A DNA stretch of 34,624 bases. Origin: a virus. Under the pieces are notes generated by a model. The model did no database searches. It was not told the DNA's origin and saw only the letters and a list, made by a program, of their open reading frames with translations. Each line of letters begins with the position of its first letter. The stretch's first letter is position 1. The DNA is taken from positions 1 through 34,624 of the IMG/VR virus record IMGVR_UViG_3300014839_000023. The stretch is one strand, 5' to 3'. Positions 1 through 34,624 of the stretch are shown in pieces. The position numbers and the translations under genes were made by a program.

Positions 1-494
1 ATTTCCCTGTTTAACACACCTTTTCTTGTCTCTGGAGAAAGCGTATCTAGGTCCTTAGCATAAATCTCAGCCCTCTGGACAGTTTTAGGAGACACTTTGA
101 ATTGTTCTGCTATAATTTCATGTGTCGTCAAATGGACATTTTGGCCACTTGCTTTTCTTTCGCCCCCATGCTGTTTTTTCATTTCAGAATAAAGTTTGCC
201 AATTAAGTAATTGCGAGACTCTGTTGTTAAGTTTCTACGACCAAGCTGGTTAGTAACGATCCAAATCTTTGCCGCGTCTCTATCTGCAAACTCCTTTTCA
301 ATAGTCTTAAAAAGCAAATCATGTTTCTGGCAAATCTCATACCTGTTATGGCCGTCAATCAACGTTCCCTGCCAAACAACTAGGCTGTCTCTACAACCCT
401 CTCTGACCAGACTTTCCTCTAACTGCGTATGTTCCTCGTCAGTTAAGGGAGGAATTAAATTCTTAAATTCAGGATCGATCTTGATTTCAGTCAT
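1..494 (-). CDS. ParB-like nuclease-domain protein (C-terminus beyond window)
   Basis: The frame is open from an ATG at 494 to the window edge, giving at least 164 residues without a stop. Residues about 30-60 carry the ParB/Srx-fold signature (GCRDSLVVWQGTLIDGHNRY), including the DGHNRY box. A helix-turn-helix-like stretch follows at about 130-150 (HEIIAEQFKVSPKTVQRAE). Phage ParB-like proteins act in partition, as nucleases, or as partners of methyltransferases; which applies here cannot be told. It is the last minus-strand gene in the window and follows the hairpin-rich interval. The start is preceded by TTTAACCCTTAAAAGTCAAC, the SD-less leader seen throughout this genome. Domain call is confident, biological role is not. 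Confidence 0.85.
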   Translation of the reverse strand, partial: MTEIKIDPEFKNLIPPLTDEEHTQLEESLVREGCRDSLVVWQGTLIDGHNRYEICQKHDLLFKTIEKEFADRDAAKIWIVTNQLGRRNLTTESRNYLIGKLYSEMKKQHGGERKASGQNVHLTTHEIIAEQFKVSPKTVQRAEIYAKDLDTLSPETRKGVLNRE

Positions 495-514
495 GTTGAC
501 TTTTAAGGGTTAAA

Positions 515-745
515 TTATGCAACGCTAGATTCTTTGCTTATACTTCTAGCTCTCCTCGCCGCAGCCCACGGTAATTTTTTAATCGTAGTGGTCTGGTCGT
601 ATTCTAGCCGGTTATGCACTCGCTGAGTTCCCCGCTTGATACTTCCCTCATCTCCTGGCAGTCCCCTGCCCACGTTCGTTGCTGGAGTTCCCCGCCTATG
701 AGGCTCAGCGGGGTGTGCGCCCTGTTTACAGGTCGTTGCCCTCAA
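515..745 (-). CDS. possible small protein upstream of the ParB-like gene (doubtful)
   Basis: An open frame ends 20 bases before the ParB-like start, which is the usual gene spacing in this genome. No ATG exists in the frame; starts would be TTG at 745 or a GTG further in (for example just before codons for HNRLEYDQ). The C-terminal part is basic (AAARRARSISKESS). The 5' half is GC-rich and full of hairpins on the DNA, unlike the neighbouring genes, so the frame may be open by chance over a structured RNA region. No family was recognised. The C-terminal third is the part most likely to be real. Confidence 0.22.
   Translation of the reverse strand: MRATTCKQGAHPAEPHRRGTPATNVGRGLPGDEGSIKRGTQRVHNRLEYDQTTTIKKLPWAAARRARSISKESSVA
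622..696. repeat. two copies of a GAGTTCCCCGC repeat
   Basis: GCTGAGTTCCCCGCT (622-636) and GCTGGAGTTCCCCGCC (681-696) share the core GAGTTCCCCGC, 60 bases apart. The inverted partner CTCAGCGGGG lies at 704-713, so either copy could pair with it. This suggests alternative RNA pairing or a duplicated protein-binding site. Confidence 0.6.
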
Positions 746-836
746 AGCTTGAGGACAATAGACTTAAAAACAGCCCCACTTGTTTTTTCAAGCGGAGGTC
801 GTTAAACTCTGGTTGTAAGATTTTTGTTGTGTTCAT
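726..836 (-). CDS. possible 36-residue peptide (doubtful)
   Basis: An ATG at 836 opens 36 codons ending in TAA at 726. The N-terminus reads MNTTKILQPEFNDLR and the centre is hydrophobic (VGLFLSLLSSSF). The reading frame passes through two hairpins and lies opposite the candidate plus-strand RNA. The upstream context (TCTAATCTGTTGTAG) is only partly like the usual leader. No family was recognised. It is kept because many genes in this genome are short and closely spaced, but it may be chance. Confidence 0.25.
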   Translation of the reverse strand: MNTTKILQPEFNDLRLKKQVGLFLSLLSSSFEGNDL

Positions 837-850
837 CTACAACAGATTAG

Positions 851-882
851 ATCCGTTCGGACGAAAGTTCAACGGATTTTTT
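851..882 (+). terminator. intrinsic terminator, plus strand
   Basis: Outer stem ATCCGTT (851-857) pairs with AACGGAT (871-877). An inner GGAC/GTTC helix is closed by a GAAA tetraloop, and a run of six T follows at 877-882. The T-run is on the plus strand only, so it should stop rightward transcription. All surrounding protein genes run leftward. Confidence 0.75.
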
Positions 883-1094
883 CTTTTACTGTTTGCCTGG
901 CCGCCAAAAAAGCTGTCGAATGGTGAAAACTTTTCACCTAACGGGCTGTCCGTCATTAAATATCGTTGTCCCCTCGAGGGTGGGTTCGTAATTGTAGAAA
1001 ACGGCCCCATTTTTGTGGGCCAATCCTGTCATAAGTTGAAAGCGAAATCACTCGCCCCACTGGCCAGGTTTTTCCGTCCAGGCGTACCTGAAAA
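883..1094. promoter_or_regulatory. palindrome-rich non-coding interval
   Basis: No convincing gene lies here. It holds a perfect 17-base dyad GGTGAAAACTTTTCACC at 922-938 (8-base arms around a central C), the 10-base palindrome CCCTCGAGGG at 971-980, and a GGCCC/GGGCC stem at 1003-1021. The first has the look of a dimeric repressor operator. The interval separates the winged-helix gene from the structured stretch to its left and may be a control region; no protein can be assigned to the sites. Confidence 0.45.
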
Positions 1095-1685
1095 CTAATC
1101 CATAGCAGGCCGCTGATTTAAAACCTCCCATTCCGGATTTACATAAGGCAACCCATCCTCCCCGAAAATTAATTTTTTAATTTTTCCCTTATTAGTTAAA
1201 TTGAGTATAGATTTAGTATTATGTTGACTTTGTCTACTACTGTAGTTGGTTTTGTCTACTACTTTAGTAGGGAAACTCAACGACCTTTTTTTTGAGGTAG
1301 TAGAGTTTGTCAACAACGTCTTAGCTCGTTCGAATAAAGAGAGGTTCCCTGTGGTTAGAGTCACGCTTTCTGACTTCAGATACATTAAATATCTTTCGTT
1401 GGTTGGGTCATACCACTGGTTCCACTCATCTGTTGTTCTGACAGCGGTGTCTCTAGCGTTCTTTCTCCTTCGCTTGATCAATCCTTTTTCCTCCAGCTTT
1501 TCCATACATTGGTTTATCCATGTTCTGTCCATTTGTAGAGCGTCTGCGAGTGTATATTGTGAGGCCATGCACCAAAACCCCTGTCTCTCAACGTGGGCTA
1601 AGTGATAAATAGCATCCAAAACAAAATATTCGTTTGGACTTAAACTATATGCGCGGCGTAGCGGGTGAATGATCGTTGTGTACAT
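1095..1685 (-). CDS. winged helix-turn-helix DNA-binding protein
   Basis: From ATG 1685 the protein has 196 residues. The N-terminal half (HPLRRAYSLSPNEYFVLDAI, then a helix-turn-helix around YTLADALQMDRTWINQCMEK and a wing with LIKRRRKNARD) has the pattern of MarR-like or phage replication/regulatory winged-helix domains. The C-terminal part is Ser/Thr/Lys-rich and probably disordered. A GTG at 1727 would add 14 residues (MRKLNTSASSNFVS), but ATG starts are the rule here, and the GTG lies inside an inverted repeat (1709-1749) better read as an operator. It is the only regulator-like gene in the window and stands alone after the lysis genes behind its own control region. Role, repressor or replication-associated, is open. 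Confidence 0.75.
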   Translation of the reverse strand: MYTTIIHPLRRAYSLSPNEYFVLDAIYHLAHVERQGFWCMASQYTLADALQMDRTWINQCMEKLEEKGLIKRRRKNARDTAVRTTDEWNQWYDPTNERYLMYLKSESVTLTTGNLSLFERAKTLLTNSTTSKKRSLSFPTKVVDKTNYSSRQSQHNTKSILNLTNKGKIKKLIFGEDGLPYVNPEWEVLNQRPAMD

Positions 1686-1708
1686 AGAAACAAAATTAGA
1701 GCTGGCGG

Positions 1709-1749
1709 AAGTGTTCAGTTTGCGCACCAGCCCTAATTGTTGAACACTT
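1709..1749. promoter_or_regulatory. inverted repeat, candidate operator
   Basis: AAGTGTTCA (1709-1717) and TGAACACTT (1741-1749) are perfect 9-base inverted arms 23 bases apart, just upstream of the ATG of the winged-helix gene. This is where an autoregulator would bind. Inference only. Confidence 0.45.
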
Positions 1750-1788
1750 CTCTTTAAGCGCAGTCTGACACTACCAAAGCTTATAACA

Positions 1789-1817
1789 GTTTCTCAAGTA
1801 AATCAATGGTTTCTCAA
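1789..1817. promoter_or_regulatory. tandem 9-base repeats 20 bases apart
   Basis: GTTTCTCAA occurs at 1789-1797 and again at 1809-1817, exactly 20 bases start to start, so both copies face the same side of the helix. On the minus strand a TTATAA box (1781-1786) lies just downstream of the left copy, so the repeats would sit around the -35 region of a leftward promoter for the winged-helix gene. They could bind an activator or repressor dimer. Confidence 0.45.
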
Positions 1818-1860
1818 CCACTCCAGCTCGTCTGCAAGCAGTCTTTGTGAGAACTCTGTG

Positions 1861-2091
1861 TTATCCACCGATTTTTTCGGCAACGTCATGTACTTCGGCC
1901 ACCGCTACGGTAGTACCGGCCCCTATTGCCAGACCGATTAGGATATTCACCACGGTCATCCCATTATAGAGGGGATTGATCAGCCCTCCAAAAAGGATAG
2001 CCACGAGAGGCAAGAACCGGGTGGGCATACCGGCCAGCTTGATTGCGCCCGTAAGAGAGAATACCAGACCGGCAACTGAAAAAGTTTCCAT
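1861..2091 (-). CDS. putative holin (small membrane protein)
   Basis: This 76-residue protein is mostly hydrophobic. Segments at about 4-20, 26-43 and 46-66 (VVNILIGLAIGAGTTVAVAE) can each span a membrane, and the tail is charged (EVHDVAEKIGG). It follows the endolysin gene by 11 bases, and small multi-span proteins next to an endolysin are usually holins that open the inner membrane at lysis. No specific holin family signature was recognised, so the call rests on size, hydrophobicity and neighbourhood. The start is preceded by TAACCAAAAAACTT. Confidence 0.65.
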   Translation of the reverse strand: METFSVAGLVFSLTGAIKLAGMPTRFLPLVAILFGGLINPLYNGMTVVNILIGLAIGAGTTVAVAEVHDVAEKIGG

Positions 2092-2102
2092 AAGTTTTTT
2101 GG

Positions 2103-2543
2103 TTAGATTTTGATCATGTTAGCACTACCTGATATTTGGGAGCCTTTGTAGAGTTTTCTTTTGGCCCCCCAAGAGTCATAACAGAGATAATAGTCTCCTG
2201 GTAAGGCTTTGACTGCAACGACCCAGTGAGACCCTCCTAGGACGTTTAAACACACCGCCCGCTTGGGGTCTTTCAGCGATTGCAATATTTCAAATTTGTC
2301 GTAATTGCGTATTCTCTTTTCCAGTTTGAACTTTTTAAAACTGAGTTTCTCCCAGATCACATACCCCGATTTGTTGAAAAAAACCTGCTGACCTATCGCC
2401 TGTTGTGGTAATACAAACTCTCCAAAGTAGTCCGAAAGCATACAGAGTGAGCACAGTAAACACCCTGCTCTACCGATAGTTATATTCGACGGGAGCATCT
2501 TTACGTTTGCAAAACGGGGGTCTGTTTGGTTTAATAATATCAT
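2103..2543 (-). CDS. C39-like cysteine peptidase, probable endolysin
   Basis: The 146 residues match the C39_2 papain-like pattern. The nucleophile region is GCLLCSLCMLSDYFG with the likely active Cys28. The His motif is GGSHWVV (His106), and the third residue lies in YDSWG (Asp123). Such domains in phages cleave peptide bonds in peptidoglycan or act as leaderless lysins. No signal peptide is visible, so release through a holin is expected, and the putative holin gene follows 11 bases later. It could instead be a virion-associated or processing protease, but position at the end of the structural operon favours lysis. Confidence 0.75.
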   Translation of the reverse strand: MILLNQTDPRFANVKMLPSNITIGRAGCLLCSLCMLSDYFGEFVLPQQAIGQQVFFNKSGYVIWEKLSFKKFKLEKRIRNYDKFEILQSLKDPKRAVCLNVLGGSHWVVAVKALPGDYYLCYDSWGAKRKLYKGSQISGSANMIKI

Positions 2544-2546
2544 ATA

Positions 2547-2960
2547 TTATGCGTTAGGGTTCTTAATCTTCTTGGGATACGGCGTCCCGTACTTTTGTAT
2601 GTTTGCCCATAACATTTCCGCCCATGGGTCTTTTACCTTGCCCTCATCCAGGTCTTTTAGATATTGAAAGTATCCAGGAGCCATCCCTATCCCACGGCCG
2701 AAAGTATTACCCAGCTCCATACATGTTTTATTTGTGTTCCAGTCTTTTCCCTGAGCGAAATCCTGATTTTCCTGATTTGTGTACGGTGTAGTCCTATTAG
2801 GGTTCTCTACTGAGTCTCTTTCCTGGATTGTAGACGGCGAAATCATACTAGAACATTTGCCCCGTTCCCATGCTACCAGATTGCTGTTCTGTGGCACTCC
2901 TGAGACAAGTGCTTTTTTAGCAAGTTGTGCCTTCATTGCTAACTTATTTTTCATTGACAT
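2547..2960 (-). CDS. hypothetical phage protein, 137 residues
   Basis: No family was recognised. The N-terminus is Lys/Ala-rich (MSMKNKLAMKAQLAKKAL), the middle is polar with many Asn, and the C-terminus contains DPWAEMLWANIQKYGTPYPK. An alternative start at Met3 is possible. It sits 3 bases after the gene to its right and 3 bases before the endolysin start, so it is part of the same operon. It may be a minor virion protein by position. Confidence 0.7.
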   Translation of the reverse strand: MSMKNKLAMKAQLAKKALVSGVPQNSNLVAWERGKCSSMISPSTIQERDSVENPNRTTPYTNQENQDFAQGKDWNTNKTCMELGNTFGRGIGMAPGYFQYLKDLDEGKVKDPWAEMLWANIQKYGTPYPKKIKNPNA

Positions 2961-2963
2961 AGT

Positions 2964-3905
2964 TTATTTCTTTTTAGAAAGTAATCTCTGTGCTTGTTTC
3001 CAAATCCCGATAAGTTCCTCCTCTGTCAGTGGCTGCTGTAATTTCTCATTGATTATCTGAGGCTCCTGTAATGATTGTATTCTGTTTTCCAAACTGGTGA
3101 TCTGATTAGACAGTTCAGGGGTAGGAGTCTTTTCAAACTGTGACCTCAGATCCTGCAACTGATTTTCTAGTGCAATATTGTTGTTACCGGTGACAGACTC
3201 TGGTGTAGGCACAAATGCCTTTTCTGGCGTTCCTATTGTCTGTGCTGCTTTCCAGTCTTGGTACATAGCCCTGGCACCTTTTAAACCATATTTGGCCACG
3301 TCTCCCAGCACCTTAGCATATAGCACATTAGCAGCCTGGGTTGCTACGTCCTTACCTCCATAAGCCATAAAGTCGCTCATATTCTGTGCTCCCGGTACGT
3401 TTAACGCCTGTGCTGCCTGACCAAATGCCCCTTGTTGGGTCGGGGTACCGTACAGTTTCCGTGCCTGATCTTCTAGATATACTGGTATCGCACCCAGAGC
3501 CTGGCCAACCGGTTTGGTTAGATCGGAACTCGTTAAACCACTTATAACAGCCCCTGCGGGGGCGTACATTGCCTCACTGGCCATTTTACCTATTCCACCG
3601 ATCCCTTGCCCTAAACGGCCTCCTATTGTCGGTGGCTGGTTCATGGTAGCAACGTCTTTTGCCCCTTGATACATTTTCTTGGCAGAATTGATTAAACTGT
3701 CCCCTGCCCCACCAATCATTTGGGTCGGAGCCGACAGGGTAGGCATAAACATTTTCTCTGCGCCCTGTCCTAAGTTATTCAAAAAGGTAGCACCAAAGTT
3801 CGGTGCCGGTGTGACCTGTGGCACATTATTGTAATGATCCAATAGTGTTTTAGCTTTTTGTCCAGCTTGGAGTCCCGCCTGCCATGCCTGCATAGTAAAG
3901 TCCAT
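2964..3905 (-). CDS. Ala/Gly/Gln-rich virion protein, possible ejection protein
   Basis: The 313 residues contain a Gly-rich stretch at about 100-130 (IGGRLGQGIGGIGKMASE), amphipathic Ala-rich segments, and a C-terminal coiled coil at about 235-285 (NQLQDLRSQFEKTP and following). There is no enzyme signature. With the next two genes to its right it forms a set of large, low-complexity, helical proteins between the fibres and the lysis genes. In short-tailed phages such sets are often internal proteins ejected with the DNA. That role is inference; sequence alone does not identify it. The spacing to the preceding stop is one base (TAATATG). Confidence 0.75.
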   Translation of the reverse strand: MDFTMQAWQAGLQAGQKAKTLLDHYNNVPQVTPAPNFGATFLNNLGQGAEKMFMPTLSAPTQMIGGAGDSLINSAKKMYQGAKDVATMNQPPTIGGRLGQGIGGIGKMASEAMYAPAGAVISGLTSSDLTKPVGQALGAIPVYLEDQARKLYGTPTQQGAFGQAAQALNVPGAQNMSDFMAYGGKDVATQAANVLYAKVLGDVAKYGLKGARAMYQDWKAAQTIGTPEKAFVPTPESVTGNNNIALENQLQDLRSQFEKTPTPELSNQITSLENRIQSLQEPQIINEKLQQPLTEEELIGIWKQAQRLLSKKK

Positions 3906-3906
3906 A

Positions 3907-5790
3907 TTATTGTTGGTTGACGTATTGATTATAAGCCTGTTCTATCTCGGGATCAGTGGCATTTGGGTGTGACTGCAGATAGCCGGACCTGAAATAGGAC
4001 TGTTGCAGGATTGTCGGTAAGACATTCCCTTGGGAAAGACCACCAGACGGTAAACCCATAAAACCCGTTCCTTGGCCCTCCATTATAAGACCACGGGCCG
4101 CAGATTCAGGATTGGCAATTGATCCTCTAGCCGCCCTTGTAGCAAGACTCCTGAGTGAGAATGACCGAGGAATGGGGAGTTTCTTTGTGGTGTCTGCTAT
4201 GTTTTCCACGGCTTTTGCTATGTCCGCTTGATTAATAAAGTCTTTTCCGCTTAATTCGCTGAGTTTATTTAGTGCCGGCACCAGTTTTTCTGGCGTGTTT
4301 TCATTATAAAGCGCCTGTAGGATCTGCGAACCAGGTTTGTCTGCATTAAGTCTCGGTCCTAAGAATTTATCTATGCCTGCGAGATCGGAGTAATTATCAA
4401 ACAAAGTCCTTGCTTCTTGTGGCAGATTATTCTTGAGAGTGTTGCTCATGTCTTCAACAGTTGACAGTAGAGGCACCTTTACAGCCCCTATTGGTTGGCC
4501 ATTTAACAGCCTCGAAAGTTTTAAAACATTATTGTCTATGTCGAATATTTTGTTATGCAGAGTGGTTGGATCAACCGAGGGGTTATCCTTAAGCCATTGT
4601 AGCAGACTTGTAATATGTTTCTGCCCCACTGTGTCAGATTGGAATCCCGATCCTGAAAAGTCTGGTGTGTCTTGTGACAAATCCACCTGAAATTGATCTG
4701 TCAGCATCGTCTCCAACTGAGTTCTTATAGGTGCTGTATCTATTTTCACTCCACTGTCGGTTGTCGCTTTTATAGCGTCCCCTAGGTCTTTTCCGGCCTG
4801 TGAAAGCTCTTGTTTAAATGCTGTTTTATAGGTTGTTTTAATTTGATCACCTACCTGGTCTGCTGCAGTTCTACTACCTGTGACACCTTTGTTGAGTTTG
4901 GCCTCCTCCAGAGTCTGGTTATAATCAGCAGCGTTTTCGGGTTTTTGTAGTGCTTTCTGCTGGTAGTCCTCAAGCCCTGCCGCCCCAGCTCTGGCATTCC
5001 GGATCTTGTCTAAAATATTCGGCATACCTGCCATGATACCTGTGGTTGTTCCTCCTAACGCACCCCACCCTGCTGCGTTTCCCGCTGCGGAACCGAGTGA
5101 AACAGAAGGATCTGGTATGTCTCTCTCCAGACTCTTGGCCGCCGATTGTGCACCACCTCTCACAAAACCAGTCCCGAAACTCTGTAACCATGTTGGTTTT
5201 GTCATACCGGGTGCAACTATATTAGCGACTCCACTCGCGGCGTCTACTCCGTGTGCGGCCTCATTAATTACTGTCCTAGGGAGATCCATTTGACCATTTT
5301 GACCAGCAACATTCCAGTTCACGTTGCCAATCCCCCAGGGGAGGGTTACGGGGGCTGTAGCATTTTGATTAATATTTTCCTGGCTAAACGGGACCTGCAC
5401 CTGTTTGTTCCAATCCCCCCCACTCTGTTGGACTGCTGTTGGAAGATCGGCAAGTGCCTTTCCAGCTCCCTGCACGTCTTTGTATGCAGTCACAGGAACC
5501 CCGGCAGCCGCGTTAAGTACCGGTTGTGCTGTAGAACTGTAGACCCCCTGATTAATCGTGTTTAAAGTGTTCCCGGACGTGTCTGCAAAACTTTTAGCCC
5601 ATAGGTTGTTATTAAAGAAACCACCCGCAGTGTCCAAGACGGGATTGCCTGTATTAGTCGGGAATTGTTGGGCGGGTTGAGGGGTTTGCTCCTGTTTCGC
5701 CGTTCTTACAAAAGCCTCAATGTCCTCTGGTGTTGCATTGGCAGCCGCAAGTTTTGCGGTATAGTCCCTGATTTGCTGGTCTGTATACAT
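3907..5790 (-). CDS. large Ala/Gln-rich virion protein, possible ejection protein
   Basis: This 627-residue protein starts with a helical segment (MYTDQQIRDYTAKLAAANAT). It has Asn/Gln-rich linkers, then a glycine-zipper-like stretch at about 232-256 (GSAAGNAAGWGALGGTTTG) that could insert into a membrane. A long helical region follows at about 265-560, ending in a basic patch (RSLATRAARGS). No catalytic motif was recognised. Its place beside two similar low-complexity proteins suggests an internal or pilot protein of the particle. The leader is TAACTAAAATCTT. Family unknown. Confidence 0.78.
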   Translation of the reverse strand: MYTDQQIRDYTAKLAAANATPEDIEAFVRTAKQEQTPQPAQQFPTNTGNPVLDTAGGFFNNNLWAKSFADTSGNTLNTINQGVYSSTAQPVLNAAAGVPVTAYKDVQGAGKALADLPTAVQQSGGDWNKQVQVPFSQENINQNATAPVTLPWGIGNVNWNVAGQNGQMDLPRTVINEAAHGVDAASGVANIVAPGMTKPTWLQSFGTGFVRGGAQSAAKSLERDIPDPSVSLGSAAGNAAGWGALGGTTTGIMAGMPNILDKIRNARAGAAGLEDYQQKALQKPENAADYNQTLEEAKLNKGVTGSRTAADQVGDQIKTTYKTAFKQELSQAGKDLGDAIKATTDSGVKIDTAPIRTQLETMLTDQFQVDLSQDTPDFSGSGFQSDTVGQKHITSLLQWLKDNPSVDPTTLHNKIFDIDNNVLKLSRLLNGQPIGAVKVPLLSTVEDMSNTLKNNLPQEARTLFDNYSDLAGIDKFLGPRLNADKPGSQILQALYNENTPEKLVPALNKLSELSGKDFINQADIAKAVENIADTTKKLPIPRSFSLRSLATRAARGSIANPESAARGLIMEGQGTGFMGLPSGGLSQGNVLPTILQQSYFRSGYLQSHPNATDPEIEQAYNQYVNQQ

Positions 5791-5800
5791 AAGATTTTAG

Positions 5801-7819
5801 TTATTTTACTCCGTATTTAGCTAAGATTGAGTCGGCTGCAGACCCCGTGCTCCCATTAATTTCAGCCAGCATAGATTTCACTTGATCCGGCCAGAGTCCC
5901 ATTGTCGGCAGACCCCCAAGCATAGGCAGTTTTGTCCCACCTAACGGGTTGTGTGCTCTCAGGTAGTCGTCCGCCTCGGCTGCAGAGACCGCTTTCCCTG
6001 TCTTAGCCTGTAAATAAGCCTGAATGAACATTTTAGATTCCTCCGGGCCTTTGGTTGCGTCAGCTGCAAGTTGGTTCAAATAACCAAGGTTAGTCTGGGT
6101 AGCCGTCTGGGTGTTGTACTGATCTGCCGCCTGTGCTTTGGCCGTTTGTTCTGCAAGCGTGTTCTGGAGGTTCGAGGTATTCTGTTGTTGATTAATATTG
6201 TTGATTGCCTGATTGTACACATTTGTCCACTCTCTAATTGCCTGTTGTTCACTTTCCCCCCCCGCCATTTTGTTATTTACATAGTCCTGAGCCTGATTCT
6301 GTAAAAGAGAGGCGTAATTCTGTGCAGTTCCTGGAGAGTTTTGTGTAATCGAAACCAGCGGCGTAATTGCAGCAATAGTAACAGCGTCGTCAGTAGGGGA
6401 AACTGTGTTCTGTGCTGGTGCACTAGGAGTGACCTGAACCGGTGGAGCGGCGTTAGCCGTCTGTGCTAGTGCCGCAAGTCCTGTCCTGTCAACACCCGAA
6501 ATTACACCCTCTCCCGCCTTAGCCAAGAGAGATTTCTGTTTTCCTCCCTCATGGGAATAGGTCTCAATCACTGCCGCCACCTGTCGGGCAAGTGGTAGAT
6601 TCTGAAAAACAATCGGCCCGGCAATGTCCATCAAAGCATTTTTTCCTGTACTTTTTTTATACCAGGAGAAAGCAGAAGTACCCAAGAGTGCAATTGCCCC
6701 CCTGATACCGTCTGCCGGTGTTGCAAAAGTAATTGTGGCCCTGTTTCCAAAATTGTGTCCCTGTTCTACTGAATAATTGACACCCGCTTTGTCTAGTGCG
6801 CCCAGCCACTCTTTATTATAAGGATCGTTGGGTAGAGGATTTGTTGAGGCATCTACCGCTACGGAGGTTGCAATAGGATTGTTAGTTCTGTCTGTTCGCA
6901 TAGCCGTCGAACTGCCCAATGAGGGGTTGGTTACCGTAGATTGGAAAGTCCCCGGATCAATTCCTGCTGCCTGCAAAATCTGTAAAGAGGCGTCAGATAT
7001 TTTTCCCGTCCAAGGGTCTATATCCAGACTTTTTAAGACGTCCGCCCTCAACTGCTGTTGTTTATACTGATTATCGAGCTGGTCTTGTTGTTTTTGGTAA
7101 TCGTCCTGAGAAATTTGGCGGGCTGCAGCATCTTTCTGTAGTTTTAACAGTTCCTCATTCCGTTTGTTGGCAATCGCATCCTGATTTGTTTGATAGTTGG
7201 CACTATAGACGTCCTTTGCGCCTTGGTACTGGTCCATTATGCTTCCTCTATTAAACTCCGCCTGCTGTAGTCCCAGTGACCAGTTAGCACGCTGATTCTC
7301 AATGTCCTGCTGTCTCTGATTTGCCTGCTCCTGTAAAATATCCCTGGTGTTTCCGAGTGCCGTGTCAAACCTAGTCCCCAGATCAGACTGCAGGTTAAGG
7401 AGTCCCTGTGCACGGTCTACTAAACCCTGTTGCTGGTTCCCCTGACTGTTGATTGCCTGTCCCAGACTGATTCCCGGATATAAGGTTTGACTTGTATTTG
7501 GCCCCATTACGGCACCCTGTAAAGACTGTGCAATCATGGGTTGTAGACCAGCGTTGTTGGCGGCAATCTTTTTCTGCAGTGCGTCTTTTACCATTTGCAT
7601 TACCATACTCGGTGCCGGTGCTGAATTAGTTTGTGCAGTCGGAATAGCAGGGGCTGCCGGTAGTTGAGGAATTTGCGGAGGTGTTGGGAAAGTTGGGTTG
7701 GCAACAGCTTTTTTAAGAGCCAAATCTTTAGCACCAGCAATTGAGGCTGCTGTAGTCGGAGTATTGGATAAGTTTAATATCTTCCTTTGGGTTGCTGTAA
7801 GTGAACTTGAGATCGCCAT
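5801..7819 (-). CDS. large Gln-rich virion protein with a possible lysozyme-like segment
   Basis: The 672 residues are Gln/Asn/Ala-rich. Residues about 140-275 form a long coiled coil. A more globular part at about 330-450 contains NYSVEQGHNFGNRATITF followed by ATPADGIRGAIALL, which faintly resembles the 'NPGN...F...DGirA' module of phage peptidoglycan-degrading proteins; that match is weak. The C-terminal part is again helical, ending in a Gly/Leu-rich segment (GGTKLPMLGGLPTMGLW). A virion-associated protein that helps DNA entry is the working idea. No catalytic residues can be named. Confidence 0.75.
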   Translation of the reverse strand: MAISSSLTATQRKILNLSNTPTTAASIAGAKDLALKKAVANPTFPTPPQIPQLPAAPAIPTAQTNSAPAPSMVMQMVKDALQKKIAANNAGLQPMIAQSLQGAVMGPNTSQTLYPGISLGQAINSQGNQQQGLVDRAQGLLNLQSDLGTRFDTALGNTRDILQEQANQRQQDIENQRANWSLGLQQAEFNRGSIMDQYQGAKDVYSANYQTNQDAIANKRNEELLKLQKDAAARQISQDDYQKQQDQLDNQYKQQQLRADVLKSLDIDPWTGKISDASLQILQAAGIDPGTFQSTVTNPSLGSSTAMRTDRTNNPIATSVAVDASTNPLPNDPYNKEWLGALDKAGVNYSVEQGHNFGNRATITFATPADGIRGAIALLGTSAFSWYKKSTGKNALMDIAGPIVFQNLPLARQVAAVIETYSHEGGKQKSLLAKAGEGVISGVDRTGLAALAQTANAAPPVQVTPSAPAQNTVSPTDDAVTIAAITPLVSITQNSPGTAQNYASLLQNQAQDYVNNKMAGGESEQQAIREWTNVYNQAINNINQQQNTSNLQNTLAEQTAKAQAADQYNTQTATQTNLGYLNQLAADATKGPEESKMFIQAYLQAKTGKAVSAAEADDYLRAHNPLGGTKLPMLGGLPTMGLWPDQVKSMLAEINGSTGSAADSILAKYGVK

Positions 7820-7829
7820 GGTTTTAAAT

Positions 7830-9680
7830 TTAGAATGTTTTTGCTGTTGAATAACCTTTTGCTTTTCTTGCGGCTATAATTGCGGGATTGTTTACAAACC
7901 CTGTGGCACTGGTAGTGACATTGGAGTTTACAGTAGGGTAAGTATAGGTAGGGGTGATTGTTTTTGTGGTACTCAATCCTGGGACAGAACTATAATCCAC
8001 TGTTCCAGTAGAAATTGGTGCGGCGGTTGTGACTGTACTGGGTGTTGAGACGCTTGCCCAATCGGGTTGATTCAAAAGTAGAGAGGAAAACTGATTAGGT
8101 AGGTTCTGTTGCTGAGCCACTAGGGCGTCATACGCCTGCTGCCGGTAGTTCTGTAAATTCGTGGTAGACTGATCCTTGGCCTGCTGTAGTCCGAACTCTG
8201 AGTTCTGCTGCGAAAGATCCAGTGACCGGGAGGTAAGAGCATTGTCCTCATTTACCCGTTGCTGTTCTGCTGCCAGTCTCTGAGCCTCTGTGTCCGCCAG
8301 ATTAGTTACGGACGTAACGTCCTGAGCCTGATTAGTAGCAAGTTTGTTTTCCTGATAGACCCTCTCTCCGCTTATTGTCCTGCCTGCACCCTGTAGGCTG
8401 GCCTGGGCGTCAAGCGTGGCCTGCTGATAGTTCCTCCCTAGTACCTGGATCTGGCGATTCTTGTCGGTTGTGTTTGCGTTAGATAGCCGGTTGTAGTCCT
8501 CTGAGGCTCTGGCATTGGAAAGGTCAAGCTGCTCTTTATTGATTGCAGTCTGTCCCTGGGTATTACTGATCCCCTGATTATATGCCTTGTCGGCCTGTTG
8601 CTGGTACGCAGTGATCTGGGGACCGTATTTTGTCTCTACCTGTTGTTTTAGCGCAGCCATGTCAGCGTCCGTAAGAGGCTGAATAATAGAATTCCCTGCG
8701 GTCTGTTGCAGTAAAGAATAAAAGGTGTTGTAAAGCTGGTTTGCGATAGTGTCGAACTGGGCATTCCCAGTGTTAATAGGATTGTCTGATGTTGTATTAG
8801 TTGTCGTTCCAGCTGTGGGGGCCGGCGTTCCCGTCGTTGTACCGGTAGTACCAGTATTACTACCATTTGTCGTTCCAGCAGTATTCCCCGTATTTCCAGA
8901 TTGATTGGTTCCTGATTGAGTAGCTAATGAGTACGCCTGTTGTCTAGTTGTCAAAGGGAGGGAGGTCCACCAGGCTGAGTTTTGATAATTTGTTACACCT
9001 GTGGTAGTTAATAGATTGGCGAGTGCTTGTGGTGATTGCATTGCACTGGTCAAGGTATTATAAGCCGCAGTTTTTACAGTTTCTGGTTGAGCTGACCACC
9101 AGGTGTTATTTTGTAGGTTATTCAGATTCCCTGACTCAAGAGCCTTTTTCATTAACTGTGTTGCATTTAATGCTGGTTGAGGTGTTTGCATAACAGTTGC
9201 CCCCGCTGGTTTAACAGATCCGTTAATATTTGACGCACTATCCCCGACTCTTGCTACTGTAGAAAAACCAGCCGCTTTTGCAGCTGCTACAGCGTCATTG
9301 TAGCCCGTGTATGACTTCCCGTTAAACCACCATTGTGTCTGCCCTGCACCTCCATCGTAGGTCCACTGCATATATATATTGGCCGGGACACTTGCGGTTG
9401 TAGTCGTTGTGGGAGTTGTTGTGGTAGTTGTGGGGGTTGTGGTAGTTGGAGTCGGCGTGGTTGGAGTGGTTGTAGTGGGGGGGGCGGTAGTCGGTGTTGA
9501 AGTCGCTCCAATCACGGTAACTCCAACCGGAGGTGTTGTTTGAAGAAGCGTACTTGAAACCCCGCCGTTTCCACCAGCAGCCAGAGAAGCTTTAGCGGCC
9601 AGATCTACTGAAGCGTACCATTGTCCGTTCCAATAAGCCTGCCCTGCTGGGTTCTTTTTGATTGAGTCTGTAATTGCCAT
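7830..9680 (-). CDS. virion protein with Pro/Thr linker, duplicated modules and coiled coil
   Basis: The 616 residues divide into parts. Two copies of a short W-NGK/Q-Y...AA-AAKAAG module lie at about 18-36 and 115-142. Between them is a Pro/Thr low-complexity linker at about 60-95. Two copies of a 'NNLQNNTWWSAQPETVKTAA' type repeat lie at about 195-255. A Gly/Thr-rich linker and a long Gln-rich coiled-coil region (about 330-530) follow, then a Thr-rich C-terminus ending in basic residues. The linker DNA carries a run of eight C (9477-9484). It resembles fibre or adhesion-linker proteins and shares its coil type with the gene to its left. Function unknown. Confidence 0.75.
   Translation of the reverse strand: MAITDSIKKNPAGQAYWNGQWYASVDLAAKASLAAGGNGGVSSTLLQTTPPVGVTVIGATSTPTTAPPTTTTPTTPTPTTTTPTTTTTTPTTTTTASVPANIYMQWTYDGGAGQTQWWFNGKSYTGYNDAVAAAKAAGFSTVARVGDSASNINGSVKPAGATVMQTPQPALNATQLMKKALESGNLNNLQNNTWWSAQPETVKTAAYNTLTSAMQSPQALANLLTTTGVTNYQNSAWWTSLPLTTRQQAYSLATQSGTNQSGNTGNTAGTTNGSNTGTTGTTTGTPAPTAGTTTNTTSDNPINTGNAQFDTIANQLYNTFYSLLQQTAGNSIIQPLTDADMAALKQQVETKYGPQITAYQQQADKAYNQGISNTQGQTAINKEQLDLSNARASEDYNRLSNANTTDKNRQIQVLGRNYQQATLDAQASLQGAGRTISGERVYQENKLATNQAQDVTSVTNLADTEAQRLAAEQQRVNEDNALTSRSLDLSQQNSEFGLQQAKDQSTTNLQNYRQQAYDALVAQQQNLPNQFSSLLLNQPDWASVSTPSTVTTAAPISTGTVDYSSVPGLSTTKTITPTYTYPTVNSNVTTSATGFVNNPAIIAARKAKGYSTAKTF
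9477..9484. repeat. G8/C8 homopolymer inside a coding region
   Basis: A run of eight G on the plus strand (eight C in the coding strand) encodes Ala-Pro-Pro at about residue 66 of the Pro/Thr-linker protein. Such tracts are prone to slippage during replication and to read errors. Confidence 0.85.
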
Positions 9681-9697
9681 ATTAACTTATTTAATTT

Positions 9698-11221
9698 TTA
9701 CGCTGCCACTGTTGCTCCTGTGTCGCAAGCCCTCCACGCCGTACCGTCATAGAAACATAATACACCCGTTCCTGTCCCCCCACCCTCTCCATTTTTTCTA
9801 CCATTAGAGGCAAAGACCTGTGCTCCCGCCTGGACTGGCAAGACAGAATTACCGTAATAGATCTTGACTTTGATGTGGTTGACTGAGGTGGTAGAGCTAC
9901 CGACTGTCCAGTAGCCTTTCACAGCGACCTCTATACCAAGTATGAAGTCTGCGGCACCAAGAGCAAATCCGTAGGTTTTATAGATCTGCTGTTTGTTCCC
10001 ACAGGTAATTTTAAGTCTAAAATTAGCGTCACTGGTATCACTCCCTACCCATGTTCTGCCCCAGAGTTCTGAGGAACCGGCGCCAAAAGTTTCCGTTGTT
10101 TCCCCTGCCCCAAAGGTTTTAGTTAGTGTAGACGTCCAAGACGTCCCCGCGTCCCAAGACAACTGAATGCCAACCAATCCACTTGTTACTATTGTAGCAG
10201 TGGCATAATTCCCATCGTCTGCGTATGCATTGGTCGGATTGGCTAGAGGGAAATACCAGCCTGAATTTCCGCTTACCTCTATAGAGTTTATCCCTGCCTT
10301 CCACGCTGCTGTTCCAGACGCTTGGGAATCTTTGATAGAGAGATAATCGGCCGTAACGGCCCCAGAGGCGACTAGATAAGCCGGAGAGCCAGCAGAGGAG
10401 GAAACTATTGTGGTCGTATGCGTCGCGTCGCCAGACATATTCCAGTTGGTCAGAGTTTGTGTGGTGGCCACCGTGAGAGTAACGGTTTTTGTGGTCGAGG
10501 AAGTGGTAGATTTCAATTCGTGAAAGGTGTTTGAACCAGAAATGGTATGAGCAGTCCCGTTTAACTCAAGATCATAATAAGTTTGTCCGTTCCCCGCAAA
10601 ACTTCCAGTACCAGCTATTTTGATGGTAGACCCTGGCACTATTAGGGTCAAATTAGAGCCAGAATAAGTAAAAGATCCAGACAACGACAAAACCGAATTA
10701 GTAAGATCTAATGTTTTAGTCACAGCCGTATTACAAAGGTAAGACGCTCCGACTAAAGTATATGTATTTAAAACCACGCCTCCCCACCTATGTGTTATCG
10801 CTAAAGTGGTGGTAAAGTTGTCTTGTAGCGTGTTGGAGGATCCGTCGAAAAAAACTTGCGACGCTAAAGTTTTTGTATCACAAGTTATTAATCCGGTGGT
10901 CGCCCCGCCATATCCTAAAAACAAAGGTCCCGAAAAAGTTCTGTTCATTGTCGATGCCAACGTGAGTGAGCCTCTTACGACCAAAGTGGAACTACCAGAA
11001 AAGGTTCCTGTGTATTTTCCCGTTCCCACATTGAAAGTCAAAGACTTACAATCAGCAGCAGCAGCCACGGCACAATTGTAGTTATTGGTTGAAGAAAAAA
11101 ACACATCGTCAACAGAAGTTGGGGTGGCAACACCCGTAGGATCACCACCCTCAGTGGTAGCCCACGAGTTTGCGTCGTTCCAGTTCCCATTAGCCGCTTT
11201 TGACCACCAGCGATTACTCAT
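9698..11221 (-). CDS. beta-rich tail fibre or receptor-binding protein
   Basis: The N-terminal 60 residues (GNWNDANSWATTEGGDPTG, then DDVFFSSTNN) are typical of secreted or phage beta-helix proteins in which 'NW.D.NSW' starts the first turn. Residues about 60-310 are a run of short Ser/Thr/Gly-rich strands ending in NSGWYF, fitting a parallel beta-helix. The C-terminal third is a separate globular part (AYADDGNYATATIV...). There is no catalytic motif. It lies among other fibre genes and beside an opposite-strand HNH gene. It probably binds host surface glycans. No named family fits exactly. Confidence 0.75.
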   Translation of the reverse strand: MSNRWWSKAANGNWNDANSWATTEGGDPTGVATPTSVDDVFFSSTNNYNCAVAAAADCKSLTFNVGTGKYTGTFSGSSTLVVRGSLTLASTMNRTFSGPLFLGYGGATTGLITCDTKTLASQVFFDGSSNTLQDNFTTTLAITHRWGGVVLNTYTLVGASYLCNTAVTKTLDLTNSVLSLSGSFTYSGSNLTLIVPGSTIKIAGTGSFAGNGQTYYDLELNGTAHTISGSNTFHELKSTTSSTTKTVTLTVATTQTLTNWNMSGDATHTTTIVSSSAGSPAYLVASGAVTADYLSIKDSQASGTAAWKAGINSIEVSGNSGWYFPLANPTNAYADDGNYATATIVTSGLVGIQLSWDAGTSWTSTLTKTFGAGETTETFGAGSSELWGRTWVGSDTSDANFRLKITCGNKQQIYKTYGFALGAADFILGIEVAVKGYWTVGSSTTSVNHIKVKIYYGNSVLPVQAGAQVFASNGRKNGEGGGTGTGVLCFYDGTAWRACDTGATVAA

Positions 11222-11258
11222 TCTTGCAATTAGCCATAGGATAAATTATGCTTAAAAC

Positions 11259-11612
11259 ATGATATATATACCGCCTAAAAGTGGCTATATAAACAAAAAG
11301 GGTTACCATATTAGCCATCAAAACGGTCGAGATCGGTGTACACATAGGATTGTTATGGAACGCTTTCTTGGGAGGGCTTTGTCCAGAGAGGAGTGTGTCC
11401 ACCATAAAAATGGAGACAAACTCGATAATTCTCCTGAAAATCTTGAGATCCTTAGCCGTAAAAATCACCCAACCAAACATCGACACAATCTTGCCAACCC
11501 AAAGTATTGTCGTCTGTGTGATGAATTTTTGCCAACGGAACGGTTTTCTAAAGATAAATATGGAAGACTTCGCTCCTATTGTAAGCATTGTCGTTCTGTG
11601 AATCAATTTTAG
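11259..11612 (+). CDS. free-standing HNH homing endonuclease, opposite strand
   Basis: The 117-residue protein has the HNH_3 pattern: THRIVMERFLGRALS, then the catalytic HHKNGDKLDNSPENLEIL with His48-His49 and Asn57/Asn61. A C-terminal zinc knuckle follows with Cys84-x2-Cys87 and Cys108-x2-Cys111. It is the only clear plus-strand protein gene in the window and sits between two minus-strand fibre genes without disrupting either. Such genes are mobile: they nick or cut the allele that lacks them and copy themselves in. No convincing promoter was seen; the start context is TTATGCTTAAAAC. Confidence 0.88.
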   Translation: MIYIPPKSGYINKKGYHISHQNGRDRCTHRIVMERFLGRALSREECVHHKNGDKLDNSPENLEILSRKNHPTKHRHNLANPKYCRLCDEFLPTERFSKDKYGRLRSYCKHCRSVNQF

Positions 11613-11626
11613 TCTGTTTGCCATGA

Positions 11627-12796
11627 TTAATATTCGTTACCTGACGGACTATTAAAACCTACTGAGGCCGAAACCACCGGCAGATTAGCAACCGTATAAC
11701 TTGAGTTGTTGATCAAACCGCCTGTCCCCACATCAAAACTGCCTTTAATTTTTAAATATGTACCGTCCCATTGTAAGTAATTTGTGGATTTACCAATTGA
11801 AAATTTATAGTCTCCACTATAGCCGAGAAAAAAGCCTGTTCCTGTCGCAAAGTCCGTCTGTCCACCGCGTAAATAACCAGATCCCGTCAATGTGACCGTA
11901 CCTGCCGTGATTGTTCCCAGATCAGCGGCTACAGAGGATAACTGTGTTACGTTCATTTTGGAGGCTGTAATGGTAGAGGCAGCTATTTCATTAGCGGTGA
12001 TTGATCCAGCTACTATATTGGCAGCATCTATATTTTCCCCTCCTTGTTCCTGCAGTACTTTATAAGTCGCCTCTGTAGTACCGTTCTGCGCTACCGCCAC
12101 CAGAACCTTTCCGTCGCCAACCGCAGTACTCGCTGTTGTCGTGGTTTGGTAGGTAGTAATGGAAACAGCAGTGTCTAAATATATATAAGTTTTTGCCGTC
12201 ATATTTCCAGTGTCTGCGCCCGCAATTGAATATACTGTCCCGTCCGCTGAGGTCAAAGACCCCGTTGCCCAGGCTACAGTGTCCGCGTCAGTCACCGAAA
12301 ATATACAGGTCTGGCTCCAACCCCTGTTAGCCACATTAAGGTTTGTTTGTTGGATCAATCCGTTAAGGGTTGAGACAGAAATTGACCCCCCTGTAATTGT
12401 TACACTTGAGGCTGTTAAACTACCAGTATTAGAAACTTTAAACGGTGCAGCCGCATAAGTTGCAGCCCCTAACCACTGATTCCCGTCTATGTCCACATGG
12501 AAACTGGTAGTATCGGCACCACCAATGTCAATCGTTGTTGCAGACAGTGCGCCTCTAAAGACACCATTATTAAACTCTACGTTCCCGTCACCCTGGATCT
12601 GCCAACCCGATACACCTGTAACAAAATTACTGGATTTTAGATCCTCGTTAGTTACAAAAGTTGAGATCGTTTGGGAGTAATCCACACCACCGTCCGGGAT
12701 AACTGTCCCCGTAGCAGAGCTAACCACGTTCGGGAATACGTTCACCGAACGGTTGAGGTACTGGTCGTAGCCAAGTTGTGAGGAACTAGAGGCCAT
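11627..12796 (-). CDS. tail fibre / host-specificity-type protein
   Basis: The 389 residues include motifs common in the C-terminal part of phage fibre and host-specificity (J-like) proteins. These are SGWQIQGDGNVEFNNGVFRG, then ADTTSFHVDIDGNQWLG, and later IVAGSITANEIAASTITASKM followed by LGTITAGTVT. The last part (YLQWDGTYLKIKGSFDVG) is a short beta repeat. These modules build trimeric fibres. The ATG follows the stop of the tail-hub gene directly (TAAATG), so the two are probably translationally coupled. Receptor unknown. Confidence 0.8.
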   Translation of the reverse strand: MASSSSQLGYDQYLNRSVNVFPNVVSSATGTVIPDGGVDYSQTISTFVTNEDLKSSNFVTGVSGWQIQGDGNVEFNNGVFRGALSATTIDIGGADTTSFHVDIDGNQWLGAATYAAAPFKVSNTGSLTASSVTITGGSISVSTLNGLIQQTNLNVANRGWSQTCIFSVTDADTVAWATGSLTSADGTVYSIAGADTGNMTAKTYIYLDTAVSITTYQTTTTASTAVGDGKVLVAVAQNGTTEATYKVLQEQGGENIDAANIVAGSITANEIAASTITASKMNVTQLSSVAADLGTITAGTVTLTGSGYLRGGQTDFATGTGFFLGYSGDYKFSIGKSTNYLQWDGTYLKIKGSFDVGTGGLINNSSYTVANLPVVSASVGFNSPSGNEY

Positions 12797-14209
12797 TTAA
12801 GTTGATTTACTTGTTATATTCCCTGAACAGCTCAAACCGTTAAATACCAGCGGTGAGTTGGTGGAACTCTCGCTAAAATGAAATTGTAAAAAGTTTGCGT
12901 CTCTTGGATTGACGTTGACTGCCTGGACACTCTTATCGACTGGAAACCATGTAGACCAATCGCAGTCTTTTGCCCTCATTCTACCCTGGAGGTTTTGTGG
13001 TTTTTCAGCATAGATCATAACCCGATCTACCGCTTTCCGGTTTGCAGGCTGTTCCATATCCAGGGGTATGGTCATAAACTCACAGCTGATTTCATGCCCG
13101 TCGTCAGAGTAAACAGAGTCATTGCTCCGGGCCATTTGGTGGACATTTCCTCCCACAGTTCCTGCGTAGACTCTGGTAACACCAGAAGTCTTGTGGTCTG
13201 CGTACACGGTAAAATCGTCATAATAAGAGTAAATCGTCCAGGTATTGTCCATGATCGAGTACCGCATTTCGCAGTTGGTATAAGTTTTCCCGTCTACCAA
13301 GCAGTCTCCGACGTAAAGTTTGTAAATCCTGCCGGCCTCTCCTACAGCGTGCGCTTTTGTGGGATCTACAATTCCCTTAACCCACTTGTCTATGCCTCTG
13401 GAAAGTAGTTTGGGATCAACCCCTGAGTAGCCGTAGACACCGTCCCTGGCAGAATAGAAATAGGTAGTAAAATTGATTGTCACCACCGATCTGAAATTGC
13501 TGGTACCCACACTCCCCACGTCTTTGATCCTGGTACCGTCCCATGAGTGAAACGAGGAGTCTTTAAAGATTAAAAGCTGTTGGAGTGCGCGGTTCTTGTG
13601 TAAACCCGTAATCTCCTCACCGTTATTAGTGGAAATTTGATCCCAGTTGGTGCTGGGCCAGGTGATTGCAGCCCCCGTAATGTCGGGTATTGACGATCTG
13701 TAGAGTCTTGAGGGGTAACGTGTGGCACCAACTAAACAATTGGCAAAGTAAATCTGATCCATAAACTCCTCACAGAACTTTGCTGAGGGTGCGCTGGTTA
13801 AGTTGGTGGACGTAGAGGCCGTGACCCCGTCTATATTGATTGGTGTAATAAAATTCCCGGCAGTGGTAGCTCCTACCACAAACAGCTGATCTACAAAAAC
13901 AGTCATGCTAATCTGTGCTGTCACGGGGGTATAGGTGGTAACTGTAGTCCAGGCTGCCCCTGTCCAATAGGAAATATCGCCATTTACGGCCCTAAAGAGT
14001 CTGACCGTTCCTCCCGTAATATCACCATAGGATTTAAGACCATAGACTGCCGCCCCTCCCGCCGTACCTAACACAGAGTAACCGGTACGCCCGGTCAGAT
14101 CTCCCACGGTGTCACCATGCACATTAATAGAAATAGCCAAAGCACCGTCTTTCATTAAGAACTGGCTTACGTCAGTCACTAGTCCGTCTGATAGTTGCAA
14201 TAAATCCAT
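12797..14209 (-). CDS. tail hub / stabilisation protein (P22 gp10-like)
   Basis: From ATG 14209 the protein has 470 residues. It begins DLLQLSDGLVTDVSQF, followed by NVHGDTVGDLTGRTGY, and has recurring beta-strand blocks through the middle (QQLLIFKDSSFHSWDGT, then DGVYGYSG). This is the pattern of short-tailed-phage hub or stabilisation proteins that form a beta-propeller-like plug below the adaptor. A longer reading from 14323 would overlap the adaptor gene by about 100 bases; the 14209 start leaves a normal AGCAACACCT leader. Its place directly after the adaptor and before a fibre supports the call. Confidence 0.75.
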   Translation of the reverse strand: MDLLQLSDGLVTDVSQFLMKDGALAISINVHGDTVGDLTGRTGYSVLGTAGGAAVYGLKSYGDITGGTVRLFRAVNGDISYWTGAAWTTVTTYTPVTAQISMTVFVDQLFVVGATTAGNFITPINIDGVTASTSTNLTSAPSAKFCEEFMDQIYFANCLVGATRYPSRLYRSSIPDITGAAITWPSTNWDQISTNNGEEITGLHKNRALQQLLIFKDSSFHSWDGTRIKDVGSVGTSNFRSVVTINFTTYFYSARDGVYGYSGVDPKLLSRGIDKWVKGIVDPTKAHAVGEAGRIYKLYVGDCLVDGKTYTNCEMRYSIMDNTWTIYSYYDDFTVYADHKTSGVTRVYAGTVGGNVHQMARSNDSVYSDDGHEISCEFMTIPLDMEQPANRKAVDRVMIYAEKPQNLQGRMRAKDCDWSTWFPVDKSVQAVNVNPRDANFLQFHFSESSTNSPLVFNGLSCSGNITSKST

Positions 14210-14219
14210 AAGGTGTTGC

Positions 14220-15590
14220 TTAGTATGGGTTAGTGTAAATTTCGGCTTGTGTAGGCACAATCCTGCAGTCTTTGAACTGGGGATCATTTGCGACCATATT
14301 TTCCAGGTCCTCCTGCCATTCACGTTTCCTGGCTATTTGATCCTCCATTGGCAATCGTCTGCGAATCGACTCTTGCCAAAACATGTAGCCTAAACAATTT
14401 TCAGGATAGTTAAACGAGGTCTCGTCGGAGTCCTGCACAAGATCGGTATATTTAGCCCAGTATTCTAAAATGATATTCTTTGCTGTCTCCGCGCTGTTAG
14501 GGACTGGAAAGGCTTTCAAATACCCCGCGTCCACGGTGTAGTAGTTCGGTGTCCCGGAGGTATAAGTCTCCCAGACCTCCTTGCCGGCCGCATGCGTAGC
14601 TGAGATACCAGTAACTCCTGTGAGAGTCCCCGTTGATTTGGTGTTCCCTGTATAAGCGATAGTGTCACCCTCAACGTGGATCGATCCAGATGCGCTAAAA
14701 TCGCTGGAATCAATTAGAACGACAGTTATATCGGCAAGACCAACAGAAGACTGCAAAACGCTACCTACGTAGTCCTGAGTCATCTGCATAAATGAGGTCT
14801 GATCCAGATAGGTCATTGGTGCCTGATTGGAAAACTTTACCGATACAATTGCATCAGTAGAGTTCGAGTCTTGTATGTCAGTCGGTAGGGCGTACGCCTG
14901 GACGTCCGTGGCTGATTCGAGGTTAGTGATTGCCCGGAGGTTAGACCATTGTTTGCGTCTTTTGGAAAGTTCCCTCTGCCAACGGTTAATTGTTCTGTTG
15001 AGCCAGTCATCGGTGATTAGATCGTCAATTTTGTTATTGTATGCACTCAGGTACTCTTTCTTAATCTCACCTCTTGCCCTATTTGTCAACCCTGTAGCCA
15101 ATACGGAGTCGGAATAAGAGGAGTAAGTACCTCCGTTGGAGTCTTTGGCCCTGCAGTAGTAATAAGCGTAAGTGGTGCCGGCTTTTATCTCGGTAAAACC
15201 TCTAGCAACATCCATATTAACGGCAGTTCCAATAAGAGTAGGAGCAGCATCAGCAGCGCTTGCAGACCCGTAGATCTCAACCTGGTCATAAATTACTTGT
15301 GTTATGGGTGTTCCAACCGGGTGGGCAAAAGTACAGGCTGCCACGGTCAGTGAGGTACCGGCAGTCACGGCGGCAGTAATGCGTTTAATCTCTGTCTGCT
15401 GACCTCCAACAGTGCCTATGATCACATATTTGTTCTGGGCAAAGATAGTGTTATCTTTGACCGTGAGTGTAACCCCTGCTGCTGCTACAGATTCTGTTAA
15501 GTAGGTCAATGGAGCACTGTCAAGATTGGGTAAACCGATCTGTAGAAAGTCGTTCTTAGCTGATTGTATTGAGAGGGTCTGTGCTGTCAT
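14220..15590 (-). CDS. head-tail adaptor with inserted beta modules (gp4-like)
   Basis: The 456 residues hold an adaptor core: helical parts at about 180-215 (DDLITDDWLNRTINRWQREL), a middle with QAYALPTDIQD, and the C-terminal block YLKAFPVPNS...IILEYWAKYTDL, then YPENCLGYMFWQESIRR. Two related beta modules are added. One is N-terminal (about 28-105), and one interrupts the core (about 285-345, IDSSDFSASGSIHVEGDTIA...HAAGKEVWE). Such modules may decorate the neck. The ATG overlaps the TGA of the gene to its right (ATGA), so they are coupled. The core fits known podovirus connectors; the insertions are unusual. Confidence 0.75.
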   Translation of the reverse strand: MTAQTLSIQSAKNDFLQIGLPNLDSAPLTYLTESVAAAGVTLTVKDNTIFAQNKYVIIGTVGGQQTEIKRITAAVTAGTSLTVAACTFAHPVGTPITQVIYDQVEIYGSASAADAAPTLIGTAVNMDVARGFTEIKAGTTYAYYYCRAKDSNGGTYSSYSDSVLATGLTNRARGEIKKEYLSAYNNKIDDLITDDWLNRTINRWQRELSKRRKQWSNLRAITNLESATDVQAYALPTDIQDSNSTDAIVSVKFSNQAPMTYLDQTSFMQMTQDYVGSVLQSSVGLADITVVLIDSSDFSASGSIHVEGDTIAYTGNTKSTGTLTGVTGISATHAAGKEVWETYTSGTPNYYTVDAGYLKAFPVPNSAETAKNIILEYWAKYTDLVQDSDETSFNYPENCLGYMFWQESIRRRLPMEDQIARKREWQEDLENMVANDPQFKDCRIVPTQAEIYTNPY

Positions 15591-16216
15591 GGTTTAAATT
15601 TAATTACGTTTGAAAGTGTACGTGTCGGTGGCGTCTTAATTCTCTGGGACGGGGAATAGTTGATCCGACCTGCCACTTCCCTTGCCTCTACCTCTCCCGG
15701 TTTTGACATATATGGCTGTGTTGGACTGGTCTGGTAAGTCATTCCCTCTTTTCGCTGGATTAAATGCTGTATTTCATGGATTAGGTTTGTTCTTAGCGGT
15801 TCGCCACCTACTAGAGACCCCTGTCCGAGTTGAATTATATTTGTCGGAGTGGCTTGAGCGTTAACAACACCACCTTTAAATCCCGGGACTGCATTGTTTG
15901 GCAATACCTGCACTTGTACTTTCTGGAATTCTGGATAATTACGGTACAGTTCGTCATGTTTTAAAATATCACCCAGTATAACCGGTTTTTTTGCGTTAAT
16001 TAACTTTGCGACCTCGTCGACAGGTTTAATCAAAGTCGCCTGACTATCATCAATCTCAAACCTAGGAATCGTGTCTTGAGGAGCGTTAAAAGTTTTCCCC
16101 TCTTTTTTTGCATTGGGAAATCCTAAAGCTTTAGGCCCAGCATAGGCAGCATGGGCGACAGGAATCAATTTTTCCAGCGCCGACACATTTCTATCTGTTG
16201 TCCAGTCAACTGTCAT
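15587..16216 (-). CDS. HExxH metallopeptidase-like protein (LPD23-type)
   Basis: The 209-residue protein contains HEIQH (147-151) in LIHEIQHLIQRKEG, followed by PGEVEAREV (173-181). The combination HExxH plus GEvEAR is the hallmark of a zincin-like domain found in phage polyvalent proteins and stand-alone virion proteins (LPD23 type); His147 and His151 would bind zinc, Glu148 would activate water, and a Glu of GEVEAR may be the third ligand. The N-terminal part (HAAYAGPKALGFPNAKKEGK) matches the lead-in of such proteins. It is coupled by ATGA overlaps to the gene on each side. Substrate unknown: host target, capsid processing or peptidoglycan crosslinks are all possible. Confidence 0.72.
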   Translation of the reverse strand: MTVDWTTDRNVSALEKLIPVAHAAYAGPKALGFPNAKKEGKTFNAPQDTIPRFEIDDSQATLIKPVDEVAKLINAKKPVILGDILKHDELYRNYPEFQKVQVQVLPNNAVPGFKGGVVNAQATPTNIIQLGQGSLVGGEPLRTNLIHEIQHLIQRKEGMTYQTSPTQPYMSKPGEVEAREVAGRINYSPSQRIKTPPTRTLSNVIKFKP

Positions 16217-16356
16217 CTTTTTTTAGATTTAACATGATTAGGTAACTTTTTGATACTTTTGGTTGCCGCTGCCCACTCTGGGGCCGCTTTTTGCATTTTC
16301 TTTCCGAAAAGACCTGCAAACATTGCTCTGGCCTGTGATTTACTTTTAAAAGGCAT
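16213..16356 (-). CDS. small basic protein, DUF3008-like
   Basis: ATG 16356 opens 47 residues ending in TGA at 16213, four bases into the next gene (ATGA overlap). The start MPFKSKSQARAMFAG and the later EWAAATKSIKKLP fit small phage and bacterial proteins beginning MPxKSKxQ and ending in a 'W/FA..T...LP' box (DUF3008-like). They are rich in Lys and may bind nucleic acid. It is too short for ordinary gene finding, but overlap, leader (AATTTAAATAAATAAAC) and family resemblance support it. Confidence 0.7.
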   Translation of the reverse strand: MPFKSKSQARAMFAGLFGKKMQKAAPEWAAATKSIKKLPNHVKSKKR

Positions 16357-16358
16357 GT

Positions 16359-16592
16359 TTATTTATTTAAATTCTTACTTTTGCAATATTCGACTGCGGT
16401 GAGCATTTCCGCTCTCATGTCCTTTACGTCACGGATTTCCTCTAGGGTCTGTCGTTGGATTTCCTCCTGGCGGCTCATGCGTTCCTCGATCTTATTTAAA
16501 AGGGTCATCTGCTGTACGATCACCCAGGACATAGTAACCAAACAGCCACCTGTTAATCCGTAATCCAATATGATTTTCAGTATTTCTTCCAT
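16359..16592 (-). CDS. single-span membrane protein, holin-like (BhlA/UviB type)
   Basis: The 77 residues have one membrane span at about 8-28 (ILDYGLTGGCLVTMSWVIVQ). A charged coiled-coil tail follows (KIEERMSRQEEIQRQTLEEI). The layout, with MEEILKIIL at the start, matches the BhlA/UviB family of small holin-like or bacteriocin-associated proteins. It lies far from the C39 endolysin, between the tailspike and adaptor genes, so a virion or membrane-docking role is also possible. The family match is by pattern only. Confidence 0.6.
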   Translation of the reverse strand: MEEILKIILDYGLTGGCLVTMSWVIVQQMTLLNKIEERMSRQEEIQRQTLEEIRDVKDMRAEMLTAVEYCKSKNLNK

Positions 16593-16616
16593 AATGTTTT
16601 TAATGATTTAATTATA

Positions 16617-16808
16617 TCACGCTCCGATCCCAAGAAGAGTACGTTTCGGACTGACGGTAACTCCTGCTGATGAAGACCCAATCCACCCACTCGGACTTCC
16701 TTCAGAATCCATAAGCATAGTCCCAGAGTCATTGATTGTGAAGACCGCCCCCGCACAAGTGCCTTCAAAATCAAATAACATACCCGAACTGTCAGATGGC
16801 GCAGCCAT
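16617..16808 (-). CDS. hypothetical small beta-rich protein
   Basis: The 63 residues are rich in Ser, Gly and Thr (MAAPSDSSGMLFDFEGTCAG ... GWIGSSSAGVTVSPK). No family was recognised; the composition resembles short pieces of fibre proteins. The leader TAACGTTAGAAAACA matches the genome-wide pattern, and the start overlaps the end of the HNH gene to its right by 17 bases. That overlap suggests the HNH gene inserted just ahead of it. An alternative frame (16577-16834) lacks such a leader. Confidence 0.6.
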   Translation of the reverse strand: MAAPSDSSGMLFDFEGTCAGAVFTINDSGTMLMDSEGSPSGWIGSSSAGVTVSPKRTLLGIGA

Positions 16809-17388
16809 TGTTTTCTAACGTTATGTGTTTCCAACTTTTACCGTTTTTAATGTCACTGATTGTGGGATTTGAAACCCCTACCGTCTTTGCTATTAACCAC
16901 TGCCTGACTCCAATTGAACAAGCCCGCTTAATAAACAAAACCTTACCTGGTGTTAGTTTTGTGAAATGACTTTTTTCACCTCTGTTTTTAAACCCTTGAT
17001 GAGTCCCGTGTCTGATTGCATCAAGTGAGTTGCTCTGTGCTGTCCCCCAATAAAGGTTCCCCAGAGAATTGTTAAACCTGTTCCCGTCCCTGTGGCAGAC
17101 CATGGATCGCCCTGCGGGATTGTCCAAGAAAGCCGCTGCTAATAATCTGTGGACACCCCTTGAGACCCTTTTTCCGCTAATCCCCAGGCGCACAGACAAA
17201 TATCCTTTCCCCTTTTTACTCACACGCTGAGGGATAATTTCCCAGTCTTGCGACTCACATACCATTACTTTTATGATTTTTCCTCCTTTGTCTCTTGTGA
17301 TCTGCTGCTGACGACAGGAATAAACCACTCCATGAGTGTCAATCTCATATCCATCAAACCCCTTAATTTTCTTTCTTTGATATTCCAT
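16792..17388 (-). CDS. HNH homing endonuclease with NUMOD4 and C-terminal HTH
   Basis: From ATG 17388 the protein has 198 residues. NUMOD4 is at about 5-25 (KKIKGFDGYEIDTHGVVYS) and an HNH_3 domain at about 78-115 (VHRLLAAAFLDNPAGRSMVC, HRDGNRFNNSLGNLYWGT) with His80, His99 and Asn106/107. A helix-turn-helix follows at about 145-180 (VRQWLIAKTVGVSNPTISDI). An upstream Met at 17424 would overlap the tailspike gene; the 17388 start leaves TAATATTTTT before it. It is a free-standing mobile gene on the same strand as its neighbours. Confidence 0.9.
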   Translation of the reverse strand: MEYQRKKIKGFDGYEIDTHGVVYSCRQQQITRDKGGKIIKVMVCESQDWEIIPQRVSKKGKGYLSVRLGISGKRVSRGVHRLLAAAFLDNPAGRSMVCHRDGNRFNNSLGNLYWGTAQSNSLDAIRHGTHQGFKNRGEKSHFTKLTPGKVLFIKRACSIGVRQWLIAKTVGVSNPTISDIKNGKSWKHITLENNGCAI

Positions 17389-17395
17389 AAAAATA

Positions 17396-19855
17396 TTATA
17401 CAACTGATGCGGAAAAATCGTCACAGTAGATGGATGACCCAGAGTCGCAATCCACTACAAACTTCAGAGTAATATTCCCCGTTACCGCACCCAAAGACCC
17501 GCTAATCTGGTTCCAACTTCCTACCGCCGAGGCATAAGTCGCTACCACTTGGTCTGAAGCATACGCTGCACCTGCTGACGGATTAGCTTTACATACTAGT
17601 CTTGGCTGGCTTCCAGCATAGGCAGCGTTCTTTTTGATATACACGCTCACGGTTGGAGCCTCGGTATTTTTGCAGTTCACATAAAATGGTTCGGACTCCA
17701 GTCGGTTAGAGGCGTTATTTGGTTGCATCTCCATTGATGGTGTAGCGGTGTTGAACTCAGTGGTATTCCGTAAAATCGTTCCGTATTTATACCAAGCCCT
17801 ATAGTTACTGGCAGCGCCATCATGCTTAGAGGACTTGATACTGTGATTAGTATGAAGATTTGCCTGACCTGAAACCTCTGTTGATGCCAGAACCGTATTA
17901 TACATTTGTATATTAGCAGAAGAGCCTGAAGCAACAGCTATATCTGCAGTCGCATGTGCCTGATTAACACCCAAATTACAATCTATAAATTTTAACTTTT
18001 CCCAAACACTTCCTGAGACAGAAACGCCTATTGGTTGGGTTAGAGTTGTGCCAGCATCAAAAGTACAAGCGTTGAAGGTGATAGTTCCTGCTGACATAAC
18101 ATTAAAATTCCCTGCCCAGACACCCGCAGACAAATTTCCAAAAGCTGTAAGACCAGAAATAAGTAAATCTCTCTCTACTACAGCATTTGAAGGAGGGGGG
18201 TAGACTCCATAGCCATTGCGCCATGACCTACAATTCAAAACAGTCCCACTTGAAGGGAAAGAGCCTGATGTGTTTGAACCAAAACCAAAGCCTCCTCCTG
18301 CTGAATGGACGACATTGCCAGAAAAAGTACCAATAGCGGCTGCCTCTTTCAGCCCGATTAAAGCCCCATCTCCATTTGAAGATCCACTAGAACAATAATT
18401 ACCCGTTACGGTGATGCCGACATCTTGCAGGAAAATATTATCAATACCTGAACCCGCAGACGTAACTTTTGCACACAGATTATTGCTAATTACATTGGTA
18501 GTAAGCGTAGTAGCAGTTTGCCTTATCTGATATAAATCCGTGTTATAGATGACATTTTGATTTATTGTACACCGTCCCGTATTACCTGCTAAATAAACGC
18601 CAACGGAATTTGCCACGGGAGTCCCAGAATTATAGATGGCACAATTTTCTACAAGTGCCGTACCAGTTGTGGTATCAAAATATAGGCCTTGATATGTGCT
18701 ATGATATATATCAATCATCTCTACCCATGTAAGACTAGCCGTAGCCGTAGTTGCCGCATAGAAGTAAAAAGTGTTAGCTGCTGTAACCGCCCTAACCTTT
18801 ACATTTCTCGTGAGATTACCGACTTCACCCTGCACCATTGTAGTTGCGTTGCCACCATGAGCATTAGTAATAGCCGCAATAGTGAGTGTTGTCCCAGAGC
18901 CGGCTGCCGACAGTGCTTTTGTTTCCACATCTGCTGCCGTTAAAGTTGTAGAGGTCAACACACAAACATCACCGTTTGCCCAAGCTGACCCCACTGAGTC
19001 TGCAATAGTAAGAGAGGTGGCACTAGGAGCCGCATCAGCAGCTAGAAGCGACCATGATTTTACTTTATTTGCTCCAGTGATCGTAATGGTTGAACCGATA
19101 TGGCCTTTCAACCCATATTGCCCAGCAGAAGCATTATCAAACTCAAGAATAGCGGTTCTAGCCGCATTTGTTTGTACCTGTGTATAAGTTCCTCCCGCCC
19201 AGACTAAACAATTTCCCGCCAATCTAAACTGTGTATTTGCTCCCGTAGCATGTGCTAGTTCCGCTTGTGTTATATCACATGGGCCAAAAGAAGTAGTATC
19301 TGCGTTGTTCATTGTTACGGTAACTGCTGTACCAACTCCTGCTCCCGTGAGTCTTTTTGAAATGAGCAGTCTATCAGTTGCAGCCGCAGCTGAGGCTGTA
19401 GTCGTCCGTAGGATTAAATTCCAGTCATTGGAGGCACCCGCATAAAAATAACACTGTGTAGTAGTCGAGGCCGTGAGCCTGATTTTATAGCTTTTTAAAA
19501 CATTTAAAGTAACAGGGGCATCAAACTCAAAGAACGGCCATGAGCCAGGGGAAACTGCTGTGTTTCCCATTGCGGGCAAATCCGCTTGGTTAACGGTTAC
19601 AGTTTTGACGGCAGTGGAATCAGTGAAATTATATAGTATCACTGTGAGTGTTCCCGTGGTTCCCGCCTGTCGCGACATGTTTAAATAAACCCCGTCCACC
19701 TCATCTGTCATCGTAGTATAGGGAGCAGAATCAAGATTAGAAGTCGTAACGGCGGTAGAGGTGGCTCCGTCCACTTTAACCATAGTGGCGCTACCCCGAT
19801 GCCACGTTCCCGCTGTTGTGAAGTTTCCTGTTGCTGTTGCTCCTTTGTATGCCAT
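17396..19855 (-). CDS. tailspike with G8-like region and parallel beta-helix
   Basis: This is the longest protein in the window (819 residues). An N-terminal beta-sandwich-like part (about 1-160) is followed by a G8-like segment at about 215-340 (LTIADSVGSAWANGDVC, TLTIAAITNAHGG). A right-handed beta-helix runs at about 350-670 (many N-x-I/V steps such as NSVGVYLAGNTGRCTINQN), then a C-terminal domain of about 120 residues that looks like a carbohydrate-binding jelly roll (ending FVVDCDSGSSIYCDDFSA). This is a typical layout for a phage spike that binds or cuts surface polysaccharide. No catalytic residues can be assigned. The HNH gene follows 7 bases after its stop. Confidence 0.78.
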   Translation of the reverse strand: MAYKGATATGNFTTAGTWHRGSATMVKVDGATSTAVTTSNLDSAPYTTMTDEVDGVYLNMSRQAGTTGTLTVILYNFTDSTAVKTVTVNQADLPAMGNTAVSPGSWPFFEFDAPVTLNVLKSYKIRLTASTTTQCYFYAGASNDWNLILRTTTASAAAATDRLLISKRLTGAGVGTAVTVTMNNADTTSFGPCDITQAELAHATGANTQFRLAGNCLVWAGGTYTQVQTNAARTAILEFDNASAGQYGLKGHIGSTITITGANKVKSWSLLAADAAPSATSLTIADSVGSAWANGDVCVLTSTTLTAADVETKALSAAGSGTTLTIAAITNAHGGNATTMVQGEVGNLTRNVKVRAVTAANTFYFYAATTATASLTWVEMIDIYHSTYQGLYFDTTTGTALVENCAIYNSGTPVANSVGVYLAGNTGRCTINQNVIYNTDLYQIRQTATTLTTNVISNNLCAKVTSAGSGIDNIFLQDVGITVTGNYCSSGSSNGDGALIGLKEAAAIGTFSGNVVHSAGGGFGFGSNTSGSFPSSGTVLNCRSWRNGYGVYPPPSNAVVERDLLISGLTAFGNLSAGVWAGNFNVMSAGTITFNACTFDAGTTLTQPIGVSVSGSVWEKLKFIDCNLGVNQAHATADIAVASGSSANIQMYNTVLASTEVSGQANLHTNHSIKSSKHDGAASNYRAWYKYGTILRNTTEFNTATPSMEMQPNNASNRLESEPFYVNCKNTEAPTVSVYIKKNAAYAGSQPRLVCKANPSAGAAYASDQVVATYASAVGSWNQISGSLGAVTGNITLKFVVDCDSGSSIYCDDFSASVV

Positions 19856-20629
19856 TTATACTTGCACATAATTTATTAAAATACCTGTCGTTGCACCCGC
19901 ACCCGTGGTGACTGTTAAACCATCTCCGGCGTTAGTTTTAAACCAGACACCAGGGTTAAAAGGTAAAACTGCACCACCTGAGATTGCATTGGCAAATAAA
20001 GGTGAGATTGCCGTTCCAGCACCCGCCGGTTTTGTATTGAAAGTTACGTTAGTCTGTGTCAATCCCGTTACCATAGCCACAGCAAGAACATATATCACTT
20101 TTGAACCGTTAGCTGCTACCAAACTGGAATCAGTCTGTGAAGCTGCCACATTTGCCAGAACCTGAGATACGGTCAACGGGGTTGTACCATTACACACTAT
20201 TCCCAGCTGACTAGGAGAGATTGTTACACCTATTGTATTAGTTCCGGCGGGTGTTGCTGCTGTCAGATCGGTGTGATTTGCGGTTTTAAGTGCATCTAAA
20301 TCAGTTGTAAGACGCCTGAGTTTAGCCGATATGCTACCTGTTGCTCCCGCTGCCACAGTGGCATCTGCTAGAGCACCCTCTACAATATTAGAGCCATTAG
20401 CTGTTTTATTCGGTATTTCCGAATTATCACTTGCAACCGCGACCCTCTGACACCCGGCATCTGCTGTCCCGTTATTCACTGAGGTTGCGGTTCCTTTTAC
20501 TTTATTTAAATCCACTGTAGCGTCTGCACCCATGGCAACCGTGGCGTTTACGTCAAGCTTACCCCCTGTAACGGTAGCTACCGATCCTGTCGGTCCCATG
20601 ATTTTTACTACCTGATCCCATAGTCCCAT
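19856..20629 (-). CDS. phage virion protein, beta-rich, 257 residues
   Basis: The protein begins MGLWDQVVKIMGPTGSVATV and is rich in Thr, Ala and Val. Blocks such as VNNGTADAGCQRVAVASDN and the following NSEIPNK are often seen in phage structural proteins of unknown role. The C-terminal half (LPFNPGVWFKTNAGDGLTV) resembles a small beta-sandwich. The next ATG follows its stop directly (TAAATG), so it is probably made together with the tailspike and may be its attachment or head-fibre partner. The exact function is unknown. Confidence 0.7.
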   Translation of the reverse strand: MGLWDQVVKIMGPTGSVATVTGGKLDVNATVAMGADATVDLNKVKGTATSVNNGTADAGCQRVAVASDNSEIPNKTANGSNIVEGALADATVAAGATGSISAKLRRLTTDLDALKTANHTDLTAATPAGTNTIGVTISPSQLGIVCNGTTPLTVSQVLANVAASQTDSSLVAANGSKVIYVLAVAMVTGLTQTNVTFNTKPAGAGTAISPLFANAISGGAVLPFNPGVWFKTNAGDGLTVTTGAGATTGILINYVQV

Positions 20630-20633
20630 AGTT

Positions 20634-21479
20634 TTAGTTTGTTACGGAGTTTCTAATCGTCAGGTCTTTCTCCCAGTTTCGGAGTTCCGCCTCTTTTACT
20701 GCCAGTTCCTTTTCCTGTGCCTCAAGGTTTTTCTGTTTCTGCTGGACGTCCTCCTTGGTCTTTTCAAATTCCGCCTCCTGCTGTTTGATATTGATCCCGG
20801 CTGTCAGCATCCACTCTTTTTCTTTCTTATAATCTGCCAGCTGGAGGTCTAATGATTGCCGCATAGTCTCTATATTTGTCTGTTGGCGTTTCATTTCAAC
20901 CTCCCAGGCCTCCAGAACTAGCTTCTGATCTTCTAGGGCGTTTTTCTGGGTTTCTAATTCTTTAGACTTTTCTACCAGCTCATTGGATCTGGTCTCAAGT
21001 TTTGCAAAAGCCTCCGAATCGGCGCGGTCTTTCTCGTCCTGTTGGACTTTCCTACCATTTAAAAGCTCCTCCAGTGCGGCACATTTAGTCTGATTGGTCT
21101 TGAGGTCAGCCTGCATGGTGTTGAGTTTAAGGGTGTCGTTTTTAAGACTCTCAGAGAGGTAATCATTGGCCTGACTATCAGCCTGGTATTTCTGTTCCCT
21201 TAGTGAGAGTTCGGCCTCACGCTTACTGATAGACTCGTCGAACAGGAACTGCTCGTTCTTGTGGACCCTGACCTTTTCCTCGTCTATCAGGATCTGGGTT
21301 TCACGGGCCATATATTTACCCACGAGGCTTTTCTCATTTTCCTCTAGGGCAATCTTTTGGCTTTCAATGGTAGTTTCCAAGCTTTTAAGTTCAATCTGCT
21401 TGGTTTCTATCAGTTCTGCCAGGGCATTGAGTTCCTGCCGGGCCTCGTCTGCGGTGATTGGGGGTGTGTCTTTAAACAT
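20634..21479 (-). CDS. long coiled-coil protein
   Basis: Nearly all of the 281 residues form a continuous heptad-rich coil (for example LNALAELIETKQIELKSLET and LEAQEKELAVKEAELRNWEK), with many Glu, Lys and Gln and very little Gly or Pro. There is no catalytic motif. It could be a stalk, a measuring or assembly protein, or a whisker/fibritin-like fibre. At 281 residues the coil would be roughly 40 nm if extended, too short for a siphovirus tape measure. Its ATG overlaps the stop of the upstream gene (TAATG). Confidence 0.72.
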   Translation of the reverse strand: MFKDTPPITADEARQELNALAELIETKQIELKSLETTIESQKIALEENEKSLVGKYMARETQILIDEEKVRVHKNEQFLFDESISKREAELSLREQKYQADSQANDYLSESLKNDTLKLNTMQADLKTNQTKCAALEELLNGRKVQQDEKDRADSEAFAKLETRSNELVEKSKELETQKNALEDQKLVLEAWEVEMKRQQTNIETMRQSLDLQLADYKKEKEWMLTAGINIKQQEAEFEKTKEDVQQKQKNLEAQEKELAVKEAELRNWEKDLTIRNSVTN

Positions 21480-21766
21480 TATGAGAGTAATAAAATTTTA
21501 ATTGCTGTGCTCCCTGACGTGGTTATGTATATAGCCTTGCATTGAAAGTAGAGTTCCAAGACAGTGTTTGCGGCCACGGTAATAGCAGGAGCCGTCGCAG
21601 AATTGAACCTCACGGTCATTGAGGTATCAGTCCGAATTGAGACGTACTTTGGATTAGGGCAGGTCACAAATAACGCTTGTAAGGCGGCATTGTAGTTAGT
21701 CTGTGCTCCTAAAGTGAACTCCGCATTTTCGTAAAGGGTCGGTACCTGGGTATAATTTCCTATCAT
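21479..21766 (-). CDS. hypothetical 95-residue beta protein
   Basis: A small protein with alternating beta-prone stretches (YVSIRTDTSMTVRFNSATAP, VLELYFQCKAIYITTSG). No family was recognised with certainty; the shape recalls small phage head or head-fibre proteins. The leader TTTAACCAACAAAAC is a clear case of the SD-less signal. Its stop overlaps the start of the coiled-coil gene by the shared A of TAATG. Confidence 0.65.
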   Translation of the reverse strand: MIGNYTQVPTLYENAEFTLGAQTNYNAALQALFVTCPNPKYVSIRTDTSMTVRFNSATAPAITVAANTVLELYFQCKAIYITTSGSTAIKILLLS

Positions 21767-21802
21767 GTTTTGTTGGTTAAAGTGGGTTTAAAGTGCTTGC
21801 AC

Positions 21803-21820
21803 CAGCCCCCGAAGGGGCTG
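21803..21820 (-). other. stable UUCG stem-loop between genes
   Basis: On the minus strand CAGCCCC-TTCG-GGGGCTG forms a 7-bp stem with a C(UUCG)G tetraloop, 18 bases after the stop of the fibre gene. No T-run follows, so it is not a plain intrinsic terminator. It may stabilise the upstream mRNA end or act as a processing or attenuation point. Confidence 0.6.
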
Positions 21821-21837
21821 AATGTAAATTCTTTATA

Positions 21838-24066
21838 CTAAACGAAATTGATCCAAACACTCGTCCCTGTACAATAGGCGGGTTTGTTTGTCGCACCATT
21901 GAAACATACGTCTCCAGCCGTGGCTGTTAAGGCGCCGTTAGGATCGGTTGCGTCACTCATCCAGAGAGTTACGCCATTCATGGTAGCAATCTTATAGAAG
22001 TGAGTGGTATTGGCAGCTGCTGTTACCTTGATTGCAGCTAAAGCGCCGTCCTGCTTAATTTCCAGAGCTGTAGCACCGGAAGCCGAGGCATGGTCCTGTA
22101 GCACGTAAACTGTGGATCTGGTACCCGTATCAGCAGAATTGCTTGCAAACTTGGCCAGATAGCCGGTTGTGAGGGCGTTGCCGTCACTGACGTCCAAGAG
22201 CGTACCTGTAGTGACCGCAACACCTGAGACCTGGAAAGCTACACCTGCAGCCAGAGCGGCAGAGGCGGTGACTTTACAGACCACGGTTTCGTCGTTTGCT
22301 GCAGAAGCAAATTCATTCAATATTGCTGACGTTCCTGTGGCTCCCGAATGAGAGGATAGGAACATTCTACCATTGCCTGTGATAGCAGTGGCAGAGGAAG
22401 CAATCTTGACGATTTGTCCTGACGTTAGAGCGTTAGCAGTGGCAAGAATTACACCTGCAGCCGTTGTTCCAGCAGAGGTGATATTCAGTGCCTTACCAGC
22501 TACTGCGTTGTGGGTCAGGCTTATACCGTCACCTGTACCGTCCACGTCCATAACTATTTCAATACCGTTTGTGGTATCAGTAATAGTCCCGGAGGTATTG
22601 GTGGTTACGTTTTCTACATACAGGACCGAGCCTGCTTTAGAGAACGAGCCCCCGCCGTTGATTACTGAGGTCTTGATCAGAGAGAGCAGATCAAAGTCGT
22701 CTGCTACCGTGCCAGTGGTTACTGTCCTTGAGGAAGCAATATTTACAGTGGCACCAATCTTATTCACCGTACCGGTAATTGCTGTCCCGGTAGACGTAAA
22801 GGTAGCCAAAGAGCCAGAGGTGACTGCGCTGTTTGCTCCTGTATTCTCTACATATAACAGACTACCTGTAGTCTTTGTAGCACCGGAGGTTATATGGATA
22901 CCTTTGCCCTGTGTAAGCACCGCAAGAGGCATATATACTGCCGTACCAGTTGTGAGTCCCGAAGGAGTCACGGTCATGAATGACGAGGTTGTGTTGCCTG
23001 TATAGGTTCCAGATCCTGCTAATACCACCACAGAGGCGGAGGTAGCAGTGTTGTTGGTAACCGTGAACGAAGCAGCATTATCAGCGTCTGTGAGGGCAAG
23101 GGAGCCGTCACTAGAGACTATATCACCCTGGGTAAGTACCAGAGAGTTTGCACCTCCACCAGATATACCAAGGATTGTTACGACACCGTCCTCACCTACC
23201 GAGAAATTGGAGGCACCGGCTGTAGCGTCCCAGCACCGGAGATAAAACCCTCCATTTAACGTGGCTTCTGTAACCTGAAGGTTTAAGAGTGCACCTGTAG
23301 TAAGCGAGGTAGAAACTAAATTCACCACACCTGTCGAGGTTGATACACCTATAGTGGTTGCCGTGTTGTTCGTCACCGTTAGTGTTGACGCATTTGCAGC
23401 AGAGGTCAGTGTTGAAGCACCTGCAGATACCGCGAACGTTCCTGAGGTGACCGTAGCGTTACCAGAGGTAAGTACCAGATTTCCTGAGGTCAAAGTGGCA
23501 TTACCGGACGTGATCAGGAAGTTACCAGCAGCTACTGTTAAAGCACCTGCGGTTGTGGTTGTGGTCCCTGAAGCCCCTATTGTGAGCGCACCACCAGAGG
23601 CGTTGATTGTACCACCAGAGGTGAGTTCAAGAATACCTACCGATCCGGTAGATATAATTGACCATGCGGGACCTGTAATGTCGTTTCCAGAGCCTGAGTT
23701 TGAGAGAACCAGCACCGCACCAGCTCCTACGTTTGTCTTGGTTAAGGAAAGCAATGCAGCAGCGGCAGACTGTGTAATTGTCCAGGTTGCCGTCGTGAGT
23801 GCAAAAGTCGAATCCACTCCATAAATGTCCTCCCACGTGGGAGTGTTGCCGCTACCACCACCGGTCAGACGCACCGTTGTAGTACCATTCCAGTAGCTCA
23901 AGCGGGAGCTTGAATCCACAAAGAGGCCGTATGTTGATGCGGCATCCAGTGGGTCGGTTGTGGCCTGAATATCAAAAAACAGGAACGATCCGGCTCCATA
24001 TTTGGATTTACCAGAAAGATAAACACTGTTTTCTGAGTTGGCCCTAAAACCGTTTTTAATTGCCAT
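21838..24066 (-). CDS. long repetitive fibre protein (trimeric beta-repeat type)
   Basis: The 742 residues begin with a conserved head (MAIKNGFRANSENSVYLSG, then a YGLFVDSSSRLSYWNG block). A long body of short Gly/Thr/Ser/Ala repeats follows. Residues about 165-215 read as repeated LTSGN-type units, and VTNNTAT occurs at about 230 and 335. The C-terminus (MSDATDPNGALTATAG, CFNGATNKPAYCTGTSVW) is a module common at the end of such phage fibres. This fits a stacked beta-fibre, probably a head or tail fibre. It follows the MCP gene directly, which could mean a head-attached fibre. No enzymatic motif. Confidence 0.75.
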   Translation of the reverse strand: MAIKNGFRANSENSVYLSGKSKYGAGSFLFFDIQATTDPLDAASTYGLFVDSSSRLSYWNGTTTVRLTGGGSGNTPTWEDIYGVDSTFALTTATWTITQSAAAALLSLTKTNVGAGAVLVLSNSGSGNDITGPAWSIISTGSVGILELTSGGTINASGGALTIGASGTTTTTAGALTVAAGNFLITSGNATLTSGNLVLTSGNATVTSGTFAVSAGASTLTSAANASTLTVTNNTATTIGVSTSTGVVNLVSTSLTTGALLNLQVTEATLNGGFYLRCWDATAGASNFSVGEDGVVTILGISGGGANSLVLTQGDIVSSDGSLALTDADNAASFTVTNNTATSASVVVLAGSGTYTGNTTSSFMTVTPSGLTTGTAVYMPLAVLTQGKGIHITSGATKTTGSLLYVENTGANSAVTSGSLATFTSTGTAITGTVNKIGATVNIASSRTVTTGTVADDFDLLSLIKTSVINGGGSFSKAGSVLYVENVTTNTSGTITDTTNGIEIVMDVDGTGDGISLTHNAVAGKALNITSAGTTAAGVILATANALTSGQIVKIASSATAITGNGRMFLSSHSGATGTSAILNEFASAANDETVVCKVTASAALAAGVAFQVSGVAVTTGTLLDVSDGNALTTGYLAKFASNSADTGTRSTVYVLQDHASASGATALEIKQDGALAAIKVTAAANTTHFYKIATMNGVTLWMSDATDPNGALTATAGDVCFNGATNKPAYCTGTSVWINFV

Positions 24067-24085
24067 AAGTTTTTTGGGTTAAGTC

Positions 24086-24133
24086 TTGAGGGGGATAGGG
24101 TCGGATTTTTCCTTAGCAATGTCCCCCACTCAA
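24086..24133 (-). other. stem-loop after the MCP gene
   Basis: On the minus strand TTGAGTGGGGG and CCCCCTCAA can pair with one bulged T around a loop of about 28 bases, starting 14 bases after the MCP stop. No T-run follows. It may slow or process transcription between the abundant MCP and the fibre gene. Confidence 0.4.
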
Positions 24134-24146
24134 AACTGATTAATAA

Positions 24147-24653
24147 TTAACTGTTTGCCCCCGTAGAACCGAAGAAATTTCTCATGTCTGAAGCACCACG
24201 GCTGTAAAACATAGTAGCCTTCCGTTTGTACAGATCACTGTCATATTCAATTTCCGGGTCATCCAGACTGGGTCTCTTTGACCAGAGCCATTGCAGACCA
24301 TAACGGTCAGATTTTAGACCCGAATCAAATGCAAACCAATAGGCATCATTATCCAGATGTTTTAGGGTGATAAGTGTTGGCAGACCTACTAAAGCAGAGC
24401 CATCATTCTCATTACCACCAGGAATCATCTTTTTGGTGATCGCAGCCTGGATTTCTTCATATCTGCTGTGAACGGATGAACCGTATTTGCAGATCAAGGT
24501 ATCTGGCATAACTCCCATTTGCTGTCCACGACCAGTCAGGACTAAACCTGCTGTGCGGCGTAAAGCTTTTAGGGCGTCATACTCAAAGTCCATCGAATAA
24601 GTCTGGCCATCGTAAACCTTGTTGTTCCACGCCGTTCCCAGATTGTTGCTCGC
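24147..24653 (-). CDS. major capsid protein, exon 2 (C-terminal part)
   Basis: Exon 2 encodes residues 166-333, starting ASNNLGTAWNNKVYDGQTYS and ending in TAA at 24147. The block GQQMGVMPDTLICKY and the later YWFAFDSGLKSDRYGL are of the kind seen in HK97-fold capsid proteins of the Mu-gpT-like or related type. The first Met of this stretch (24593) is internal; the frame is open back to the 3' splice site at 24653/24654. After splicing, exon 1 and exon 2 join in phase 0 at HTREDG/ASNNLG, giving a 333-residue protein. Confidence 0.85.
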   Translation of the reverse strand, partial: ASNNLGTAWNNKVYDGQTYSMDFEYDALKALRRTAGLVLTGRGQQMGVMPDTLICKYGSSVHSRYEEIQAAITKKMIPGGNENDGSALVGLPTLITLKHLDNDAYWFAFDSGLKSDRYGLQWLWSKRPSLDDPEIEYDSDLYKRKATMFYSRGASDMRNFFGSTGANS

Positions 24654-24744
24654 CTTATGAAAGGCGGGGTAGATTATTTCTATCTACCTCTGCATGTTTC
24701 CATGCAGGTCGGACTATCACATCACCCTCTTGCGGGGTGTCTTC

Positions 24745-25314
24745 TCAGTTAGTCTCTGCTACTGTAAAATGTTTTTGCCAGTAAGGCCGATTGTGATTTG
24801 TTTTAGAGTGGCACCTGAAGCATAATGTTATCAGGTTTCTCGGATCAGAATGTTTCTTGTTGTAGTCTATGTGGTGAATTGATGTACCGGGTAACCCACA
24901 TAATTGGCAGGTGAAGTTATCCCGCTTCCTTATTAGTTCTCTGTATTCTCTGGTAAAGACCTTATCATAAGGTTCATTCGCTATACCACCTTTCCAAAGC
25001 CGAGCCTTTTCACCCTTCTGAGCATTCTCGCATTTTGCCCTGTATACCGGATCTCGCCAGAGTTTCTTAACCGATGCGCTGATTTTCTGGATGACCTCTG
25101 GCTTTTCCCTATAAAGCCTGTTGACCGATGCCCTTAATTTTTCCCTTGAGGCTTTTGCCATCGGCCTCCCCTTATTCCATGCTACCTGCACCCCCTGGAT
25201 GCCCTTATTCCATGGAACACATCCAGTCCTGGGTGGAGGTCTTCGGCCTGCGCGCTTTGCTACCAGACTCAACTTCCTCCGATGCTCAATTGTGAATACC
25301 GCGCCTTTCTTCAT
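24745..25314 (-). CDS. intron-encoded HNH homing endonuclease (NUMOD3)
   Basis: The 189 residues start with NUMOD3-like units (FTIEHRRKLS..., two VPWNKG/VAWNKG boxes at about 33-48, SREKLRASVNRLY at about 56-68). The HNH domain is at about 130-180: CQLCG (Cys136, Cys139), HHIDYNKKHSDPRNLITL with His147-His148 and Asn160, then CFRCH (Cys165, Cys168). It should cut intronless capsid alleles near the insertion point and so spread the intron. Its last codons (VAETN and TGA) overlap the conserved R element of the intron, so the same bases serve the protein and the ribozyme core. It has its own promoter upstream. Confidence 0.93.
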   Translation of the reverse strand: MKKGAVFTIEHRRKLSLVAKRAGRRPPPRTGCVPWNKGIQGVQVAWNKGRPMAKASREKLRASVNRLYREKPEVIQKISASVKKLWRDPVYRAKCENAQKGEKARLWKGGIANEPYDKVFTREYRELIRKRDNFTCQLCGLPGTSIHHIDYNKKHSDPRNLITLCFRCHSKTNHNRPYWQKHFTVAETN

Positions 25315-25343
25315 TTTACTTGTAGAGGGTTATCTTGGTTGCT

Positions 25344-25372
25344 ATTATAACATATATTCTTATAAAAAGCAA
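25344..25372 (-). promoter_or_regulatory. sigma70-type promoter inside the intron
   Basis: On the minus strand TTGCTT (25372-25367) and a perfect TATAAT (25349-25344) are separated by exactly 17 bases. Transcription would start about 25336, some 22 bases before the endonuclease ATG. This would allow expression of the nuclease apart from the capsid transcript. It is the best promoter match seen in the window. Confidence 0.75.
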
Positions 25373-25495
25373 ACCGTAAGATTTTCCCCATTAATTAGAG
25401 AAGATTTATCGTGGAACAAATTGTCAAAGATCAATTTTCGTGACTATCGCCCTTTACGCATTGCAAGGTATAAGGCGTGACGGCAGAACATATTT

Positions 25496-25990
25496 ACCGT
25501 CTTCACGAGTGTGCGCAGCTGAGAAATATGCGACAGTATCAGCACCAGCAGTATTAACTGTCTGGCCGTCACCATCGGTATATGATGCAGAGAAACCGTT
25601 ATTCAGCATATCTGCACCATCATCTTCACATTTCTCGCGCATGGAATCATTGAGAGTTTCTACCAGGTTGGTAATTTTGCGAAACTCAATACCGAATTTC
25701 CATAGATGATCAGAAATTTTGATTCCATCACCATACTTAATTTGCGTGTACGTTTTATCAAAACCCTGTAAAGGCGCATCATAAAGCACGCTTGCATTGT
25801 CGCCAATAAATTTAGCCTTGGCTGGGCCGAGTACAGAGGAGTCCTTACTATAATAACTGGTAGTATCTTGTACGTTGTAATATTTTTCAATATTAGGCTG
25901 GAGTTCGTTTCGTTTGACGAAGATCTTTTGTATAGATTCATCAACCAAATCTGCAAAATCTCCAACTGTTGCGGGAACTGTAACTGTCAT
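25496..25990 (-). CDS. major capsid protein, exon 1 (N-terminal part)
   Basis: Exon 1 encodes residues 1-165, from ATG 25990 to the splice site after GAC GGT. It starts MTVTVPATVGDFADLVDES, with helical N-terminal part and the block YTQIKYGDGIKISDHLWKFG. ADMLNNGFSASYTDGDG and YFSAAHTREDG follow; this DG loop followed by NNLG in exon 2 is typical of these capsid proteins. Unspliced reading would run 13 more codons into the intron and stop at 25454, giving a truncated product. The gene follows the decoration-like protein, scaffold-like protein and portal in normal head-gene order. The leader is TTAACCCAACCTAAAAA. Confidence 0.88.
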
Positions 25991-26013
25991 TTTTTAGGTT
26001 GGGTTAATTAATA

Positions 26014-26451
26014 TTAGGAGAGAGCTTTCGGGAGATTGACGCCTAACAGAAAACCACGCATTTTCTTATTTGTGGCATCTACAACAGCAACGTTTTTTAC
26101 AAAACCGGTTGCGGCGATAGAAATAGTTGTGGAGTTGGCCACCGTCCCCGCTGAAGTAAGGTCGTTTTGCTTACCTAACATTGCAGTAGTTGGGGTGCTT
26201 GTGCAGTCATACTCAAAGAGCTGGCCGCTATTAGGGATCACATTTACCCACAGATCAGTTGCAGCAGGTGTGTTAATTGCCACGCCCGCTAGGTTTACTG
26301 ATAAGAGAGCTGCTGTTGCCGGAATCACTGGGGAGACGGCCGCTCCCGTGGAGACATCAAACACTACCACATCACCTGCTACCACAGAACTTGATGTTCC
26401 GCAGTACATTGGAATCGAGGTGCTGTCCCCCGCTACGCACTTAAAAGACAT
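26014..26451 (-). CDS. putative capsid decoration protein
   Basis: The 145 residues are rich in Ala, Val, Thr and Ser with regular beta strands (VVAGDVVVFDVSTGAAV, TGFVKNVAVVDATNKKMRGF). The order 'GDVV.f', then an internal 'AG.A..' block, then a C-terminal 'rGfl.g.' is like small decoration or head-stabilising proteins (DUF2190-like). It lies directly upstream of the MCP gene and after the scaffold-like gene, the usual place for such a protein. Family assignment is by pattern and context. Confidence 0.65.
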   Translation of the reverse strand: MSFKCVAGDSTSIPMYCGTSSSVVAGDVVVFDVSTGAAVSPVIPATAALLSVNLAGVAINTPAATDLWVNVIPNSGQLFEYDCTSTPTTAMLGKQNDLTSAGTVANSTTISIAATGFVKNVAVVDATNKKMRGFLLGVNLPKALS

Positions 26452-26462
26452 TGTTGATTAAA

Positions 26463-27161
26463 TTAAGAATTAAAAGCTTGTGGCCGGACAGCCGCGAAGC
26501 CGTCCATAATGGCCGATTTCTGCTGAGATCCTTTCCTGACTGGAACACTCTGCCTTCCTGATCCACCACCTATTGTAGTGGACTCTTGGATCTTTGCCTG
26601 TGCCATTCCCAGTGCTTTTCCACGTTCTCGTTCTATTTCCGGGTTGTAATGGATGACTCTGTGAGCCTTTTCCATAAGCTGTAAATAGTCCTTGCCCCGT
26701 GGTGGGTTAACATAGTTCTTGACCTCTGACTCTAGGGTTTCCCACATTTCATCGGATTGAGCGTCTCCCATCTGTGCATACTCGGGGTGTTTTTCCAGAA
26801 AGCTTAATACTGCCGTCTGTTTCTCCTCTTCGTATGAGTTTCGTTGGTACTGCTCCATATCCTCCTTTAGGGGAATACCTGCCTGCCGAGCCAGAATCCT
26901 AAGTTGTTCTACGTCTGACTCCGGGTATTTCACGGTCTTTGCCGCTGCCAGTTCCGCCTCAAGTTTCTCAGCTTTGTCCTTGAGACGCATTGCTTCCTCG
27001 CGTGAACCATTAATCTTGCGTTTGTAGTCCTGCAAGCGTTCAGCAGGGATTGTGACCAGGTTACTCTCAGGTTCTTTAACCTGTTCGGGCTGATCTGTTG
27101 TTTCCGGTTGTTCCGTGTTTTCTACCACTGGGGTAGGGACGGGTTGTGTTGTATCTTCCAT
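26463..27161 (-). CDS. putative scaffolding protein
   Basis: The 232 residues start with a Pro/Glu/Gln/Thr-rich disordered part (TTQPVPTPVVENTEQPETTD). A coiled coil follows at about 45-75 (RLQDYKRKINGSREEAMRLK ...), then a helical middle and a basic C-terminus (RQSVPVRKGSQQKSAIMDGF). An acidic N-terminus, coil and basic tail between portal and capsid genes are the usual features of capsid assembly scaffolds. There is no protease domain. Call is based on composition and order. Confidence 0.7.
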   Translation of the reverse strand: MEDTTQPVPTPVVENTEQPETTDQPEQVKEPESNLVTIPAERLQDYKRKINGSREEAMRLKDKAEKLEAELAAAKTVKYPESDVEQLRILARQAGIPLKEDMEQYQRNSYEEEKQTAVLSFLEKHPEYAQMGDAQSDEMWETLESEVKNYVNPPRGKDYLQLMEKAHRVIHYNPEIERERGKALGMAQAKIQESTTIGGGSGRQSVPVRKGSQQKSAIMDGFAAVRPQAFNS

Positions 27162-27191
27162 AGTTTTTAAAATAATGTTACAGGTTGCCGT

Positions 27192-27800
27192 TTAAACGGG
27201 CTGCTTTGCGCCAGCAATTAATGATTCATACTGATCCTTGGTGAGTTTGTGCTCGTCATATCCTACATTCGTTGAAGGAAGTTGCAGGCCTTTCTGGAAA
27301 GCGTGGTCAATTATGTGTTTCTTGACCAGATCAATCCATTTTTTAGCGTCAGCCATATCCTTTAGAGGTTTCCAACGTATATCCTCTATTGCCTTTTTAT
27401 CAGTACCCACCATTTTCATTGTGGCGTTGTCGTATCTGGGTGCCTCGACCTCTTTCCATTCTGTGGAAAATTGCCGGGGAACCTTTATATATAGTCCATA
27501 CCCTCCAAAATCCTCTTTCCACTCCTGCCCGATTTCAAAATAGTTGAGCCAGTTTCCAAAAGTGATTTTTAGGTGGTCAATTATTGATACCGGGAGTTGC
27601 TTGTATTTGTTTATATCGTACTCCGGTTTGGGTTCCGGGGTGTGTGCCGTCTGATCCATAGGGGTAAACTGTTTCACCTCTGGTTCTGGCTGCTTGGGAG
27701 CAGGGTGGGAACGCAGAGTGTGGAGACTTACTCCTGCCTTATTCTTAAATTCTTTTCCGCATATTGAGCAAGCGGGTGCTTTTTGTAACTCGTTGTCCAT
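27192..27800 (-). CDS. head-region protein with N-terminal C2H2 zinc finger
   Basis: Residues 11-32 form a classic C2H2 finger: Cys11-x2-Cys14-x12-His27-x4-His32 (CSICGKEFKNKAGVSLHTLR). A Pro-rich linker to about 60 and a globular domain of about 140 residues follow (ITFGNWLNYFEIGQEWKEDF, WKPLKDMADAKKWIDLVKKH). C2H2 fingers occur in some phage head-region proteins, but the C-terminal domain was not recognised. It could bind DNA or a partner during packaging. Operon member between small head genes and the scaffold-like gene. Confidence 0.7.
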   Translation of the reverse strand: MDNELQKAPACSICGKEFKNKAGVSLHTLRSHPAPKQPEPEVKQFTPMDQTAHTPEPKPEYDINKYKQLPVSIIDHLKITFGNWLNYFEIGQEWKEDFGGYGLYIKVPRQFSTEWKEVEAPRYDNATMKMVGTDKKAIEDIRWKPLKDMADAKKWIDLVKKHIIDHAFQKGLQLPSTNVGYDEHKLTKDQYESLIAGAKQPV

Positions 27801-27827
27801 TTTTTTGGGGGAGTTAAGGGATAAAAA

Positions 27828-28019
27828 TTACTTCTTCAACTTTTTTGCTAAGCCTTTTAGGCCGCCAACCATTACCTCTTGGGGGGTGGCAAATCTTTCA
27901 AAACTCTGATCACCTGTTGCTGCAATACCTCTTTTCTTATAGTGTGAAACGGGTTTTGCAGGGACAAATGCCCCTGGCCGGAGTTTTTTAAACTGTGCTT
28001 GTACTGAGTTGAACGCCAT
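27828..28019 (-). CDS. small basic hypothetical protein
   Basis: The 63 residues are basic (Lys-rich C-terminus GLKGLAKKLKK) with a central YKKRGIAATGDQSFERFATP. No family was recognised. It has one of the clearest leaders (TTAATTAACCAAAAAAGT) and normal spacing on both sides, so it is probably a real gene. Possible nucleic-acid or capsid-interior binder by charge. Confidence 0.6.
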   Translation of the reverse strand: MAFNSVQAQFKKLRPGAFVPAKPVSHYKKRGIAATGDQSFERFATPQEVMVGGLKGLAKKLKK

Positions 28020-28033
28020 ACTTTTTTGGTTAA

Positions 28034-28378
28034 TTAATATAAAAGTCCAGATGCTTTTGCTACCCTTAGTCCTGCCGGCGCACCATTGCTGCCCATCGTT
28101 TTAGTAACATCCAGCGTAAAAACAACCGAGTCGCCTTTTCGGATGTCTTTCTTAGCCTCCACTGCCACCCGTACCTTGCCCTGCTGCACCGTCTCAGTCT
28201 CAATTTCACTAAACAAATCCTTAGCCCGGTCTTTTGGCAACTCCTGGCGTATCAGTGCTGCCAAATCCTCAGTTAGCACTCGGCATCTCTGACTACCAAT
28301 CTGCAGGTCCAGAGAGTCGTTGTTTGCCCTGGTAACTGTCATGTTCTCGCTGCCGTCTAATGATTTCAGGTTATACAT
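28034..28378 (-). CDS. hypothetical head-module protein, 114 residues
   Basis: The protein has an N-terminal beta part (YNLKSLDGSENMTVTRANND, LQIGSQRCRVLTED), a short helical part (ALIRQELPKDRAKDLFSEIE) and a beta C-terminus (VRVAVEAKKDIRKGDSVVFT). No family was recognised. Its start overlaps the stop of the upstream 72-residue gene by 8 bases, so the two are coupled. Confidence 0.65.
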   Translation of the reverse strand: MYNLKSLDGSENMTVTRANNDSLDLQIGSQRCRVLTEDLAALIRQELPKDRAKDLFSEIETETVQQGKVRVAVEAKKDIRKGDSVVFTLDVTKTMGSNGAPAGLRVAKASGLLY

Positions 28379-28589
28379 CCGTGGCTATTTCGGTTAAGTT
28401 TTCAAAAAGCAGATCATAGGCCTTAATCACACCGTTGTACTCTCCCGTCTCGTAGGTCAGTAGGTCGGTATTCCCGACGAACTTAGGTGGCGTAATAGTG
28501 GCCTTAATCTCGGTTACCACCTCCTCCAGGAGCGAGAGTGCACCAGACTGCAGGAGCTGTTTCACGGCTTTCTTAGTGTCTTTATTCAT
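28371..28589 (-). CDS. small helical hypothetical protein
   Basis: The 72 residues are mostly helical (KKAVKQLLQSGALSLLEEVV, IKAYDLLFENLTEIATDV). The ATG overlaps the TGA of the portal gene (ATGA), so translation is coupled to portal synthesis. No family was recognised. Confidence 0.65.
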   Translation of the reverse strand: MNKDTKKAVKQLLQSGALSLLEEVVTEIKATITPPKFVGNTDLLTYETGEYNGVIKAYDLLFENLTEIATDV

Positions 28590-30643
28590 AATTGGGTAAT
28601 AGGACTGATAAGATTACCGGTGTAGCCGGCACCTCCAGTTGAGGTCATTTGGTTGGGAGGCAGGATTGTGGGTGGGGTTGTGCTTTGGCTCCCTGACTCT
28701 GGCATTTGTCCCTGTGGAACCTCAGGAGTCGTGGGTTGCTGACCAGGAGGAACAGGGGTTCCGGTTGGAGGTGCTTGCATGGCTGCCTGTTGCTGTTGAA
28801 TGATCTGATCTTTGCTTTGCAACCAGTCGTCGGGTTTCTCGTCTCTCTTTTTAAGCAGGCGGGAGGTGGCTTTATAAAGGTCTGTGTATGGGTTTTGTGC
28901 TACTATATTGAAAGTCTCCAGGGCTTTCTGTGCCTCTAGAGTTTTGGAAAGCGGTATCATGCTCATAGCACGTACCTTAACGTCATATTCTCCCCTGATT
29001 TCCTCTGGGGTAATTTCCATGAGCTTATCCTGATCGGAATACTGTACCGCACCCTGGGTGTCTTTTTGTAGTGGCAGTCTCTCGGTCTTGAACTGATTGC
29101 GGAAAACCACACCCGTAACAGGATCAGACGGAAACTTTTGGATCTGATCCAGATTGTCAGGGCCCAGCTGTGCTAGACCGGCCTGATATTCATCCCAGAG
29201 TTTCTGGTCTAGGATCGTACCCAGGGTGTCTCTTATAATAGTGGCCTCCTGGGGACGTGAGTAAATTCTTTGTAAATTATCAATTCTAAGGCGGGCATGT
29301 CTCTCAAGGGCGAACTCTACATTTTTGAGAGGGAGAGCTAATCTCCGCAGACCGGCCTCGCGATTTAAGACTGCTTCGCCGAGGGTATTGCCGATTTGTT
29401 CGCCTCCAAGAGATTTAGTAATTCCTGACATTTCGTCAGCCTCGTTCCGTATATCCTCCATCATGCTAAACGCGGTCTGATCAGGTCCGGGTATCTTAGC
29501 AAATACTATCTTTTCAGCGTCCCGGAGTTTTTTGAGCTTGGGTTCCAGCTGCATGTCCTTTTCCGTAACAGTGCCGGCACCACCGTAAAACCCTGGTGCA
29601 GATATTGCCAGCATAGTCTGGTTAACGGTCATATTGGCAACCTTGTCCAATATTTCCTGATCGTTCTCCAGGATCTCAGGTAGAGAGACACCATAAATAG
29701 TGAAATCATTACGCATTTTCCACATTGCAACCACACAGGAAAGCGTGCAGTTGATCAGTGGGGCTTTATATATAATGACGTGCTTGTCTGTTATTATAAA
29801 CTCGTTATCCTCGGTGTTTTCGTAAAAAGTAAGCCGGACCTGTGGCCCTTTGCGGGAGTCGTCAGCAGTGTCGGCTTTATCAATAGGATCGCGGTTGTTT
29901 TTGCCGTAACCTGGTTCTACAAACTTAGCACCCGGCATTTTCCCGAATTTGTTTAAAAATGTGGAATAATCATAGGTCTGCTCCCAGCACCAGTCACGAA
30001 TTGAATCCTCGTCGTATGGTTTAGCACGGTCGTCAAACCAACAATCACGGATCGGTAAGACCTCGAAATATGCCTCATCATGTTTGGCTATAGTCTTTTT
30101 CTCGTAGACATGCTTGTTGTTAACAGGATCGTAGTCCACTACCTCGTCAATCTCCTGGGTTTCAAATCTGTGGTACTCCCTACCCACTGCAGTGCCGTAT
30201 TTGGCACAGTTTTGTATAAATTTAATCAATTGTTGCTGGCCGTGGCCTTTATCCCAGCTCAGGTTGTATAAAGCCGTTAAAAGGGCAGTTTTGCCCTCGT
30301 ATTTGTCCTGACGGGCGGACAACTCTACCTCAGGGTTACGTTCAAACAATATAGAGAGAGCCGTGTCAATCTTGGAGTAAATCAGTGGTCGGGAGTTTCT
30401 GGCCTGCCATTTCTTGAGTTCAATATTGGAATATTTGTGGGGTAAAGCCACATGATCACAAAAGTCCCAAGTCTCCTCCATATTCCTGGCGTCCTTGGCC
30501 ACGTCATAAGGATTGGCCATAATTCTTTTCCTCTGATCCTTTAGGAACTGGATTCTTTCGTTCAACCGCAGCAGAAGATCGGAGTCCTCTTTAGTTGGAT
30601 TCCAGGCCTCTATTTTGTCTGTTGGTAGTGAGTTTAACGGCAC
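28586..30643 (-). CDS. portal protein (P22-like)
   Basis: At 685 residues this has the size and layout of podovirus portal proteins: N-terminal helical part (RLNERIQFLKDQRKRIMANP, WDFCDHVALPHKY), a core with SKIDTALSILFERNPEVEL, and the region YGVSLPEILENDQEILDKVA typical of portal proteins of this class. A long C-terminal helical part follows, and then a Pro/Gln/Thr-rich tail (about 620-685). The ring of twelve sits at one capsid vertex and lets DNA through. No ATG is available near the start; GTG 30643 fits the protein N-terminus. It follows the terminase and a 59-residue gene. Confidence 0.85.
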   Translation of the reverse strand: MPLNSLPTDKIEAWNPTKEDSDLLLRLNERIQFLKDQRKRIMANPYDVAKDARNMEETWDFCDHVALPHKYSNIELKKWQARNSRPLIYSKIDTALSILFERNPEVELSARQDKYEGKTALLTALYNLSWDKGHGQQQLIKFIQNCAKYGTAVGREYHRFETQEIDEVVDYDPVNNKHVYEKKTIAKHDEAYFEVLPIRDCWFDDRAKPYDEDSIRDWCWEQTYDYSTFLNKFGKMPGAKFVEPGYGKNNRDPIDKADTADDSRKGPQVRLTFYENTEDNEFIITDKHVIIYKAPLINCTLSCVVAMWKMRNDFTIYGVSLPEILENDQEILDKVANMTVNQTMLAISAPGFYGGAGTVTEKDMQLEPKLKKLRDAEKIVFAKIPGPDQTAFSMMEDIRNEADEMSGITKSLGGEQIGNTLGEAVLNREAGLRRLALPLKNVEFALERHARLRIDNLQRIYSRPQEATIIRDTLGTILDQKLWDEYQAGLAQLGPDNLDQIQKFPSDPVTGVVFRNQFKTERLPLQKDTQGAVQYSDQDKLMEITPEEIRGEYDVKVRAMSMIPLSKTLEAQKALETFNIVAQNPYTDLYKATSRLLKKRDEKPDDWLQSKDQIIQQQQAAMQAPPTGTPVPPGQQPTTPEVPQGQMPESGSQSTTPPTILPPNQMTSTGGAGYTGNLISPITQL

Positions 30644-30734
30644 TTTTGGACAGATTATTAACTAAATCTGATCCGTGCCTATTGCTACTGAATCCTTTCC
30701 TATTCTAATCCCTTTTTGAACTAGCGCAACTTTA

Positions 30735-30914
30735 CTACTTACGGGGGTCACTAAATTTGATTGACACACGTGCTCGAGTGACCTCTGTTATTCTTTTGCA
30801 AATCACACCGATCTGGGGAACTCCTTGTTTAATTTCCAGGGTCTCAAACACCATAAAAGGATTGGCCTCACAAAATGTTCTAAAATTAGCCCATATCTCG
30901 TCTTGTTCGGTCAT
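30735..30914 (-). CDS. hypothetical 59-residue protein between terminase and portal
   Basis: ATG 30914 overlaps the terminase TGA (ATGA) and opens 59 residues ending in TAG at 30735. The sequence begins MTEQDEIWANFRTFCEANPF and ends VTRARVSIKFSDPRK, with an alpha-then-beta pattern. No family was recognised. Coupling to the terminase stop and even codon use support it. About 90 bases without a gene follow before the portal start. Confidence 0.65.
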   Translation of the reverse strand: MTEQDEIWANFRTFCEANPFMVFETLEIKQGVPQIGVICKRITEVTRARVSIKFSDPRK

Positions 30915-32322
30915 TTTAGTTTTTTGGGGTAAGAGTATATATCTCCCAAACTTATATCATCCGCGCCCCACGGGCTGTCTTTATCAGCTAGGTAGGGATT
31001 AACAACCCTTTCTACTTGGCGCGTTGGCAGATTAGGTAAAGAGGTTAATCCATATCTACAAGCGTCTGCTAGATGATCAAACTGCCCCTTAGCTAGATCC
31101 TCCGGGTTCACACCGTTTTCGTCATAAACCAAGGACGGGATCGTGTTGATTGAGTTGGTACAATTTGAAAAGAAAATTAATTTTCCATTCTTTAAATACT
31201 GTCGCATTAAATTCCACCCAGCAATCCTTTCCTTATTAGCCGGCGTAATCGGCACCCCATTGTCAGCCATAATATCCTCTCCTGGCTTGCCCGTATCCAA
31301 AGTTCGAGCAAACATAGACGTATCAGCCACCGTCCAATCAATAGTTTCGTCTTTTGGGGTCATTTCTACGATTTTACGGGCCAATTGCTCATAGGTAAAA
31401 CCAGCCTGGTAGAATTCCCGGTAGGCAAATATTCTGCCGTCATAATCAACAGCCAGCCATAGACAGGCACTAGGGTTTTGGTATCCATAGTCCAGACACC
31501 TAATCCTGGTCCACCCCTGTGGTAAGTCAAACGGCGCAATAATATGCCTCTCCCGATCCCATTCCGTAAAATACTGCCCGGCAAACTGATCCCATGAACC
31601 GTCCAAGTAAGCTTTCCGTAGCTTTTCAGGGAGTTGTTTCAACTGTTCAGCATATCCCGCGTCCAGATACTTATTGTCTGCTACACGGGCTGGTACAAAC
31701 GCGAAATCTTTTGGTTGGTACTGCTCATTCTTGAAATCGCGGTCAATCCAGAGTTTTCGGACAAAATGATGGCCAGGACCTCCGGGGTTACTTGCACCAA
31801 CAAATTTCGTTTCATTAGCCGGAATGCCAGGCCAGCGCCGCCTCATATTGAGAAAATCGAATGTTGCCTTGGGATTGCGGGTTAATTCATCCACTAAAAT
31901 TCCGGCGAACTCACTGGACAAAAACTTTGCTGGATCGTCGAGGTTACGAAAGGCAATCACGCCAGACCCATATTTAGGATCAATTCTAAACTCGTGCTCT
32001 GACAGATTCATTTGTCCCAGCCATTGGGGGAATTCATAAATAACTTTAGAAATTTGCCGGTCTTTTAATGATGGGTAATTTTCACAAAAAAGTCCAATCC
32101 TAACACCCCTAACATCGTATTTAGCTGTCAGTGTAAGTGCCAGGTAGACAGCAAGCCAACGGAGAAAGTATGATTTACTCAGCCCCCTCCCGCACTTCCA
32201 CCGTAAAGTGTATACGTGTGCGTCTTGACCGCTTTTAAAGCCTCCAACTGTTTTTGCTGGAAACTACAAAGATCAGAGAAACGTATATCGTCTGGGGAAG
32301 TTATGGGAGGGGTTTTAACCAT
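30911..32322 (-). CDS. terL: terminase large subunit, split by a -1 frame change
   Basis: Two frames together give one 470-residue TerL. The first starts at ATG 32322 and reaches YGGSAGGG, then hits TGA at 32179-32181; the second continues from the same point as LSKSYFLRW to TGA at 30911. Walker B is GILVDE (Asp145-Glu146), the coupling motif is SNPGGPG at about 178, and nuclease acidic residues are in CLDYG (Asp278), VADTS (Asp334) and HLADACRY (Asp420). All other motifs are intact. The frame change lies in a G5 run inside Walker A. It may be a sequencing error, a mutation or programmed shifting. Overlaps the upstream gene by 8 bases. Confidence 0.85.
32179..32190 (-). other. frame-change site in the terminase Walker A motif
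   Basis: The coding strand reads GGA GGG GGC TGA. A -1 slip on AGGGGGC, or one extra G in the run (32183-32187), joins the frames as GGSAGGG-LSKSYFL. Removing five bases (TGAGT) would instead give the textbook GGSAGGGKS. Without a shift the protein ends at 47 residues. Confidence 0.7.
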
Positions 32323-32665
32323 TAATCTTTTTAAGGTTTCTTTTGTGTGGGTAGGACGTGTGGTGGGAAAGGCAGAGTGATATTCTGTGCTCCTCTCCGT
32401 CCTCGAAATGGGAGCCGGCATAAACGGCTGGATTCTTACATTGAGCGCATTTTATTTCCTCTACTATTGGTTCTTGGCTTTGCTCTGACCGTGCACACCC
32501 GATTGCAGGAGTATAATTGAAAGCCGGGACATTGGGAAACTGCTGGGTAATATCCGGCGTCCAATAGCCGATAACCTTGCCGTCCTTGCTTACCTCACAA
32601 ATATCCAAAACATATTTATAAAAACCATTTCTAAACTCCCTGATTGTAAGTTTGATTACGCCCAT
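32315..32665 (-). CDS. small putative zinc-ribbon protein before terL
   Basis: From ATG 32665 the protein has 116 residues. The first 45 residues are beta/alpha (GVIKLTIREFRNGFYKYVLD). The C-terminal half has CAQCKNPAVYAGSHF and later LCLSHH, giving a possible C-x2-C ... C-x2-HH metal site. A GTG at 32674 would add three residues. No family was recognised. Its stop overlaps the terminase start by 8 bases, so terminase translation may depend on it. Confidence 0.65.
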   Translation of the reverse strand: MGVIKLTIREFRNGFYKYVLDICEVSKDGKVIGYWTPDITQQFPNVPAFNYTPAIGCARSEQSQEPIVEEIKCAQCKNPAVYAGSHFEDGEEHRISLCLSHHTSYPHKRNLKKING

Positions 32666-32667
32666 AG

Positions 32668-32699
32668 CGTGCACATGGCTTAAGTAATACCGTGCACAT
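32668..32699. repeat. two copies of CGTGCACAT, 23 bases apart
   Basis: CGTGCACAT occurs at 32668-32676 and 32691-32699, both containing the palindrome GTGCAC. They lie in the gap between the TerS-like gene and the next gene. They could be a binding site, for instance for packaging proteins or a regulator, or a small duplication. Confidence 0.5.
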
Positions 32700-32706
32700 T
32701 ATACCA

Positions 32707-33000
32707 TTAGTCCAGGATAATGTTAATCGGTTTCCCCTCGCTGGTAACGTCCAGGGACTGCTTAGGTAGGCCGTCAATATAGTTCAGGATCAGCTTTTGG
32801 GAACTGTGGTCCTTTTCAACTATCCCCTTGTGCAGCACCGAGGTCACCAAAAGATCAGCATAACTCTTTTTATCTTTGGCGTATTCCGGGGGGACCTCCT
32901 GCAGTTTTCTACGGATCATGTCAGTTAAACTAAAAACCGGTGGCCGCCCCTTGGGGTTTCCACTCTGACCTGGTTGGAATTGATAGGGCTTGTTAGCCAT
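32707..33000 (-). CDS. terminase small subunit-like (DUF5681-type)
   Basis: The 97 residues start MANKPYQFQPGQSGNPKGRP, the signature of the DUF5681 family, whose members sit before large terminase genes and are often called small terminase or packaging proteins. The rest is a helical domain (SLTDMIRRKLQEVPPEYAKD) and a C-terminal part with GKPINIILD. Position one gene upstream of terL agrees. It would recognise phage DNA and start packaging. Confidence 0.75.
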   Translation of the reverse strand: MANKPYQFQPGQSGNPKGRPPVFSLTDMIRRKLQEVPPEYAKDKKSYADLLVTSVLHKGIVEKDHSSQKLILNYIDGLPKQSLDVTSEGKPINIILD

Positions 33001-33026
33001 AAGCTGATTTTAATTGTTTTTACAGT

Positions 33027-33488
33027 TTATTCCAAAAAAGAGGAGAGTTCTGCGACGACAGCTTTATTTAACCAACCGTCCCACGTCAGAGCCTGGGCGT
33101 CGAATAGTTCCTTAACCGCTTGTTTGTCAGTAATCTCGGCCTCGGTCAGTGTAGCGTCCTCGGCTATCTTGAAATCGTTAAGGGCTTTACCGGAGTTGGT
33201 CAGATCCTGGTCAGCGTCAGCCTGCTTTTGGAGATCTAATAGGGCGGCGTCGAGTTTCTTGTCTTTAAGCGTAGCCCGGAGATCGTTAGCCTTTTGAATG
33301 TAAGGCGTAGCCAAAGAGAGTTTCTTGGTCTCCAACTCCTCGTATTTTGTGTAGTATTCTCCCAGATTGTATTTCAGCTCGGCAATTGTTTTGTTAATTC
33401 TGTTGAACGCCTGGATGGTAGGGAACTTGTTAAGCGGCTGCCGGTCTAGAAAAGTGATTAACTGTATGAGAGCAAATTGACTAATCAT
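33027..33488 (-). CDS. helical coiled-coil hypothetical protein
   Basis: The 153 residues are almost all helix, with a coil at about 30-65 (INKTIAELKYNLGEYYTKYE) and a second at about 75-115. No family was recognised. The leader TTAACCAACCAAC is one of the purest examples of the A/C-rich start signal. It lies between the HNH gene and the TerS-like gene and could be a packaging helper. Confidence 0.65.
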   Translation of the reverse strand: MISQFALIQLITFLDRQPLNKFPTIQAFNRINKTIAELKYNLGEYYTKYEELETKKLSLATPYIQKANDLRATLKDKKLDAALLDLQKQADADQDLTNSGKALNDFKIAEDATLTEAEITDKQAVKELFDAQALTWDGWLNKAVVAELSSFLE

Positions 33489-33516
33489 GTTGGTTGGTTA
33501 AGTGAAATAATTATAT

Positions 33517-33942
33517 CTAGTTTGACGTGTTTTGTAAATAAAAATGTAGTTTCTCCAGTAGCCAGTCCCGTTCTTCAGATCTTGTTCTGTGCGGGGCCTC
33601 CCTAGCTTGCAGGGATAAACCGTCTTTCCAAAAGGGTCCATATTTTACCTCCATTGCAGTTTCATAATTCATGCGGGTTTCCTCAATTCCCTGGTGGGCG
33701 GAGTGGTGACAGTGACCACATAAAGGCGTTAAATTTTTTTCCTCTAGCCGCAACTCTAGGTACCGCTTAAAACTGAAACAGTGGTGCATAACCTCAGCCC
33801 TGCCGGTGCAGCTTTTGGATCTTCCCTCACACTCCAGCCCCATTGCCCGATAGTAATCCTGTAATGCCCGTGAAACTTTGTTCCAGAGAGGGGTATTAGA
33901 TCTTGCCTTTTTTGGTTTGCATATCGGTTTTAACGAACTCAT
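33517..33942 (-). CDS. HNH endonuclease near the terminase genes
   Basis: From ATG 33942 the protein has 141 residues. The zinc/HNH part spans Cys38-x6-Cys45, EVMHHCFSFKRYLELRLEEK with His53-His54, then NLTPLCGHCHHSAHQG with Asn70, Cys75, Cys78 and His79-80. HNH proteins beside terminase genes can take part in DNA packaging cleavage in phages such as HK97; homing is the alternative. No NUMOD parts are present, unlike the other large HNH proteins here, which slightly favours a packaging role. A start at 33990 would lengthen the overlap with the previous gene; the chosen start overlaps it by 47 bases. Confidence 0.8.
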   Translation of the reverse strand: MSSLKPICKPKKARSNTPLWNKVSRALQDYYRAMGLECEGRSKSCTGRAEVMHHCFSFKRYLELRLEEKNLTPLCGHCHHSAHQGIEETRMNYETAMEVKYGPFWKDGLSLQAREAPHRTRSEERDWLLEKLHFYLQNTSN

Positions 33943-34096
33943 AATATTGCTTATTGTGATTGAGTATGTGGGTAATTTCGTCAATCTCACGAAAAAGCTC
34001 CTGGCGTTTTTTTACTGCACAGGTCTTATTGCAGAACTGGACCAGATGATCATGGCCGAGCAGACTTTTACCGCACATAATACATTCCTTTGCCAT
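33896..34096 (-). CDS. small zinc-finger protein
   Basis: The 66 residues contain Cys5-x2-Cys8 and Cys22-x3-Cys26 (CIMCGKSLLGHDHLVQFCNK), a four-Cys zinc-binding pattern, followed by a basic helix (KKRQELFREIDEITHILNHN). The spacing is like small TRASH/MYM-type fingers. The 3' end overlaps the start of the HNH gene by 47 bases. Likely nucleic-acid or protein binding; function unknown. Confidence 0.65.
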   Translation of the reverse strand: MAKECIMCGKSLLGHDHLVQFCNKTCAVKKRQELFREIDEITHILNHNKQYYEFVKTDMQTKKGKI

Positions 34097-34105
34097 ACCC
34101 TGATT

Positions 34106-34207
34106 TTACTCTTGTGATTTTTTGGGGTCAACCTCTGCGTCTAGTACCTGATAAACTGCTTTTGGTGTTTTCCAGTCCAGCCGGAGTGAGGAGAAATGTA
34201 CGCTCAT
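34106..34207 (-). pseudogene. N-terminal fragment of a Dam-type adenine methyltransferase
   Basis: ATG 34207 opens 33 residues beginning MSVHFSSLRLDWKTPKAV, then YQVLDAEVDPKKSQE and TAA. The pattern 'HFSS..D.W.TP...f..LdaEf' is the start of phage DNA N-6-adenine-methyltransferases; the catalytic DPPY-type motif and everything after residue about 28 are missing. The usual leader is kept (AAATTAAATTAACTTAATT), so a short peptide may still be made. The C-terminal end of a Dam-type gene lies only 360 bases upstream at the window edge, which suggests a local duplication or rearrangement. Confidence 0.6.
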
Positions 34208-34261
34208 AATTAAGTTAATTTAATTTGGACGGGGGACTTACGCTGCGGTGATAGCTTTGGC

Positions 34262-34339
34262 CTAGGTATTGTCTATCGCTTTTGAACGCTGGTTCACAGC
34301 GTCTTCACAATTGGCTTGGTGAATGCTTAAATCTTTCAT
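34262..34339 (-). CDS. possible 25-residue peptide
   Basis: ATG 34339 overlaps the TGA of the 64-residue gene (ATGA) and opens 25 residues (MKDLSIHQANCEDAVNQRSK...) to TAG at 34262. The overlap type is common here, but the product is very short and unlike any known family. It may be only a remnant. Confidence 0.3.
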   Translation of the reverse strand: MKDLSIHQANCEDAVNQRSKAIDNT

Positions 34340-34530
34340 TGTTGATTGGTTAAATCCTCAATCGCTAAAATGCTTTTCCACTCCTCAATCATTTCTGCGT
34401 GAGTAGAAAAACCAGCGGCGGCCAACTTGTCTATAACCTGCCCTAACACTCCTATATGGGAAGTATTTTTGTCCCAGATTATTGAGATAGCTTCGATACC
34501 TTCCAGAGATTTTGTTGAAATGTCTTTCAT
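34336..34530 (-). CDS. hypothetical 64-residue protein
   Basis: The protein (MKDISTKSLEGIEAISIIWD...) is a small alpha-rich domain ending in AEMIEEWKSILAIEDLTNQQ. No family was recognised. The leader TTAACCATTAACAAATTTACA contains the TAACC box. It lies between the Dam C-terminus and the small genes before the HNH gene. Confidence 0.6.
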   Translation of the reverse strand: MKDISTKSLEGIEAISIIWDKNTSHIGVLGQVIDKLAAAGFSTHAEMIEEWKSILAIEDLTNQQ

Positions 34531-34570
34531 TGTAAATTTGTTAATGGTTAATTTCGGACTGTTGGGGGTT

Positions 34571-34624
34571 CTACGGTTTAAATATCACTATTGCTGATGG
34601 AAACGGTGCGGAGTTCGGCTGATC
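34571..34624 (-). CDS. C-terminal end of a Dam-type DNA adenine methyltransferase
   Basis: The frame entering from the right edge ends with NSAPFPSAIVIFKP and TAG at 34571. The 'NSAPFPSA.v.f' ending is characteristic of phage N-6-adenine-methyltransferases (Dam family). Only 17 residues are in the window, so activity and N-terminus cannot be judged. A second open frame over the same bases ends at 34578 but shows no such match. The enzyme would methylate phage DNA against host restriction or for packaging control. Confidence 0.6.
   Translation of the reverse strand, partial: DQPNSAPFPSAIVIFKP

Follow-up and report, generated by a model that had tools for sequence, protein, structure and literature searches.

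The window, as we call the whole stretch of viral DNA analysed here, comprises 34,624 nucleotides (IMG/VR record IMGVR_UViG_3300014839_000023, positions 1 to 34,624). On its minus strand, running from 25990 to 24147, lies a capsid gene that a predicted group I intron splits after codon 165 (Table 1); a terminase and a portal-like gene precede it. The window protein matches the sequence family PF25209 (Phage_capsid_4) with 36.1 bits against a cut-off of 27, and a structure model of an intronless relative (mean pLDDT 68.6) has phage capsids and encapsulins as its top PDB matches (best E 2.9e-6). Sequence family and modeled fold both point to an HK97-type major capsid protein as the probable product. 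The large terminase gene on the same strand is frameshifted within its Walker A motif, in the region 32179-32175, where GGSAGGG is followed by 5 extra bases and then by KSYFLRW; in the relatives L288-L291 (L numbers designate loci throughout) the motif is uninterrupted and reads GGxxGGGKSY. This 5-nt insertion may be an assembly error, a decayed gene or something odder.

Table 1. Predicted features of the interrupted capsid gene, in window coordinates.
Feature	Position	Strand	Basis
Capsid exon 1, 165 codons, 3' end ...CGTGAAGACGGT	25496..25990	-	ORF and translation; alignment to intronless relatives
Group I intron, 857 nt, AAATATG...CAATCTG	24639..25495	-	homology-ranked join and P1/P10; Rfam RF00028, 27.4 bits; z -5.6
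Internal guide: TGTTCT (25490-25485, pairs with exon 2 GGAACG as P10), then GCCGTC (25484-25479, pairs with exon 1 GACGGT as P1)	25479..25490	-	6+6 bp, unique among in-frame sites; family-wide permutation test
P2 hairpin CGCCTT...AAGGGCG	25448..25477	-	minimum-energy fold
Core, 5' half	25312..25404	-	unconstrained minimum-energy fold
P3 5' strand TCTTCTC	25404-25398	-	unconstrained minimum-energy fold
P4 GGGG / CCCT	25389-25386 / 25329-25326	-	unconstrained minimum-energy fold
P5 ATCTT / AAGAT	25382-25378 / 25336-25332	-	unconstrained minimum-energy fold
P6 5' strand CTAC	25325-25322	-	unconstrained minimum-energy fold
P6a 5' strand GTAAAATG	25319-25312	-	unconstrained minimum-energy fold
HNH homing-endonuclease ORF, 189 aa, in P6a loop	24745..25314	-	PF01844, 27.5 bits; phrog_1271, E 1.6e-13
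Core, 3' half	24690..24771	-	Rfam match
P6a/P6 3' strands	24771-24759	-	Rfam match
P7 GACTA / TAGTC	24754-24750 / 24716-24712	-	100% paired, 3 covarying pairs over 21 cores
P3 3' strand GAGAAGA	24746-24740	-	Rfam match
P8 CACCC/GGGTG	24739-24723	-	Rfam match
P9 with GAAA loop	24707-24690	-	Rfam match
P9.1 GTAGAT/ATCTAC and P9.2 CGCCTT/AAGGCG hairpins	24651..24687	-	folds
Capsid exon 2, 163 codons and stop, 5' end GGAACGGCG	24147..24638	-	homology; corrected from 24653

A first-pass annotation of this DNA had proposed that a group I intron interrupts the major capsid gene, a reading on which the ribozyme structure, the covariation among relatives, the P1/P10 pairings, the intronless homologues and the HK97-type fold agree. 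Its splice sites, described as readable, were correct at the 5' end and misplaced at the 3' end. The 5' splice site is 25496|25495, where the end of exon 1 (25501-25496) and the guide form, just as had been proposed, a P1 of 6 bp with a U.G pair at the cut. The 3' splice site is 24639|24638, 15 nt downstream of the 24654|24653 initially chosen, and the intron measures 857 nt instead of 842 nt. It ends there as ...AATCTG|GGAACG, with the omega G present and a P10 of 6 bp, whose TGTTCT strand directly adjoins the P1 guide. Among all in-frame joins that end the intron in G, 25496/24638 tops the homology ranking and is the only one to offer 6 bp of P10. In about 30 uninterrupted close relatives the sequence is HTREDG-G(T/S) or nearly so, and nothing is inserted there. 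The nearest of them, L001 (the same contig as L083, L135 and L214), is about 69-70% identical in protein and reads HTREDG-GTAW, where the initial join gives HTREDGASNNLGTAW; the DNA of the nearest intronless relative (~67% identical) aligns without a gap at the corrected junction and with a 15-nt gap against the initial one. The corrected join would yield a capsid protein of 328 aa with the junction HTREDG|GTAW, the intronless L001 protein having 329. Since no intronless homologue comes closer than about 70% protein identity, it is by homology, and not in a near-identical allele, that the empty site of the window can be recognised.

The initial join at 25496/24653, with its 333-residue product, is in frame and also ends the intron in G, yet we consider it very improbable. 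Its P10 would have 1 bp instead of 6, its homology score is below that of 24638, and the product carries five residues too many, with an ASNNL at the junction that occurs in no relative; comparison with intronless homologues confirmed the interruption itself but not the HTREDG/ASNNLG junction, the relatives having the short form. Moreover, the cut would sit inside the P9.2 stem (24666-24651), within its arm at 24656-24651. Another in-frame alternative, 24651|24650, was rejected: its P10 reaches 4 bp at best, and only when offset, and its product retains residues absent from relatives.

The R and S elements (CAGAGACTA and ATAGTCC), P8 and the GAAA-capped P9 were all found where the first-pass annotation had placed them. 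When GAAA stands in for the ORF loop, folding of the intron gives z = -5.56 (none of 100 shuffles was as good), and the unconstrained minimum-energy fold includes P2, P3, P4, P5, P6, P6a, P9, P9.1 and P9.2; P7 is absent from it because it crosses P3. The window intron has a group I core with the P3-P8 and P4-P6 domains and the P7 guanosine site, P3 and P4-P6 being taken from the predicted fold and P7 from covariation. P4 is short, with 4 bp including one G.U. No P7.1/P7.2 insertion was seen between P7 and P3 of the window intron; this insertion is a feature of subgroup IA, and its absence argues against that subgroup. In a covariance-model search with Rfam RF00028, 24842-24690 on the minus strand scored 27.4 bits, with an E value of 2e-4 for a search space of 2 kb and of 0.0033 for the window as a whole; at E values up to 1, nothing else in the window matched. 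The score falls short of the Rfam gathering score of 50, which is a curator's cut-off and not a molecular feature, and is lowered because the ORF sits inside the core; the relatives L115 (88.5 bits), L172 (66.8) and L188 (51.3) exceed that cut-off. Our family covariance model, R1, gives the window intron, one of its training members, 85 bits.

The ORF inside the intron had escaped the first-pass annotation. Its HNH domain (PF01844) was detected with E 3.5e-6 and 27.5 bits against a cut-off of 21.4, and its motif is intact (C-x2-C ... HH ... N ... C-x2-C). The reading frame begins within the P6a helix (GTAAAATG/CATTTTAC) and reads through P6 and P7 into P3. A consensus scan for a promoter of its own inside the intron returned sites no more frequent than in shuffles. 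From its position only, we infer that the HNH protein may cleave the intronless allele near the insertion site. Three further HNH-like genes occur in the window, at 11259-11612 (+), 16792-17424 (-) and 33517-33990 (-); neither Rfam nor the family model found a group I core beside them, and they are therefore probably free-standing.

Relatives of the capsid protein were collected from IMG/VR by an alignment search, which gave 52, and by two more scans with N- and C-terminal alignments, which added others. Dereplication at 95% protein identity left 91 clusters, 68 with a complete uninterrupted gene, 18 with an interrupted one and 5 partial. Introns are thus present in 18 of the 86 dereplicated complete relatives among the matches listed, a rough fraction since the seed alignments held three interrupted genes and one scan comprised at least 80 loci; the window and L017 are not counted in it. 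Capsid introns had been called known but not common in phages, which holds for phages at large according to the literature consulted and fails in this capsid family. Searches for the capsid in genome contigs and in plasmids found nothing, nor did the portal protein used as bait in viral contigs, and annotated phages supplied one distant relative, MW202785 (25.7% identity). In that genome (L003, MW202785.1, 1-1190) the annotation gives the large terminase as two CDSs lying 133 nt apart, which may be a further case of gene interruption. L017 was reached through its HNH protein; its translation identifies the same capsid gene, in which two group I cores were found. A search of 20 HNH-relative loci at the Rfam gathering score had found no introns, and the family model later found the two in L017, so Rfam misses part of this lineage.

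Including the window's, we mapped 24 introns, which occupy 13 sites; a gene carries up to three of them, and they encode an HNH endonuclease, a LAGLIDADG endonuclease or none. In the numbering by window-protein residue and phase, the sites are 81.1 (L261), 82.0 (L119, L175), 97.1 (L113, L114, L159, L172, L188, L195, and L180 by DNA alignment with L185), 98.1 (L197), 165.0 (window, L254), 166.0 (L152), 173.2 (L159), 176.0 (L250, L273), 182.0 (L119, L196, L250), 268.2 (L114), 300.0 (L144), 304.1 (L119) and 306.0 (L249). Boundaries in relatives were set by the same procedure as in the window, homology and not pairing choosing nearly all of them; a U before the intron (in most relatives) and a G at its end were required when sites were assigned, and three introns (the third of L119 and the two of L250) were located by direct comparison of the sequence with homologues. 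The intron inserted at 97.1 in L180 (2565-3227), placed from DNA, is an exception in ending in A and not G. L119 (IMGVR_UViG_3300021357_000178, 3652-6455) carries three introns with two HNH-like ORFs and one LAGLIDADG ORF, and L250 (IMGVR_UViG_3300033388_006548, 2597-3500) carries two, the first of 178 nt, separated by an exon of 18 nt (TTYNMD). Exact empty sites were found for L195 (3780|4492, against L183 3194|3195) and twice for L114 (382|1283 and 1805|2484, against L150), and all three coincide with the boundaries predicted beforehand. The intron sites lie in conserved stretches (mean local identity 0.745 vs 0.621 for the whole gene, p = 5e-5, neighbouring sites not being independent), the window's at the 99th percentile of local conservation.

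Across the 24 introns, P1 averages 6.1 bp with the intron's own exon 1 and 3.3 with other exons (0 of 1000 permutations), and P10 averages 4.2 bp with its own exon 2 and 1.7 with others (0 of 5000). P7 is paired in all 21 aligned cores, with three covarying pairs, and P8 and P9 covary too; over these helices 86.5% of cells are paired vs 70.1% after shuffling, and double changes number 70 vs 22. The covariance model built from the cores also finds cores outside its training set, in L273 (66.8 bits), L254 (30.8), L017 (57 and 56) and the third intron of L119 (66); in the uninterrupted capsid loci it gives only weak opposite-strand matches, in L148/L149 (20.9 bits), and one strong match (56 bits), in the gene downstream of the capsid gene in L255, L258 and L287. 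This group I core, at ~4895-4984, has LAGLIDADG and HNH ORFs nearby, and the downstream gene is by appearance a homologue of window 21838-24066.

Both capsid halves in the window are open reading frames, as would be expected had an HNH cassette broken the gene into two separately acting pieces, or left it dead, without splicing. This too we hold to be very improbable: the gap is filled exactly by a complete group I core whose P1 and P10 match, exon conservation extends up to the junction from both sides, and the same arrangement recurs in relatives at 12 further sites, for some of which an exact empty site was found. Endonuclease domains are also found in inteins, which is what speaks for splicing at the protein level; the frame of exon 1, however, meets a stop ending at 25454, 13 residues beyond the junction, so that no fused precursor is possible, and a Pfam search found no intein splicing domain, which leaves this explanation with hardly any probability. 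Equally improbable is an assembly chimera of unrelated sequences. The terminase gene on this contig, with its 5-nt frameshift-like insertion, does show that the assembly, or the virus, is imperfect, but the guide matches both flanking exons, related introns occupy other sites, and L254, on an independent contig, has a different intron with the same guide at the same site.

Taken together, the sequence comparisons lead us to give a probability of about 0.95 to the reading that the capsid gene is split after codon 165 by a group I intron whose P6a loop holds an HNH gene, and that this intron splices to give the 328-aa protein, homes, and is one of many related introns. In such a scheme, the capsid pre-mRNA would fold, P1 would hold GACGGU, and guanosine would attack the phosphate that follows the final U, whereupon GGAACG, held in P10, would be joined on to give the HTREDG|GTAW protein. 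The HNH protein would cut intronless alleles near the highly conserved codon stretch, and repair would copy the intron in. On this view many related introns, the window's among them, would be gained and lost rapidly at about 13 positions in this capsid gene family. On the capsid tree, intron presence requires 18 changes for 19 intron-bearing rows (shuffled mean 17.4), and this lack of clustering does not support a single ancestral gain. The intron of L254 has the site and the guide of the window's but an unrelated endonuclease (LAGLIDADG_2 vs HNH), some introns have no ORF (L152, L172, L188, L261 and the first of L250), and the L188 ribozyme is 86% identical to the ORF-bearing one in L159. The unrelated endonucleases at a shared site and the ORF-less introns would fit gain and loss of endonucleases with frequent homing. 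The window guide GCCGTC fits its own site at codon 165 and also the GACGGT at codon 176, which is used in L250 and L273. We propose, tentatively and as a less probable extension, that the capsid gene of an uncultured podovirus-like clade is a hot spot where one group I ribozyme lineage occupies about 13 sites, swapping and losing HNH and LAGLIDADG genes and spreading partly by reverse splicing into guide-matching sites.

The corrected splice map concerns a capsid gene that automatic annotation would call two broken ORFs, and surveys of phage diversity based on capsid genes would miss or truncate about one fifth of this family. The family also offers, within one essential gene, a natural series of alleles with and without introns, exact empty sites being available for some; it allows intron gain and loss, the exchange of endonucleases and the colonisation of new sites to be measured. 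A search of mainly open-access literature found no paper on this capsid family.

Among known systems, the major capsid gene of mycobacteriophage LittleE (Cluster J) has an intron of ~820 bp, termed only most likely group I, whose splicing was proven by RT-PCR and protein sequencing (PMC3706429). Like the window's, it is a capsid intron of similar size with an endonuclease ORF, its exon ending in U and the intron in G; unlike in the window, capsid family and host are different and the ORF lies on the opposite strand of its intron (PMC3706429). Core, P1/P10 and covariation are explicit in the window, whereas splicing is demonstrated in LittleE (PMC3706429). A group I intron in the capsid subunit gene of lactococcal phage Tuc2009 is cited in the same work (PMC3706429), a likeness drawn here from the citation and not from sequence. 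In crAss-like phages of the Delta and Zeta groups, the major capsid gene is interrupted by several group I introns, one gene being split into five ORF fragments, a likeness to the window; these are different, larger gut phages, and the sections consulted contain no site-by-site survey across a capsid family (PMC7886860). The window's relatives lie on contigs of up to ~50 kb and have a P22-like portal. Jug phages carry ~18 introns per genome, spread over many genes, with essential ones such as terL and nrdD among those interrupted by group I introns and splicing backed by metatranscriptomes (PMC12363816). Their richness in such introns is what they have in common with the window's family, but in the window a single core was found, and the loci examined have nearly all their introns in the capsid gene. 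As capsid introns have already been published in LittleE and crAss-like phages, the window intron belongs to a known kind; what this analysis contributes is the corrected junction and the intron site map of one capsid family.
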